Translations under genes and position numbers: made by a program
Part shown: positions 1 through 64,000 of the stretch, piece after piece
Numbering within the stretch: the stretch's first letter is position 1
How the letters are laid out: each line of letters starts with the position of its first letter
NCBI GenBank assembly: GCA_030867875.1
Contig: JAOWCC010000916.1
Coordinates: forward strand, 310,001 to 374,000
DNA: 64,000 nucleotides
From: Actinernus sp. WN-2022
Taxonomy: Eukaryota; Cnidaria; Anthozoa; Actiniaria; Actinernidae
Direction of reading: 5' to 3'
Notes under the pieces: generated by a model
The model's input: only the letters and a program-made list of their open reading frames with translations
Databases searched by the model: none
What the model was told of the DNA's origin: nothing

Positions 1-5
1 TTATC

Positions 6-545
6 ATGGATAAAGAAGTACTCGAGATATTCGGTGAGGATGTAACAGGCCCACCACCAACCAACCTAGACGTTACGTCGGACAATCGCGAATCACTTTC
101 GATCTTAGCCGCAACAGGCGTAACGAAAGAATACTTAGGTAAGAACTTTTCTCTAGGAGACATCTCTAGACTTCCTGAGAAAGAAATAGACAAGTTGTAT
201 AGGAGGTATCAGGCCGTCCTAGCTCAGCAAGTAACGAAAGGCTTAGTCGACGGCGTGACGCGTCTAGCTACCCGCCTAGTTGCCTACCTAGTACCAATAG
301 ATTCTCAAGAAGCCCTAATCAAGGACCTACAAGAAGACCCTCTAGTCCGCAACGAAATCAGTGCTGCGACTGGCCTACTATCGCTCAAAGCAGGTCGCCT
401 TGTAGCTCTAGCTAGCGTCCTATTCCACATATCTGGTCACGTAGTCATTCCTGGAACAACTGTTGAACCTCCACATATACCTACTATATTGAATCAAGAT
501 GGAGGATCAGATAACTGCGAATCCTCCAACGACTGTACCAACTAA
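6..545 (+). CDS. Polinton small protein 1, unknown function
   Basis: 179-aa protein that I do not recognise. It is acidic at both ends, with a central helical part (about residues 60-145) containing a hydrophobic stretch near residues 125-147 that could be a membrane or amphipathic segment. The C-terminus is polar and rich in D, N, S and C. The start ATG is at 6, so a longer upstream coding region cannot be excluded. Its last 47 bases overlap the next gene in another frame, as is usual for compact viral-type genomes. Position beside integrase and polymerase suggests an element-encoded structural or accessory protein; that is inference. Confidence 0.6.
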   Translation: MDKEVLEIFGEDVTGPPPTNLDVTSDNRESLSILAATGVTKEYLGKNFSLGDISRLPEKEIDKLYRRYQAVLAQQVTKGLVDGVTRLATRLVAYLVPIDSQEALIKDLQEDPLVRNEISAATGLLSLKAGRLVALASVLFHISGHVVIPGTTVEPPHIPTILNQDGGSDNCESSNDCTN

Positions 546-840
546 GGTAAAAAACCCAAAGCGCGTCGCAGCCGGAAAGGCACTAGCATTAAGCAACAAG
601 CTCGCTAGAGAATCTCAGAAGAGAGAGTTGACGCGCGAAAGCGAATCATGCAAAGAAGTCGACGTAGAGAAAGGTCGGATCGAAAACCTGACTATCCTCG
701 CAGTCATCGGTACTGGCGCTACATTGTTTGGCACGTACTTTGCGTACAAGAAGTATGTAGAGGGTAATAAGCGTGTTGCCACCGTTAGAACGACACAACC
801 TGCAGCTCCGGCAAAGCCAACGGCACTAGACATGGAGTAA
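499..840 (+). CDS. Polinton small protein 2, single-pass membrane protein
   Basis: 113-aa protein: a basic, Lys/Arg-rich N-terminal half (about residues 17-60), one clear hydrophobic segment (about residues 63-83, LTILAVIGTGATLFGTYFAY) and a short Pro/Ala-rich tail. The ATG overlaps the end of the preceding gene. Topology and small size resemble minor membrane proteins of large DNA viruses and Polintons, but no family is recognised. The antisense reading frame over the same bases is a shadow. Confidence 0.6.
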   Translation: MEDQITANPPTTVPTKVKNPKRVAAGKALALSNKLARESQKRELTRESESCKEVDVEKGRIENLTILAVIGTGATLFGTYFAYKKYVEGNKRVATVRTTQPAAPAKPTALDME

Positions 841-877
841 CACTTAAAGACTCGAGATCATAGTAGTATATATCTAG

Positions 878-1102
878 ATGGAGAAGGAATTGACGAAGAC
901 GGCAACCGATGCAGTCAAAATCGTTGGACTCGCTGCTGGTATTGGGTGGATCGTAAAAAAGACTACCAAGGAATCTATGCTTAGTGATCCTTCTTCTTCC
1001 CTAGCGAATTACGCAAAGTGGACTGCCGTGATACTTGGTAGCTTATACGCAAAGGAATATCTTGAGAAACAACTTGAGAAAGAAAAAGAAAAGACCAAAT
1101 AA
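878..1102 (+). CDS. Polinton small protein 3, membrane-type
   Basis: 74-aa protein with two short hydrophobic segments (about residues 12-26 and 46-58) and a strongly charged, Lys/Glu-rich helical tail. It lies 37 bp after the previous stop and 2 bp before the next ATG, so it sits in a tight same-strand cluster. No family recognised. It may be an internal membrane or virion-associated protein; function is inferred only from context. Confidence 0.55.
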   Translation: MEKELTKTATDAVKIVGLAAGIGWIVKKTTKESMLSDPSSSLANYAKWTAVILGSLYAKEYLEKQLEKEKEKTK

Positions 1103-1104
1103 TA

Positions 1105-1536
1105 ATGGCACTAGCAGCAATTGGTATGTCGATTTTCGGCGCTGTTTTGAATGCGACGGCATTTACTGGTGGTGGCATACTAGCTAGAATGTTTGGAAAG
1201 GACGATGCTGTAGATAAGGAACGAGAGAGACACGATAGGGCCACCGAAAAACTAGAACGTGAAATGAAAGCGTATAGAATCAAACGTCAAAGCTTATATG
1301 ACTATGCACAAGAGCAGGAAGGTCTTGAACGCAAAGCACACAACGATCAAAGAGATACCAACGAAGCCTTAGTGCGATCCGATAAGTTACGTAAGGCGCT
1401 TAAACGTCTCAAAGAGATGAAAGAACCCCGCTTATCTGACTACTACAAACCCTCAAACAATCAGAAGACTGGCGAGTTGCTCTACGTTGGTGGTGGAATG
1501 CTAGGCGTTGGATACACTATTAGTAAATGGATATAG
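1105..1536 (+). CDS. Polinton small protein 4, coiled coil with hydrophobic ends
   Basis: 143-aa protein. The N-terminal 30 residues are hydrophobic and Gly-rich (AAIGMSIFGAVLNATAFTGG), residues about 33-115 are a long highly charged predicted coiled coil, and the C-terminal 17 residues are again Gly-rich and hydrophobic (LLYVGGGMLGVGYTIS). It starts 2 bp after the preceding stop. The layout suggests a membrane-tethered coiled coil, such as a minor structural protein. No homologue is recognised with certainty. Confidence 0.6.
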   Translation: MALAAIGMSIFGAVLNATAFTGGGILARMFGKDDAVDKERERHDRATEKLEREMKAYRIKRQSLYDYAQEQEGLERKAHNDQRDTNEALVRSDKLRKALKRLKEMKEPRLSDYYKPSNNQKTGELLYVGGGMLGVGYTISKWI

Positions 1537-1547
1537 ATACTACTACT

Positions 1548-1745
1548 AAGCTACTAGTAAGCTACTTAAGCTACTACTAAGCTACTAGTAAGTTGCCCTA
1601 AGCTACTAGTAAGTTACCCTAAGCTACTAGTAAGTTACCCTAAGCTACTAGTAAGTTACCCTAAGCTACTAGTAAGTTACCCTAAGCTACTAGTAAGTTA
1701 CCCTAAGCTACTAGTAAGTTACCCTAAGCTACTAGTAAGTTACTA
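1548..1745 (+). repeat. 21-bp tandem repeat between Polinton genes
   Basis: About nine head-to-tail copies of a 21-bp unit (consensus CTAAGCTACTAGTAAGTTACC). The first two or three copies are degenerate and the later ones identical. It separates the small-protein cluster from the integrase gene. The unit contains the palindrome ACTAGT and overlapping CTA/TAG words. It could be a replication or packaging-associated repeat or a simple minisatellite. Confidence 0.9.
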
Positions 1746-1752
1746 AAAAAAG

Positions 1753-1807
1753 AAAAAAGGAAGAATGAAGAGGGTCACGCAACGACTTTCTTCATTCTTC
1801 CTTTTTT
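1753..1807. terminator. 18-bp perfect stem with T-run upstream of integrase
   Basis: AAAAAAGGAAGAATGAAG (1753-1770) is exactly complementary to 1790-1807, with a 19-nt loop, and is followed by a T-run to 1815. It sits directly after the 21-bp repeat array and before the integrase start. It could end transcripts of the upstream cluster or act as a cis element. The sequence is certain; the role is inference. Confidence 0.6.
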
Positions 1808-1848
1808 TTTTTTTTCATCTGTTGAAGGTTAGAATGTATAGATGTATG

Positions 1849-2877
1849 ATGGATTCTAAACTTGCGAATATCTTCTATGGTCCTATGGGCTATTGGAAAG
1901 GTCACTCTGCAATTGGCAAGCTATCGGTAGCAGCGAAAGCATCAGAAGACGTGGCTAGGAGTTGGTTGGAAAAGCAATCTATGTGGCAAATATATCTACC
2001 ACCACCAAAACACATTCCACGACCACATTGGACTGTATCGAAACCAAATGAAGTCCACCAAGCTGATTTGATATTTCTACCACACGATCGGCCTGGACGT
2101 GGAAGGAAACTATATAAGTATGCATTAGTGGTAATCGATGTAGCTTCTCGATACAAAGAAGCCGAACCTTTGGCATCTAAAGATAGTGGTGAAGTTTCTG
2201 CGGCATTCGAACGAATCTATAAACGTAGTCCACTAGAATGGCCAAAGACTTTGCAAGTAGATCCTGGTAGAGAATTCATGGGACGCATGTCTGAAACGCT
2301 AGAACTACATGGTACGAAAGTTCAACGAGGTGAGGCTGGTAATCATAGAGCGCAAAGTTTTGTTGAAAGAGCAAATAGGACTCTAGCTGAGAGATTATTT
2401 GGCTATCAATATGCACAAGAGATGGTGCTTACTTCGGAAGGATCAGATGAGCGTAGTAGAGAATGGGTAATTCGTTTACCAATGGTTATCAAAGCCATGA
2501 ACAGTGAGGTGACTCGGTTGACTGGTAAAGAGCCTTCGAATTCTGTAGTGGCGCAACAAGTAGATCTGAAGACTCCTACGTATTCGCGCACCGTTGGATT
2601 GAGAGAAGAGCGTCTACCATTCGACGTTCTAGTTCGATATCTTTATGCACCAGGAGAATTGGAAGGAGGTGAAAAACGTAGAGCTACTGATCCTGTGTGG
2701 AGTTTGCAGATATACACCATTTCGCGAAGTGTAGTATCTTCGGGCCAGCCTGTGCTTTACTACCTTGCGAAGGAGAAGGACGCACCCAAACGTGGATTCG
2801 TTCGTGAAGAGCTACAAGTCGTTCCTAGGGATACAGAACTACCACCAAAAGGAATTCTGTTTGTACCTAGACGCTAA
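1849..2877 (+). CDS. Polinton DDE integrase (rve family)
   Basis: Retroviral-type integrase that would insert the element. The open frame extends to 1765, but that ATG lies inside the 18-bp hairpin, so I place the start at the ATG at 1849 (MDSKLANIFYG...), giving 342 aa. The catalytic core is visible: Asp73 in HQADLIF, Asp138 in QVDPGREF and Glu173 in FVERANRTLAE, with 34 residues between the last two (DDE, 35-type spacing). N-terminal residues 1-60 match the usual short HTH/zinc-type module in position only; no clear HHCC finger is seen. The C-terminal region (about 250-342) has the chromo-like basic end typical of Polinton integrases. The gene looks intact. It converges on the polymerase gene, with overlapping stops at 2874-2877. 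Confidence 0.88.
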   Translation: MDSKLANIFYGPMGYWKGHSAIGKLSVAAKASEDVARSWLEKQSMWQIYLPPPKHIPRPHWTVSKPNEVHQADLIFLPHDRPGRGRKLYKYALVVIDVASRYKEAEPLASKDSGEVSAAFERIYKRSPLEWPKTLQVDPGREFMGRMSETLELHGTKVQRGEAGNHRAQSFVERANRTLAERLFGYQYAQEMVLTSEGSDERSREWVIRLPMVIKAMNSEVTRLTGKEPSNSVVAQQVDLKTPTYSRTVGLREERLPFDVLVRYLYAPGELEGGEKRRATDPVWSLQIYTISRSVVSSGQPVLYYLAKEKDAPKRGFVREELQVVPRDTELPPKGILFVPRR

Positions 2878-5800
2878 ACAGCGTACTCTATTGGCTCGGT
2901 GTGGATTCCATCGGGAAGAACGCGTCTTTTGTCGTAGTAAGCCGATAGCCCAAGCTTCCGTTGTTTGTAGGTTGCTATGCCTTCTGGCGATAGTCGGAAG
3001 CCTCGGTTTTCCGCCATGTCGATATCACCCTGGAGGGCTGCTTTGAATCGATCCCACGTAATATCGTTGTGACGCCTAGACATACCTTTAGCGGAATACT
3101 TCTTGCTGCCACCCGTATCGACGTAGTAGGCTTTCGAGCATAGGGCAATGGCGCGCTGTCCTTCGAATTCGAGTTTGAAGAGTCCTGGCGTACGACTGCT
3201 CCATTCGTCCCAAGCTAGCCATTCATTCCTTTCGGCTTCGAAATCTTCTCGCAGTTCCGGTCTTACAACCTCATCGAGGCTATTTCCTGAGATGGCAATG
3301 TAGGCACTGTCTGTGTCCATCTGTATATATTCGAAATCATTGCGATCAATGTACTTGTCGATGAAGTCATAGTAGAACTCAAGCATACGCAGCTTTGCGA
3401 GCTGGTACACAGCGATACCTACTTGGAAAGGCCGTTTGATTCGGATCTGGTCTTTCCTACTCTCTAGTTCATATGCATCACCAATCTCTTCCAGGTCTTC
3501 GAACCAAACACTTCGCAATGCCTTGTCCACAACCTTCTCATCTTTTGTATAGGTGACCTTTGTTTGGCGTCCCAAGTCTTCGAGCAACTTTCCATAGGCG
3601 CTGTTTCCTAGTAGCTTGAACACATCTGCCAGCAAAGCCTCACCTTTGTCTTCATCTCCCAGGCGTCGCGCCTCAGTGACTTGGTCCACGAACCATCCGA
3701 AGATTTCTTTGGGTTCGTAATCTATCGTGCGGTAGACAGCAGTGATCACTGCGCCGTGATCTACATACCAAAGTAGAAGAGGAGCATAGAGTAGCAACTT
3801 CTTTCCAGAGAGACTTCCAACTAACTTCTTTTCCTCGCTGAGCTTTCTACCTGTCTTTGTGAGGTAGGCCAACATTTCTGGAGGGATTGCTTCTTTGGGG
3901 ATTTTCTTGTTGTAGAAGAAGGGTGGCATCTCCTCAAATTCCTTCCACAATTTCTTTGGTATCTCGATGTCTACTTCTGCATATCCAAACCACGTTCCAC
4001 CAAGTAGACATTCAACGAATCCTTCAGTGGCTGGACCTGGATCGTCATAGTGTACAACCTTTTCTTTTCCACAAGGCATTTCGAATTCCATGGTAGAAAG
4101 ATATAGGGCGTTGGCATCGTATCCAAGAATCTTACGACAAGTCTTAGTTCCTCCCTGATGACTACGAATCTTAGTCACTCCTGATTCGTGGAGTCTGGTG
4201 AACACTATGCTTGGACCTCCCACGACAGCGTCTTTCAGCATGTGGTAGGCTTCCTTACTTGGAGCGTACATCTCAGCTCCCCTTTCTACACTACCTCGAA
4301 GCAGGAACTGTAGTGAGACTCCTGGGATGGACACTGCGTCTTTCAGCATGTCTACTCCTTTCTCGTGATAGAAATCTTGCATCTTTTCGAGTGCCTCTAG
4401 GAATGGAACTACATCTAGGTTGTTGTAGTATCTTAGCCAGTCTGCAAAGGTTTCCATTCCTTTGTCGAGAAAGGTGTGCTTGCAGTCTTCGAACTCTTCC
4501 CTAGATAGTAGGTGTTCTCTTTTCAACTTCGAACCCCACTCTTGATAATCTGGTAATCCAACGTGATCCAACTTGTCGGGAGAGTCGAACCACTCATATG
4601 GGAAGAAACTCTTTTGCAACTCACATCCATATGCCTTGACCCACCTTTCGTAGGAAGTTCCAGGTCCAAGGTAGTTAATCACATCTAGGAAACGGAAATC
4701 TGGAGTCAATAGGAACATAGTGGAATTGGCTTTCTTTGCTACCAGGATCTTTGAACAGGTGTCGGCAATGGTTCCTACGAAGTGCTCCCTGATCAGATTG
4801 AGATCGTACCTGCCAGAGTTGAATCCCAACACTGGAACTTGATAGATCCATTCGTTGATCTTCGCTTGTTGACTCTTTGGTAGGGTGTAAAAGGAGAATT
4901 TGGGTGAATCAAGCCAAAACCATCTTTCCATAGCTCCTTGGATTGTCTCTGCTCTTTGCTGGAGTTCTTTGACAAAGGCTTTGATGAGTTCTTTTGGATT
5001 GCGTCGACAGATGTGGGTTGGCTTTCGATCGTACGTGTCGGCAATTGATACTGATATTGGGACATGGACGTTTTCGATGGTCAAGTGTTCTGTTGGTTGT
5101 CTTCCTTTCGTTGTATCGAGATAGGCTTCGAAATCGTAAACTATGAAGTGTGGGTAGACAGTTTGTGTTGGTGTGGGGACCGGTTTGTTTTTCTTCTTTG
5201 TGGAGCAGCCCCAAGCTTCCACTACTGTATAACCAGCTCCTTGTAGCTTTGCCGTTCTTTCACAGGTCTTGAGATAGAGCCTCCTTTCCCTAGGGAAGCA
5301 TTTCGGGCAGCCATGGAAATAGCATCCATGAAATTGAAAGATGGTTTTCGAAAGAGGTTCGTAGCCGTCGACCGGTGCTCCTTCGATCCAATGCTCTCCA
5401 CCATGCCCACAAGCTGCATGATGAATGTGTTGTCCAATCCTTTTGGTTTCGCGTTCCAACCAGCATAGAGCGACTTTGCTGGCTGTGCTCTCTGGCCAGA
5501 AGGCTTTTTCGTATGCCGACTGGGGTACTGTGATTACCTTTCCAGGGCAAACAATCTTCGTTTCGCCACGCCTGCAACGATCTGCATGGCGGTGGAGGTT
5601 CGAGGCTTTTGTGAACCGTTGCTTACAATCGTTGCATACGTAGACACTCCCTATCTTGTCGATGTTCTTGATGTAGAAGGCATGTTCTTCATACATCCCA
5701 ATCGTCATCGTATGCTTGTAGTGGGGTGCATGTCGCGTCAGATGCCAAGCGCCATCCTCCGTAGGTTCGTACACCCGAATACCGATTCCAAAGTGCAACT

Positions 5801-6464
5801 CGACTTCCTCCAGCTGGTCTAAGGAAGTTCTGGGAACGTCTTGTGTGGGCGCTGTCAGGCGATAGAAGTTCTGGGCAAGTTTTCGAGCTTTGACGCAACA
5901 CCTATCTACTCTTGCTCCTTCATGCATGGCAAGGCAGCGCCAAAGACATAGGTTGTCGCCATATTGATCAAGGGCAAGCATTCCTTTCTTAAGGCGAAGC
6001 CATTGGGGCAGTGGACCTGTTCCCAACAAAAGCTGACGATCGATCACGACTTTGACATCTACGTAGATCCAACGAACGAAGGCCCATTGGGTATTTGGTC
6101 GAGTGATGTTGTCGGGATTCAATCGAGCTGTCTCCTTGCTATTGATCCACTCTTCTGCATCTTCTAGGATGTTCACCCATGGAGAGCCTGGGACAGTCTT
6201 GGAGAATAGAATCACGCGTCCGTCATTGACATTTCGAATGCGATAGGTGTAGCTGTATCGCAGGTAAAAGCTGGTGGTTACCTTTGCAACTAACTTTTCC
6301 ATGATCCTAGGAGTCAAGTCTCCTGCCACACCTTGGAAGAAGCGCCATCGGATAGTACGGCGACCTATCTCCACTCCCTCGAGCATTCCATCTCTCTCCT
6401 CTAGAATAGCACCTGCCTCTCGAGCTAGACTCCGTGGAAGTGGTTCACTACGTGGTCTCACCAT
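2874..6464 (-). CDS. Polinton protein-primed family B DNA polymerase
   Basis: 1196-aa polymerase expected to replicate the element. Visible parts: a C2H2 zinc finger at about residues 273-295 (CNDCKQRF...HRHADRC), a Cys/His-rich segment at about 347-390 (HAACGHGG...HGCYFHGCPKC), the exonuclease Exo I motif YDFEAY near residue 440, polymerase motif A (YDANALYLS) near 784, motif B (KLLGNSAYGKL) near 956 and motif C (YIQMDTDSAY) near 1051. Motif order and length fit the Maverick/Polinton PolB family. The start at 6464 lies 9 bp downstream of the 71-bp repeats. The frame is open throughout with no visible break, so this element was active recently or is under constraint. Several long frames on the opposite strand are shadows. 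Confidence 0.93.
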   Translation of the reverse strand: MVRPRSEPLPRSLAREAGAILEERDGMLEGVEIGRRTIRWRFFQGVAGDLTPRIMEKLVAKVTTSFYLRYSYTYRIRNVNDGRVILFSKTVPGSPWVNILEDAEEWINSKETARLNPDNITRPNTQWAFVRWIYVDVKVVIDRQLLLGTGPLPQWLRLKKGMLALDQYGDNLCLWRCLAMHEGARVDRCCVKARKLAQNFYRLTAPTQDVPRTSLDQLEEVELHFGIGIRVYEPTEDGAWHLTRHAPHYKHTMTIGMYEEHAFYIKNIDKIGSVYVCNDCKQRFTKASNLHRHADRCRRGETKIVCPGKVITVPQSAYEKAFWPESTASKVALCWLERETKRIGQHIHHAACGHGGEHWIEGAPVDGYEPLSKTIFQFHGCYFHGCPKCFPRERRLYLKTCERTAKLQGAGYTVVEAWGCSTKKKNKPVPTPTQTVYPHFIVYDFEAYLDTTKGRQPTEHLTIENVHVPISVSIADTYDRKPTHICRRNPKELIKAFVKELQQRAETIQGAMERWFWLDSPKFSFYTLPKSQQAKINEWIYQVPVLGFNSGRYDLNLIREHFVGTIADTCSKILVAKKANSTMFLLTPDFRFLDVINYLGPGTSYERWVKAYGCELQKSFFPYEWFDSPDKLDHVGLPDYQEWGSKLKREHLLSREEFEDCKHTFLDKGMETFADWLRYYNNLDVVPFLEALEKMQDFYHEKGVDMLKDAVSIPGVSLQFLLRGSVERGAEMYAPSKEAYHMLKDAVVGGPSIVFTRLHESGVTKIRSHQGGTKTCRKILGYDANALYLSTMEFEMPCGKEKVVHYDDPGPATEGFVECLLGGTWFGYAEVDIEIPKKLWKEFEEMPPFFYNKKIPKEAIPPEMLAYLTKTGRKLSEEKKLVGSLSGKKLLLYAPLLLWYVDHGAVITAVYRTIDYEPKEIFGWFVDQVTEARRLGDEDKGEALLADVFKLLGNSAYGKLLEDLGRQTKVTYTKDEKVVDKALRSVWFEDLEEIGDAYELESRKDQIRIKRPFQVGIAVYQLAKLRMLEFYYDFIDKYIDRNDFEYIQMDTDSAYIAISGNSLDEVVRPELREDFEAERNEWLAWDEWSSRTPGLFKLEFEGQRAIALCSKAYYVDTGGSKKYSAKGMSRRHNDITWDRFKAALQGDIDMAENRGFRLSPEGIATYKQRKLGLSAYYDKRRVLPDGIHTEPIEYAV

Positions 6465-6472
6465 TCTCCCTT

Positions 6473-6685
6473 CGATATAACTATGTGTTAGGATAGCTTT
6501 AACAGGTACTCGAATTTGGATTTTATGTGTAAGGATGTTGCGGCGATATAACTATATGTAATTATATCTCTAATAGGATTATCAAGTTGGATTTTACGTA
6601 CAAGCAATCGATGTCGATATAACTATATGTAATCATATCTCTAATAGGATTATCAAGTTGGATTTTACGTACAAGAATGTCTAGT
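6473..6685. repeat. Three tandem 71-bp repeats upstream of polB
   Basis: The phrase CGATATAAC starts at 6473, 6544 and 6615, giving an exact 71-bp period. Copies 2 and 3 are nearly identical (shared TATCTCTAATAGGATTATCA) and copy 1 is diverged. The array sits between the polymerase start codon and the palindromic terminus. It is a good candidate for promoter or origin-proximal repeats. Confidence 0.9.
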
Positions 6686-6714
6686 GACACTTTGAATGAC
6701 CCTTAGTTACCCCT

Positions 6715-6948
6715 AGTAGTATAGTCGGAGTCAGTTAAATACAACTTTTTCTTGTGCAAGATAAACTTAAAAGGTTGTGAATGTTATGGACGCCTTTTTT
6801 CTTGCATAAGGGGCGTCATGAAGTGGATTTCTGAATTCGCTTTATGACGCCCCTTGTGCAAGAAAACAAGGCGTCCATAACATTCACAACCTTTTGAGTT
6901 TTCTTGTACAAGAAAAAGTGGTATTTAACTGACTCCGACTATACTACT
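6715..6948. repeat. 234-bp palindromic terminus (hairpin-forming)
   Basis: The left arm 6715-6819 and right arm 6844-6948 are near-perfect inverted repeats around a 24-nt centre. The outer 28 bases are exactly complementary (AGTAGTATAGTCGGAGTCAG... against ...CTGACTCCGACTATACTACT). The arms include TTCTTGTGCAAG-type words and a GGCGTCC block. I read it as the terminal region of the Polinton. An independent foldback MITE inserted beside the element end is the alternative. Confidence 0.85.
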
Positions 6949-7548
6949 ACAGTATTTAATAAGGACTTAGCTGTCGAAGTCCCAAGCAAGTTCATCATCC
7001 AGAATGTTTCCTCCTCTTCATACGTGATGAATTCTTTTTCCTCCTTTTTGTTCTTCCAGTGTAAACCTTCCCTCGTACCGTCTTTCATCTCTGCATCCAA
7101 CGCTCTGCGGGAAAGGCAAAACCTTTAAAGATATCAGGAAATTACATTCAGATAGGTACTATTCCATTTACTACATTGAGAAATGAGGAATGCTAAAATG
7201 TACTGTACATTATTCTCACCTTCGGTCCTTAGTATCCAGAGGATTTAATGACATTTTTCTCTTCAATGTGTCGTCGTATAGCACATACTATGCCGTATAC
7301 ACTTTTACGTGGATATCTTTCTCCAGACTTTTTGGAACTTTCATAACTAATTTGTTAAGCCAGTAGTTGCGACTAACTGCATCCATTTCTTCGACAGTCA
7401 TTGGAAGTGGCGTAACCTTGTGTAAATCGTAGTCTTTAAACAGCCCTCCAGGCTCTAAAACTGGTACGGTTCGATTAATCTGCCAGTCGTTGAAAATACT
7501 GATAGCCCATTCTAAACCTTCCCTCTCCGGCCTCCATCTTGGGCACAT
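6949..7548 (-). pseudogene. Crypton-type recombinase-derived gene (DUF3504/ZMYM-KCTD1-like), interrupted
   Basis: Two minus-strand exons of the multicopy family related to ZMYM2, QRICH1 and KCTD1, which derives from Crypton tyrosine recombinases (family knowledge). Exon 7288-7548 reads ...NYWLNKLVMKVPKSL..., the usual 'MNYWLSKFVLEVR..YPPKSL' region. Exon 6949-7104, with acceptor TTTCCCGCAG, reads ALDAEMKDGTREGL...EEEETFWMMNLLGTS..SLLNTV. At 6948 the frame runs straight into the palindromic end of the Polinton and stops within two codons, so the exon has been split by that insertion. The recombinase catalytic region would lie beyond the other element end, outside the window. Intron 7105-7287 is plausible. 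Family call moderately sure. Confidence 0.6.
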
Positions 7549-7743
7549 ACTAAATGCCGAAATGAAACATGCATCATTAAAACCAAATTATTCTTTCGTA
7601 ACTGACTTTATTATGCATACAAAATGTATTTAACTGCGTGCTCACGAGGGAAAATGTTAAGAGTAAAGCGACATCATTAAAACCAAATTCTTCTAGCTAT
7701 ACATACAAAACAATATTTGTCACCTATTTGATTGAGAAGTCAG

Positions 7744-7886
7744 ATCAAAAACTCGAGCTTCGTGTTTCACCAGGGAATCCAAACACCTCGAAAGAATAAA
7801 AGCACTCGGCCAAAGCGGCCTCATGCTTTCATCTTTCTCGGTGCTTGGATACCCTGGTAAAACACTAGTTCTCGTTTTTTATCTAT
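7744..7886. mobile_element. Hairpin MITE, ~143 bp
   Basis: Imperfect palindrome: the left arm (GATCAAAAACTCGAGCTTCG... onward) pairs with the right arm ending ...AACACTAGTTCTCGTTTTTTATC, around the centre GGCC-AAAGC-GGCC near 7810-7822. The word ACCAGGG.ATCC is present in both arms. No coding. It abuts the 3' border of the DUF6589-type exon at 7896, so it may have inserted in the flanking intron. Confidence 0.75.
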
Positions 7887-7895
7887 CACAGATAC

Positions 7896-9728
7896 TTCGA
7901 GTGGTTCCTATGCCAGACGTGACCTTTTTAGCAATCAAAAGCTTTACACCTGCGTGCCAATCCCCGATTTGGAAATTCATCCCTTCTAGACGATCTTCAG
8001 GGCTATAGCCATTTCCTACTGATGCAACAACATTAACTGCCCTCTCCACTGTTAACTGATCGCCAGTAAAGATTTGATCATCAAACTTATCTTCAGCAGT
8101 TTTTGGGGGATATGTCTGGAACTGTTTTAGGATTGATATGCCTGCATTTTCATTTTTGAAAATGATGCCAAGTGGAACCTACATGTGCACAAGAAAATAA
8201 GTATAATGAATGAACATTGAAATGTTTTTATTTCATTATGTAATTTATCAGGGTTTATATATACTTCCCATATACTAATGTTGTGATGTCAACGAAGGCA
8301 TAATTTATTATACAAAAACTTGTTGGTACAGATGAATGATATTGTAAAAATAATTCTACATAAAAAATATGTTTTGCAAACTTGTTTTCCTGTATCAGCA
8401 AAAGTTACTATTCACAACATCAGAAATGGCAATACCCTACTTCATTGACATCACAGTCATTAGCTATTGGGATATATAAATTAAACCCAACAACCCATCA
8501 ACACAACAATCAAGTCAAGAAATATTACACCATTCAACTATTCACTTTATGTAAGGAAAGAGGGTAAATTTAGTCCCAAAAAATAGAAACTTTAAGGTTC
8601 AACAAATACCCTGAAATAACCTGTTATTTCAAATATACAGTAAGTTACATGTTATTTTTGAAATAAGGTAGGTAAAAACATTTTCAACATAGGTTGGTTA
8701 AAATAATCTAAGGGTTGATGGTGATAGGAAATGAGAGAGAAAATTTATTTTTAGCAGACAAACATTATCAAGGTTGAAAAAAACTGAATTAACCTGTTAC
8801 TTCAAATATAGGATAAAACATAACCTAGGTTATTTACAAACAAAAAAGCCTAGCTGAAATGAAAAATAACATGCAACACATATTTGAGGTAACAGGTTAG
8901 AAAAGTAAAATTTGCCATTGTCTACTTTATTACCTTTTCTGACTTTTGAGTCATTTCTTTGGTGTACTTGTGAGTGATGTGATATATACAGGCATCCTTT
9001 AGTGAGCTATAGCAGTCAAAGTAATGGACTAGTAGTCTAGACACTAGAACAATATAGTTATGCCTTTGTTTCTTGTGATCTTGAATTGCTGGCAAGAATT
9101 TATTGTTGGGGACATCTAACAGTTCCTTTGTTTGACCATGACAAGGCAATTCATTTCCAGACATCCTGTTCTCAACCATCTTGTGATTGACGCAGTGTAT
9201 GTCTTTGTTTTGATTGATCATTGTCATGTCCTTTCGCTTAATTTCTAAGTCAATGTTGTCAAACACAATTGTAAATCCTAAATGGCAGGTGGTTTTATAA
9301 TCCCTTAGTTCTTTCTTTGCCTTTGCCTCATGCCCTTTCACCTGACAACCTGTCCTGCACTCAGCTAGTGCTGGTAGACACTGATCAGTTAGTAGACACT
9401 GCGTAGCTGGTGGACACTGATCAGCTCACGAATACTGATCATCTGGTGGACACTGATCAGCTGGTGGACACTGATCAGCTGGTGGACACTGATCAGCTGG
9501 TGGACACTGATCAGCTGGTGGACACTGATCAGCTGGCGAATACTGATCAGCTGGTATAACATCAATGTTATGTTCCAGATTGTTGATTTCAGAATTTTCC
9601 TTGGATATTCTGCTCTTTGCAGTCTTCAGCTGAATATCATGTTCTTCTCCCAAAGTATTCATCTTATCCAATGTACCTTGATTGGAACAAGTTACTTTCA
9701 ATTTGCAGAGTCGAGTTAGGTTGGCCTT
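7896..9728 (-). pseudogene. DUF6589-type gene fragment (three recognisable exons)
   Basis: Minus-strand exons of a multicopy cnidarian-type gene. First recognisable exon, about 9426-9728: acceptor TTTTTTTTCAAG, then ANLTRLCKLKVTCSNQG..., a coiled-coil part and a 6-residue repeat (PADQCP). Second, about 8922-9341: GFTIVFDNIDLEIKRKDMT...VNHKMVENRMSGNELP. Third, 7896-8178: acceptor ATGTAG, then VPLGIIFKNENAG...FDDQIFTGDQLTVERAVN...RLEGMNFQIGDWHAGVKLL, where GDQLTVER and the GDWH motif are hallmarks of DUF6589. Function unknown. In the repeat array the frame closes with TGA at 9426-9428, so either an intron lies here or the copy is broken. I saw no continuation downstream of 7896. Confidence 0.6.
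9358..9550 (-). repeat. 18-bp minisatellite (PADQCP coding repeat)
   Basis: About ten copies of CTGATCAGCTGGTGGACA (+ strand), the inner five identical and the outer ones degenerate. On the minus strand it encodes a 6-residue Pro-Ala-Asp-Gln-Cys-Pro repeat in the exon of the DUF6589-type gene. Each unit holds the palindromes TGATCA and CAGCTG. Confidence 0.9.
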
Positions 9729-12417
9729 GAAAAAAAATATGATTAGCTCAATATATTCAGCTATGAGAAGGGGAGGGTGAAGGTATATATAGGTACAATA
9801 TTAGTACATACATATACAGTATAGAGCAGATTTCATATGTCAGTGGGACATTTAGGGCAATTACTTACATAATATTAAAGTACAGTACAGCTGTCTGATC
9901 CAATCACAATGCTTATAGTTACCATACTAAAAATTAATATGGCAACAACCCGCCTGCATTGTGAATAGACATTTCCTTTTAGTATCTAATGACTGTGTAA
10001 TAATCTAGTTCTTGTGAGAGGATGGATCGTTAATACAAACTATAAACTCTGATGATGATCCCTCTTTCTTTTTTTTTTTTTTTTCTTTTTTTTTCTTTTC
10101 TTTTTTATTGGGTGTGGCTGTTGAGCTTAAGACCACATATGTACAGACTCTTTTCAAATCCCCACCCAAACCCCTACCCCAGGGCGCCCTTATCTCTCAG
10201 TAAACTCCTGTAAATGCTCCTCGCCCTTAGGCAACATTTTAATCAATGTCCCCCCATGTTGTCCACACCCTGTCCCAAGCTAGTGCTTGTATTATCAAGC
10301 GAATGACCGCCAGAAGAAGTACAAATGGTAGAATAGTTATCAGTTTCAAAAAGTCGAAGGGATGTTGCTGCATTTGTTTGCAATTGCTTTGAGATGATAA
10401 CAACTTTCGCGACCTTTCCGACCTCCTCTGAACTTCTCAATCTCTTCGTACGTATTTATTGAAATGCGTCTCGTATCACTTGTTTAGATGTTTTCAAATC
10501 TTTCTGAAGTTTGTTAAACTTCAACAGCCGCTTGTAGCAAATATTGCTGCAAATGAAACAGTTCAAACTGTCTGAAATATGTAAGCTGAAATCAAGGGCG
10601 CTTCTAAGTACACCTTCGATGTCAACAGAAGACAAAAATCCTTATTCTTTCCTTTTTGGGTGGGCTACTTGAACATAGAAAGCAGTTAAAATCACCATCC
10701 ATTACTTTTCTAGGAGTGCTTTCCATATAAACTTCAAGTACAAATATCAAATTCAAGACGAATCTATTTAGCTGCATTTCTTTGCTTCGAAATAACCACT
10801 ATCGCGATTACGCCGGAAAATCTTGTTTACAGAAATCGCTTTGAAATGATTGGTTGGCTCGCTAGACAATGGGAATGGAATGTGTCGCTTGGTTGAGCAG
10901 GCGTTAGTGGTTAGAGAGGTTAGGACCGACACTAAGAACGCCTGCAAAGGAAGCTAACTTTCTATATATATATACAGCTATTTCAAAAAACATTTGTTAC
11001 CTGCAATATGTTGAGCAGTACTGCATGTCTCTTATATATGTTGTTGCATGTGTCATGTTGCATTCTGTGCATTCAAATTAAGACAATTGCAACAAATTGC
11101 ACTTAAAGAAGAAAGGCAAGTCCATGGACTATTATATAGTTAAGTACAAAAGGTTGAAGGTATTATTTATTAAGTACTTTTATTTTTATTTCAACGAAAA
11201 CAGGATTTGGACAAAGAAATTGTATCATCAATTCCTCATTTAATGGAGTGAAAATTTGATGGGAAAGACTTATCAGGTAGCATCACAAGCCCAACAATGA
11301 CAACTACAACAGGTTCCACCTGCAGGAACAACAAGATAATTTAACATTGTATATTGAAGTTGAAGTCTGGAATAGACTGGGGATTCCCACTGTTCTCACC
11401 AATGGCATGTAAGTACATGTAACATATTAATTAATTTTATTGTGATAGACTGATAGTAACAAAGAATAAAACTTTGTACAGGAATTTGTATTTTGCTAGA
11501 CATAAAACAACATGAACTCTTTTTGCCCAAAATTATATTTCTGGTATATATACTTTATAGTTGTTGATATAAATTAGTTTCTTTGAGAAGGGAGTTGATT
11601 TATCTTATGAGGTCACAGGATCCAAAATCAGGGATTAAATGCCAGAAATGTTTTTTTTTAAAGAAACAACACAATAGTACAATATAAAATTAATGCTCAT
11701 TTTGTCAATGATACTTGCATATAACTTCTTAATACAGCGGGCTTTAACCTATTATTGTTACATGTGCATACCCACATTGATCTGAAGGCCAACAAGCAGT
11801 AGAAATCTACAAAATTAATATGCTCATCATGCATATATTATTGTCCAAGCATTTGTTAGCCTGCATGTACCAGATTCTTTCTTTTTACCCCTTTCATCTG
11901 ACTATCCAGCCCTGTATATGCTATGTGTTTGTGCAAAAAGTAAGATCTACTAATAATGTTAATTTCAACACTTTGTAGAGTCCTCTTCTTAAAATCTAAT
12001 GGTGAAAAGAAAACAATGGACTGGAAAAAAACTTGCCATTGAAAATGGAATGTTGATCTGCATAAATTCCTAAAGAAAGATGATTTGGAAAATGGATCAA
12101 CAATTCTTTTTGGATTTCAGCTTTTGATATAAGTAATACTTCAGATACATTTTACTACATGTAGTAAGATGTTCATTCCACCTGTATGGTGGCCTAGAGT
12201 TGCCATAAGGATTTTAGCCTTTGCATTTGTATTTGTTTTTATTTTTATTTTGCTTTTAGTTTAATTTTCTTTTACTTTTACTTTTTCTTTTACTTTTCTT
12301 TTAGTTTTCGTTTCATTTCATTTCGTCATCTTTTTAATATTTTCAGGAAAAAAAAAATCAGGAATTTTCGAAATGAAAAACAAATTGATTCGTGGCCTAA
12401 AACTGCCATAGCCCACA
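9729..12417. other. Non-coding stretch with T-rich tracts
   Basis: No gene supported. It holds a T-rich run at 10069-10106, a short open frame on the minus strand at 10243-10440 without recognisable family (possibly a repeat end, as it abuts the T-run), a TA-run near 10965, and a pyrimidine/T-rich degenerate repeat (TTTTATTTTTACTTTT type) at 12230-12330. Confidence 0.5.
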
Positions 12418-12480
12418 ATGCACTGCAGGCTCATGTGGTCCGCGGATGGACTGGTACTCACGAATTTGAACGAGGTCAAC

Positions 12481-13367
12481 ATGGCAGAACGTCAGAAAAG
12501 GTCATGGGGAAATTTTAAAAATGCGATGAAAGCCAAGAGGTGCAAACCAAATGGAAATGAAATCAAACTTGGAAAAGGAAGTATTGTTGAAAAGAAAGAG
12601 ATGGTGGTGCAGCGACTTAGCGCAGAGGTGTCAGGCAAAGCGCAAAAATATTCTCGAGTTGGAACACGAGAATTCGTCCCGTATGAAGAAGAGGAGCTAA
12701 CGATTCCAGGCATCAAAGCGGCATGTAAGAAGCATTTTCCTCTCAAAGGAATGGTGTGCGATGTCTTAGCTGGTGAGCAGGGTCCTTCGTGTCAATCAAC
12801 AAAGCACATTCCGGATGCAAAGGTAACCATGTGAGGTTTATGGAGCCATCCGGACGTGACGATTTAGCAGAAGCAGGATTTTCAGTTTCGAGCCTGAAAA
12901 TGCCCAGCCAGAGTTTACCACCACTTTACAGTGTTCCGGTGATGCCCTTACGTCGAGAAAAGCAAGATAACGACGCCAAGGCAACTAATTTTCCAAAGAG
13001 TTTATCTCTTTCAATGATGTTGAAACTTGGAAAAGTTGTAAACACCGATGCCTCTACCTCTGTGCTAGATGTTTACTCGTTTGACCTGGACAAGATGGCT
13101 TGGTCACTCGTACCCCAAAAGGTGCAATTTGTGATTGAAACCGAAGTTTGGGGATCTGGAGGGTTCAGGAATGCCTACAAGGCAACCAGTTGTACTCCAG
13201 GATTTAGCAGTGGCACATGGGTTGTTAAGAAGTTTCTTCCGGATGCCCGTAAAGCAATTGGTGATAACTTTGGTCAGTCAGTTGAAGAACACTGCAATAG
13301 GGTTGTCCAAATGCATTCTCTTGCAAATAACTTTGCTGACCAGCTGGTTTACACAAAAAACAGCTGA
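12481..13367 (+). pseudogene. Alpha-kinase-like retrocopy, frameshifted and truncated
   Basis: Intronless copy of an alpha-kinase family gene. The first frame (12481-12834) has a basic N-terminus (MAERQKRSWGNF...). The second (about 12825-13367) continues HVRFMEPSGRDDLAEAGF... and enters the kinase fold: MAWSLVPQKVQFVIETEVWGSGGFRNAY (Gly-rich part), WVVKKFLPDA (the Lys region) and VEEHCNRVVQMHSLANNFADQL. The frames join near 12820 if one base has been lost after GCAAAGGTAA. The catalytic C-terminal half with the zinc-binding Cys/His residues is missing: after a TGA at 13365 unrelated repeat-like DNA begins. Absence of introns suggests a retroposed copy or a single-exon gene. Family call rests on the conserved Gly loop, VVKK and QMH..A.NFA blocks. 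Confidence 0.75.
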
Positions 13368-14072
13368 TATTAAAGGTTTTACTAAGTCAAAACTCCCACT
13401 CGCCGCCATCTTGAAAAACCTGCAAATTTTGTCCACTGCTCACGTGACCAGCACAGTGCAATCTGATTGGTGGCGAATAAAACTTGAAAGAAGGCGTAAA
13501 AATAAAAATAAACACTTGCAAAACTAGACTCGGGCATGCCACAGGAAGCCCGAGTAATTATCTCTGAAAAGCCCCACGGTGGAGTGGATAATAAAAGTAT
13601 GTATGTATGCATGTCAGACTATTAACCAAACTAGCTTATTTTTTACACTGGAACCCATTGGACAAACGGGCCCAGGCCTTGTGGAAAAAAAAGAGTTTTA
13701 ATTTGTGTTTGAAACATTGTCAGAACACAAAAAAAACATTTCTAGTTTATATTTTAATAAATGTATTATAATTTACTGTGTATACCATGTACAAGTGGAT
13801 TTTTTTAAATAATCAAGAAGTTATAGTATGTACATTTAAGTCAGTAATTATATAAAAATAAACGTAAACAGACAACAATACAACTTAACATGTAGTTGTA
13901 AATAGGAACTTTGATAATTTATGGTAAATTAAAAACCTTGTCTTTTGAAATGATGTTACATCATTAGCCAGCAAAAGTACTACTCTGTATGTATAACTAT
14001 AAATCACGACAAAGCAATGGTGACAGTTAAAGTGTACCTAATGTTTATTTTGTTGTCATGTATTGATGCTAT
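13368..14072. other. Repeat-like non-coding DNA
   Basis: Directly follows the truncated alpha-kinase copy. It contains a GC-richer patch at 13390-13580 and a short GTATGTATGCATG microsatellite at 13598-13612, then AT-rich sequence. No gene seen. Confidence 0.4.
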
Positions 14073-14495
14073 AGGGAAATCACATGCCTGACTCGATGAT
14101 TCCATGTTAAATACCAAGAAAACAAATATTGCCCAAGTCGCGAGGGCAATATCGGTTTTAAAAGTGCAATAGCCCTTTTGCAGGAAACAGTCGCGTGCTG
14201 ATATAATACTTCATTAACGAATGAATTGAGTTTGTGATCCCCATGGGAAAGGCGTTTCCATGGATGCTGGACGGCAAGCTATCTTTAAAAAACTGTTTTA
14301 GAAAGATCGACAATCGATTGGAAGTGGAAAATAGCATTTACAAACAGGTTTTGCTAATAACAATTCCGATCTCGTACAAATGCATTTAAATATATGAATT
14401 AAGACTTTTTTGCAACCCAGTACAGCCACGTGATTGCATTCCTGCAAAAGGCCCATTTAACACGGAATTACCGAGTCGTGCATGTGATTTTCCCT
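14073..14495. mobile_element. ~423-bp MITE with ~40-bp imperfect TIRs
   Basis: The left end AGGGAAATCACATGC...(G)TTAAAT is the inverse of the right end ATTTAACACGGAATTACCGA...GTGATTTTCCCT (about 34 of 40 matching). Inside, GCCCTTTTGCAGGAA near 14172-14187 is again mirrored by TTCCTGCAAAAGGCC near 14440-14455, so the inverted repeat extends further. No coding. TSD not clear. Confidence 0.7.
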
Positions 14496-16150
14496 GAATC
14501 GCATAGTCAACCCTACAGTGGCAATTTTATTCTGAATCAGCATCTGATTTCTCAAACAATTCAGCTGTGGCTATGCAATTCTACGTAGAGTGAATATTAG
14601 TCAAATGGTAGAATATTTATTGATTTGAGTGTTGTACCTATGAGTTCTAGAGGTTTGTATCCCAACAATGCTAATGAATGTGACATCAACCAAGGAATCA
14701 TTTATAATACAAAAACATTGTGGTGAAGCTATTATCATAGTTTGTATTTCATAAAAAATCAAATAATAGTTTCTTTCACAAGGTATTTACTATTAATAGG
14801 TTATGTGTATTATTAGCTGGTTTCCAAATCTGTTTGGTTAATCCATGGTTATAGAGGGCAGGTATATCAAATAAAGTGGTATACACCGGCAGAAGTCTCT
14901 TTCCTTTTCGCTGTGGGAAGAAAGAGATCTCTGCAGCACGATTATCTACACAATTTGCTTCATTCAAAAGTTACAAATTGAAGCTCATCTTGTATTAGTT
15001 ACTCACTTGAACAATGACAAAAGCAGTTACCATAATAATGTGTACACCAGCTGATTGTGACAAGTTCTATTCATTTGGTTCTTTGTTTTATGGCTTGCAC
15101 CTTGCAATTGTACATGAAAACCCTTTTTTAAACTATTGCCAATGTGCAAATTATAGATTTATGTCCTATTAACCTTATTCATAAAGACATCAAAACAAGG
15201 CGAGTTGTCCCCACTTGTCACAGGAAGAGAAAAATCAACAGTTGATGGCGGAAAATAGCAAAAATTGTTGCACCGATAGGATAATCCTTTTTTACTTATT
15301 CCGCCACGGTAATTTCACAAGTCATTCCGCCTTATGCTCTTACCGAGTAAAATGGCATCCTGAAGTTATTTATGCTTGACTTGAATATTCTAAACAATGC
15401 GGGTCAAACTGGCAAAACCCAGGCCACTTCATTTTGGAATGAGTGAAAGGGGGTTTACTTAGGCTATTCCAATAAAATGTTTCGTTTGCCATCGCCGTCT
15501 GGCTCGTGATGGTGGGTCGGACGGTCGGTAAAAAACGTTAGGGGGTCTGGAACCAAGTTAGCTTGAAGACTTGCATAATATGTTTATGTGTTCCTCGACT
15601 ACTTTTTCTTCTGCTAGTTGTGGATTGACAATTGGAATGAGAAAGGCAAGAAACTAAAACGTAGAGAGCTCGGGAAAGAGGACGTTTTGTTTTACTTTTT
15701 CCAAAACATTGGGTTGGTCTTCAACCTTAAATGTTTTTTTTTTTTTGATAAACGAAACATTTTATTGAGTAGCTAAACCTTGGACGAATGAAATTTGAAG
15801 TCTAGATGACCGTAACTTTTTTTTTCCAATTTTTTTTTCGGGTTGCTGCTGTCGCAGTGATATGTGTACTCTCATTTTTTTCTTGTATTCCCCTATCAGT
15901 GAGAACTCGTTGTTTATCGTCCTTTTGGAAATGGCTAAGTTTTAAGGTTAGGGTTTAGGGTTTTAGTTAATTTATATTCACCCTACTCAGTACATGTTCG
16001 TTACCTTTCTGTTAATGAAGTCTAGATTGCGACTGACACAATACGAATCGATTAGGAATATAAACTAACTCAAACCCGAACCGGAATCATAAAACTTATA
16101 CTAACCATTGCAAAAGCAAGCTCCCAGTGAAACGACGAGTTCTCCCCAAA
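14496..16150. other. Non-coding, degenerate repeats
   Basis: No gene supported. A patch around 14660-14760 (GACATCAACCAAGGAATCAT.TATAATACAAAAAC) resembles 8285-8330, so both are diverged copies of one unknown repeat. Phrases such as GTCATTCCGCC and GGCGGAAAATAGC (15240-15340) recur in part near 16555-16625. A 63-residue open frame at 14776-14967 (-) matches nothing I know. Confidence 0.4.
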
Positions 16151-16493
16151 TAGGCCCTGTCTACATGATCCCGGTGACATGACCGGGGATGGAATCCCAC
16201 CCGCCAAGAACTGAAAATTGTTTTTGTTTACATGAACCCCACGGTTGCCTATCGCCACCTTATTCGGTTGATATTATAGTATGTTTGCACATGCTCTATA
16301 TTGACACTTTTTTTTAGCTCGCCCAGGGTGCAAATTTTCAACCCTTCGATCCGGGTCAACCCTGGACTCGAAGCGGCCGGATTACCCGGCATGGCAGTTG
16401 ACGGCGGAAGATTGACTGCACTGAAGGATTAGACCTTGTCCAATGACCAAACCTGGGTTGGCATCCAACCAGGTTCATGTAAACAGGTCCTTA
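16151..16493. mobile_element. ~343-bp MITE, TIR TAGG(C/A)CCTGTxTACATG
   Basis: The left end TAGGCCCTGTCTACATGATC is mirrored by the right end ...GGTTCATGTAAACAGGTCCTTA. The interior has a second short inverted pair of the same type (GTTTACATGAACCCC near 16226). No coding capacity. Confidence 0.75.
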
Positions 16494-18040
16494 GGTTCAG
16501 AATAGGGCGACGAGTTTTTACAGATACAAAACAAGGGCTAAACTAAAAAGTAGGCCGGAAAATGGCACGAAAAAAATATATTTTATTACACGGTCATTCC
16601 GCACCACATGCCATTCCACCTTTTACCACCATCCCATTTTACCCAATAGCGTAGCTTATGATGTCATAGTGCACAGGAGCCCATAACCCCATAATCACAC
16701 AAAAAAAGGGGAAATGAACAGGTACATTTGATTTCACTGGTCTTTGGAAATGATGATACCTCTATACATGCAGTTTTTAAGTAAGCTCTCCCCTCGTTCT
16801 ATTGAAAATTAAGAATTGAGCATAGAAACGGTTAAGGAGGATTAAGTTCTGTTTGCCGGCTTCCTTTAAATATAACAGAAGACAAGTGTGCCAGGTAATG
16901 CGTGGGGAGGCGCCATTCGTCACGCTTTCCTGACTCAAATTACATTCGTAATTTGGCCCGTTATGGTCACGATTTGTGTCAACATGTTATTGTCGTAATG
17001 TTTTAAACTGAATAAGATGAGTATAATTTAAAAAAAATCCTGTTCGGAAATCATGCCAAAAGAATCATTAGACGCGAGGAAGCACAACGCGTTCAGGTGA
17101 GAAAACCTGGAGATATTCTATAAAACTGTACGAGTAACGAGTATTTGGTTGCATCCGTTAGGCCAGAAATACAGAAGTCTTTTAGCGAATTCTGTCGAAA
17201 CTTTACCCCCCGACCTCTCCATACAAACCCTTATAATTTGAAACTCAAACAGAGCTTGGGTTTCCTGTGGTCAAGCCCACGATGGTCGAGTGATTAAAAA
17301 ATATAACTCACCGAAATCTTCATCAATGAAATGCTAACCGACCAATTTCACAAAGATACTTGATTTCTTTTGTGGAGCAAAGTTACTTGTTTCTGATCAT
17401 TTTAAGTGTTCTACGGGTACAAAGCGTTATACTTTATTAACTTGGATTCATGGTGAATTATTTGCCGAATCGTGACAGCCGTATGTTTGAATTGATCCAT
17501 ATAAAGAGATCTACGTTTTAGGCTCAAAATTCGAGAAAATAGAATAAAAGCAGTAATTCGATAATAATTAATCAGTTTTTGCGAAAAAAATATTGTAACT
17601 ACATGAAGCTGGATTTTTTTAACTTTTCTTGTTTTCTGGTTATGTGACCGGCGGCTGACCTGTTGACCTTGTAGTTTGGATCGTCTTATGCACATTTATT
17701 TTATCTTTTTTGGTGATGTTGTGTTATTGAAAATAACTCAGTGAACGTGAAAACTGCGACAGAGCAGTGGAGAAAAGGAAACGGTCGATTTCTAATCTCT
17801 TTGAACTGTTTAGCGTGACAACCCATTTAGTGGGCTACATACGAAATTGGGCAAAATACGCTAGACAGTTTTGATTCCGGACGGCAGGCTTTTTGCGGGC
17901 CAAAATAGGTGTTTGAAGACAGAAAATTAGAATGGTTCAGCTTTAAGGACATATCTTGTTTTGTTGAGAAATACATATACCAGAGGAGATAAGCCATCTG
18001 ATATTGGCCCTAATTTCATCTTGAACACGACTACTCGAAG
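16494..18040. other. Non-coding
   Basis: AT-rich with short homopolymers. The open frame at 17411-17695 (-) is low-complexity and basic, with no family resemblance. No gene or clear element seen. Confidence 0.4.
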
Positions 18041-19250
18041 GTAGTGTATTCAACTGGTCCGTACGCACGATTCTCGATATTTACTGACATCCGCTCTTAA
18101 GTTAGCGTGTGACTACATCAGTGAAGCTTTAGCAATGGTATTCAGCCAATCGCTCTTACAAGGCATAGTGCCTGATATCCTAAAAAAATCAAAAATAACA
18201 CCAGTAGATAAAGGGGGAGAAGTAACTGATCCAACCAACTTCCGCCCGATTTCTGTCCTTTCCCAGATATTTGAAAAATTAGTATATAACTTATTTTTGA
18301 ATTTCAGTTTGGATTTAGAAAGAGAAGATCAACAGCTCAAGCAATTACTGAAATCACCGATAACTTGAAAAAGGCAATTGATGATAAGTTAGTTACTTGT
18401 GGAATATTCTTAGATTCTTCTAAAGCATTTGACACTGTGAACTATGAAATTTTACTTAAAAAGATGGAAAAGTATGGGGTAAGAGGAATTCCTCTTAAAT
18501 GGTTCACCAGTTACTTATCAAACCGTTAACAGTATGTTTCTATTGGTGATACAGAATCCTCCAAACAAACAATGAAATGTGGAGTTCCACAGCAGCTCCC
18601 TGGGCCCATTATTATTTCTACTTTACATCAATGATCTCCCAAATTGTTCTAAAACGCTTAAATTTAGAATTTTTGCTGATGACACAAATGTGTTTGCTTC
18701 CTCACGTAACGGTAAAGACCTTGAAAAACTAATTGCTACTGAAATAGGAAAAGTTAAGAAGTGGTGTGACATTAATAAGCTATCCATTAACTTAAAAAAA
18801 TAAATTCATGATAATAAAACCTGCTCAGAAAGGATAACTAAATATAAACTAGATAGTATGACATACCCCATAGAAAGGAAAACTTATATTAAGTACTTAG
18901 GTGTGTTTATCGATAGCTCTTTATCCTGGAAACAACATACTTCTTATGTCTGTTCGCGAATTGCAAAAAATACTGGCATTATCTCTAAACTTAGGCATTA
19001 CCGTATCTCTTCAACAACTGAAGCAACTCTACTACACTCTCATCTATCCCTATATGTCATATGCAATTCTAGCTTGGGGAAGTGCCTACAAATCTCGCAT
19101 ACGAAAGATACAAACCAAACAAAGTAGTCAGGCTAATATTCTTCGCTAAATCGTATGGCAAGAATACCGAGAGTGCTCTGCCTTTACTAAATTTATTGGA
19201 CATTCTCACCGTAAATAATGTTTTCAACATGCTTATCAGATTGGCTTTTT
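18040..19250 (+). pseudogene. LINE reverse transcriptase remnant (CR1/Jockey-type)
   Basis: Broken non-LTR RT on the + strand. Successive pieces: LTSALKLACDYISEALAM.. KKSKITPVDKGGE..NFRPISVLSQIFEKL (18081-18290); FGFRKRRSTAQAI and LDSSKAFDTVNYEILL after a shift (about 18305-18460); GVPQ..LGPLLFLLYINDLP and FADDTNVF (the catalytic FADD box, 18585-18700), WCDINKLSINLKK; then YLGVFIDSSLSWKQH (about 18890-18940). There are several frameshifts and a stop (TAA at 18528). The 5' endonuclease is absent. A fragment resembling a LINE C-terminus occurs at 21680-21960, so the element may be interrupted. Confidence 0.85.
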
Positions 19251-19300
19251 TCAGCTCGGTCAGTCCGAACTGACAATGAGGAGACCGAGGAATCAAAGCT

Positions 19301-19344
19301 TGACTACGAGGTTGAAAGTGCTTGACTACGAGGTTGAAAGTGCT
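19301..19344 (+). repeat. 22-bp direct duplication
   Basis: CTTGACTACGAGGTTGAAAGTG occurs twice back to back. It lies just before the OTU-like remnant and encodes the same residues twice (LDYEVES). Confidence 0.8.
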
Positions 19345-19975
19345 GGGCTAGCATACCACAAACCTCCAACGCCTAAAGATGGATTGCCCCTTCCATGTGA
19401 TGAATGACCAGCTCAGACATGTGAATATGCCACAACAATCAGCATCGGAACTGAGAGCTAAGCTGGTTAACTATCTCGGCAAGAACCCAACAACGCCTGA
19501 CGTATGTCATCTCAAGGAGTTTGTTGCCTACAGCGGATGGGATGCCTACCTGAGAAGAATGTCCAACTTGTTGTGTGGGGAGACTGCATCATGCTTTGGG
19601 GACTGGTAAACACGCTGCCAATTGACGTAGCTGCCAATTGACGTAGCAGTGATGTCGAGTCTAGGAGACTGGTCTGCGAACATCAGCCCAGCATCCGGTT
19701 AATCTCATGAGAAGTGTGTTCGAAGTTTGGAAGCAGTACAAGCAAGCCATAGAAAATATTGGCTTGCAAAAGAAAGGCTTGAAGGTTTTAACTATTTTTA
19801 TTTGTGTGGATACTAAGAGATTTCTTTCTTTATAAAACCTTAATTCTTAGATGTGCTCATTTCAATTTTAGGCTACATGTATGTTTCTGATCTGAAGCAA
19901 CGGTTGTTTACCATGCCAGTAGCACAAATGAAAGAACTGTACAATGCTCACGAAAGAAAGGCCCCTTAACCACTT
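19345..19975 (+). pseudogene. OTU-type cysteine protease fragment, broken
   Basis: Looks like a degenerate OTU (deubiquitinase-type) domain. Visible pieces are CPFHVMNDQLRHVNMPQQSA (catalytic-Cys box, normally DGDCLFHA; a base appears lost just before the Cys near 19384), ELRAKLVNYLGKNP...HLKEFVAYSGWDAYLRRMS, then in a shifted frame WGDCIMLWGLVNTLPIDVAVMSSLGDWSANISPAS (about 19575-19700). This order is that of OTU proteins carrying a WGDxxxL...VVSSLG tail. A catalytic His is not seen. A possible later exon starts after TTTTAG near 19872 (GYMYVSDLKQRLFTMP...). Classification from memory of the family; two or more frameshifts. Confidence 0.5.
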
Positions 19976-20322
19976 ACAGCAAAGTTTAAAGACCGTCATG
20001 GACGGAAGGATGCCAACATTGACAAGCAATGAGGCAGAGGATGGTCACAGAATTACTCTAATCGAGTAATAATAATTTAGTTGTTATATTCCTAGAAAAG
20101 GTAAACAAATGTCTGTTATTTCACTCGCCAAGAGCTGTGGTATTTTGATGTAATATAAATTATTTTGCCTTATTTACCTGTACATACATGTAGTATGGGT
20201 TATGAGATGTTTGGCATGAATACGGATGCCAAATTATAAAAATAACAGTTGACATTTTAAAATAATATTTTACACTGTGTAAACTGAAATTATTTTCTGT
20301 TGTCAGTTCTGAACAATTGCAG

Positions 20323-21581
20323 GCATCCCAAAAAGAAAAGATGCTGTCAAAGCTTTAAAGACCCTGTGTCCGAGCCCATGGTGCTTTGCGCCAATGTTAT
20401 GATTAGTTTGTTTATCAACGGCCGCATAAATTAAAGGCCAGCTTTTAGGCGAACTAAAATGCTCTCGATTGTTTATAAGTTTCATAAAAGAAGTACACAT
20501 ACACTTTGGATAACGAATTTCATAATTTCTACCGGATTAAAAACCCAATCGAGCCCATGAATTTCCCCCGGATGCTTCGAATATGATTTGAACAGTACTC
20601 GGCAGGAAGCCAGTTGTTCTGTCTTTAGATTCTAATTCGATTTACGAGTGCGACTTTTCACAACTCTACAAGCAAACACATAATCTTGTTACCTTGTTTT
20701 CATGTCTCCAGTATTGCTTAGCTGTATTTGAAGATCTCTACTTTCCTTGTGAATGATATATTTTGAGTGCAAAATGAAATGTCATACACGCACTAGAGTC
20801 AAACTCACAGCGAAGTAACAGCTGAACTCGGCAGATTGGAGTTTGACCCGCGATCGTAGTTTTGGTAGCAAGACTTTCTGGACGTACTGGAGGATGAAAA
20901 AAAAGGTTAAGGACATTGCTTTCTATGCTAATAAAAATGCAAAACATATACAGATACAGATAAGTCGTAACACCTCAGTGGAGCTTAGCCGTGCGAAATT
21001 ATAATTACGAATGTTCTTGATGCCAGAAGTGGTTGCTTTGTGCTTTGTATTTCCAACGAAGCCCGCCGGTCCCTTAGTGCAGCAAGTCCCCGGGAAATTC
21101 ACGTAGTAGTTATTTTGAACCACAAGTGTTCTCTTGTAGACTCAGAGAAAGTAAAATGTGGACTGCTGAAGGATTATTTGTCGAGTCACTTCGCCTCGCT
21201 GTCTCGGTCCTTTCTCCGGCATTCCTCTACTCGCCACTCTAGACCGGGATTCGAAGAAATATTCGAACTAAAGTTTCATTTAAAAAGTATATATACAAAT
21301 GTTAAGATAAAAGAAAGTCAGTTAAGCATATATACCTATGAATAATTACACGATGGCCCAAACTAGGGATAGATTTCGAAAGATTCGGGAGTCACATAAC
21401 AACAACAACGATCTTTCTGATTTTCGTAGCGTACGAAAATGATTTGCGCGCGCAAAGCACCATGGGCTCGGACACAGGGTCTTTAAGTAAGAGGAAAGCA
21501 CCAACATGCAAGAAGTGTGGGAGACCAAGGAAAAGCCACTCAAAAGCTGAATGTGGAAGTTCATCAACTGGCCACGAGTGA
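20323..21581 (+). pseudogene. Zinc-knuckle C-terminal exon split by TTAA element
   Basis: After the acceptor ACAATTGCAG (20313-20322) an exon reads IPKRKDAVKA up to 20358, where a TTAA-flanked element begins. The frame resumes at 21487 as SKRKAPTCKKCGRPRKSHSKA, ending with a stop at 21579-21581. Dropping the element together with one TTAA gives one uninterrupted 43-codon exon. CxxC...HxxxxC looks like a short zinc knuckle at the C-terminus of a transposase-like or host protein; the rest of the gene is not identified. Confidence 0.6.
20355..21486. mobile_element. 1.13-kb TTAA-flanked non-autonomous DNA element
   Basis: TTAA at 20355-20358 and 21483-21486 flank inverted ends AGACCCTGTGTCCGAGCCCA... 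and ...TGGGCTCGGACACAGGGTCT, an exact inverted repeat of about 33 bp running to GTGCTTTGCGC. TTAA duplication is typical of piggyBac-type elements (family knowledge). No transposase frame inside; short open frames have no recognisable domains. It lies in an exon (see the zinc-knuckle exon). Confidence 0.85.
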
Positions 21582-21679
21582 TTATTATTATTTTGATTCA
21601 CAAATAATTCTATAAGTAATGTCTTGTATATCTAACGTCAGGCACCTCACGGGAATTTTACCATAAAATCTCTTCTGCA

Positions 21680-22200
21680 TTTAGCCATCTTTGTTCAAGC
21701 AAATGTAGGAATAGTATTAACATTGTTACTTCAAACAAGCTTCTAATATTCATTCTCACTTTACACGCTATTCCACACCTAACTATCATTTACCTTCAAT
21801 TTCTACTAACTATGGAAAATTTTCACTCAAATTCACTGGTATACAAACTTGGAACTCAATCCCAGATTTAATTAGAAATCTTTCAAGAAACAAGTGTTTT
21901 TTTTATCAAACAATTTTCTTTACTTAGATATAATTGACATTAAATATATCATAGACTTGCATATTTATTATAATAAATTATTTTATATTATTGTATTCTA
22001 GATTATAAATCAATTAATTAAAATACTATATATTAACTTATTTTATTGTCATGTCCCCTTCACAGAAGTACTGCACCTTGACCTTATTTATGTGAAATTT
22101 ATTTAATGGGAAGTTGGCTTCGAAAACCTAGGTTAATCCAGCTCCCCTGCACTCTCTTTCATTGTCTTTCCTTTGTAACAAGTATATCATAATTTATAAG
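21680..22200 (+). pseudogene. LINE 3'-terminal fragment
   Basis: Contains YGKFSLKFTGIQTWNSIPDLIRN (about 21807-21880), the conserved end of CR1/Jockey-type LINE proteins (normally GPKIWNSLP). AT-rich 3' sequence follows. It is on the same strand as the RT remnant ending near 19250 and may be its 3' end, displaced by about 2.4 kb. Confidence 0.55.
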
Positions 22201-22239
22201 ATAATTTTTCTTTTAGCTTTGTAAAATTCTAAATAGTGA

Positions 22240-24025
22240 ATTTGCACGACGCATGCGACTCATTGAATTCTTTTATGACGAAATTAATAGCAAATACTAA
22301 CGTAATCCTTTTCACCCTAAAAGCTCTTGGACACCTCCTACAGACAGAGATGCTGCACTTAATGCTTTTTTTTTAGCGCCGTTAAACAAGACATACTTAC
22401 AACGAAACTTACCCGTATTGTTGACAATCTTTCTAAACTTCAATGTAAAGCCTTATATAACCTCAAACGACGCCAAACCAGGACGCTTCTACATATTACC
22501 TAAAATACACAATAACAATAATCCTGGACGACCCATAATATCCTCCAATAACCACCCCACAGAACACATCTTGCAATTCGTTGATTATCATCTTAAACCG
22601 TTAGTTACCACCACTCCTTCTTATGTTAAGGACACTTTCTTAATAAACTTTCCCTCTTTAACAAGCACCCTGATAATGCTTTGCTCATAACTCTCGACGT
22701 TTCCTCTTTATATACTAACATTCCGCATAATGAAGGCATTGATGCTTGTCGCTATTTTCTTCGTAACCGCGTTAATAAACATGTACCCACAGAAACCATC
22801 TGCAACCTTATACGCATGATTCTTACTATGAATAATTTCTCATTTAATAAACAACACTATCTACAAATACATGGAACAGCCATGGGTACTAAAATGGCTC
22901 CTCCCTTCGGCAACTTATTTCTCGCTAAATGCGAACGTGACGCACTATCTAATTCACCCCACCAGCCACACGGTTGAGATATAATGATGATATTTTTGTG
23001 ATCTGGACCGAACGACTGGATCGACTTAAAATATTCATTAAATATATCAACCTCCACCCTACCATCAAGTTCGTTTCTTCCCATTCTTCCATTAACATCC
23101 CATTTCTCGACGTTAACGTTTTACTTAAAAACGGACTTATAGAAACGACTTGTACACCAAACCCACTGACAAACACCAGGACCTTCTTAAAACGTCTTGT
23201 CACACTGGTCACACTAAATACTCTATCCCATATAGCCTTTCGCTTCGCCTTCGCCGCATATGCTCTTCGGACGATAGCTTTAAGAAATGCTTTAAGAAAT
23301 GCACTAATGAAACAAACGCGGCTGTAATCTTACTTTCCTTAAGACACAAATATAACGTGCATCTAACATTTCTCGCACTGATACTTTACAAAACAAACCC
23401 AAACCAGATGCAGACCGTATTCCTTTTATCATTACATATAATCCAGCACTACCTAACATCTCATCAATAATTCATAAACACTCTAACATTCTCTATTCAT
23501 CTAAACGTTCCGAAATAATTTTCAAAAATCTTCACTTAGTAGCCCACCGCCGCTGTAATAACATAAGTGACATTTTAGTAAGAGCTCAGTTACCTAACAC
23601 TACTAACACCTCTCCACTACCACCCGGCACTTATCACTGCGGTAAAAACTGCATTACCTGCCCTTACATCGAACATGGCCTCAAATCAATACACTTTTTC
23701 CTCCACTGGCAAAACTCACCATATCAAATCTCACATTACATGTAATACTAAAAACGTAATTTACAGGGTTCAATGTCACTACTGTAATTCCCAATACATC
23801 GGAGAAACAAAACGATGCCTCAAAGACCGTTTTAACGAACACAGACGACCTGTAGATAAATCTAATATCAAATCTAAACCTACAGCCGTTTCTGAACATT
23901 TTCTCAGCCCTAACCATTCTAGTACTGACGTGCTCCTTGTTCCTTTAGAAGTCATCTATTCTAAACGCGATTCCGTGAGAAAAGCACCTGAATCATATCT
24001 CATCTATAAAGCTAAAACCCTCGAA
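22240..24025 (+). mobile_element. Penelope-like element (RT + GIY-YIG), frameshifted
   Basis: Reverse transcriptase plus GIY-YIG endonuclease in the order of EN+ Penelope-like elements. Pieces: FHPKSSWTPP and SAVKQDIL (22310-22400), GRFYILPKIHNNN..GRPIIS (22470-22540), LDVSSLYTNIPHNEG (RT motif A, 22690), MGTKMAPPFGNLFLA (motif B, 22880), RYNDDIFVIW (catalytic box, 22975), FLDVNV (23105), then the endonuclease VIYRVQCHYCNSQYIGETKRCLKDRFNEHRR (23757-23850). At least three frameshifts; part of the N-terminal RT is deleted. Nearest assignment Penelope/Poseidon/Neptune group; the subgroup cannot be settled by eye. Confidence 0.9.
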
Positions 24026-26851
24026 CCACTCGAGTTGGTCAAGTTATTTAAGGCAAAGCTTCCATTCATAACAAATAGAGATTTTGACTTTGTTAGACGC
24101 GATAGGAATACAATCTCTAGCCCTTTGGTTAAAGAGGATCATGTTTGGAATTTCAAGCACGTAAAGCATTTGTGCGGAAATGGACGGTTGTATGTTAGAC
24201 TTAATGTCTGCAAGGACACACTTATTGAGGATGAAGAAGCCGTAGAGTCGCAGTCACCAAGTCCAGCTACTGGTAGTGCCGCTGAGACACCAGCTCCTCC
24301 TGCTACAAGGCTGGACCTAGCGGGTCACATGTTCTTAGTGGCTGCCACTACACTCCCCAAGTCCACTACATCAGAAGCTGCTTCTAGCACTGCAATTAGT
24401 GATGATGACGAGGATGAACGACTAACACCTTCAGGGGCGATTAATTCACCATTAGATCAACAGAAAGTGAATAACCTCAAGGTTGATCAAGAGGATGTAG
24501 TCATGGATGTTTACAGTTTCTATAAAAGTCCTGACTTTGACCCTACGATTCCTATTTTTGTGTCCTTAAAGGGCCAGCCAGCTATTGACACCGGTGGCGT
24601 GTTACGACATGTGTTTAGTGACGTTTTTTATGGCATGGCAAACAATGAAGGAATTAAGAATGTTTTTAATGGAGATAAAAACAACAAAGTACCTGTATTC
24701 AGCAATGAACTGGTTGTGAATGGATTGTTTGAAGTGTTGGGTAAAATGATAGCCCACAGCCTAATCCAGTCAGGCCCAGGATTCCCATACCTGTCTCCTA
24801 CCATTTACTGGTATTTGGCAACTGGTGATCTACAGATTGCAATCCAGAAAGCATCATGCTCAGATGTGGATGACATTGAACTTGCTGAGTACATCAAGAA
24901 GGTAAGTTTATTGTTAGTTGTATATGTTGTGGTTCGGTTTTGTGCCTGGTTCAAATTTTCTGTTCTATTGTTTGATGCATTATAATTTGCATAGAAAAGA
25001 ACAAAAAAAGGGAAATTTGAACCAGGAACAAAACTGAACCACAACTGAAACAACAATATAAAATACCTGCTTTGTGACCTCATAAGGGCAACAATTGCTC
25101 ATGGCTTATCAGGACCCCTTCTGGAGTTTGTTTTGTATTAAATTACTGTGCTTATACAAGTACTTCATATTTAGGTGTTTTGGATGAGCTTGTATACCCT
25201 GGTGTTTTGAAAGGAGCTGATAAAAATAACTTCAGATTGTAATAATATAAGCACAAATTAGTATTTGTTTCCTATTGATTTCAAATTCAATATTTCTGGT
25301 GAATACATTTCATTATAGCATTACATTTACCTTATGTAGAGGTAGTGTGTGTGAGAGGTGACAGTACAGTGTCCCCCGATTAGTGCACAAGCGCTAGAAG
25401 ACATGGACACTTAAATAAACAGTTATTTATTTATTTACTACTGTTTCTCATGTATGTATATGAAATCTGTTATATCCAAGTTAATGAGAGATTATTGATC
25501 AATCATTTCCTATACTTCAGATTACAGAGGCACCAGCAAATGAGCTAAATGCTATTGCCTGTGAATCTGGCTGGGTCAGCCTGATGTCTGAAAACTGGAG
25601 AAAGTAGAATACTTACAGTAAGTAGAAAATTGAAACTAATTATACAGTAACAATGTAGAAAGAGCAATTAATAGATGATAGTATATGCACTTTCATTAGT
25701 TAATGTGTACTTGTGTAGTATTGATTTGGAAGACATGGGTCTATTTCTATTTATCCAAACATTACAACTACCTGTTTGTGTCTTTGTTCTGCAAAGTGCC
25801 ACATGATTTCAACCGTTTTTAGTTCTCCCAACATCATGCATGTTTAAATAGAGGCTAAGAAAAGTAGTTACATTGCATGATTTCCACATTGCAGTTGGAA
25901 GTCAGTTAAAGTGTTGATTAACTGTGAAAAGAAGCAGTTTTGTTAAAACATGCCAAAGCTGACTGATTACCGGCAGTCAAGCAGTATGCCCCCTCCCCAG
26001 GTTTATCAGAAATGTTACTGTAAATTATATCATGCTGATACAAGTCCTTGATTGGTTGTTGTAGGTTGATAACAAGCTTGATGTCCTCCAGTCTTTAATG
26101 CTTCACAACATTCTAGTGAAGAAAAAGGGAATTCTGGATCAATTCAGGAAGGGGCTCTCAATCTTTGGTTTGTTGGATGAAATAACAAATAAGCCAGAAA
26201 TGTTCGAAGAGTTCTTTGTCCACAAAGGCATAGTAAGTAATGATTATGTGGCCAGTAGCCTATATTTCCCTGCCTCTGAAGACAAGGATGCTCAAAGGGT
26301 GTTCCAGATGCTCCATACTTTTATCAGGAATTGTAAACCAGATGGCCTTGATGATTTCCTGAGGTTTGTCACTGGTACAAGCGGCTCAGCAAAAAGCATC
26401 CTCCCACGACGTATAGCAGTCTCTTGTGAGAGTACAAACAGCATTTTTGCATCAACTTGCTTAAAGGGGCTGTGTCACGGTAAGACTTTACATTCGCTTT
26501 TCCGGGCCGGAAAGAGCTATTTCCACCGAATTTGATATGAACTGACGAACCTCTCGGCCATGTGGGATGCTTAAAATGAAAGCAAATATGCAAAAATGAC
26601 TAACAAACAGTGTATATAAACAGTCTCCAGGAAAAATATTGAGAATCCTTTCAATCAAGAATTGAGGGAGGGAAGTTTAACTGTTTGTATCCAATTAACA
26701 GCCACTAAACGAGCGATTACTCGATACATGCGCAGTACCATGACATAGCCCCTTTAATGGAGCTAAAGTTGCCAAACTATTTCAGAAACTATGCTGAGTT
26801 TGAGGCAGCCATGAATTCAGTGATTGGTGGCAAATCATTCACAACAGGATG
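24026..26851 (+). pseudogene. HECT-type E3 ubiquitin ligase gene, disrupted
   Basis: Three exons of a HECT ligase. Exon to 24901 (donor GTAAGT): KLPFITNRDFDFVRRDRN... , an S/T/D/E-rich linker, then the N-lobe (FVSLKGQPAIDTGGVLRHVF...VLGKMIAHSLIQSGPGFPYLSPTIYWYLATGD). Exon 25521-25617: ITEAPANEL...MSENW; the frame hits TAG at 25605 before the donor GTAAGT at 25618, consistent with one extra base. Exon 26065-26460 and on: VDNKLDVLQSLMLHNILVKKKGILDQF...FLRFVTGTS...STC, then MELKLPNYFRNYAEFEAAMNSVIGGKSF..TG to the stop near 26851. Cys at 26458-26460 matches the HECT active site (STC/HTCF). A MITE splits this last exon straight after that codon. Upstream the frame is continuous with a Penelope GIY-YIG domain, so the true 5' end is unclear. 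Confidence 0.8.
26461..26757. mobile_element. 289-bp TTAA MITE inside HECT exon
   Basis: TTAA 26461-26464 and TTAA 26754-26757 flank ends AGGGGCTGTGTCACGGTA and TACCATGACATAGCCCCT (16 of 18 paired). Non-coding, piggyBac-type target duplication. In-frame stops truncate the HECT protein about 28 codons after the active-site Cys. Removing the MITE plus one TTAA restores the normal HECT C-terminus. Confidence 0.9.
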
Positions 26852-26857
26852 AAATGA

Positions 26858-27051
26858 GAGAATGGAAATAATGAATAGTTAGTTACAAATCAGTCAATTG
26901 TTTAAATTGTTAGTATAAAGGGTCAGTATACATAAAAGTTAGCTAGTACAGCTTGAGAGAGTGAGTACATTTTAGTGCATGCTGTTACATTCAACTACAG
27001 TACAATTTACCTATGTGTTAGGCCAAGAGAAATACGGGTAATTCACCGATT
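26858..27051. other. HECT gene 3' flank
   Basis: AT-rich DNA following the HECT stop codon; no further gene seen. Confidence 0.4.
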
Positions 27052-27404
27052 GGCCTCTAGCCATCACATTCACGTTATGGTCATGCACTTCATGTTATGG
27101 TCACCAAAAAGTTTGGACATTGTCCTTGAATTATTGTACAGATGTACAAAGTTCTCCATAATTTATCTACTTGACATAACTTGATTTACACCTATTTTCT
27201 TTGTTTTTATTAAAGTATAGTTTTAAACTTAATTTAAAATAGTCTGTTTAACAATTCATTAGATATTTAAACTAAACGACCAAATCAAGTCGATAAACTA
27301 TGGAAAAGGTTGTACATCTAAGTCATCTGTACGACAATTCAGTGGCAATGTCCAAACATTTTGGTGACCATAACACAAAGTACTCCACGTGACAGCTAGA
27401 GGCC
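27052..27404. mobile_element. 353-bp MITE with long TIRs
   Basis: GGCCTCTAGC at 27052 is mirrored by GCTAGAGGCC ending at 27404. Inner arms pair over more than 80 bp (GTTATGGTCACCAAAA.GTTTGGACATT near 27093-27118 against its inverse near 27340-27372). No coding. Confidence 0.8.
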
Positions 27405-27440
27405 GTGATCGTGATCCGTGATCGTGATCGTGATCCTTGA
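27405..27440. repeat. GTGATC microsatellite
   Basis: Short imperfect run of GTGATC units abutting the right end of the MITE at 27404. Confidence 0.7.
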
Positions 27441-29160
27441 ATGTGATCAAATTAGAGTTCTTATATTTTGCACCATTTGGCCTTCCATAGGCGGCTGTCA
27501 TCAGTGTACACGGTACTTCTGTACATATCCACACGCAAACATACAGTTGTTTTTGTGGATTATCAACACAGTATCTGAATATCCGATCCATTAGTGTGCC
27601 CCCTTCGAAGCGCTGGTTTCTTCTAACTAACGAGTTGTGTGGCAGAGAGCCACGCAAGTATTTCTCAGAAGCTGGTTCTTTACCTTAGAAATTCAAAAGC
27701 GAATTGCGAAAGTGAAGTTCTCAGATGCCAAAGACGAAATTGGCGCGGAACTTACTCAACATGTACTTGGCCTGAAAAGGTACAGACAAAGCGATGTCAA
27801 CATTCTCTCTTTCGCCTAAAAAAAACTGAGGTTTTTGTTTCACTCTGATGATTTTAAAAGCTTTAGAGAACTAGTGAATCGTGATGTAATTCTTGGCACC
27901 GAAAAAAGCCCGCCAAATTCACCCAACTCATACAGCAACGACAACTCGAAGAAAATTGTACTGGGGCTGGAAAAACAATTGCTTATCAGGGAGTTAGAGA
28001 ATGTGGAAAACAGTCTTCAATGCCGTTGGTTCTTCTTTCTTTAATTGATTCAACGTGTGGGTAATGTGTTAAATTCTAAAGACTAAAACTTTGTCACAAA
28101 AGGTTACGGCGATCGCCTTTGACCCCTTATTTGCCGGCGGCACACAGTGATTGCCTTAGTTGGAAACAACGAAAAGCGGTCGCCTTTCGCTGGGAAAAAT
28201 TTTCTCTTGAAAAAAATGTAGCCAAACTGAAAAGCCGCCGACGATTTTTTTAACCGTAGAAAATAACAATGATCGCTGTTAGTGTTAGTGTTTATTTCGT
28301 CCAAATCTTCTCAGCTTTCTATAAAACCAAAACATATATTAACTGAAACCGTTTCTGATCTAACAAACACTGAGGAAATCAGTGCCGTAACGAGAAACAA
28401 TAATTGCGTTACTACATATGTGTATAAACGCCATCCCACTGGTTTGGTGCCTTATTTCATCTGATAAACTTTATATACCTTCTGTACGATGTAGTTTCAC
28501 ACTTGATCCGTTAATCCTTCAGGATTTTAGTTTTCAAGATGCCAGCTTAACAAAAGACCCATTATTGGAGTTGACATGTGAATTCTCTCGACATTGTCTG
28601 GTTTTCGACACAACAACACCGGAGTGTCACGCTCTGTGAACTTCGCGGGTAGCGTATAAAGTGTGGCTTATTCACCATACAGCTTCTCAACTTTTTTGTG
28701 AAAATGGAAAAGGTCCACCAAAGAAAATATTCTGGAGTTCTTTTTGTTAATGTGCAATCCATTTTCAAAGGTGAGGAGGTTTGAGTCTCTCGAATTCCAC
28801 GACACAGAAGCGTGAATCTTTCCACGAACTTATTTGAATAATCAATCAGTCGGCAGTGGTTTTTTTTGCTTTGCGATACATGCACCAAACATTTTCGAAA
28901 GACAAATTTTCGTTTAGAAATAGAGATACTTTCAGAATCAAATGTTTTGAAAGTTCTTCTTTTATATTCGTTCCGTGTCTGAACAATTTCGCCTGATGCT
29001 AGCCTGCGTGCAGACGTTCTCTCTCCCTGCAAAAATCGGGAAAGAGACGTCTGCGAAACGCCGTTGATAATCGTGTTCTGGGGAAGAAACACGTGACCAG
29101 AACACGTTTGAAGCCCAACTGGCTTGGTGTTCTTACCTTTTTACTGACAGTGTTTTGTGC
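27441..29160. other. Non-coding or unrecognised
   Basis: Open frames at 27637-27819, 27835-28044 and 28562-29092 (-) match no family I know. The last includes a palindromic patch at 29003-29070 (GCAGACGTTCTCTCTCCCTG... / GGGAAAGAGACGTCTGC) that belongs to a common repeat related to the ends of the foldback element at 44873. No supported gene. Confidence 0.4.
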
Positions 29161-29490
29161 CTCTGGTAAAAATGGAATGCAGCGCTGATATTGCTTCTCT
29201 AATTACTACCGTTTCCAAGGTTTCCAAGATGGACCGAAAGTATACCAAGATTCTAAAGAAGGCGAGCGTGTTAGTCTATGACAACACCATGACAGACGAC
29301 CAAATACATCGTTTACCGTGAACGCACAATTCGAGAAACAGAGGAAGTACGCAAACGTCATGGGTAGAAAGGGTTCTGACATGTTGTCGCCTCTTATACG
29401 AGATGAATGGTGCACGTTACGAGACAGATGAAACACCTGTCAGCACTAAAGAATGGCGGGACAGATGCAAAAAGAGGTTTACGTCGATGG
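29160..29490 (+). pseudogene. Unrecognised gene fragment
   Basis: Frame-broken coding-like stretch: IASLITTVSKVSKMDRKYTK... from 29172, then in another frame SWVERVLTCCRLLYEMNGA and ETDETPVSTKEWRDRCKKRF (about 29365-29490). It reads like an exon of a multicopy gene but I cannot name the family. Confidence 0.3.
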
Positions 29491-29977
29491 TGTTGTAAGA
29501 CTGCTTATCATATATTATATGGAAGGCTCCAATAGAGGGCCAGTTCTTATCCATGTCTGAAAAAACACACGATTTGTGTTTGGAATTTCTTTTTACATAA
29601 ATTCAACATTTTCGGTTGCACGTTACTTTTCAACTAAAGCAGAACAATCAGATTAGAACAATACAACTGAAAGTCATCACCATAAAAGTGCGACATGCAG
29701 GTTGAACAATAGCTCTCAGGAGGTTTTCAGTCGAACGTGCCCGAAGATGGGCCTTTAAATCATAGGCCCCCACTGAGAACGCAAACAAATCTCTGGTGGT
29801 GCCCACCTCAGTGGATAGAGAGGTTATGCACGTGCACGTCTGAAATAAACGAGCTACCTGAAGCTCCAAAGTGTCACGTGGTTAAATAAACCATTTACCA
29901 TTTTTTTGCAGGTGTGTGATGGTATGAAAACAAATGCCAAAAGAAAGTGGTGTGACTGCTACATGCTAGCTTTTTTT

Positions 29978-30011
29978 GCTCTGACGAAGGGCTATCGCTC
30001 GAAACGTCAGC
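29978..30011 (+). ncRNA. Hammerhead-ribozyme-like motif (Penelope/retrozyme type)
   Basis: The hammerhead core is present: CTGACGA (29981-29987), helix II GGGC-TATC-GCTC (29989-30000), GAAA (30001-30004), then CGTC with cleavage expected after C30008. Helix I can form from GCT (29978-29980) with AGC (30009-30011). Helix III is only the self-complementary ACGT, as in the minimal type I motifs known from Penelope-like elements and thought to act as dimers (family knowledge). Activity is not shown. It probably marks a Penelope-like repeat tail. Confidence 0.5.
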
Positions 30012-30149
30012 TGCTTCTCGCTTATCATACCTTAACATACCGCTTAGCATGCCTTGATCGACTTGGGTTGATTATACCAGTGTTTAATTAACAAAATATA
30101 GTTTATTTTATGCCGTTAACAGTAGTTCACATGTATTTTCCGATTGCAG

Positions 30150-30296
30150 GACCCCAGTTCCCTAGGCCTACCCTGCAAACAGCATTGCCACCACTCGACA
30201 GTTTTAGCACCCTTCTTGAGGTAGCAAGGATGCACCAAAAAGGGACACTAAAGGATCAGAAGGGGAGGAAGAAAAACGCTCTTACCCAGAACCAGG
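30150..30296 (+). pseudogene. Candidate exon, unrecognised
   Basis: Open segment bounded by the acceptor CCGATTGCAG and the donor CAG|GTAATC: GPQFPRPTLQTALPPLDSFS..LEVARMHQKGTLKDQKGRKK. Possibly the same gene as the Q-rich end at 30640-30773. No family recognised. Confidence 0.35.
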
Positions 30297-30530
30297 TAAT
30301 CTACATGTTTTAATTAATACTATTCGATATTTGTTGAAATGTCGAGTTCGTCGTAAAGTTTCCTTGCTCAATATTATATTCAAGCGTTTTTATTTTATGA
30401 GCCAGTCATACAAATGGTAATACAAAAACAGACTTAAAATAAAATGTGTTTACTGAATACGAAACGTCACCAACCTTAAGAGTTGTGGCAAGAAAAGGGA
30501 ACAGTGATTGTCTGATGGTTTGACTATACT

Positions 30531-30634
30531 TAGTCTAAGACGTCAGCCAACTCTTATTGCTCCCCTTTGCATCTCTTTTGCAGGGGATGCAGTGGGGCAG
30601 CGATAAGAATCAGCTATCTTCCCAGACTAGACAA
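30531..30634. repeat. Imperfect palindrome, relative of the foldback repeat
   Basis: TAGTCTAAGACGTCAGCCAACTCTTATTGCTCCCC is mirrored by GGGGCAGCGATAAGAATCAGCTATCTTCCCAGACTA. The words resemble the ends of the 44873-45855 element (CAGCCGACTCTTATCGCTCCCC). Probably a small MITE; it overlaps the start of the Gln-rich fragment region. Confidence 0.5.
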
Positions 30635-30639
30635 GACCT

Positions 30640-30773
30640 TGCAGTTAGACAAGAAGAGCAACAATGCAGGAGCGCCAAACACAATCGCAAGAACAACTTG
30701 TAGTCGCACAACAACAAATGCAAATGTTAAATATGATGCAGCAGCAAAATCTATCAATTCTTGCACTAACATG
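30640..30773 (+). pseudogene. Gln-rich C-terminal gene end, frameshifted
   Basis: RQDLAVRQEEQQ continues, after a one-base shift near 30664, as QERQTQSQEQLVVAQQQMQM...NLSILALT followed by a stop (TGA at 30771). Gln/Met-rich helical tail. Likely downstream part of the exon at 30150, belonging to an unidentified multicopy gene. Confidence 0.3.
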
Positions 30774-30834
30774 AGAAGCGTAGGCCAGAAAAATATTTCG
30801 CTTTTTATGAGGTAAGAGTGGTGGATTCAATATA

Positions 30835-31215
30835 AGGTGTTAATCGAATTAAATTATTGACATAACATTTCATTTTTATAGCTAAACTGTTCAAGTTATG
30901 CCAAAAAAATAAAACTGAATCTGTTTTTTATTGACTTAATGAATAAATATAGGCTTAAGTAACGCTGGATTTTAAATACTTTTTAAGTTACAGCAGTTGA
31001 AATATTTGTTTACATTGCTTAAACGTCACAGATTAGTTACTGATTAGTTCTCGTTACTTAAACACAGATTTCTTCGTTATCATCTAATCGTACCTTGTAC
31101 CAAGATTCATAGAGAACCAATGCCTACGTTTCTAAGAAAAGTAGATTTATTACACCTTGTCGATATGGTAAAGTGACATTTGCTGTAAAAACATCTCAAG
31201 ATTCACTCAATTGAG
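30835..31215. other. Non-coding
   Basis: AT-rich, no recognisable feature. Confidence 0.4.
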
Positions 31216-31500
31216 TCAAAATGTCCAAAATCGACTCCCGAGGTGAAGTTTACATCGATATCCGCCATTTTGTTTTGTTTGCCGCTGTACGAAACGACAG
31301 TAGACAAGAAAATACATATTTGTACGCTCCCTACCCCGGCCAGGTTCATTCTGTTTACCAGTTGCTAGGTGTGCCCTTGTGATGCAGTTGACAATAGCCA
31401 TGGGCATGCACCGACTTAGGCTCGGTTTCAGCCGTTGGGGTGTCGTTTCTCCAAAGCCTCCCCCCACTAACGGCTGGGCGCGCGGTCAACACACCGTGTC
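31216..31500 (-). repeat. Dispersed repeat, inverted relative to 51480-51565
   Basis: The reverse strand contains GGGGTAGGG...AATATGTATTTTCTTG..TACTG..GTTT.GTACAGCGG..AAA.AAAATGGCGGA, closely resembling 51482-51556 on the + strand. The right part (31415-31480) also resembles, inverted, 34765-34850 (ACGGCTGGGCGCGCG and GGCTCGGTTT..AGCCGT). Unknown repeat family. Confidence 0.5.
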
Positions 31501-31659
31501 CGTGACGTCATCTGATTAACTTCAATATTATTTATTTATTTGCGTGTAGCGTAGGTTCGATTCCGCGTAAACTTTCAAAACACATTGGAATTCTTTAAAC
31601 TAAAACTCCAAGTGTGAAATTAATTCGACGTAGGTAAAGGTTTTATTTAATACCTGTTA

Positions 31660-32290
31660 TTATTAGCTCTCATGTTCACAGTCCAAGTTTTCAAGGAAAG
31701 CCCGGCTGTTGAGACACTCTCGCTGACAGAAATTTATACAGGGATAAAAATTAAGTTCAGATGTTATCTCGGAACTCTGAGCTAGAGTCGAGTATTCCCG
31801 CTTAGTACTTGTGTAGAGTATGTCTTGGAGACATAAATTGTACAAACTTAGTACAAAGGACTTGAAGAATTGTAAAACTCATTTGATGCAGCGAGTTAAA
31901 CGCGTAAACATGGCCTGCGTCAGACGTGATTTCCTCTCTTCTATAAACTCTTTTAATATGGAGTCGTCAGTCTTTTCTTCGCCGATAAAGGCAGCAATAA
32001 TTTTCTTTGAAGTAAGAATAGCCGGGCTACCTTGGTCTTGCATCGGTAAGGTTAAATTACTCAACATTACGAGCTGCGACCTTTGAGCTGACGGTTTCCC
32101 AAGTGACTTCCAGAGCCAGTGCGTTTACTGACAAAGTGTCTTCACCCGAAAACTAACTCTCTTACTGCTTCTTTGTGTGAATCCTTGAATTCTTCGAAAC
32201 CAAACTTTTCCAGAGCAAATTTAAACGCATTTTCGAACAGCAATCGAAAGTCTTTGGTCCGGCTTTCAAAAGTTTACAATGTAAATTATG
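31660..32290 (-). pseudogene. Possible RecQ-like helicase remnant plus unknown frames
   Basis: Minus-strand frame at about 32135-32285 reads DFRLLFENAFKFALEKFGFEEFKDSHKEAV..LV, resembling the start of multicopy cnidarian RecQ-like helicases (FGFEEF.D.QKEAV). It is followed in a broken frame by VSKRTGSG, similar to a Walker A. The adjacent frames 31879-32067 and 31663-31845 (-) are open but unrecognised. Weak call. Confidence 0.3.
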
Positions 32291-32309
32291 CAAATCAATT
32301 TAGCGACAG

Positions 32310-34733
32310 GATTTGAGTCAAGATCAAGATCAAGATCAACTTTATTTAAAACACACGCAGCACCCTCACAACTAGAAGCTGATTTCCAGAAGGGGCGTGC
32401 ACTACTCGTATAAATAAAATAATGTTCTAAGCTAAAAACTAACCGAATACATGTCAATCTATGATAAATACTACTATAAATACTACTATAAACTGCTAAC
32501 TACTATATTTAGATACCCCTGCATATAATTACGCTAATAGGCCGGGGGAAATCTTTGAGCGAAACTGGGCTAATGACTCAGAGGTTCTTAATTCTATAGG
32601 TAATTCATTCCATATTTTGGCTCCATTGTAACTAAGGCTCTTTTTTAGGAATTCAGTTTTAGGAAGAGGAACGGAAACTTTTTTACGTGTATTCCGCAGG
32701 TCGTAGTTGCAATTGACTGCATACGAGTCATTGAAGATGCTAGAGAGCCGTTGAGGTGCCAAATTGTTGATTATTTTGAACATGAGTCCAGCCTTAATTT
32801 TAGCTCTCCGCTCCTCAAGTGTGATCCAACCCAATGAGCGGAGAGCTATTTCAGATTGCCCAGCTTCGTTCGGGCGTTTCATAATCACCCTAGCGCACCT
32901 GTTTTGAAGTTTCTGCAGACGCTGTGATAGTATGCTTCCCAATGTGTCCCACACCTCGCAACAATAGTCGAAGTGGGGTTGCACAAGGGCATTATAAACG
33001 CATACTAGCGTATCACGGTCTACAAATTCCCTGAGCTTTTTTATTGCCCCAATTCCCGATGAGACTTTCTTGGCTATGTCATCGATGTGTTTTTCCCATG
33101 TTAGAAATTCGTCTATGCGTACACCGAGTATCTTGCAATTATTGACTCGTTTGACTGGGTCAACGCCAATAAGAACATTAGGTTCTGCGGCAAGATTTTG
33201 TATTTTGGGTCTTGATCCAATCAAGGTGTACTCTGTTTTGGCTATATTCAGGCTTAATTTGTTAGCTGATAGCCATTTTTTAACATTACTAAGGTCATAA
33301 TTCAGGACCACTTCAGCTTCACTAACTGACCTGCCAACAGCCGTTAGGCTCGTATCATCTGCAAACAACCTAGGGGTTGTATGCTCGAGACAGTTTGGCA
33401 AATCATTAATATATAGTATGAACAGAAGTGGACCGAGAATTGACCCTTGAGGGATTCCACAGGTTACTTTTCTATGACCAGATAGCTTGCCGTTAACCTG
33501 GCAAGTTTGCTCTCTATTGTTTAAATAAGATTTCATAAGGCCTAAGGCATGTCCTTTGATACCGTAAGCCATGAGTTTATCCAAGAGGATCTCATGATTT
33601 ACGGTATCAAACGCCTTTTTTAGATCAAGAAAGATTACAAGGTTGTAAAGGCCTCGATCCATGTTGATATACCATTCATTAGTACAGTCCAGCAACGCAG
33701 ACGCAGTAGAATGGAACCGTCGGAATCCGAATTGATGTTCAGACAATAGATCCTGCGCAGTTATATATTCCATTAATTGCTCATATAAGATTTTTTCATA
33801 TATTTTGCTTATTACTGGAAGTATTGAGATTGGCCTATAATTATCAAGCATATTTCGAGGGCCTTTTTTGTGGAGTGGAATCACCCTAGCTAACTAACAG
33901 TTTGTGATATTATGGATTTGTTGAAAATTTTCATGAGTGGTTGTGAAATTACTGGGGCTGCTAATCGGAGTACTTTAGCCGAAATTTTATCCATTCCAGT
34001 GGCTTTGGATACAGATAGGGAATTAAGCAGCTTGGAAACTTTAGACGTACCAATGGTTCTAAAATAAAACTCGCTTTTAACTTCTTTAATGAAATCTTTA
34101 TGATTAGAACCATTGGTGTCTATAGTTTCAGCAAGCTTTGGGCCTATATTCGTAAAATATTCATTAAAATGTTCAGCTATATCCTCTGACGATATAACAG
34201 AACGGTCTCCCAATTTAACCTCATTAATTGAACTATCTTGCTGTTTTCGCCCAAGAATATCATTTATAGTTTTCCAGGCCCTTTTTGGATCATCCCTCTG
34301 TTTTTCTATTTGTGTAGCATAATATTCGACTTTGGCTTTACGTAGTGCAATGTTGACACTATTTCGGGAAGACTTGTAAAGTGCCCAATCGCCTTCGTTG
34401 TTTCTTATAATTGCTATACGTTTTAGACGATCTCTTTCAAACATTTTTTCCCTGATATCCTTTGTTATCCAGGGAAGATTCGATTGATTTCGTACTCTTT
34501 TTGATTTGACTGGGGCGTGTCTGTCGAGCACTTCAAGAAACAATGCCTTCCATTGTGCCCACATTGCATCTACATTTTCTTCTCTATCAACTAGTTCCCA
34601 GGGTTTGCCATATAAGTCCGCCAGGAATCTTTCACTGTTAAAGCTTTTGAAATTACGGAATTCTATTTTCTTCATTGTATTAACTTTTGGGGTGGAATTA
34701 ATCTTGCGTATCGCATAAATTAAGCTATGATCG
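32310..34733 (-). mobile_element. LINE (CR1/Jockey-type) fragment, 5'-truncated
   Basis: Minus strand. The end of an endonuclease domain (FSDHSLIYAIRK near 34700) is followed by linker and RT. Frame 33890-34675 carries the pre-RT part (NLPWITKDIREKMFERDRLKR, LRKAKVEYYATQI, SVSKATGMDKISAKVLRLAAP). Frame 32529-33884 carries RT: NYRPISILPVISKIYEKIL, FGFRRFHSTASAL, FLDLKKAFDTVNHEIL, GIPQGSILGPLLFILYINDLP, LFADDTSL (catalytic), LSANKLSLNIAKTEY, ILGVRIDEFLTWEKH and the terminal AKIWNELP. One small deletion near 33887 breaks the two frames. The 3' end carries AATAAA-like sequence and a short GATCTT tail near 32310-32335. Among the least decayed retroelements in the window. Confidence 0.92.
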
Positions 34734-34764
34734 CTAAAGTTTGTGATTGGCTAAAACCCGACAA

Positions 34765-34850
34765 TGTCTCAGCTCGCGCGCCCAGCCGTGAGTAGGGAGA
34801 GGATCGCGGGCTCACCGAAACCCCCACGGCTGGAAACCGAGCCTAGCTCC
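34765..34850. repeat. Palindromic repeat, inverted partner of 31415-31480
   Basis: CGCGCGCCCAGCCGTGAGTAGGG and CCCCCACGGCTGGAAACCGAGCC form a local hairpin. The whole block is inverted with respect to 31415-31480. It borders the 5' truncation of the LINE. Confidence 0.6.
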
Positions 34851-34899
34851 GACTTTGCTTCCGTTTATTTATAGAATATAGGCTTATAGTTCGTAAATA

Positions 34900-35400
34900 T
34901 GCCGCCGATTGAAAAGAAACTGGATGTTGAAGAGAGAAAAAAACTAGCTAAAGCAAAAGAGGGAAAAAAGTTCGAAGTCTAGAGGCATAGTGGTTGGTGG
35001 AAGAAAGAGATTCGTCCTTCCTGCACGCCAGACAGAAGAGCCCATACCAAAGAGAGATTCGTAACCCCAGGGAAGACATTTTGAGTTTACCGTACAAAGA
35101 AAAGTGTGGAAGCCGTTCTTGTGTCAAAGAACCTCACAGACTGCTTTCCTGATCAATCGGCTAGTTCAGCAGAAGACAACACGGATGAAGATCCTAATTT
35201 TAGTCTAACTTATGAGTCTGATTGTGAAGTAAAGTCGCTGACTAGAGAGTACATCTACAGTCGATGAAGTCGATAAACAAATGCAAGGAAACCTGGAAAT
35301 TGAGCATAAGATGTTTGTGTGCGAGTCTTCACAACTGGTCGACTTCGTTCAGCAAATAAATCACACTTCTAAGTGCTCTATGCCGGATTGTAACGGTTGA
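34900..35400 (+). pseudogene. Unrecognised gene fragment with stops
   Basis: MPPIEKKLDVEERKKLAKAKEGKK (34901-34973), then broken frames rich in D/E/S (SSAEDNTDEDPNFSLTYESD) and ESSQLVDFVQQINHTSKCSMP near 35320-35390. It reads like the 5' part of a multicopy transposon-associated gene. Several in-frame stops. Family not identified. Confidence 0.35.
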
Positions 35401-36100
35401 TTCTGAAGTTTGATGTTTCATTCATAATTATTATGATCACTCTAAACGGCCAGTATTCGTGTTTGTTTAATACGCGCTGTTTCCTGTTTCACAGCATGTT
35501 ACCTGTTAGGAATTGTGCTTATGTTAAACTCTCAATCTAAACCAAATGACACTATATTTTTTTATTGTAACCGGGCTTGGTTCATAACGTATTGACTTTG
35601 TAGATGGCCGTAAATTTGTCATTTTTAGATACATGTCATGTTATACGCCATATACCATACAGACGTGAAGATAACGTGGATCTCAAATTTCAGACTTCCT
35701 TGGAAACGAAATGTAGCCAGTTATATCCGGTTCCGGTTAAACCAGCGATTTTTAACCCACCGTTACGCTGCTTTGAAAAAGGAAAACTCGGGGAAAAGCT
35801 ATTTCTCAAAATTAGGTAACTTATTCACATATTCTGTTAAATATAAAATGTTTCTAATTTGGTCAAATTTTGCCAGTGCAGATACCTTAAAATGTCACCA
35901 CAACTTCACACACCGAAAGTTGTTGGACCAAGAACACACTAAAAGCCACATTGTTTTGATATCTGTTTTATTTTCTGTCAACAAAAACATAATTATTACT
36001 TTCTTTAATCTATACATTGAGTCAAGAAAACCAGTCATTTGTAAAAACATTACTAGATTCAACCAGGGAGGTGGGTTTCAAACAAAATTTCGAAAAGATT
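35401..36100. other. Non-coding
   Basis: AT-rich. The open frames at 35604-36105 show no recognisable domain. Confidence 0.35.
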
Positions 36101-36938
36101 ATTAGAATTCGCATGCAGGGCATGTGGCTTTGCACAACTAATTTTCACAGCACTGCCGAAGTCTATTATAACCGGGTTGTAATCTCCGGTTTCACCCTCC
36201 ATAACAACATTGTTAGCTTTCAAGTCGTTGTGGACAAGGACTTTATAACGTCGCAGTCCAATCTACTTATGACAGGCTTCAATTTGGTGGCCTTGTACAT
36301 GGTTAAGTTCGATTCATCGTCTCCGTGAAATAGCGTCACAAGTAATACAGGGTTTGATTCACTGCATACACAAAATAAAAATGGCAGTCCTCGGTGATCA
36401 CACAGAGCATGCAAAACCTCCGGTTCCCTCCTGACAGCCTTACGCAACAAGTCTAGGTCTTTTTTTTACCATCACTGTCTAGCTCTTTGATTGCAACCGG
36501 AAACTTCTTATTTTGATGTTCCAACAAAATAAGTTCCAAATGTACCACTACCAATATTATTAATTCCCTTATGACGGTGCAGCAATTCCAGTTCCAGGTC
36601 CAATTCCAGCACAGACTCGCTCCTTGGCCTCTTAATTTCAATTGTTCTCCTTTCTTCCTCAAGTACGAGTTTTCTAGTTCATAGTGCTTGCTGACTTGTC
36701 CGCAAACTGTAATTGACTTTGGTGCAATGCTGTCTGAACCATTTGCTGGCCTCTAGACTTGCAAGCTGGAATAGATTTTGAGCTTTTGGGCTCGGGTTGT
36801 GACTTGAGTCAAAACATCATTTTTTGTAACCAGAAAACTTTGCTCAGATTCTTTCGGTTTCACAGGAGCTCTTTCACTGTTTAGTGTTGTCTTAGCTCTG
36901 TCTTCAGCCTTACTACTGTTATATGAGTGAAAACTCAT
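36100..36938 (-). pseudogene. Protein kinase-like pseudogene A
   Basis: Minus strand, broken frames in kinase order: a charged N-terminal stretch (36753-36938), Gly loop INNIGSGTFGTYF (about 36540-36575), FPVAIKELD (the VAIK Lys, about 36490), REPEVLHALCDHRGLPFLFCVCS (36360-36440), then HNDLKANNVV (HRD-type loop, about 36220) and NPVIIDFGSAV (DFG box, about 36165). At least two frameshifts and no activation segment or C-lobe downstream. It looks like the same expanded kinase family as the fragment at 48580-48990. Substrate unknown. Confidence 0.65.
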
Positions 36939-37649
36939 TCTGCCACTTCAAAACAGTCTTCTTGTAAGCTGTATTCTCTTTCAATCCTGGGCCATTCTTT
37001 ATGTTCGGCTTTCCATGAATTGCTGCTATTTTCTTTGGGGGCTCTTCGCTACCCGCTGCCGAAGAATTGACCCTTTCCCCTCGAAAAAAGTAGATATTTT
37101 CTGCATGATTTACACATCACTGACCACATGGAATATTTGCGCATCTGAACAATTGTAGGGATTATATTTTGAACCTTGCTTTGCAAAAACGTTTTCCCTC
37201 TGGCCAATTGGACGTTTCCAAAATATTGTGTTATATATTCAGCTTTTCTTTCTAGTACACAAATTAACTTATTTGTTTAGGTATTTGCCTACGATTTCAA
37301 GTAATGCTTCAAGCAGAGTCGCCAAATACAGTTTTCTCCATCTTAAAGCAACGATTCCAAGAAGGTAATAATTATATCAATTGCAATTGTAATCTGTTCA
37401 GTTTAACCTTGGGTTAGCAATGTAACCAGAGGTAGCCAGTTGTTTCCTGAGCTACACATGCGATACTTGTTTTTTTTGTTTAGAATTGATGGGCGTAGAA
37501 TTTCCCAATGGTTTGAATTGAGCTTGCAAAGGGAATACTTTCTTTACAAGGGAATAGGACATATTTGGTGGGAAGAAAATTGGACAGAGATTTCTAGAGG
37601 GTTCAGCCACATTTGATTACGGATCTTTATTAATATTTCTGACCAGGGA

Positions 37650-37860
37650 GAAGCACATCCTCTTCGGTTGCAATCGCGATGCCTAGGGTGATTCTGTTGC
37701 CATTATTTTCACACGAACATATACATGTTTCTCGAAATTCAGTACAAAGTGTTTCAGTTAAGTTTATAAGGCAATCTAGTCGACTCAGCTGCTTGTAGCA
37801 CTTTTGGCAAACACAAACATCTGACTCTTCATACTTTGTTCGATCAACATTTACCGCTTG
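37650..37860 (-). pseudogene. Possible Cys-rich exon
   Basis: Minus-strand open segment ESDVCVCQKCYKQLSRLDCL..., ..RETCICSCENN, with a CxC..C and CxCxC pattern like the zinc-binding N-terminal exons of multicopy cnidarian genes. No splice sites settled. Confidence 0.3.
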
Positions 37861-38779
37861 CCGAATCTCTCCGTCCTTCCTTTACAATGAGAGTTTTGCA
37901 AAGAAAACATTCATTTCCATCAATTACTAACTTTTACTACCACAAATACTACTTATTGTCACTGCTGCATTAAGAAATACAAACGTTTAACATTTTAACA
38001 CTCTTTACAGAAGTCAGTGGCATGGGACACCCTAACCACCTGGAAGCCAAAGAGGGCGTTTTTGTGGTAACAAGAAAAGAAGGGCCGTGCACTGCCATTG
38101 CAATGCCTGGTGAAGTGACTGACATAAGAGAAGATGGTCTAAGAACTCTACTAGACTTCGACCTAGTGGCATTCCCAACAGTTTTGAAATGGGTGCAAAA
38201 GTGTTCGATTTATAAGAAAACATGTTTTTAACGGCTTCAAAAACACTTTAAGAATGCGATAAAAGAAAGACGCACATCTCAAGGGAATGACATAAAGGAA
38301 ATAATTTTCAGTAGGATGAAATTCTATAACATTTCATCCTTAGGGGCTGCTCGTTTATTATATGTGCAGTTTTGGCTCGGTTGCAAAAGTTGTGTGTCTG
38401 AACTCCTCCCCCTATTCAAACCAACACTTGTCAATTTGACCCTCCACGCCAATTTGCAACGCATGAAAATGCCCCCCATCCCTAGATGAAATTAGGATTT
38501 TTTTGGCCGCTCCAGAAGGAAATAAATGAAAAATGACCCCCCAGTATAACTTCAATATTACCAAGGAATTTGATTGAGGAAACCTGGCCAATGTTTTGAG
38601 AATCAATACAAACCATAGCATAAGCATAAATGTCAATACTTTTCTATGTTCTATATAATTCCAGTTATGTTTTTGTCACAGCATATTTATAAGTATATCG
38701 GCATTGGTTGTTGAAAGCTTTCACATTGTTCTTATGTGAATGATAAACATGTGATTTATATTATTGTGTTTTTACACTT

Positions 38780-39480
38780 CATAGCTATCGTTGGAGATCC
38801 TAAGTATGGTGTGCGGGTGCCTGAAAAGGATAGAGAAACTTTCAGCTTCAGAAGCTGCGCTGGCCCTTAATCTCCTTGACAACCTTGTTGCTAATGAGAT
38901 TCAAGCCATCTCCAACATAACAGGGCTGAATGGAAAACAGAAGTTAGAACCACTAGAAGTATGAAACCATTATTATACAGGGGGTAAAATAATTAAGTAT
39001 TACATTCCTACAGCCTGCTATATACCAGCCATGTTTTTTCACTCTAATGTCTGCTAAACTGAGCCACTAATTAGTTTCCAATATGCAAAGTGCTGACACA
39101 AGCGCCATGTCTAGTTTTCATCCAATCAGAGCCTTTGTTTCATTTGAGACACCCCAACCTTCCAGATATGTATATGTATACCTTCGTTAAAACCAACTTT
39201 ATAATAATTATTGTATGAAATGAATTACCAGTGCACAATGATATTAACTGGTATAATCTATTTGTAAGATGTGTATAGATTCATTCCTTTCATGTGTATA
39301 AATGCATTCCTTTCATTCTTATTAACAGCGCATATCAGGAGAGTGTACAAACAGAATGAAAAGCAATATGATGAAACATGGGGCGGGAAGAAGGGAATTA
39401 GGCAAAATATTGCTGACAAATGTCGTAATGCTGGCCGGAAGTCTATACCAGTAACGGCCACAACAAAATCATCTTAAGCT
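38780..39480 (+). pseudogene. Possible exons of unknown gene
   Basis: Segments ILSMVCGCLKRIEKLSASEA..LLDNLVANEIQAISNIT (about 38790-38960) and RVYKQNEKQYDETWGGKKG (39340-39410) look coding-like but match no family I can name. The intervening DNA is AT-rich. Confidence 0.25.
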
Positions 39481-39902
39481 GAGTCCATAAACCATATTAT
39501 TTTAATTTGTACAATAGCATATATGACAGATGCGTATTTGAATAGCAGTTTCAGCGGTATTGATCCACACGCCTCACTTGAATGTAATGAAGTGCAATTT
39601 AAACTTTACCCAAATATTAGTCGTGCTTGTTTAATAGGGTATTGGTGTTATGCAAGAATGATGGTTTGAATATTGCTTCATTACAACGAAGTGAGGCATT
39701 TATTTTATTTATTTATTTATGACAACTGGTCCGGAAGAAGAAACAACATGACTTGAAGTCCCCTTACAAGGTTTGCCTACACGCGTGCAACCACTAATGA
39801 GTCAACGATGGTGGAAAATGTAGCAAAAAATATATGTGAAATATAATATACACAAATAGTGAAAGAATGAATGAAAACGATTAGGGCTAAAGAATTAAGC
39901 TA

Positions 39903-40301
39903 CAGTAGAACCCCCATTAACTCAAACTCGGTTAACTCGAACTCCCCGCTATATCGAACTGAAACTCATTTCCCCTGGTTTTGTCCCTGTTTTTACAGTC
40001 ATTTACTATCGGCTAACTCGAACCAGGATTACTCAAACTCCCTGCTAACTCGAACTAATTTTAATTTCCCTTGGCTAAAATTTGCCACGTTAACTCTAAC
40101 TTTATTTCTAGAACACCATTCGGGAAGCTTAAGAGTGTCAGAACATAGCTGATTCACTTTTCGGAATATTGGATCTTTATTGATACAGCAATTCAAGCCC
40201 ATTTTTACCAAAATAGTTCAAAATAACTTGTGAATTTATGAATGAATAACTCGAACCCTCGCCAACTCAAACTATTTTTGGTTTCCCTTGGGGTTCTACT
40301 T
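39903..40301. mobile_element. ~399-bp pogo/Tigger-type MITE
   Basis: Starts TA|CAGTAGAACCCC and ends GGGGTTCTACTT|TA, i.e. TA target duplication (39901-39902, 40302-40303) and CAG-type tips typical of pogo-like Tc1/mariner elements. The interior is a series of degenerate AACTCGAAC units. No coding. Confidence 0.8.
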
Positions 40302-40303
40302 TA

Positions 40304-40904
40304 TATACCATCTATTAAATTAATCTATTAGAGTGTAAAACCTAGAATAACTTCTAGTGATAAGAGGGGGGTAATGCAAGCTCTTACCGAAGCATATAAG
40401 ATCAGCAGCTGAAACTGCTGTTCCTTAATTGACGCAACTGTTATAATATCTCCTATTGAAGAAGCTTGTACGCCTGCTTGTCACTTCTTTATAATTTATA
40501 TGAAATGGATAAGATATGCTAGAAATTGAAGTTTGTTGGATATCCCATGTAGCAGGATTGCTATGCACCGTCTATGAATCCTTGGATCCTTGTAGCTGGA
40601 CTATCCGTTGGCATTAGACATTGGACGTTTATTACAAGTCGGAGGTGAATGTGAAATCATATCCACTGTTTGTTTAGCCAATCAGAGTGCACGAAAAGCA
40701 CTATTCACTGGTGTGGTATTATACATGTACTAATATATATATATATATAAAGTATGTATATAATGTCCAAATGTCTTCAGGCCAACAGCTAGTCCAGCCA
40801 AGAGGATCAATAAAATTGATTCCAAGTTCTTGTCCACAGTAATTGTTATAAAAATCGAATAGAAAAATGTGAACGAGAGCAACTCAGGACTGTTATTAAA
40901 AAAT
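40304..40904. other. Non-coding with TA microsatellite
   Basis: No gene seen; (TA)n at 40731-40748. Confidence 0.4.
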
Positions 40905-40907
40905 TAC

Positions 40908-40938
40908 TAAACGTTTCGGCCTTCGGCCTTCATCAGTT
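40908..40938 (-). ncRNA. Hammerhead-like motif, degenerate (Penelope tail)
   Basis: On the minus strand: CTGATGA (40936-40930), helix II GGCC-GAA-GGCC, GAAACGT (40917-40911). Same core order as the motif at 29981. The expected cleavage base would be T and helix I pairing is poor, so activity is doubtful. It likely marks the tail of a Penelope-like repeat. Confidence 0.35.
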
Positions 40939-40944
40939 AAAAAG

Positions 40945-41215
40945 AATATATCCCAGGTGGGATCCCAGTTGTGATGGCGGGTTCCCAGGTGGGATGGGAC
41001 AATGCTGGGTTTTAGAGGCGGGATAGTTGGGATCCTGCCAATCCCAGCTGAGATGGTGGGATACAGCATCTGCATGAGATGGCAGAATCCCAGGTGGGAT
41101 ATGTCTAATAATCCCGGGCCGGATGGCGTGATACAGAGTGGGATGGCAGGATCCCAGGTGGGATGGTGGGATTTTCTGAAGCGGGATGTCTAATAATCCC
41201 GGCTGGGATCCCAAG
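40945..41215 (+). repeat. GGGATCCCAGGTGGGATGG-type degenerate minisatellite
   Basis: About ten irregular repeats of words such as GATCCCAGGTGGGATGG and GGGATnnCnAATAATCCCGG, many self-complementary (GGGATCCC). The reading frames across it are artefacts. Confidence 0.7.
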
Positions 41216-41547
41216 TGCAATTTTACATGGGTACAACGAGAGCGACTGAAACACATACAGTAAAAACCCGCAAGTAAGAACCTGAAAATTAAGAACCTGT
41301 TAGCCTAAAATTTGTCATTTAGAACAAGAACCTATTTAGCCTAGAAAATGAAAAACAGGTTCTTATTTTCTAAAATCATATTAGTGATCAAGAATCCTGT
41401 TTGGAGAAATAGGAGCTTGCCATTGCTGTGCAAATAAAAGTGCAAATTTATTGATGTAATAAAAAAAAAAAAGTGCAAGAGGTTAATATTTTTGTATAGC
41501 ATTTTTAAAAACTGTACAGCAATAAAACACAGCAATAAATCAGCATA

Positions 41548-41939
41548 TTATGCAGTCTGAGGTATACAGTTATCTCGACCCAGATCTTTGTTGTTAAGCT
41601 TCTTCACTAGTCTCTTCAGATACTGCTGATTTCCAATCAGCTTGTAATCCACAGGAATTTCAAGTCCTTCCCCTTGACCCGCATTGTAACGATGTCCAAT
41701 ACACTCTACCTCAACTTCTCCATACTCACGAATAAATTTGAAGAACAGCTTTGAAAACTCAATAGGAACATGACCCACAATTTGGCCAGATTCATGTTTC
41801 ACTGCAACAGCATATTTGTCGTGGTCATTGTTCTCCTCCATTTCACACATCATGAGATCTCCGACACAAACAGTATGCATGGTAACCACGAACGCTTGAC
41901 TCCACAAAAACCTCATACTCTCCAGACATGATCAATTTC
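41548..41939 (-). pseudogene. HIRAN-like passenger gene, frameshifted
   Basis: Minus strand. The start ATG at 41939 gives MSGEYEVFVESSVRGYHAY; after a small indel near 41870 the frame continues VGDLMMCEMEENNDHDKYAVAVKHESGQIVGHVPIEFSKLFFKFI...EVECIGHRYNAGQGEGLEIPVDYKLIGNQQYLKRLVKKL. The pattern 'GD.L.C..E..N.HD..AVAV...G.IVGH.P' is that of the HIRAN-like domain in many cnidarian and transposon-associated proteins. HIRAN domains bind 3' DNA ends (family knowledge), which could suit a transposition co-factor; that is inference. About 125 aa, single domain. Confidence 0.65.
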
Positions 41940-42205
41940 TAGCTTGTAGGCGAATTGAGGACAACTTAAAGGAAAGAAAACAATCGAAAGTTACATGTTT
42001 TGAAACAACTTTCTCGGCACGCGTTTGCAAAAGATGTTGTGATTTGTGACACCCTGGTCAATTGTATTGAGTTACAAGAAACGTCATTTCCTGTACAGCA
42101 CAACAGGAAATGATCTGTGCAAACACCACGTATCAAACACGTGAATTTGACAGCTCCTTGCCCGACTTGGTTGTGTTGTGATCTATACTTTCCCCAGCTG
42201 ATGAA

Positions 42206-43871
42206 ATGAATCACACTTTATTCCACTTTGGTTTTAAGAAGGAGGTAGAAACAAAAAGTGGTAGACTCTTCGATGTTTCTGCAGGGCTGTCAAAGACTAT
42301 TCAGTTGCCTGATAAGCCAGTAAAGTGTGACTTTTGCAATAATTCGTACGCTGGTAAGAAATACCTCGATACTCATGTGCGATTCAAGCATCCATCTCAG
42401 TACTCAAAGTTCAGCCAAAGCAGTTCAGGAACTACGATTTTATCGAAAGATATTGACAAAAGTGCCAGTCAAACTGCTCATCAGCAAGTTGCGGACAAGA
42501 GGCAAGAAACATGCGATTTGACGGAGCTAGAGGAAATTGATTCTGGCAACAACAAAACTAACAACCGACGAGGGGCAGATCAGAGGAAATCTTACACCAT
42601 GGATTTCAAAATAAAAACTCTCGATCTTCTAGATGCCATGAAAGAGCTTAAGACCAAAAAGCTCTGGAAAAAGGTTGCAGAAAGAAGAGGAATTAGCAAG
42701 TCACTAGTTGTCAAATGGAACAAGGACCGAATAAAGATCCGAGGACAGCTAGCTCTCAACAAGACAAAGAAGAACAAAGGCGCAGCAAGATCTACAAGAC
42801 AAAGAAGACAACTCGTGTCCGGTAAAGTCAAAGGCGAGAAGTTTCCACTAGCAGCTCAACGTGTTGTTGTAGAGTTCAAGCTCCTAAGAGCAAAAGGGTG
42901 TAAGATTTCTAAGCTTTGGCTAAAAAAGAAAATGAAGGAAAAGGTTGAAGCATGTTATGGAAAAGAGGAAGCCGAGAAATTTAAAGCGAGCAACAACTGG
43001 TTCCAAAGGTTCAAGAAGCGCCATAACATTGCATTCAGTAGAAGGTCTAACAAAAAAAAGAGCTCAGCAAGTGATGGGAGGGAGACAATTCAACGTTTCC
43101 ATAGGAACCTAAGGAAGGCCCTGAAAACAAGAAGACGACGAAATAATGCTGGGTTGGATAGCAAACGTGGACGCTGGTTACCACAGAACAGATATAATAT
43201 CGATCAAGTGCCCCTCCCATTTGTTATTGATCAGGATAAAACGTATGAAGTCAAAGGGAGTGAGCAGGTGTGGGTTTCCCAGCCCTCAAGTGGCTTGGAC
43301 AAGAGGCAAGCTACGTTGCAGCTGTGTATTCGTGCCGAAGGAGAACAGAATGTCAAGCCTGCCATTGTTTTCAGGGGTAAAGGGAATGTACGTGCTGATG
43401 AGAAAGCAGAGTATGATGAGGGAGTTGATGTTTATTTTCAAAGCTGTGCATGGATGGACAGTGAAGTAAACATGCAATGGGTAGCAAAAACACTTGTTCC
43501 AGGTGTTAGTGAGTCTGTGGAAGAGAAAGTGATTTTTGCAGATAATGTAACATTTCAGCAGGATAAGCAGTTTCATGATGCATGTAGACATGAGCTGAAT
43601 GCTATTGTTTACCTACTGCCTGCAAACCATACTGATAAGATCCAACCTATAGATGCTGGGTTTGGTAAAATGTATAAGACAAAAAACGGAGAGGAGATGG
43701 ACAAGTGGCTTGAGAAGGAGGATCCTCATGACAAAGTGGGCTGGTGCCGCTTGGAGGGAACTGGTCAAGGATCAGACTTTCATTAAGAAACTTTTTCAGA
43801 AGACAGAATGCCTAATTACCATTGATGGGACTGATGATGATATGGTCAGACCACAAGGACTTGATGACTAA
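42206..43871 (+). pseudogene. pogo-like DDE transposase, one frameshift
   Basis: N-terminal C2H2 finger (CDFCNNSYAGKKYLDTHVRFKH, about residues 35-57), basic linker, HTH DNA-binding region (KTLDLLDAMKELKTKK..AERRGISKSLVVKWNKDR and NWFQRFKKRHNI), then the DDE core: Asp333 (YNIDQVPLPF), Asp446 (FADNVTFQ) and Asp483 (QPIDAGFGKMY), DDD with 36 residues between the last two. The first frame ends at 43786. The conserved continuation (RRILMTKWAGAAWRELVKDQTFIKKLF...DDDMVRPQGLDDY) is in another frame (to 43871), so one indel lies near 43722. All three catalytic Asp are kept, so it is recently dead or a one-base assembly error. Confidence 0.85.
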
Positions 43872-44075
43872 AAATTTTAAATTACACTACTGTACTGCAG
43901 TATTTGTTTTAAGCAACACACAGAATACAGCTTGCTTTGCATTTGTGCTTTGGTCAGAATTGATCCAATTTTTTTAACAATGACTTTCAAAGACCAGAGA
44001 CCCAACATTTTTGTTACAGTTCAGGCTTAGTGCAGCTAGGCAAAATATGTCAATGTGTATGTTAATATTCTTGAC

Positions 44076-44123
44076 GGTGGTGGTGGTGGTGGGGGGGGGG
44101 GGGGGGGGGGGGGGGGGAGGGGT
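44076..44123 (+). repeat. GGT repeat and G-homopolymer tract
   Basis: GGTGGTGGTGGTGG followed by about 30 G residues, then GAGGGG. Strong G-quadruplex potential. Length may be unreliable in assembly. Located inside the pogo-like element near its right end. Confidence 0.9.
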
Positions 44124-44329
44124 GGAGATGATTGAAAAATAGGCTGATTACTATTTTGTTTTGTAGCTGGATTTTATTTGTTTTTCCACAGAAATAAGAA
44201 CCTATTTAAGAACCTAAATAGCCTAAAATTGTGTTAACTACTATTTAAATAAGAACCTGTTTAGGCTAAACTCCAAAAAATGTAGGTTCTTACTTGCGGG
44301 TTTTTACTGTACATATACAGAAAGAAATT

Positions 44330-44572
44330 CAGGATTATGAACCCTCGCAACAACAAATACAACAAACTTCTCCAAAGAAAGCAAGTGCAACCATTTCCGC
44401 AGTTGGTAGTACCATCACCAGAGCTATGAATATCATCAATGAGACTAAGTCATCAAAGAAGGGTCACACACATCATTTATGGATCTTCGGACTGTTAACC
44501 ATAACTCAGATGACAAATTCGACTTTGAGGTCATACAAGAGCAAAGGAATCAACGTGTTTCTGTAAAGGTAA
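44330..44572 (+). pseudogene. Candidate exon, unrecognised
   Basis: QKEIQDYEPSQQQIQQTSPKKASATISAVGST... then, after a shift, SDDKFDFEVIQEQRNQRVSVK with a donor GTAAGC at 44573. Looks like host-type coding DNA in whose vicinity the pogo-like element inserted. Family unknown. Confidence 0.3.
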
Positions 44573-44872
44573 GCCAAAGTAGGCTCATATTTGATCGCAA
44601 AGCATACACATGGGCCGCCGCGAAATAAAAAGCTGGGTAAAATTGAAAAACAATTAGTGAGATTGTGAAAAATCTAATTGGTTTCTATTAGGCAAAACCT
44701 AACAGAAGAGAGCAATGAAATAAGAGAATATGTAATTAGTATAGGATTATCAGTTTACCCAGTTTACTGCAATCCACTCTAAAATATAAACACAAACCAT
44801 TTAGGCATTCTATTATCAAATCATTGAAGATGGACACAAAATAACTCTTTAATACTGTGTCCGCAACATCAA

Positions 44873-45855
44873 TAGCCTGGGAAACCAGCCGACTCTTATC
44901 GCTCCCCACTCGCGAAAGAGACGTCTGGGAAGTGAGGCAGAAAATGCCATACTGATGACGTAGCAGATAGCCGTTTCACAATGCATAAATTAGTTGCAAT
45001 TCTCAGAAGCCGAATGCGAACAATGGCTGCTCGTTTGCTTGGCAGTGGATCACCGTCACGAACAACTCATGAAATTCAAGCCTATGTAGCGTGTGCCGGT
45101 GCTGTTGTTGGCTCCTTTGCAGACTGAGTTCTTTCAGCGGCTAGTAAAGCGAAATGTCGTACTGTCAAAACATTTACAAGAAAGGTACTGACTACTGTCA
45201 TAGTTGTTTATAATTTCATATCAGTAAACCTACATACACTGAGCTATCACAAAACACTGGATGAGTTGTTGTTGCGGCGGATAAATCGTTCAGACAGTGA
45301 ATCTGGGCTATGAATAAACATAATTACATGTAAGTGTGCTATGAATCACGAACCAAGTGTGATATGAATCAATCACCCAAGCAAACGGGCAGCCTCAGTA
45401 GTATACGTGAAAATAACCGCTGCATTCTGTAGCTAACCTCTTCGGCTACTGACCTGAAAAAAGAGCTGGCTTGAAAAGTGGCCTGCTGTTCTGTGTGTAG
45501 GTTTTGAAATTATAAACAACTATTATGTTTTGACAGTCGTAGGACAAATTCTCTTGACCGGGCCGAGCCGCTGAAAGAACGAAGCAAGCGAGCTACCAAC
45601 GCACGCTAAATATATAGGATTGAATTTCATGGTTGTTCATGACGGTGATCCACTGCCAAGCAAACGAGCAGCCTCGGTAGTTATATTCCTTGAAAATAAC
45701 TCTGTTGTTCGCATTCGGCTTCTGAGAATTGCAACTAATTTATGCATTGTGAAACGGCTATCTGCCACGTCATCAGTATGGCATTTTCTGCCTCACTTCC
45801 CAGACGTCTCTTTCGCGAGTGGGGAGCGATAAGAGTCGGCTGGTTTCCCAGGCTA
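44873..45855. mobile_element. 983-bp Mutator-like foldback element, 9-bp TSD
   Basis: TAGCCTGGGAAACCAGCCGA at the left is mirrored exactly at the right (TCGGCTGGTTTCCCAGGCTA). The arms stay complementary for over 200 bp (e.g. ACGTCTGGGAAGTGAGGCAG, TTGCTTGGCAGTGGATCACC) and weaker pairing continues inward. Flanking CAACATCAA occurs at 44864-44872 and 45856-45864, a perfect 9-bp duplication. Long TIRs plus a 9-bp TSD suggest a Mutator-like non-autonomous element. No coding. Confidence 0.9.
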
Positions 45856-45864
45856 CAACATCAA

Positions 45865-46387
45865 TACTAATCGGTATAGTCAATATTGCTTTTCAAGACG
45901 TTTTGGGTAGTTTGGGAGTCCATAACTTCCGCTCGGACAGTAAATAAGGAAATACCCCCACCTGCCCAGCCCACATTAAATCCCGATATCTGATTAAACT
46001 TTGGCTTGCTTGATCTGTTTCGTAAATTATGGAACCTTACTTTTTCCCATTTTATGCCCCGTATGTTTTACGCCAAAAGGTGGATTTTGACTGTGGCGTA
46101 TTTTTGTACGTACCGTAACATGTGCGTTAACGTAGAAGCATGCAAACAAGCAAACAAACAAGCACGCAACCAAACAAATAAAAATATGTCTCCAAAAACC
46201 AATTCACATACAGTATCTTCAATTTGCAGAAAAATTACCCTGAAACAAGATCACACCTGACAAGACATCATACAAGCTCTGATAGAAATAAGACATTGGA
46301 CGGTTATGCAAGCATTAGCATTAAATCACGTACAACATAATGCCACATTAAAAAAAAGGCTTCTGGGAGATTACCATCATAACTGTA
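45865..46387. other. Non-coding
   Basis: A run of CAAACAAGCAAACAAAC-type sequence near 46140-46185. No gene. Confidence 0.4.
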
Positions 46388-46414
46388 ATGTTCGTGCATA
46401 TGGAGAGGGGATTT

Positions 46415-47020
46415 AATGGTGGTACGCAAGCACTCCAAGGAATCATGCGAAGAAGCACAATACTTCCTTCCTTGTGCTCACTGCTATGGCTTCTTCAAGG
46501 CGGACGCGGTTTGGAGACATCGCAAAACGTACTATGTAGAGGGAAGGAGCAAAAACATTATCAGAAAGTAAAACAGGAAGCAAGAATAGGATGAAAATCT
46601 CAACAAATTCGTGCTGGCAAAAATGAAGAACAATGAAATCTCTTTCATCGCAAGCCGTGACAAGCTCATTGTAGTGCCATTCTGGAAGAAGTTGGATGCA
46701 AGAGATCAACGTATGTTAGTCAAGACATGCAGCTGGCGAGGCTGCTCAAGATGCTCAACGAAAAGGACGCATCGGGAACCTTACGGGATTACATCGATGC
46801 TACCGGATTTGACCATGTAGTTGATACTGTCAAAGTTGTCTGCCAATTGCACCCAGAATCACGTTTGCAGGTGGCGACCCCATCATTGGCCACAGTATAA
46901 AGCGGTGTGGCCAGTTGGGGGAAACCAATGGCCTTCAGAGAAAAATGACGAGAAGATTAAGGACGCCAAGAGGTTCTTGGAGTTGTTTGAAAGCGAGTGG
47001 GCATTCAAGATATCCTAAGG
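46415..47020 (+). pseudogene. C2H2-type multicopy gene fragment
   Basis: Broken + strand frames: KHSKESCEEAQYFLPCAHCYGFF and a C2H2 finger (CAHC...WRHRKTY) at about 46428-46545, AKMKNNEISFIASRDKLIVV (46614-46690), QDMQLARLLKMLNEKDASGTLRDYIDATGFDHVV..VKVVCQL (about 46715-46850), then DEKIKDAKRFLELFESEWAFKIS (46950-47018). Order and spacing match a multicopy cnidarian/fish family that I recall often lies ahead of tyrosine-recombinase-like domains; that link is from memory. At least three frameshifts. Confidence 0.5.
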
Positions 47021-47269
47021 GAGGGGTGAGAATACACAAATCACTGGCGATGCATATACTTTGGCAAGCAATTCAGCTTCCTTTTACGGAGAGCTAAGTT
47101 CAAAGAAAGGAAAAATGAATGTGAGTTTCAGGGCTTGTGGATTGAAATTACAAATGACAGCTAAGCCACTTTTAAGTGATTTGTACCAACTGGTTATGTG
47201 CCAGCAAACATACTTTAAGCATTGAAAAAACTAATTATTTAATATTTAAACCTCACAAAAACAAACATA

Positions 47270-47530
47270 TAATCTATATCCTCCTTTAAAAAATGCCAAT
47301 AAACCTATAAAAAACCGTATGAAATATCTAGGTTTTTACATTGACGCCCACCTTACTTGGGCAGAACATATTGAATATTTAAATGATAAACTAAGTAAAA
47401 ATATTAATGTTCTCATTAAGTGTAAACAAATATTTACCCTTCAACAGCCTTCTAAATTTTTACTATTCTTTAATTTACCCATTTATAAGCTATGGCTGTA
47501 TAATTTGGGGAAACAATGACAACTGCCGAA
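47270..47530 (+). pseudogene. LINE RT C-terminal fragment
   Basis: KYLGFYIDAHLTWAEHIEYLNDKLSKNINVLIKCKQ (47322-47430), then in another frame LNFYYSLIYPFISYGCIIWGNN (47450-47520). This is the region after the FADD box of CR1/Jockey-type LINEs. Short, isolated piece. Confidence 0.75.
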
Positions 47531-47999
47531 GCGCTATAAAGTCCTGTCTGACTCGACTTCCACGGCAACAGTTGACAAATAAGGCTTTTCAGTTCGCAGG
47601 CGGAATGTGCGACATTTCGTGATACATGAAGAGTGCGTTTCGACCCCCTGTTTGAGTTCTGAATGAAGCGAAATAAAGCAATCTAAAGTGTTAGTTTTAT
47701 TGACGAGTGACTTTCGACTGGCCGTCAAAAGAACAGATTAAATGATAAATAATACTGGAAAAGTTGATTTGAAGTTGACACTGAGTGTTCAAACGACACT
47801 TAATTTGCGTGAATTGAACTTGAGGTTTTATTAACCGCTAACTCGAACAAATAGTGGCAAATGTTCAGATTACGATACGGAACTAATAGGTGATCGAGAC
47901 ACCAAATGGAATTCACTGTAGGTGAGACCAAAATAATGTGTTATATAAAGTATTTGAAGCATTAATTTCACTATACGACATGTAGCTGAAGTGCCGAAT

Positions 48000-48210
48000 G
48001 CATTTTGTCGTACAGTATAATTGAGGTACTGTATGGCTTTTAACGTATGTAGTCCATCCACCACATGGCTTTTACCGTATGTGGTCAAGCCACCACATGG
48101 CTTTTGCCGAATGTAGTTGAGCCACCACATGGCTTTTGCCGTATGTAGTCTGGGCACCGCATGTAGTTTACCGTACGGTGATTCACCGGATGGCTTTTCC
48201 CGTAAGTGGT
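48000..48210. repeat. 32-bp subterminal-type tandem repeat
   Basis: Four to six diverged copies of GTATGTAGTCCATCCACCACATGGCTTTTACC (unit 32 bp). It lies next to an IS3EU-like transposase fragment, just as such elements carry short repeats in their ends. Confidence 0.8.
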
Positions 48211-48303
48211 GGAAAACATTTTACTGTATGCAGTAAACACATGTGGCACATCCTAACGTATGTGGTTCGTACGGTGTGAAAAACGTTTGTCAGGGACTGT
48301 ACG

Positions 48304-48551
48304 CTACCACATTTTGAGGTTCTCCCCTCCATGATCTGTCCTTAACCAAAGTGACACATCATACACACTGGTGGCAGAATCAAAATGGTACAGCACAGTG
48401 TGCGACCTGTTGTTGTCTGATGCTTTCAGAAAGGATACTACTCTGCTGAACCCATCTGTAGCTCCATACACAACGATACGCCAATTGATCAGCTTGTGGT
48501 TGCCGTCTACATGCCAGCGGTAATTAGGACAGGGCACGGAATACACCCTAT
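48304..48551 (-). pseudogene. IS3EU-like transposase fragment
   Basis: Minus strand: YSVPCPNYRWHVDGNHKLIN, WRIVVYGATDGFSRVVSFLKASDNN..., LRTDHGGENLKMW. It aligns without gaps to the transposase at 57819-59541 (YSVPTPNSLWHIDGHHKLIR, RTGYGTENV) from just before the first catalytic Asp to just after the second. Here the second Asp (RTDHGGEN) is intact. The intron that interrupts the W-H-I-D site at 58523-58748 is absent here. Truncated on both sides. Confidence 0.8.
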
Positions 48552-48572
48552 ATCAAGGACTTCCCTACTTTT

Positions 48573-48990
48573 ATGTGTGTGAAAAGGACGGAGCAAAACT
48601 TTTGTGGCACAAAGGATACAGTTTTGACCCTTAATGAAGCAATAAAAACACATGTAATAAGGGATGACTGTTGGTTTGACATCGTTTGTCAATTGGCACA
48701 GGCAGTAGATCACATCCATTGTGACATCAAGAGAGACAATGCTGTTCTAGTTCGACGGACGAATACAATGTAAATGGAACCCTAATCAAAATAGACTTTG
48801 GAAGTGTAGAAGAATGACTTCTCTGTCAGCATTGCAACGAGGTTCAAGTCCAGCAAACAATGGAAATAACCATAGCCATAGATAGCCTCACATTGCACAA
48901 GAGATGATAACCGGCAAGAACCCCACATCTGCCCTTTCAGATGCGTACAGTTTTGGAAGACTAGCTGAATGGATCTGTCGCAAGTTTGCG
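48573..48990 (+). pseudogene. Protein kinase-like pseudogene B
   Basis: FCGTKDTVLTLNEAIKTHVIRDD, DIVCQLAQAVDHIHCDIKRDNAVLV (catalytic loop with HCDIKRDN), KIDFGSVEE (DFG), a degenerate APE region and, in shifted frames, SDAYSFGRLAEWI. Kinase order is retained but stops and frameshifts are present. The catalytic loop resembles the fragment at 36.1-36.6 kb, suggesting an expanded family. Confidence 0.65.
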
Positions 48991-48999
48991 TCATGCAAA

Positions 49000-49890
49000 C
49001 TGTACGCATGATTTGCAGCACAATGCTACACTAATGACATTGAACTTCGATTGCCGACTAAACATTTTCTTGAACAGTTTTAAACAGTTTAAAGACGTAC
49101 ATTATTATTTACGTACATTCTAATTTCCCTACTGATAACAGTTGCAATATTTACAACTTATCGCATAGTGGCATGTGTAGCAGTAGATTCAACCTTGAAT
49201 TTGATAACTAAGATTATGTAAAACATTAATTGTAAGGTTTTATTAATAATTGCACTTCATAAATGTCACCTACATATAACAATGCTGCCTTTATTAACTT
49301 CGCTCAAATACAGCGTTATCAACGTAAAAAACTGTACGGTCTGCCCTCAATCCTCGTATTTTCGCACCCTCGTGGTGACAAGAATTCATGGACAGTTCAG
49401 AAGAGGAAAGACTCCAATGGAGATGAAGACACGTAATTTCCCGCAAGTTTTATCCAATTCCATTCTGCAGAGTCCTAACTTCATCGCCACGATGGCAAAA
49501 AACGTACTTCAATTCATCGTAGATAGAGTTAAACAGTCACTCTCTGCAGCCCATGTCGAGACCACAGACTCTGTAAAAGCTACAACCTCGAATACCGGTT
49601 TCTCCTCCAGTCCAGTGCAGCCTCTGGGTCAACAAAAGGCCTCCCAGTTCTCAGTAGTGCTGCTGGGTCACCAACAGGCAATGCAGGCAAACCACCAGGG
49701 AAAAAGACCTCCCTCAGAGAACTAGAGCTTTGCTGGCCTCGTGGTCATCGATGATAACAACCCACAATAGAATGGTTTTGAGGGCGATGACCCTCTGCCC
49801 AGCGATGGCAATCCTCAGAAGAACTTTCAGCTTTGCTGAATGCATGTTTTGCCAAACAACTTATGGGGTGTATAGGCCGCTGTGTTGTCT
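49000..49890. other. Unrecognised / non-coding
   Basis: The open frame at 49282-49725 (147 aa, S/Q/T-rich C-terminal half) has no recognisable domain. The rest is AT-rich. Confidence 0.3.
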
Positions 49891-49894
49891 GATG

Positions 49895-50600
49895 TTTATA
49901 ACTACCATCCGATCTCGGTACTTCCAGTGCTTTCCAAGGTGATCGAATGACACGTACATGACTGTTTATTTAATTGTCTCTCCGTCAACAATCTGATATA
50001 CTCAAACCAATCAGGGTTCAGGAAAAAGTACAGTACCGAGACAGCACTTGCCTTCATAGTGGACTCTCTTTTAATCAAGCTGGATAAGGACCATGTCAAT
50101 GGAATGGTTCTAGTCAGTTACAAAAAAGCGTTCGACATGTCGACCGTGCAACTCTTTTCAAGAAGCTTGAAGTGTACAGATTTGATACTAACGCATGCGC
50201 TTGGTACAATTCGTAACTTACCGACCGCAAACAGCTTGTTACATTCAAGGGTCAGTCGTCATCAAATAGATCTATTACAACAGGGGTACCACAAGGACCC
50301 ATCCTCGATCCACTTCTATTCGTGATGTGTATTAATGACCTAATGACGTAAATACGCAGGTAGATGTTTGCTGATGACACTACCCTTCTAGAATCATCAG
50401 ATTACATGAATGTTGAAGAGCTGAAGGACAAATTATCCTGTGAAGTTACTAACGTTGATGAATGGGCTGCTGCCAACAAGCTTCCGTTAAATTATATGAA
50501 GACTAAGACCATCTTAATAAGTGGCTCATGTCTGAAAGTTAAGCTTAATCCAGATGCTCGAGAACTTAAGGTATCTGCACTGGCTAAATTTAGGTATATT
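49895..50600 (+). pseudogene. LINE RT remnant
   Basis: Decayed RT: QSGFRKKYSTETALAFIVDSL (about 50005-50070), VLVSYKKAFDM (50108), TTGVPQGPILDPLLFVMCINDL (about 50275-50340, one frame), MFADDTTLLESSD (50364), DEWAAANKLPLNYMKTKTILIS (50456-50525). Several frameshifts. Confidence 0.8.
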
Positions 50601-50619
50601 ATAGTTTATTACATCTAAT

Positions 50620-51479
50620 ATCACTTTCAATAGTTTTTTTTCCACTTACTCCTAATCTGAATGTTGCAAAAGGCTTTTAAAATCACGTCTTTGACCGGAA
50701 GTTGCAGCTGATAAAGGAGCAGAAGACTGGGTCGGTTACTAGCGAAGACTAATTGAGTGTCGCAAATTGCCCGTATCTCTGACAAAACCAAGATAGCGGA
50801 AAGTTTGGGGTTGCAAGACTTGAAGACGGTTCTGAGTCATTCAACGCTGAATTTATTAGAAGTGTACTTCATTCATAACTTCACCGATATATTTATAAGA
50901 TCCTTTATAAGTTCTTATACACAAGCTTTGTCAGTTTGTGAGAAGAAATTGTCATGCCTCGATCATACATACAGTTGTATCAACTTTCAACTGCATAACT
51001 AAATATATAAAACAACAATAAAACCTTACAATTCTTCTTCTTGTTTAAATTCACAGCCTTTATCTTCCTTTCCAGGCTTGGTACGTAGTCAGAAAAACAC
51101 TCCTCGCTATATGAGGACTCATGATAGGACTGTTCAAAACACATTCAAATATCATGGATGTTGTAGCACGTTTCCGCTATGAAACAAACGATAGCGACCG
51201 AGGCTGACAAAGGCAATTTCTGGGGAAGAACCAATACCTCTTGTGTCTGTACCTTTTCTTCCTTTCATTTGTTATTGGCTGAGATTTGTTTTTTCTTTAC
51301 TTTTTGTTATATCGTATTTGGAAGAAACGCCATCAATCGACTTCGACAACGTATTTACTTGAGGTCTAAGTCCCCATTTGGACAGCGGATTAATTATCGA
51401 CTATGCGTACAAAGGTATCGGAGTCACGCTTGAGCTCGTGGGGCACGCCTTGACAACAGATCAACAAACACATCCTGAC
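50620..51479. other. Non-coding
   Basis: No supported gene; open frames lack family resemblance. Confidence 0.35.
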
Positions 51480-51565
51480 GGGGGTAGGGTCGTAAAAATA
51501 TGTATTTTCTTGGCTACTGTTGTTTTGTACAGCGGTAGAACAAAGCAAGATGGCGGAATCGAGAT
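51480..51565 (+). repeat. Dispersed repeat, inverted copy of 31260-31350
   Basis: GGGGTAGGGTCGTAAAAATATGTATTTTCTTGGC...GTACAGCGG...AAGATGGCGGA matches the reverse strand of 31260-31350 with moderate divergence. Confidence 0.5.
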
Positions 51566-51766
51566 TGAAGGATGTTGTGGTTCAATTTACGTTGAATTTC
51601 AGCGATTTTGTTCAGTTTTGTGACCTAAATCGACTCTTTACGACTTCACAGTTTAATTATAGGTAGGGAAAACGTAAAATTATTGGGAAATATTACGTCT
51701 TAGATGAAAAGATTTGACGAACAGTAAAACGACATAACTTAGAACTAACGTTGTCTTACCGCACGT

Positions 51767-52157
51767 TGTTGGACACATTGTGCCCATGTTTCGAATTTTT
51801 AAGTTTAACGTACAAGAAAATAAATATATAGCTCTATTTTTCTAAGAAATATAAATAATATATCGTGCGTTAAGACTACGTTAATGTGGTCTGACATGAA
51901 ACATCATATTCAGAAAAGTTTTTCGAATTAGGAGTTATGACCCGAAGTCAATGTTTACATAATTGTTTTTCAACCCTATACTCCTTAAGCAAATTCGAGT
52001 TGTGTAATAAGAGATAGTGGGTGCGTTAGTTCAGAGACCGTACAACCACAGACATGCGAGGGAGAGCCAGATAAGTGCAATTTAAACCTATATATTCATC
52101 ATTGATCGTAAATAAATAATCCGAATCAAAGTTAGTGTGCTGACGAGGTTCCGCACA
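51767..52157 (+). repeat. Putative 5' LTR of BEL/Pao element
   Basis: Begins TGTTGGACACATTG and ends CCGCACA, directly followed by TTAG and a primer-binding-site-like TGGTGCCGTGACCAGGAT (52162-52179), and 97 bp later by the gag start. A possible polyadenylation word (AATAAATAA) lies near 52114. The 3' LTR is not in the window, so borders rest on TG...CA termini only. Confidence 0.5.
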
Positions 52158-52254
52158 TTAGTGGTGCCGTGACCAGGATTTGAGCGAGAAATTCCAAATA
52201 ACTTTGAACTACACGAGTCTTATGTTGTGACTTTGTGTAAATACAAACCAAACC

Positions 52255-53445
52255 ATGAGTGATTCAGAGACAACAGAACAGTCAAACGCGTCCACCGCTA
52301 CCGATCAAGAGCGAGAAATCGAAAAGAAAATTCAAAAGGAAATTGACAAACTTAAATTTTACTTAGAAGAGACCGATAGTCTTTTAGAAAGCAATGATTT
52401 TACCGAGATGGAAATCACGGCTACGCGCACAAGTGAAATCCAACGCCGCCTCAATGAGCTAGTGTCAACATTGCAAGAGTCGAAAATAGACCTTGGCAAA
52501 ACAACCCAACGCGCAATCCGACAGTGGAAGAAGGAGCTGAAGGCAAGTTATGCGCCACTGTTGGACGAGAGAGCCAAGATCACTCGAGCACTTGACGAAA
52601 AAGAGCACACCGAAAGCCAACAGGCCGAGGCAGAGAAACTCAAGCGGAAATTCGAGCAAGAAGAGCAAATGAGACGAGAGATCCAACAGCGAGAGAAAGA
52701 GCTCTGGGAGGAGAGGATGAAGGCGGAGCTGAAAATGACAGAGATGGAGAAGGCCGCGAAATCATGCCGAGCTAAGTTACCCGAGCTCAAGATAACCCTG
52801 TTTGATGGCACTCCAGGAGACTGGATTCGATTTGAAAATATGTTTGTGTCACAGATTCATAATAAAAACATATCAGTAGAAGGGAAGTTTGGTTATCTTT
52901 TAGAGTTAGTTGACAAAAGGGTGAGGGTCAGCCTAGCTAATTTAAGACCGAGCGAGATTGGCTACAAAACAGCATGGGAAAGGCTGAGTTCGGCCAAACA
53001 AAAACGGTAGTAGCAGCTCATATGGAGCAAATAATAAACTTGCCCACGGTGAAAGGCTCGAGTTACAACAAGGTGCGGGAGAATTTGAGAAAAAATTATG
53101 ACGCCCTACAAACTCTTGAGGAGGGAGAGATGCTTAAGAGATTTGTGTTGACCACTCTGAACAAACTACCCCAAATTAAGGCGGACTTAGTAAGAACTGA
53201 CGAGGAATGGGAGGAATGGGGAATGGAAGATTTAATAAGAGCGCTGCAAAAATGGATGAAAAAGAATCAAACAGAAGGGGAAACTGGGAAAGGAGAGAAA
53301 CGAAGAGAGCGTCATTATTTTAGTCAGAAGAGGGCAGCACCGCCACCAAACTCCAGGGAGAGAGGGCCCCATTGCATATTTTGCGAGCAAAGCCACTGGG
53401 GAGACAGACTCGTGTCCAACGTAGGACACTATCGCAAAGGCAGTT
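52255..53445 (+). pseudogene. BEL/Pao-type gag, frameshifted and 3'-truncated
   Basis: Start ATG at 52255. Residues 1-170 are a highly charged coiled coil. Then comes the DUF1759-type capsid region (LPELKITLFDGTPGDWIRFE, ...KFGYLLELVDKRV), interrupted by a frameshift near 52980, continuing in a second frame to a zinc-knuckle-like CIFCEQSHWGD near 53375. This is the gag of BEL/Pao retrotransposons. Homology stops near 53445, where a different element's sequence begins; protease, RT and integrase are absent. Degenerate copy only. Confidence 0.8.
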
Positions 53446-53449
53446 CTTC

Positions 53450-55250
53450 GCCAATCTTGTCCTGATTGAAACTGAACTGCAATTGTTGATCGATGGCTGC
53501 GTGGTGCTCACCTCCGGCTCCAAGAAGCAGCGCCGCCGGATCGAGGACATCTTAAGTTGGATGGAGGCTTTCACTCTGTTTACCCAGGTTATGCTCTTCT
53601 ATTTTCCTCACGGAGTCAATAGTGGCAGGCTTAACCTATATTATTCTGTCCAAGTTGCATGCCTGGCTAGGTTTATTTGACTGTCTTCATGTCCTGTAAG
53701 CCTGGTTAGTTGTACTACAGAGGCCCAGACAAGTGGTATGATTATCTGTATTAAAGTCTATCTTTGGTTTAGTTAGTATTTATGTTGGGGTTTCTCTTTT
53801 CCTGCAGCTTCCGGCCTTCCCCCAGTAGCTAGGGTCAGCCCCCTGTTAGTGGAGCAGTTCGCTATTGAGCTTTGGAATCATCCAGACCGTGTTTCTTATG
53901 TGCTAGAGGGGCTGCGTAATGGCTTCAGGCTAGGTTTTTATTATCATTCAAAACGTAAACCAGCCAAGTGGAACAAGCCCTCAGCCTACCAATGTGCTGG
54001 AGTAATTGACGACTATCTGGCTAATGAAGTTTCTTTGGAGAGAGTAGCAGGCCCCTTTTCCCCTCTTCCCCGCCCTTACCAAACTTGCATAACAGCAGCT
54101 TTGGGGTCATTCCCAAGAAGGCACAGCCTGGAAAATGGAGGCTCGTTGTAGATTTCTCTTCTCCGGGGGGCTTTAGTGTCAATGATGGCATTGATCCTAA
54201 TCAATACACACTGCAATACATTAGGATATACGAGATTATTCGCATGGTAGCCAAACATGGTCAAGGTGCTCTTATGGCTAAATTCGATGTAGAGGTGGCG
54301 ACAGTTTTTATCTGAGTGGCACGGGGTGAACTTTTGGCTGTTTCCAGGAATGGTTCTTGAGTCTGATTCAAAAGCACTTGTCAATCGCTTACAAGGAGCT
54401 ATTCCCGGTGGTTATTGCTGCACGAGTTTGGGGGGCAAGCATGTCTTGTTCCGGTTGAGGCGGTGGTCGCCATTTTAAATGTCAGGTCTTCTAAGGTTCC
54501 GTGCATTATGCATCTTGTACGGCATTTACTTATGTCAGCAGCCCGATCCAACTTCACCTTTACTGCCCAACATATTCCAGATGTTAAGAATTATGTTGCT
54601 GATGCTCTCTCTCGTTTCAATTGGCAGGAATTCAGGCGCTTGGCAACCCAGGGCACACTCATCTCCTGTTGCAATCCCTCAATGGCCCCTGAACGGCTTG
54701 ACCTCTCCTCGTTAGAACACCAGTGCAGGTGTTGTCACTCATGGTTTAGCTACTTCTACGAGACGATCATATGCATCTGGTCAGCGCAAATTCATCAACT
54801 TCTGTCAGCAACTTGGCAAGCTACATGCTTCCGGTTCGCCTTGCCCTGCAGATTAATGGACCCTGTGTCTTTTTGCAACGTTCTTGGCGGGCTCTATCCA
54901 ACATACTTCAATCAAGGTTTATCTATCTGCGATCAGAGCTCTTCACATCGTACTAGGCTTTACAGATCCGCTAGCAGATTGTCCTAGGCTACAAAGAGTA
55001 GTTAGGGTTCCTCCAGAGCACAACGCCTTCCTGTCGTGTTTATTATTATCAAGTCATTGGATTTGAGCTGTTATGACCATTGCATGCTTTGGGCAGCATG
55101 TACACTTGAGTACTTTGGGTTTTTGAGAGCGGCAGAATTCATGGTTCCTAATTTAGCGAGTTTTTCTCCTGCCTTTCATTTGATGGTGGGTGACACTGCA
55201 GTGGCTCTAAAATAAAGGCTCTGTCACCCAAAGAGGCGAGTGTTACTAGT
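53450..55250 (+). mobile_element. DIRS-like retrotransposon remnant 1 (RT, RNase H, tyrosine recombinase)
   Basis: Pieces in DIRS order: IDGCVVLTSGSKKQRRRIED..WMEAFTLFTQ (53490-53595); VEQFAIELWNHPDR..VLEGLRNGFRLGF (53840-53945); FGVIPKKAQPGKWRLVVDFSSPGGFSVNDGI..LMAKFDVE (RT start, 54097-54300), then a deletion removing the catalytic RT boxes; RNase H-type SAARSNFTFTAQHIPDVKNYVADALSRFNW (54535-54630); tyrosine-recombinase N-terminal core TSIKVYLSAIRALHIVLGF (54905-54965) and LDLSCYDHCMLWAACTLEYFGFLRAAEF (55058-55140). Several frameshifts. The recombinase ends before its C-terminal catalytic residues. Confidence 0.8.
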
Positions 55251-55429
55251 AATAGGTGGGTTCATTGTTCGACCTGAGATTATTGTCGTCCTTTGTATAT
55301 TCCAGCATGAATATGTATACCTCGTTCATATAAGGGCAACAATCTCTTACTGTCTGCCTCTCGCTTGTTGGAAACACAAAGTAACAGAGCTCCAGTTTTG
55401 ATAAACGCCATGGTAGAACCAACTCCTAC

Positions 55430-56420
55430 TGTTCAACTTTTCAATGAATTTAAGAGTTTTATGTCCAGAGAATTTAGGGAGAGACCCAACAGGCTATTCA
55501 GTGTGCAGTTAAAAAGATTCGGTTAGAACAGCAGAAATATCACATGTTTAAAGCTAAGGGAAATCAAGAACAGTTCGACCATGAGGAAAACTCTTGAGAT
55601 TTTTCAAAGATGCCGGAGTTGCCGTTCAAAGAGTTAAAGAGCAAAAGGCGTGTGCAAATTTACAAGAAGGTAAAGAACTTTGTTAAGTCGTATGAAGCTC
55701 ATAACGTTAGCAGATCTTCATGGGTGGGATTGCGCTACTGAGTACAGGAAAATGCCGACTGCCGACGTGCAGATTTGTAAAGTTTTAAAGTCTGTTGAGT
55801 CTGCTAGAGAGAAGAAAAAGATGGCTAAAATTTGCTGTTAAATCGAAGTACGATTTATTTAGGGCTCGAAATATGCTTAGCAAGCCTTTTGTTATTAATG
55901 ATTGTCATTTCTTCTATGAATTCTTCTTGTCATTACTGCGGGAGAAACGGTCTCTTATGGAGGAACTGTTACCTCGGGAACCTCGCTGGTCGTACAACAG
56001 TCCAGCCAAATGTGCAAGCCTCCCAATGCCAGCTCGTCCAAATTCCTATTTCTTCCAACCAAGTTGTCTCCCTGGGAACGAGAATGAATTTCCGCCGATC
56101 GACTATCAACCTTTTCAAGATTTCTTCAATCGTAGTGAAGGTGAGATTGTTTATTATTCATTTGTTTTATTGGATAAGCAAGGCGAGATAGTTGAGAGCT
56201 TTAATGATCAGAGTGTGCAAGGTAGAATTTCTTCCAATAAATTATGGTGGTTCAAAAAGTTGCAATTGCCGGTGCCGGTGTACTTAATAAAGATTGAAAT
56301 TCCTTTTGTGCAGTTACCTCCGCCTTGTTTTCTGTATAAATAATAGAAGTTCATTGAACCACGCAGAGTTTGTTGTTGATGCAATTGACGAATTGTTGTC
56401 ATGGCAGCATGACGTGATCT
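55430..56420 (+). mobile_element. DIRS-like remnant 2 (gag-like part and start of pol)
   Basis: RLEQQKYHMFKAKGNQEQF (about 55520-55575) and RRVQIYKKVKNFVKSYEAHNV are DIRS gag-like. A zinc-knuckle-like CHYCGRNGLLWRNC lies near 55935-55975. The pol start pattern VQGRISSNKLWWFKKLQLP and IEIPFVQLPPPCFLYK...LNHAEFVVDAIDELL (56215-56395) matches the 'KGRL..H..FW..I......I..GYKIPF' region that precedes DIRS RT. Broken frames; no RT core remains. Confidence 0.55.
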
Positions 56421-56459
56421 TACTCGGCTCCTCCTTAGTTTATTCCTCTATCTTTTACA

Positions 56460-57070
56460 ATAATGCCAGACTCTGATCCACTAACGGTTGCGAACCTAAA
56501 GAAGTTATGGAATTCGGAACTTCTGCCGAACATCAGGAGATTAGAGCAGAAATCTAACTTGAAATTGGCAAGCTAAACACCTCGTTGAATGAACTGACTT
56601 GGCGGTTTAAGAATATTGACACTTCAAAGCAGCTCCTGAGTGACAAATATGACACCTTCCTTACTTCACTACAAGCCTCTAAGAAGCAGATGGCAGATCT
56701 GGGTAATAGGGTTCTTCAGCTTACCAACCTCTTCATCGTGAGCACCAACACAATGTCAGACGTAAAAATTATAAACCGAATGCAGCAATATTCCAGGAGA
56801 GATGGTTTAGAACTAACAGGGATCCCTCTTCTGCCTACTGACCGACCAGAGAAACTTGTACTAGAGGTGGGTCAAGTTATTGGAGTTACTATAAGAAATG
56901 AGGAAGAAAGATCGAATCATCGTGAAATTTGTCCGACGTCAAAAGTGTGACGAATTCTACCAGTCACGCAAGTACCTTGTTGGGTAGAGAACAAAAGACC
57001 TTCCCTCAGTCGAATGTAAATCGGGAAAGAGTGTCTATAGAACCACGAAAGTCTTCATTAACGAGTCTCA
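56460..57070 (+). pseudogene. LINE ORF1-like fragment
   Basis: MPDSDPLTVANLKKLWNSELLPNIRRLEQ, a coiled coil (MNELTWRFKNIDTSKQLLSDK...), then NRMQQYSRRDGLELTGIPLLP and VLEVGQVIGVTIRN, the RRM-like part of L1-type ORF1 proteins (QYSRRDCLEI.GIP). Decayed further downstream (about 56935-57070). Frameshift near 56578. Confidence 0.65.
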
Positions 57071-57496
57071 TACCCCATACAGGAATAGTCTCTTACCCCA
57101 TACAGTAATGGTCTCTTCTCTACGTTTCATCGCTGCAACAAAACGGTCTGAACATACAGTACCGCCTGGAATTATTGAAGCATCGGGTCGTGATTTTACC
57201 GCGGTCAAATTATTCGCTGCGGTCATGACACAATAGGGATTAATTTGTTGTCCTCAAGGGAAGTGTACTCGTTTACAATTTTTGACAGCAAAGACAGCAG
57301 AGCTAACCTAGAAAAAAAAAGAGGACATAGTCACAGGTACCTGGCTATGTTGATGAATTCATTGCTGCACAGATTAAGCGAGGTATGTTTAGAGATAGAC
57401 CTTAAAAGACTGAAGCTTGATTTTCACTGGGAATCGGTCGCATATTTTTACCTATAAAATAGCATGTCAAAATCGCTACTAAATCGAAAGGGCTGA
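57071..57496. other. Non-coding
   Basis: No gene or repeat recognised before the IS3EU-like element; the frame at 57245-57457 is not convincing. Confidence 0.4.
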
Positions 57497-57502
57497 CCTA
57501 TA

Positions 57503-57791
57503 TATGGCGCGCCGATCCGGACAAAAATACTTATCTTGAAATATATACAACTTGTTGTGAAATTATAGAACTTGATTGAAAAATATACAACTAGTTAGGA
57601 TAAATATACGACTTGTTTGTAAAATATACGACTTGTTTGTGATATATACGACTAGTTTAAAAAATATCTACGGCTTGTTTGAAAATATACGACTTGTGTC
57701 AAAATATACGACTTGTGTCAAAATATAATACTTAGCCCGCGATGATTCGGTCAGCAGACACACTTCGCATGGAGGAAGCCCGGGTACTAGT
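57503..57791 (+). repeat. Left TIR with subterminal repeats
   Basis: After the GC-rich tip (contains GGCGCGCC) come about nine copies of a ~20-bp motif (AAAATATACGACTTGTTTGT and variants), then the unique part ending GGAGGAAGCCCGGGTACTAG. The repeats are likely transposase-binding sites. Confidence 0.9.
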
Positions 57792-57818
57792 CGCTTTCGC
57801 TTCCCATGCACACACAAA

Positions 57819-59541
57819 ATGGCGTCTTCTAACGATCTGGCTGTATTTGTTGACATTTTAAGTGATGGAAAAATAATATATCAAGAGATTCAAAGAAAAC
57901 TATTCATTGCCGATGACGAAGAAGCTAATTTACTTCAAAATCGTTGCAAACAATTTATCACTGCACTCCTTATTGTCTCAAGGCCACTAGAATCATATCC
58001 GCACATTATGGATGATGTACTACAAGCAGTTGTGGAATTCCAGAAGATTAATAACCGAATAGAAGAGCGATTTCATGAATTACAGCAAACTAACACACAG
58101 TATGTGTGCCCTACGGAGTCTCTGTGCCAAAGAAAAGGTCGTCCAAGCCTTGTAATTCCCAAAGAACAGCTAGAAGGCTTGCGATCTCTTCATTTCTCGT
58201 GGACTGCTATTGCTAAAATGCTGGGTGTGTCAGAGAAAACATTGAAACGCAGAAGAGAAGCTTACAACATTCCTTCATCGTTTGAGCTTTTTTCTGAAAT
58301 AAGCGAAGACGAAATTGACCTTTTTGTGAAATTTGATTTGGGTATATCGCCGAATTCAGGTGAAAGAATGATGATGGGTTGGTTTCGAGGAAGAGGACTT
58401 CGTATTCAGAGATGGAGGCTTAGGGAATCAATGATGATGGTAGATCCAGTCGGTAGAGAACTCAGAAGAAAAACAGTAACTAGAAGAAGAGTTTACTCTG
58501 TACCAACACCTAATTCTTTGTGGTAAGAACATACATGTATTTGCTAAATCAATTAATTGAAGCACATACCAGAAGTGGGCTTTAAGCTTCATGTGTGGGG
58601 TACCACCTTTTTTATTCATGAACACCAGATTTTCAAAATTACAAATTAGTTATATGTACTTAATTTTAGCCATACACACAATTTATTTATTTTTATAAAG
58701 CAATTATGACAACATAAGCCAATGATATCTTAATGTTTTATCTTTCAGGCACATTGATGGACACCACAAACTGATACGATGGCGAATTGTTATCCATGGT
58801 GCCATTGATGGTTATTCAAGAACTGTTGTTTTTCTTAAGGCTTCAACGAATAATGAAGCATCTACGGTTCTTGAACTCTTTTTAAAAGCTACTGAGATTT
58901 ACCATTTTCCACGAAGAGTGAGAACAGGCTATGGTACTGAAAATGTTGCAATAGCAAGGGAGATGCTGACTAGATTTGGAGTAGATTCCAATCCAATGTT
59001 AACTGGACAATCATTGCATAATCAACGAATTGAAAGGCTTTGGCGTGATGTGTACAATTATGTAGTAATGTACTACAAAAACATTTTCTATTATTTGGAG
59101 AAAACACAGGTGTTAGATCCCTGTAATGAAATTGATGTGTATTCATTGCATTATGTGTACCTACCACAGCTAAACAACACAATAGACCAGTTTGTAATGC
59201 AGTGGAATAATCATCCAGTTTCAGGTGAGGGTGGATATTCGCCTCTTCAGATGTGGACAGAGGGATTTTACAATAATGCACTATCTGATTATACTACTGT
59301 CAAAGATGTATTGGGCCCAAACATTGCTGACAACAATTATGGGATTGATGATAATGCACCATTACCTGAACTACAAACTGTTAACCATGTTGAAGTGCCC
59401 AAATCTACCATTCAACTTTCTGAAAATGAGTTCTCAACTTTATTGGATACAGTCAACCCACTTTCTGATGATGATGAACATGTCATTTCTCTGTTTTCAA
59501 ATGCAAAAAGAGTTTTACAAGGTATTTTATCCAACCGATAA
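57819..59541 (+). CDS. IS3EU-like DDE transposase (catalytic Asp lost)
   Basis: Two exons, 57819-58522 and 58749-59541 (donor GTAAGA, acceptor TTTCAG, join within the Trp codon of LWHID), 498 aa, open throughout. An N-terminal helical region is followed by HTH-type DNA binding (GRPSLVIPKEQLEGLRS...AKMLGVSEKTLKRRREAYNI, about residues 108-155), the conserved block SGERMMMGWFRGRGLRIQR..RESMMMVDP, then the rve/DDE core: Asp238 (LWHIDGHHKL), position 295 in RTGYGTENV and Glu330 (HNQRIERLWRD). The second acidic residue should be Asp (RTDHGGEN in the 48.3-kb copy) but codon 58927-58929 is GGC, Gly. Spacing 34 residues to Glu330. Start ATG 28 bp inside the TIR. Otherwise intact, so the protein may still bind the ends. 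Confidence 0.9.
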
Positions 59542-59811
59542 TTATATCCAACCACATAAGAAAAAAATTCAAAAGAAAGTTCAAAATATTGGTACTCAAT
59601 GTAACTGTAACAAAGGTTTATATAAGAAAAGTATTTTGTAATAAAATACATGTAATAAGATTGACATAACTGTAACAAATGTAACTTTAAAATTTAACTA
59701 TAAAATTCAATTCTATGCTATGAAAAACAACTAAATGTTGTGAAAGACTTCAATGGGAAAACATGACAATATGCTGCTACATTTCAAAGAGTCCTATTGT
59801 AAGTTTCACAG
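59542..59811. other. Convergent intergenic spacer inside the transposon
   Basis: AT-rich, with AATAAAATAC near 59640 that could serve as a polyadenylation signal for the transposase. No coding. Confidence 0.4.
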
Positions 59812-62584
59812 CTAACATTTTCCAAAGCCAACTCCATTTAATATTGCATGATGGATCAGGTTGGTGAACTCTGAACAATCATCATGACCTCTAGGCAGAC
59901 TGAGGGTCAATGAACAGGTTGATGACCACGGCAGCCTCCTGACATTCTTTTCCATGTCGTAGAATTCAATTGATATCGGGTTATCAAAGCCAAGAGGTGG
60001 AACACGGTCAGCTCCTGTTATGAATATCAGCAAGTCCTCAATAGACAAGCCGTCAATCTCACCATCCTCCAAGTCCTGTAGGAAGACTTCAAAGCAGTAC
60101 ATGGTCTTCTCTTCCTTCTCTCTGTCGTTTGAACCACTTTCAGAATATGCAATAAAATAAAGCTTTCTAAAACTTGCGTGAGTGAGCTTTTCACTGCTTT
60201 CTGAAAGAACAGCATTGAAAATGTCAGGATTGTTTAGTACCGTATCACCAAATCCTCCAATGAAATTCAGGCCATTTTTGAATTGTTCAATCTCGGCATG
60301 TACTGAAAATAGCAGTGCTTGTTTGAGAAGGCAGTGTTGGATTTCACTTTTCTTGGAGATATCAGAAGTGTAGATTTGGGTATATCCATAATTTGCAATC
60401 AATTCAGCTTTAGAATTCTTAATTGCAATAAACTCATCATTGGTGGAACAGGACTCCAGATCTTTGAGAACTTTCTTGATCTCCTCGTCAGTTACAACAT
60501 TTATTGCCTGATCATGGTTAAATGGAAGGTCTTTGATGACCAAATATGCATCTGAAGAAAGGGACTTGAACCCAGTGGGCCTCCCTGGAGAATACTCCAA
60601 GACACTAGTTTTCCTGCCATTTCATATTTTTTTGAATGCAGTAATTGAAGATCATGAGCAAACCATTTACCTTGAAGAAAAAAGTACAAAATGAGTCTTG
60701 AATCAACAAGCTATGAAGTGTAAGTCAGACAAAAACTTACTAACATTTCCTACGACATAATGAAATTTCGAAGTAAAACCTCCATAATTTTGAAAGAATT
60801 TGAGTGCACAATGCTACTCATAGACCTTATACATGTGAACTAATTTTCAATATCAGAAATGTGGGATCTTTCTAGTGAAAACAGCCTCTACCATGAGACC
60901 ATGTCAAGATTAACATATTTTGATTTTTTTAAATAGTTTAAGATGAAAGCTCAAGATGGTATCTACAGTAGATAAACTATTAAAATCATCCAGATATGTT
61001 AATTAATCTTGACATGATCTTTCGGGTGAAAGAGGCTGTTTTCTTCAGAAATATCCCACTGATATTAAAAATCAGCTTGTGTGCATAAGGTCTATTGGCT
61101 TATGACTCATAAAACATATTTTTTTTACCTTCAAAAACACCAAGGTTTTTCAAAGACAACATGAGGAGACGGAAATATTCACGTCTAGGTCCACCTGCAT
61201 CCACTCCATCTTCACCTGAATAATAATAATTCAGGTTAGGTATGAATATGCAAACTATGTATAAAAATAAAAATAAACTGTTACTAAGGTTTTCTTACCA
61301 GAGAATGTGATATGAACTGGTTTTAAATAGGAAAATTTACATCTTTGGACTGCTCTGAGGGTACTTGACAGCATATTTTTTCTGTTAACTACAATGTTAA
61401 CATAGTTGTATGTTGTCCAGGTTATCACTGTTGTTGTCCAGGTTATCACTGTTGTTGTCCAGGTTATCACTGTTGTTGTCCAGGTTATCACTGTTGTTGT
61501 CCAGGTTATCATCTATGAATCTTTTTATGACATCCAATGCTTTCACTTCAAAGGAACTGTGACTTTTCAGTTTGATCCCCAAGGCTTGCATGAATAGCTG
61601 CAAGGATTTCAGGGTCATCGTCATCGTCATCGTGATCCAGTATATTGATATACTTGTCATAGCCTGTCAGAGTGTGTGGCTGTTGGCTTTTTTCTTTCTT
61701 TTTAAAGTCTGGTTACTGCAGCTGGACTTTGCAGGAAAGTGGTCAGTGACGACAGATTCTTTACTTGTAGTAGCACAAAGTGAGTCATCCAGTTTCTTGA
61801 TCTTTGGTTTAGGGTGAGTTTCTTCAGAATCACTTGTGGAATTTGTAAAAAAAGGCTGCATCAAACATTCATCATCAGTGCTTTCATCGTTCTGAGCTCC
61901 TTTATTGCCACCATACCACCTCTTCAAACTTGGATCAAAAACTTCAGAAGAAGCCCTAATGTAGATTGGACCTTGTTTTGAAAGATATTTAACAACTTTT
62001 CCATTGAAAGGACCAGACTTAACTTGAATAATTTTACTTCCAATAGCTCTGACAAACTCGTACTTAGGCTCGTCGATGGCTTTAAGCTTTCGCTCAAACA
62101 AATCGTTGAACTTTATTCTAATTTCTTCCTCTGGTATGTCATCAGCGATTTCGACTGCACTCACTGCGTAATATTTCGTATAGAGAGATTCTCGAAAAAG
62201 CCCTCGTGGCACTTCTTCAATATCGGGAGATGGAAGCAGAATCACATCCTTCAATACAGATTTAGACTGACTGCTGGTATTCGTCCGCACTAACTTTCTC
62301 TTTCCACGGGATGTTGCGCCTCCTTTTTGTTTAACCTTTGTGTAATCGATCTTCGAGTTAAAAGAACTGGTCGTCGACGAAGAGGATGACGAAGACGACG
62401 AAGCTTGGCCTCGGATACTAGGAAATAGCTCTCTCAAAGCAGCTTCTCTGTTTTGTGGTGACTCACTTTCTTGACTCTGTGGACCAGCGTTTATACTGTT
62501 GTTTTCTCTTAGAGAATTCACAGCCTCAACAAGTTTGTTCAGTATTTGTTCTGCATGCAGGAGACATAAATACAGGACACACAA
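59812..62584 (-). CDS. Transposon-borne UIM-HECT E3 ubiquitin ligase (frameshifted copy)
   Basis: Minus-strand passenger gene. Exon 61667-62584: Ser-rich and basic N-terminal part, then IKFNDLFERKLKAIDEPKYEF..IIQVKSGPFNGKVVKYLSKQGPIYIRA. Next, in a frame shifted at an A-run near 61690, DHDDDDDDPEILAAIHASLGDQ (61602-61660) has the UIM pattern L..AI..SL. After another shift near 61560 comes VKALDVIKRFIDDNLDNN and a 7-residue repeat. Exon 61129-61215: GEDGVDAGGPRREYFRLLML, the HECT N-lobe start. Exon 59812-60670: GKWFAHDLQLL..GKLVSWSILQGG, a 2-bp insertion near 60590, then the rest of HECT with ITGADRVPPLGF and active-site Cys in SSTCSLTLSLP (codon 59914-59916, minus). It transfers ubiquitin to unknown targets (family role). 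Related to G2E3-like HECT proteins. Breaks may be real decay or assembly errors in homopolymers. Confidence 0.75.
61408..61512 (-). repeat. 21-bp minisatellite coding NLDNNSD repeat
   Basis: Five near-identical copies of GTTGTTGTCCAGGTTATCACT (+ strand). In the minus-strand gene it gives a 7-residue acidic, Asn-rich repeat between the UIM-type helix and the HECT domain. Confidence 0.9.
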
Positions 62585-62619
62585 AGAAGGTGTGATGTGA
62601 CCAATTTGGCGGGAAAATT

Positions 62620-62909
62620 ACTAGTACCCGGGCTTCCTCCATGCGAAGTTTGTCTGCTGACCGAATCATCGCGGGCTAAGTATTATATTTTGACACAAGT
62701 CGTATATTTTACAAACAAGTCGTATATTTTCAAACAAGCCGTAGATATTTTTTAAACTAGTCGTATATTTCACAAACAAGTCGTATATTTTACAAACAAG
62801 TCGTATATTTATCCTAACTAGTTGTATATTTTTCAATCAAGTTCTATAATTTCACAACAAGTTGTATATATTTCAAGATAAGTATTTTTGTCCGGATCGG
62901 CGCGCCATA
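62620..62909 (-). repeat. Right TIR with subterminal repeats
   Basis: Inverse of 57503-57791, with the same tip and array of ACAAGTCGTATATTTT motifs. One motif region differs by a small indel. Confidence 0.9.
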
Positions 62910-62915
62910 CCTATA

Positions 62916-63716
62916 GACCTAGGCTGCGAATATAAAAGTTGAACAGTTGAACTCAGTTCTACTTTTTCGTGAAATGTTAGTGCTTTTGTTTTCTTAAAAC
63001 ATACTTGTACGGAGAGTTAAACTGGGTGCGCGTTACGAAAAGCTGTAGTGTAAATGGTAGCCACGCACGTAAAGACATACCGAAAAATGCCGGTTATAAG
63101 CTCTGGGCTCATTCGTAAGGGTTTTTAGTGGGCTTATAACTGACTGGAAAAAAGTGTTTGGGATTCAGAGGAAATGATTTTATGAAAAATGTATTTGCTT
63201 TATTTTACCAACCAAGTACGAAATAACAATAACTTCTGCTCAAAAGATTGGATACCGTATATCTTCTAATCAAACTTAAAAGTAAGTGATCACGTTGTCT
63301 GGTGTTTAGCAATGTATTTACGTCAGGATTATATATTACAGTTAATTTCACAAAACTGTGGCCGCACGGATTTGCGAGTTCGTTTGGAACTTGGGAACTA
63401 CGTTCCAAAGTACTCAAATTACTTTTGTACCTGTGAATCAAATTGTGATCTTTTAAATGAACTTTGGAACTTCGGTCTGAACTTGATCAGTGAACTTGAT
63501 CACAACAAAGTTGCTCGTGAAGCTCGAAAGTTGGCTGGGAAGTTGGTGGTGAAGTTTGATCCCATTTTAGCATATATACTAATCTTAACGTGGGCTACCT
63601 GTGGTCCATAGGCGCAATCCAAACACGAAAAACGTGGGTTTATACCTTTGCGCATAAATTAACTCAGCATGTCCATGATGAATTAGGATTTACGGTTGGC
63701 GCGTCCTTTCGGTTCT
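62916..63716. other. Right flank of the IS3EU-like element, unrecognised
   Basis: No known gene. The frame at 63312-63611 (99 aa) has no recognisable domain. Confidence 0.35.
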
Positions 63717-63945
63717 TCGCCTCGTGGTTTGAACAGTGCATAAGGTGAGTAGTGATTTATCTCGATAATATGATGTGTTGCTCATCGAAGCGTGGTGACT
63801 GATCAAATTCGAAACTTAACCACAGATCGTCTCTTCTCGCATCAATATTCTTACTGCTTCGCCTGCCTCATGGTTCGAACAGTTCAAAAGGTGAGTAGTC
63901 AATGCTTCTCAATAGTTCAAGTGTTGCTCATCGAAGCCTGAGACA
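63715..63945 (+). repeat. Diverged direct repeat, ~146-bp period, with GTGAGT in each copy
   Basis: CTTCGCCTCGTGGTTTGAAC..GT.CA.AAGGTGAGTAGT and GTGTTGCTCATCGAAGC.TG occur at about 63717-63795 and again at about 63857-63938. Both copies hold the splice-donor-like AAGGTGAGTAG. Possibly duplicated first exons/donors or a simple tandem duplication. Confidence 0.6.
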
Positions 63946-64000
63946 ATGCATTTTCACTAAATTTGCACTGTTTGTAAAGCTAGCCAGCAAACGAGTCTAA

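What the first reader, a model, noticed from the sequence alone, without database searches (positions are those of the whole stretch)
57503..62909. Complete IS3EU-like transposon with a ubiquitin-ligase (UIM + HECT) passenger gene
Perfect 6-bp TSD, ~290-bp TIRs, a two-exon DDE transposase and, antisense and convergent, a multi-exon gene with a UIM-type helix and HECT N- and C-lobes including the active-site Cys. HECT genes related to G2E3 are massively multicopy in some animal genomes; carriage inside a cut-and-paste element would give a mechanism for that spread and for a transposon to act on host protein turnover. Element borders are seen directly; domain names follow family knowledge; the functional link is inference.
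Basis: partly seen in the sequence, partly recalled or inferred. Interest (0 to 1): 0.88.

Follow-up and report, generated by a model that had tools for sequence, protein, structure and literature searches.

The report
Jumping gene carrying a ubiquitin ligase
A jumping gene with both ends intact, in what is likely a cnidarian genome, carries between its ends and facing its transposase a second gene for a HECT ubiquitin ligase (an enzyme family that tags other proteins); both genes are damaged in this copy, but the ligase is predicted to have helped such elements act on host proteins.

Summary
The anatomy is real. A 5,407-bp element (57503-62909) has TATGG..CCATA ends, ~290-bp inverted repeats 98% alike and a perfect 6-bp target duplication (CCTATA), as published for IS3EU/GingerRoot transposons. 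Inside are a two-exon transposase (498 aa, Pfam rva_4, E 1e-77) and, convergent on the other strand, a predicted three-exon gene with a conserved N-terminal region, a UIM-like helix and both HECT lobes with the active-site Cys. Each gene starts within about 60 bp of an inverted repeat, so the ligase gene belongs to the element's body. New: this copy is likely dead. Gly replaces the second catalytic Asp (Asp in 25 of 25 aligned relatives), and the HECT frame is broken at about five places, yet keeps 76 of 80 columns invariant in 11 relatives, so decay looks recent. One HECT relative has TIR-like ~20-nt repeats directly upstream (suggestive only). Whether sibling copies carry both genes remains untested: the host-genome search did not complete (28 tries). 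The papers I saw name OTU/Ulp1 proteases, alpha-kinase and TET dioxygenase as transposon cargo, no HECT ligase. Verdict: a new cargo variant of a known transposon kind; the benefit to the element is inference.

The parts
57497..57502 (.). target site duplication, left copy (CCTATA)
   Evidence: read directly
57503..57791 (+). left terminal inverted repeat, begins TATGGCGCGCC
   Evidence: 98.3% identical to 62620-62909 reversed
57541..57723 (+). array of eight to nine ~20-bp units inside the TIR (likely transposase binding sites; inferred)
   Evidence: nine copies (D2), eight starts
57819..58522 (+). transposase exon 1 (N-terminal region with HTH-like helix)
   Evidence: HTH_23 E 6.6e-4, below Pfam's own cut-off
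58523..58748 (+). transposase intron, GT..AG
58749..59541 (+). transposase exon 2, DDE core; first Asp 58756-58758, Gly at second Asp 58927-58929, Glu 59032-59034
   Evidence: PF24764 E 1.1e-77; alignment columns; codons checked
61299..62554 (-). HECT gene, predicted exon 1: conserved N-terminal region, UIM-like helix (61575-61625), tandem 21-bp units (61411-61515), start of HECT N-lobe; start codon out of frame and three internal frame changes
   Evidence: tblastn of relatives; alignment; exon end read by eye
61129..61215 (-). HECT gene, predicted exon 2 (part of the N-lobe)
   Evidence: tblastn; splice sites read by eye
59812..60670 (-). HECT gene, predicted exon 3: rest of N-lobe and C-lobe; one frame change at about 60576-60606; active-site Cys codon 59914-59916
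   Evidence: PF00632 E 5.6e-13
60820..61095 (.). palindromic stretch (MITE-like by eye) inside the second intron of the HECT gene
   Evidence: inverted repeats I10, I13, I19; self-match
62620..62909 (-). right terminal inverted repeat
62910..62915 (.). target site duplication, right copy (CCTATA)
   Evidence: read directly

Best explanation
This is an IS3EU-type DNA transposon of 5.4 kb with both ends intact that carries, convergent with its transposase gene, a HECT ubiquitin-ligase gene (with a UIM-like helix) starting close to the opposite inverted repeat, and the ligase is likely an element-borne cargo gene that would help the element by tagging host silencing or repair proteins, or the transposase itself, for turnover. 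Shown: the two ends, the target duplication, both genes, their order, the ligase's active-site Cys, and the damage in this copy. Inferred: the transposase binds the ~20-bp subterminal units, cuts at the TA ends and joins with a 6-bp stagger; each TIR serves as promoter of the gene next to it; the UIM-like helix holds ubiquitin while the HECT Cys takes ubiquitin from an E2 and passes it to a target chosen by the N-terminal region. This copy itself is likely unable to transpose on its own or to make the ligase; it is likely a recently dead member of a lineage whose ligase gene was kept under selection until recently.
Against: Only one HECT-bearing copy was seen. No second copy in the rest of the window plus 220 kb of the same contig. 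Three IS3EU-like loci of a sponge-symbiont MAG (L001-L003; sponge DNA by my inference) show no HECT on contigs of 3.4-4.2 kb, and a HECT profile found nothing in that assembly, which holds 9 transposase matches on 5 contigs (the tool warns that this empty answer lacks a positive control). The gene is broken in this copy, and the active-site Cys is Arg in one of 13 relatives. The periodicity statistic is not specific: a wider scan with 20 shuffles per segment flagged 28 of 145 proteins at various lags, and no transposase relative (0 of 120) shares the repeat's peptide motifs. No expression, no substrate, no selection test on DNA.
Confidence: 0.53

Rival explanations
1. One-off capture: a host HECT gene (or a copy of it) was trapped between the TIRs of this one transposon copy and served no purpose for the element.
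For: Single copy seen; gene broken; no sibling in about 278 kb searched; sponge-MAG relatives without HECT nearby.
Against: The gene fills one half of the element, its start about 60 bp from one TIR as the transposase's is 27 bp from the other; 76 of 80 invariant columns kept, so the gene was constrained until recently, though that could also stem from life as a host gene before capture; one relative with TIR-like repeats upstream (suggestive only).
Confidence: 0.28
2. Neutral vehicle: HECT genes of this clade are an old multicopy family carried by several kinds of mobile elements, with no effect on the transposon's fitness.
For: Clusters of relatives hold up to 31 and 53 member sequences; a G2E3 blastx match was reported in an unclassified repetitive element of Cottus (PMC5638112, passage); the window holds a second, different HECT-like frame at 24.4-26.5 kb (by eye; no Pfam HECT match at E<=0.01).
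Against: Cluster member counts do not show gene copies in one genome; constraint on conserved residues speaks for use.
Confidence: 0.2
3. Assembly error: the frame changes and the Gly are sequencing mistakes and the copy is intact.
For: Residues are nearly all conserved around the breaks.
Against: The transposase frame of 498 codons has no indel, and a 1,225-codon frame stays open at 2874-6551 in the same window, so indel errors are not common here; the TIR arms differ at about 1.7%, which fits a little neutral ageing.
Confidence: 0.12

Closest known systems
[quoted passage not shown] passages)
   Same: TA..TA termini, 6-bp TSD, integrase-like DDE transposase, cargo gene in opposite orientation to the transposase (as alpha-kinase in fungal TET-bearing IS3EU)
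   Different: cargo named in the passages seen is alpha-kinase and TET/JBP dioxygenase; here a HECT E3 ligase; TIRs of ~290 bp with a ~20-bp unit array
Ginger1 transposons with OTU or Ulp1 protease domains (PMC2836005; passages)
   Same: DNA transposon of animals incl. Hydra with a ubiquitin/SUMO-pathway activity; its authors suggest a role in transposition or repair
   Different: there removal of ubiquitin/SUMO and a domain fused to the transposase; here ubiquitin ligation and a separate convergent gene; no OTU/Ulp1 match in this transposase
HECT E3 ligases, nearest solved by sequence AREL1 (6jx5)
   Same: bilobal HECT with catalytic Cys in a TC motif
   Different: 20% identity in the match of relative P0122's model; own N-terminal region and UIM-like helix, encoded in a transposon
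TET-bearing fungal transposons (IS3EU, Kyakuja, Zisupton etc.; PMC12730594, passages)
   Same: host-type regulatory enzyme captured by DNA transposons, thought to counter silencing
   Different: acts on DNA methylation; here on proteins

Membership tests
IS3EU/GingerRoot | termini TA..TA (TAYGG..CCRTA in the rust-fungus families) | tested here: met
   TATGG..CCATA against PMC10045372 and PMC12730594
IS3EU/GingerRoot | target site duplication usually 6 bp | tested here: met
   CCTATA on both sides
IS3EU/GingerRoot | transposase belongs to the IS3EU/GingerRoot clade | tested here: inconclusive
   PF24764 rva_4 E 1.1e-77 and 2,683 relatives, but no Repbase IS3EU sequence was at hand for a tree
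DDE transposase, active | intact D, D, E triad | tested here: not met
   D238 and E330 present, Gly at 295 where 25 of 25 aligned relatives (of 120 listed) have Asp; applies to this copy, not to the family
HECT E3 ubiquitin ligase | HECT domain, both lobes | tested here: met
   PF00632; fold of relative P0122; the frame is broken in this copy
HECT E3 ubiquitin ligase | active-site Cys | tested here: met
   Cys at 59914-59916; Cys in 12 of 13 aligned relatives, Arg in one; aligned with AREL1
HECT E3 ubiquitin ligase | ubiquitin transfer activity | not testable with these tools
   needs biochemistry
UIM protein | ubiquitin-interacting motif | tested here: inconclusive
   Pfam UIM at E<=5 in 6 of 15 relatives, best 0.02; none in the window piece
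G2E3 | PHD/RING-type fingers N-terminal to HECT (feature recalled, from no call) | tested here: not met
   no such Pfam match at E<=1 on the joined window pieces
Ginger1 | OTU or Ulp1 domain at the transposase C-terminus (all but one listed family) | tested here: not met
   no such Pfam match at E<=1 in the transposase

The most novel reading that the evidence does not exclude
A lineage of animal IS3EU transposons has made a HECT E3 ligase its second standard gene, uses it to destroy host silencing or repair factors (the mirror image of the deubiquitinase-bearing Ginger elements), and by jumping has seeded the many HECT genes with the same N-terminal region seen across invertebrates.
Probability: 0.32. 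Interest if true: 0.85.

Novelty: new variant of a known kind. Interest (0 to 1): 0.6.

Why it matters
Few transposons are known to carry a host-type regulatory enzyme. Proteases that remove ubiquitin or SUMO, a kinase and a DNA demethylase are described as cargo; a ubiquitin ligase would give a mobile element the power to choose host proteins for destruction, and would give a route by which lineage-specific HECT families multiply. The element is small and well bounded, so the idea can be tested in any genome that holds siblings.

Tried and rejected
Searches for sibling loci: transposase profile in viral contigs gave 23 pattern hits and no relative; HECT profile in viral contigs 6 pattern hits and no relative; transposase profile in genome contigs gave 3 loci, all on contigs of one sponge-symbiont MAG; no HECT there. 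No TIR pair was recognised on these short contigs; the one inverted pair around the transposase of L002 is an AGCT simple repeat. PDB by sequence for the transposase gave only weak integrase matches (best E 0.009), useful because first and second Asp fall in line with HTLV-2 integrase. The third protein search, with the HECT profile, listed 13 proteins; both HECT searches scored only the 7,993 candidates sharing most words, so the family may be larger than listed. The structure job on the window's own C-terminal 253 residues (mean pLDDT 80.3) was not searched further.

Papers: nine searches listed no title or abstract start that reports a HECT gene in a DNA transposon. The listings were capped in several (e.g. 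15 of 57, 15 of 43, 10 of 18, 5 of 59,944). I opened five papers, passages only: PMC10045372, PMC12730594 and PMC2836005 hold the word HECT 0 times; PMC5638112 names a G2E3 match in an unclassified repeat; PMC6027436 names a mimivirus HECT protein, set aside as unrelated. 33 of the 35 papers with the word IS3EU were not opened. The original GingerRoot paper did not turn up; Repbase Reports were not searched, so a listing there cannot be excluded.

Considered and rejected: that TIRs flank two unrelated things by chance (TSD abuts both ends and both genes lie inside); that the HECT gene is intact.
Full report
Observation. The element runs from 57503 to 62909 (5,407 bp). Its arms 57503-57791 and 62620-62909 align at 98.3% over 290 columns. 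They begin TATGGCGCGCC, and CCTATA stands directly outside both ends (57497-57502, 62910-62915). The arms contain an array of ~20-bp units: nine copies, eight starts 19-41 bp apart. The pair is the best-scoring inverted match in the 64-kb window.

Transposase. Exons 57819-58522 and 58749-59541 join over a GT..AG intron to 498 aa. Pfam gives PF24764 rva_4 at 1.1e-77 and rve at 1.8e-6, the latter below Pfam's own cut-off. The protein search found 2,683 relatives at E<=0.001, 120 listed; named ones include octocorals, Hydractinia, Nematostella, fish, amphioxus, acorn worm and ribbon worm. The best named match is Paramuricea clavata (55% over 68%), so the host is likely a cnidarian; this is inference, no record names it. 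In an alignment with 25 of the 120 listed relatives the window keeps 33 of 35 columns that are invariant in those relatives (at least 80% occupied); the two misses are I to L at 376 and Asp to Gly at 295. Position 295 is the second catalytic Asp by alignment with HTLV-2 integrase. First Asp and Glu are kept; 34 residues lie between the second Asp position and the Glu. This copy's transposase is therefore likely inactive.

Damage. Compared with relatives the reading frame changes at about 61700, 61570, 61407-61500 and 60576-60606, and the start codon beside 62554 is out of frame relative to P0121. Yet 76 of 80 columns invariant in 11 of the 18 relatives are kept; the misses are the start Met, one F to Y and two L to I. 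The TIR arms differ by about 1.7%. Together this fits a gene that was constrained and then decayed only recently (inference). Indel errors of the assembly are unlikely: the transposase and a 1,225-codon frame elsewhere in the window are open.

Is the ligase a standing part of the element? For: both genes start close to a TIR (27 and about 60 bp); their 3' ends converge near 59.5-59.8 kb; and P0123, a HECT relative on a 594-kb ENA contig whose organism is not shown, has a 108-residue read-through upstream of its likely start with ~20-nt periodicity (0.708 at lag 20, also 38 and 58-59; highest of 500 shuffles 0.66), as a TIR array would give. That statistic is not specific: in a scan of 145 proteins with few shuffles 28 were flagged, and 0 of 120 transposase relatives share the peptide motifs of P0123's repeat. 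Against: no sibling copy in 220 kb plus the rest of the window; three loci of a sponge-symbiont MAG with IS3EU-like transposases show no HECT on short contigs, and none was found in that assembly, without a positive control. The decisive test, other copies in the 1.39-Gb host assembly, was asked 28 times and never answered.

Mechanism. Most likely, in an intact element each TIR drives one gene; the transposase binds the TIR units and moves the element with a 6-bp stagger; the ligase takes ubiquitin from an E2 onto its Cys and passes it to a host target chosen by its N-terminal region, with the UIM-like helix holding ubiquitin. What it gains the element (relief from silencing, repair of the donor site, control of transposase dose) is untested. 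The Ginger paper proposed ubiquitin/SUMO involvement in transposition from OTU/Ulp1 domains (PMC2836005, passages); the study of TET-bearing transposons (PMC12730594, passages) shows fungal IS3EU with alpha-kinase and TET genes, alpha-kinase opposite to the transposase, the same layout as here.

Novelty. In nine paper searches, seen as listings (capped in several) plus passages of five papers, no report of a HECT ligase inside a DNA transposon was found; Repbase Reports were not searched, so a listing there cannot be excluded. New variant of a known kind.

Noticed in passing
window 48259-48549, minus strand: relic of a second IS3EU-type transposase (47-58% identical to P0022, P0047, P0066, P0080), 9 kb from the element.
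   Followed up: partly
window 24400-26535, plus strand: a second HECT-like frame of another clade (read by eye; not hit by this clade's relatives at 1e-4, no Pfam HECT match at 0.01), after a GIY-YIG piece (PF01541 E 0.0029, below cut-off) that by eye looks Penelope-like.
   Followed up: partly
window 12777-13367, plus strand: open frame that by eye resembles an alpha-kinase (no Pfam match at E<=0.01); of interest because alpha-kinase is a published IS3EU cargo.
   Followed up: no
window 1078-6551: integrase-like and DNA polymerase-like frames of a Polinton/Maverick type element (by eye); observed only.
   Followed up: no
window 44873-45855: inverted pair, arms of 301 and 331 bp, about 80% alike, MITE-like by eye.
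   Followed up: no
window 61411-61515: about five 21-bp units inside the HECT gene coding for NLDNNSD repeats; absent from the 11 aligned relatives.
   Followed up: no
window 42182-43786, plus strand: Tc5/pogo-type transposase (PF03184 9.5e-13, PF03221 4.3e-7).
   Followed up: no
L002:260-395: array of ~23-bp tandem units upstream of the sponge-MAG transposase (by eye), reminiscent of the TIR array here.
   Followed up: no
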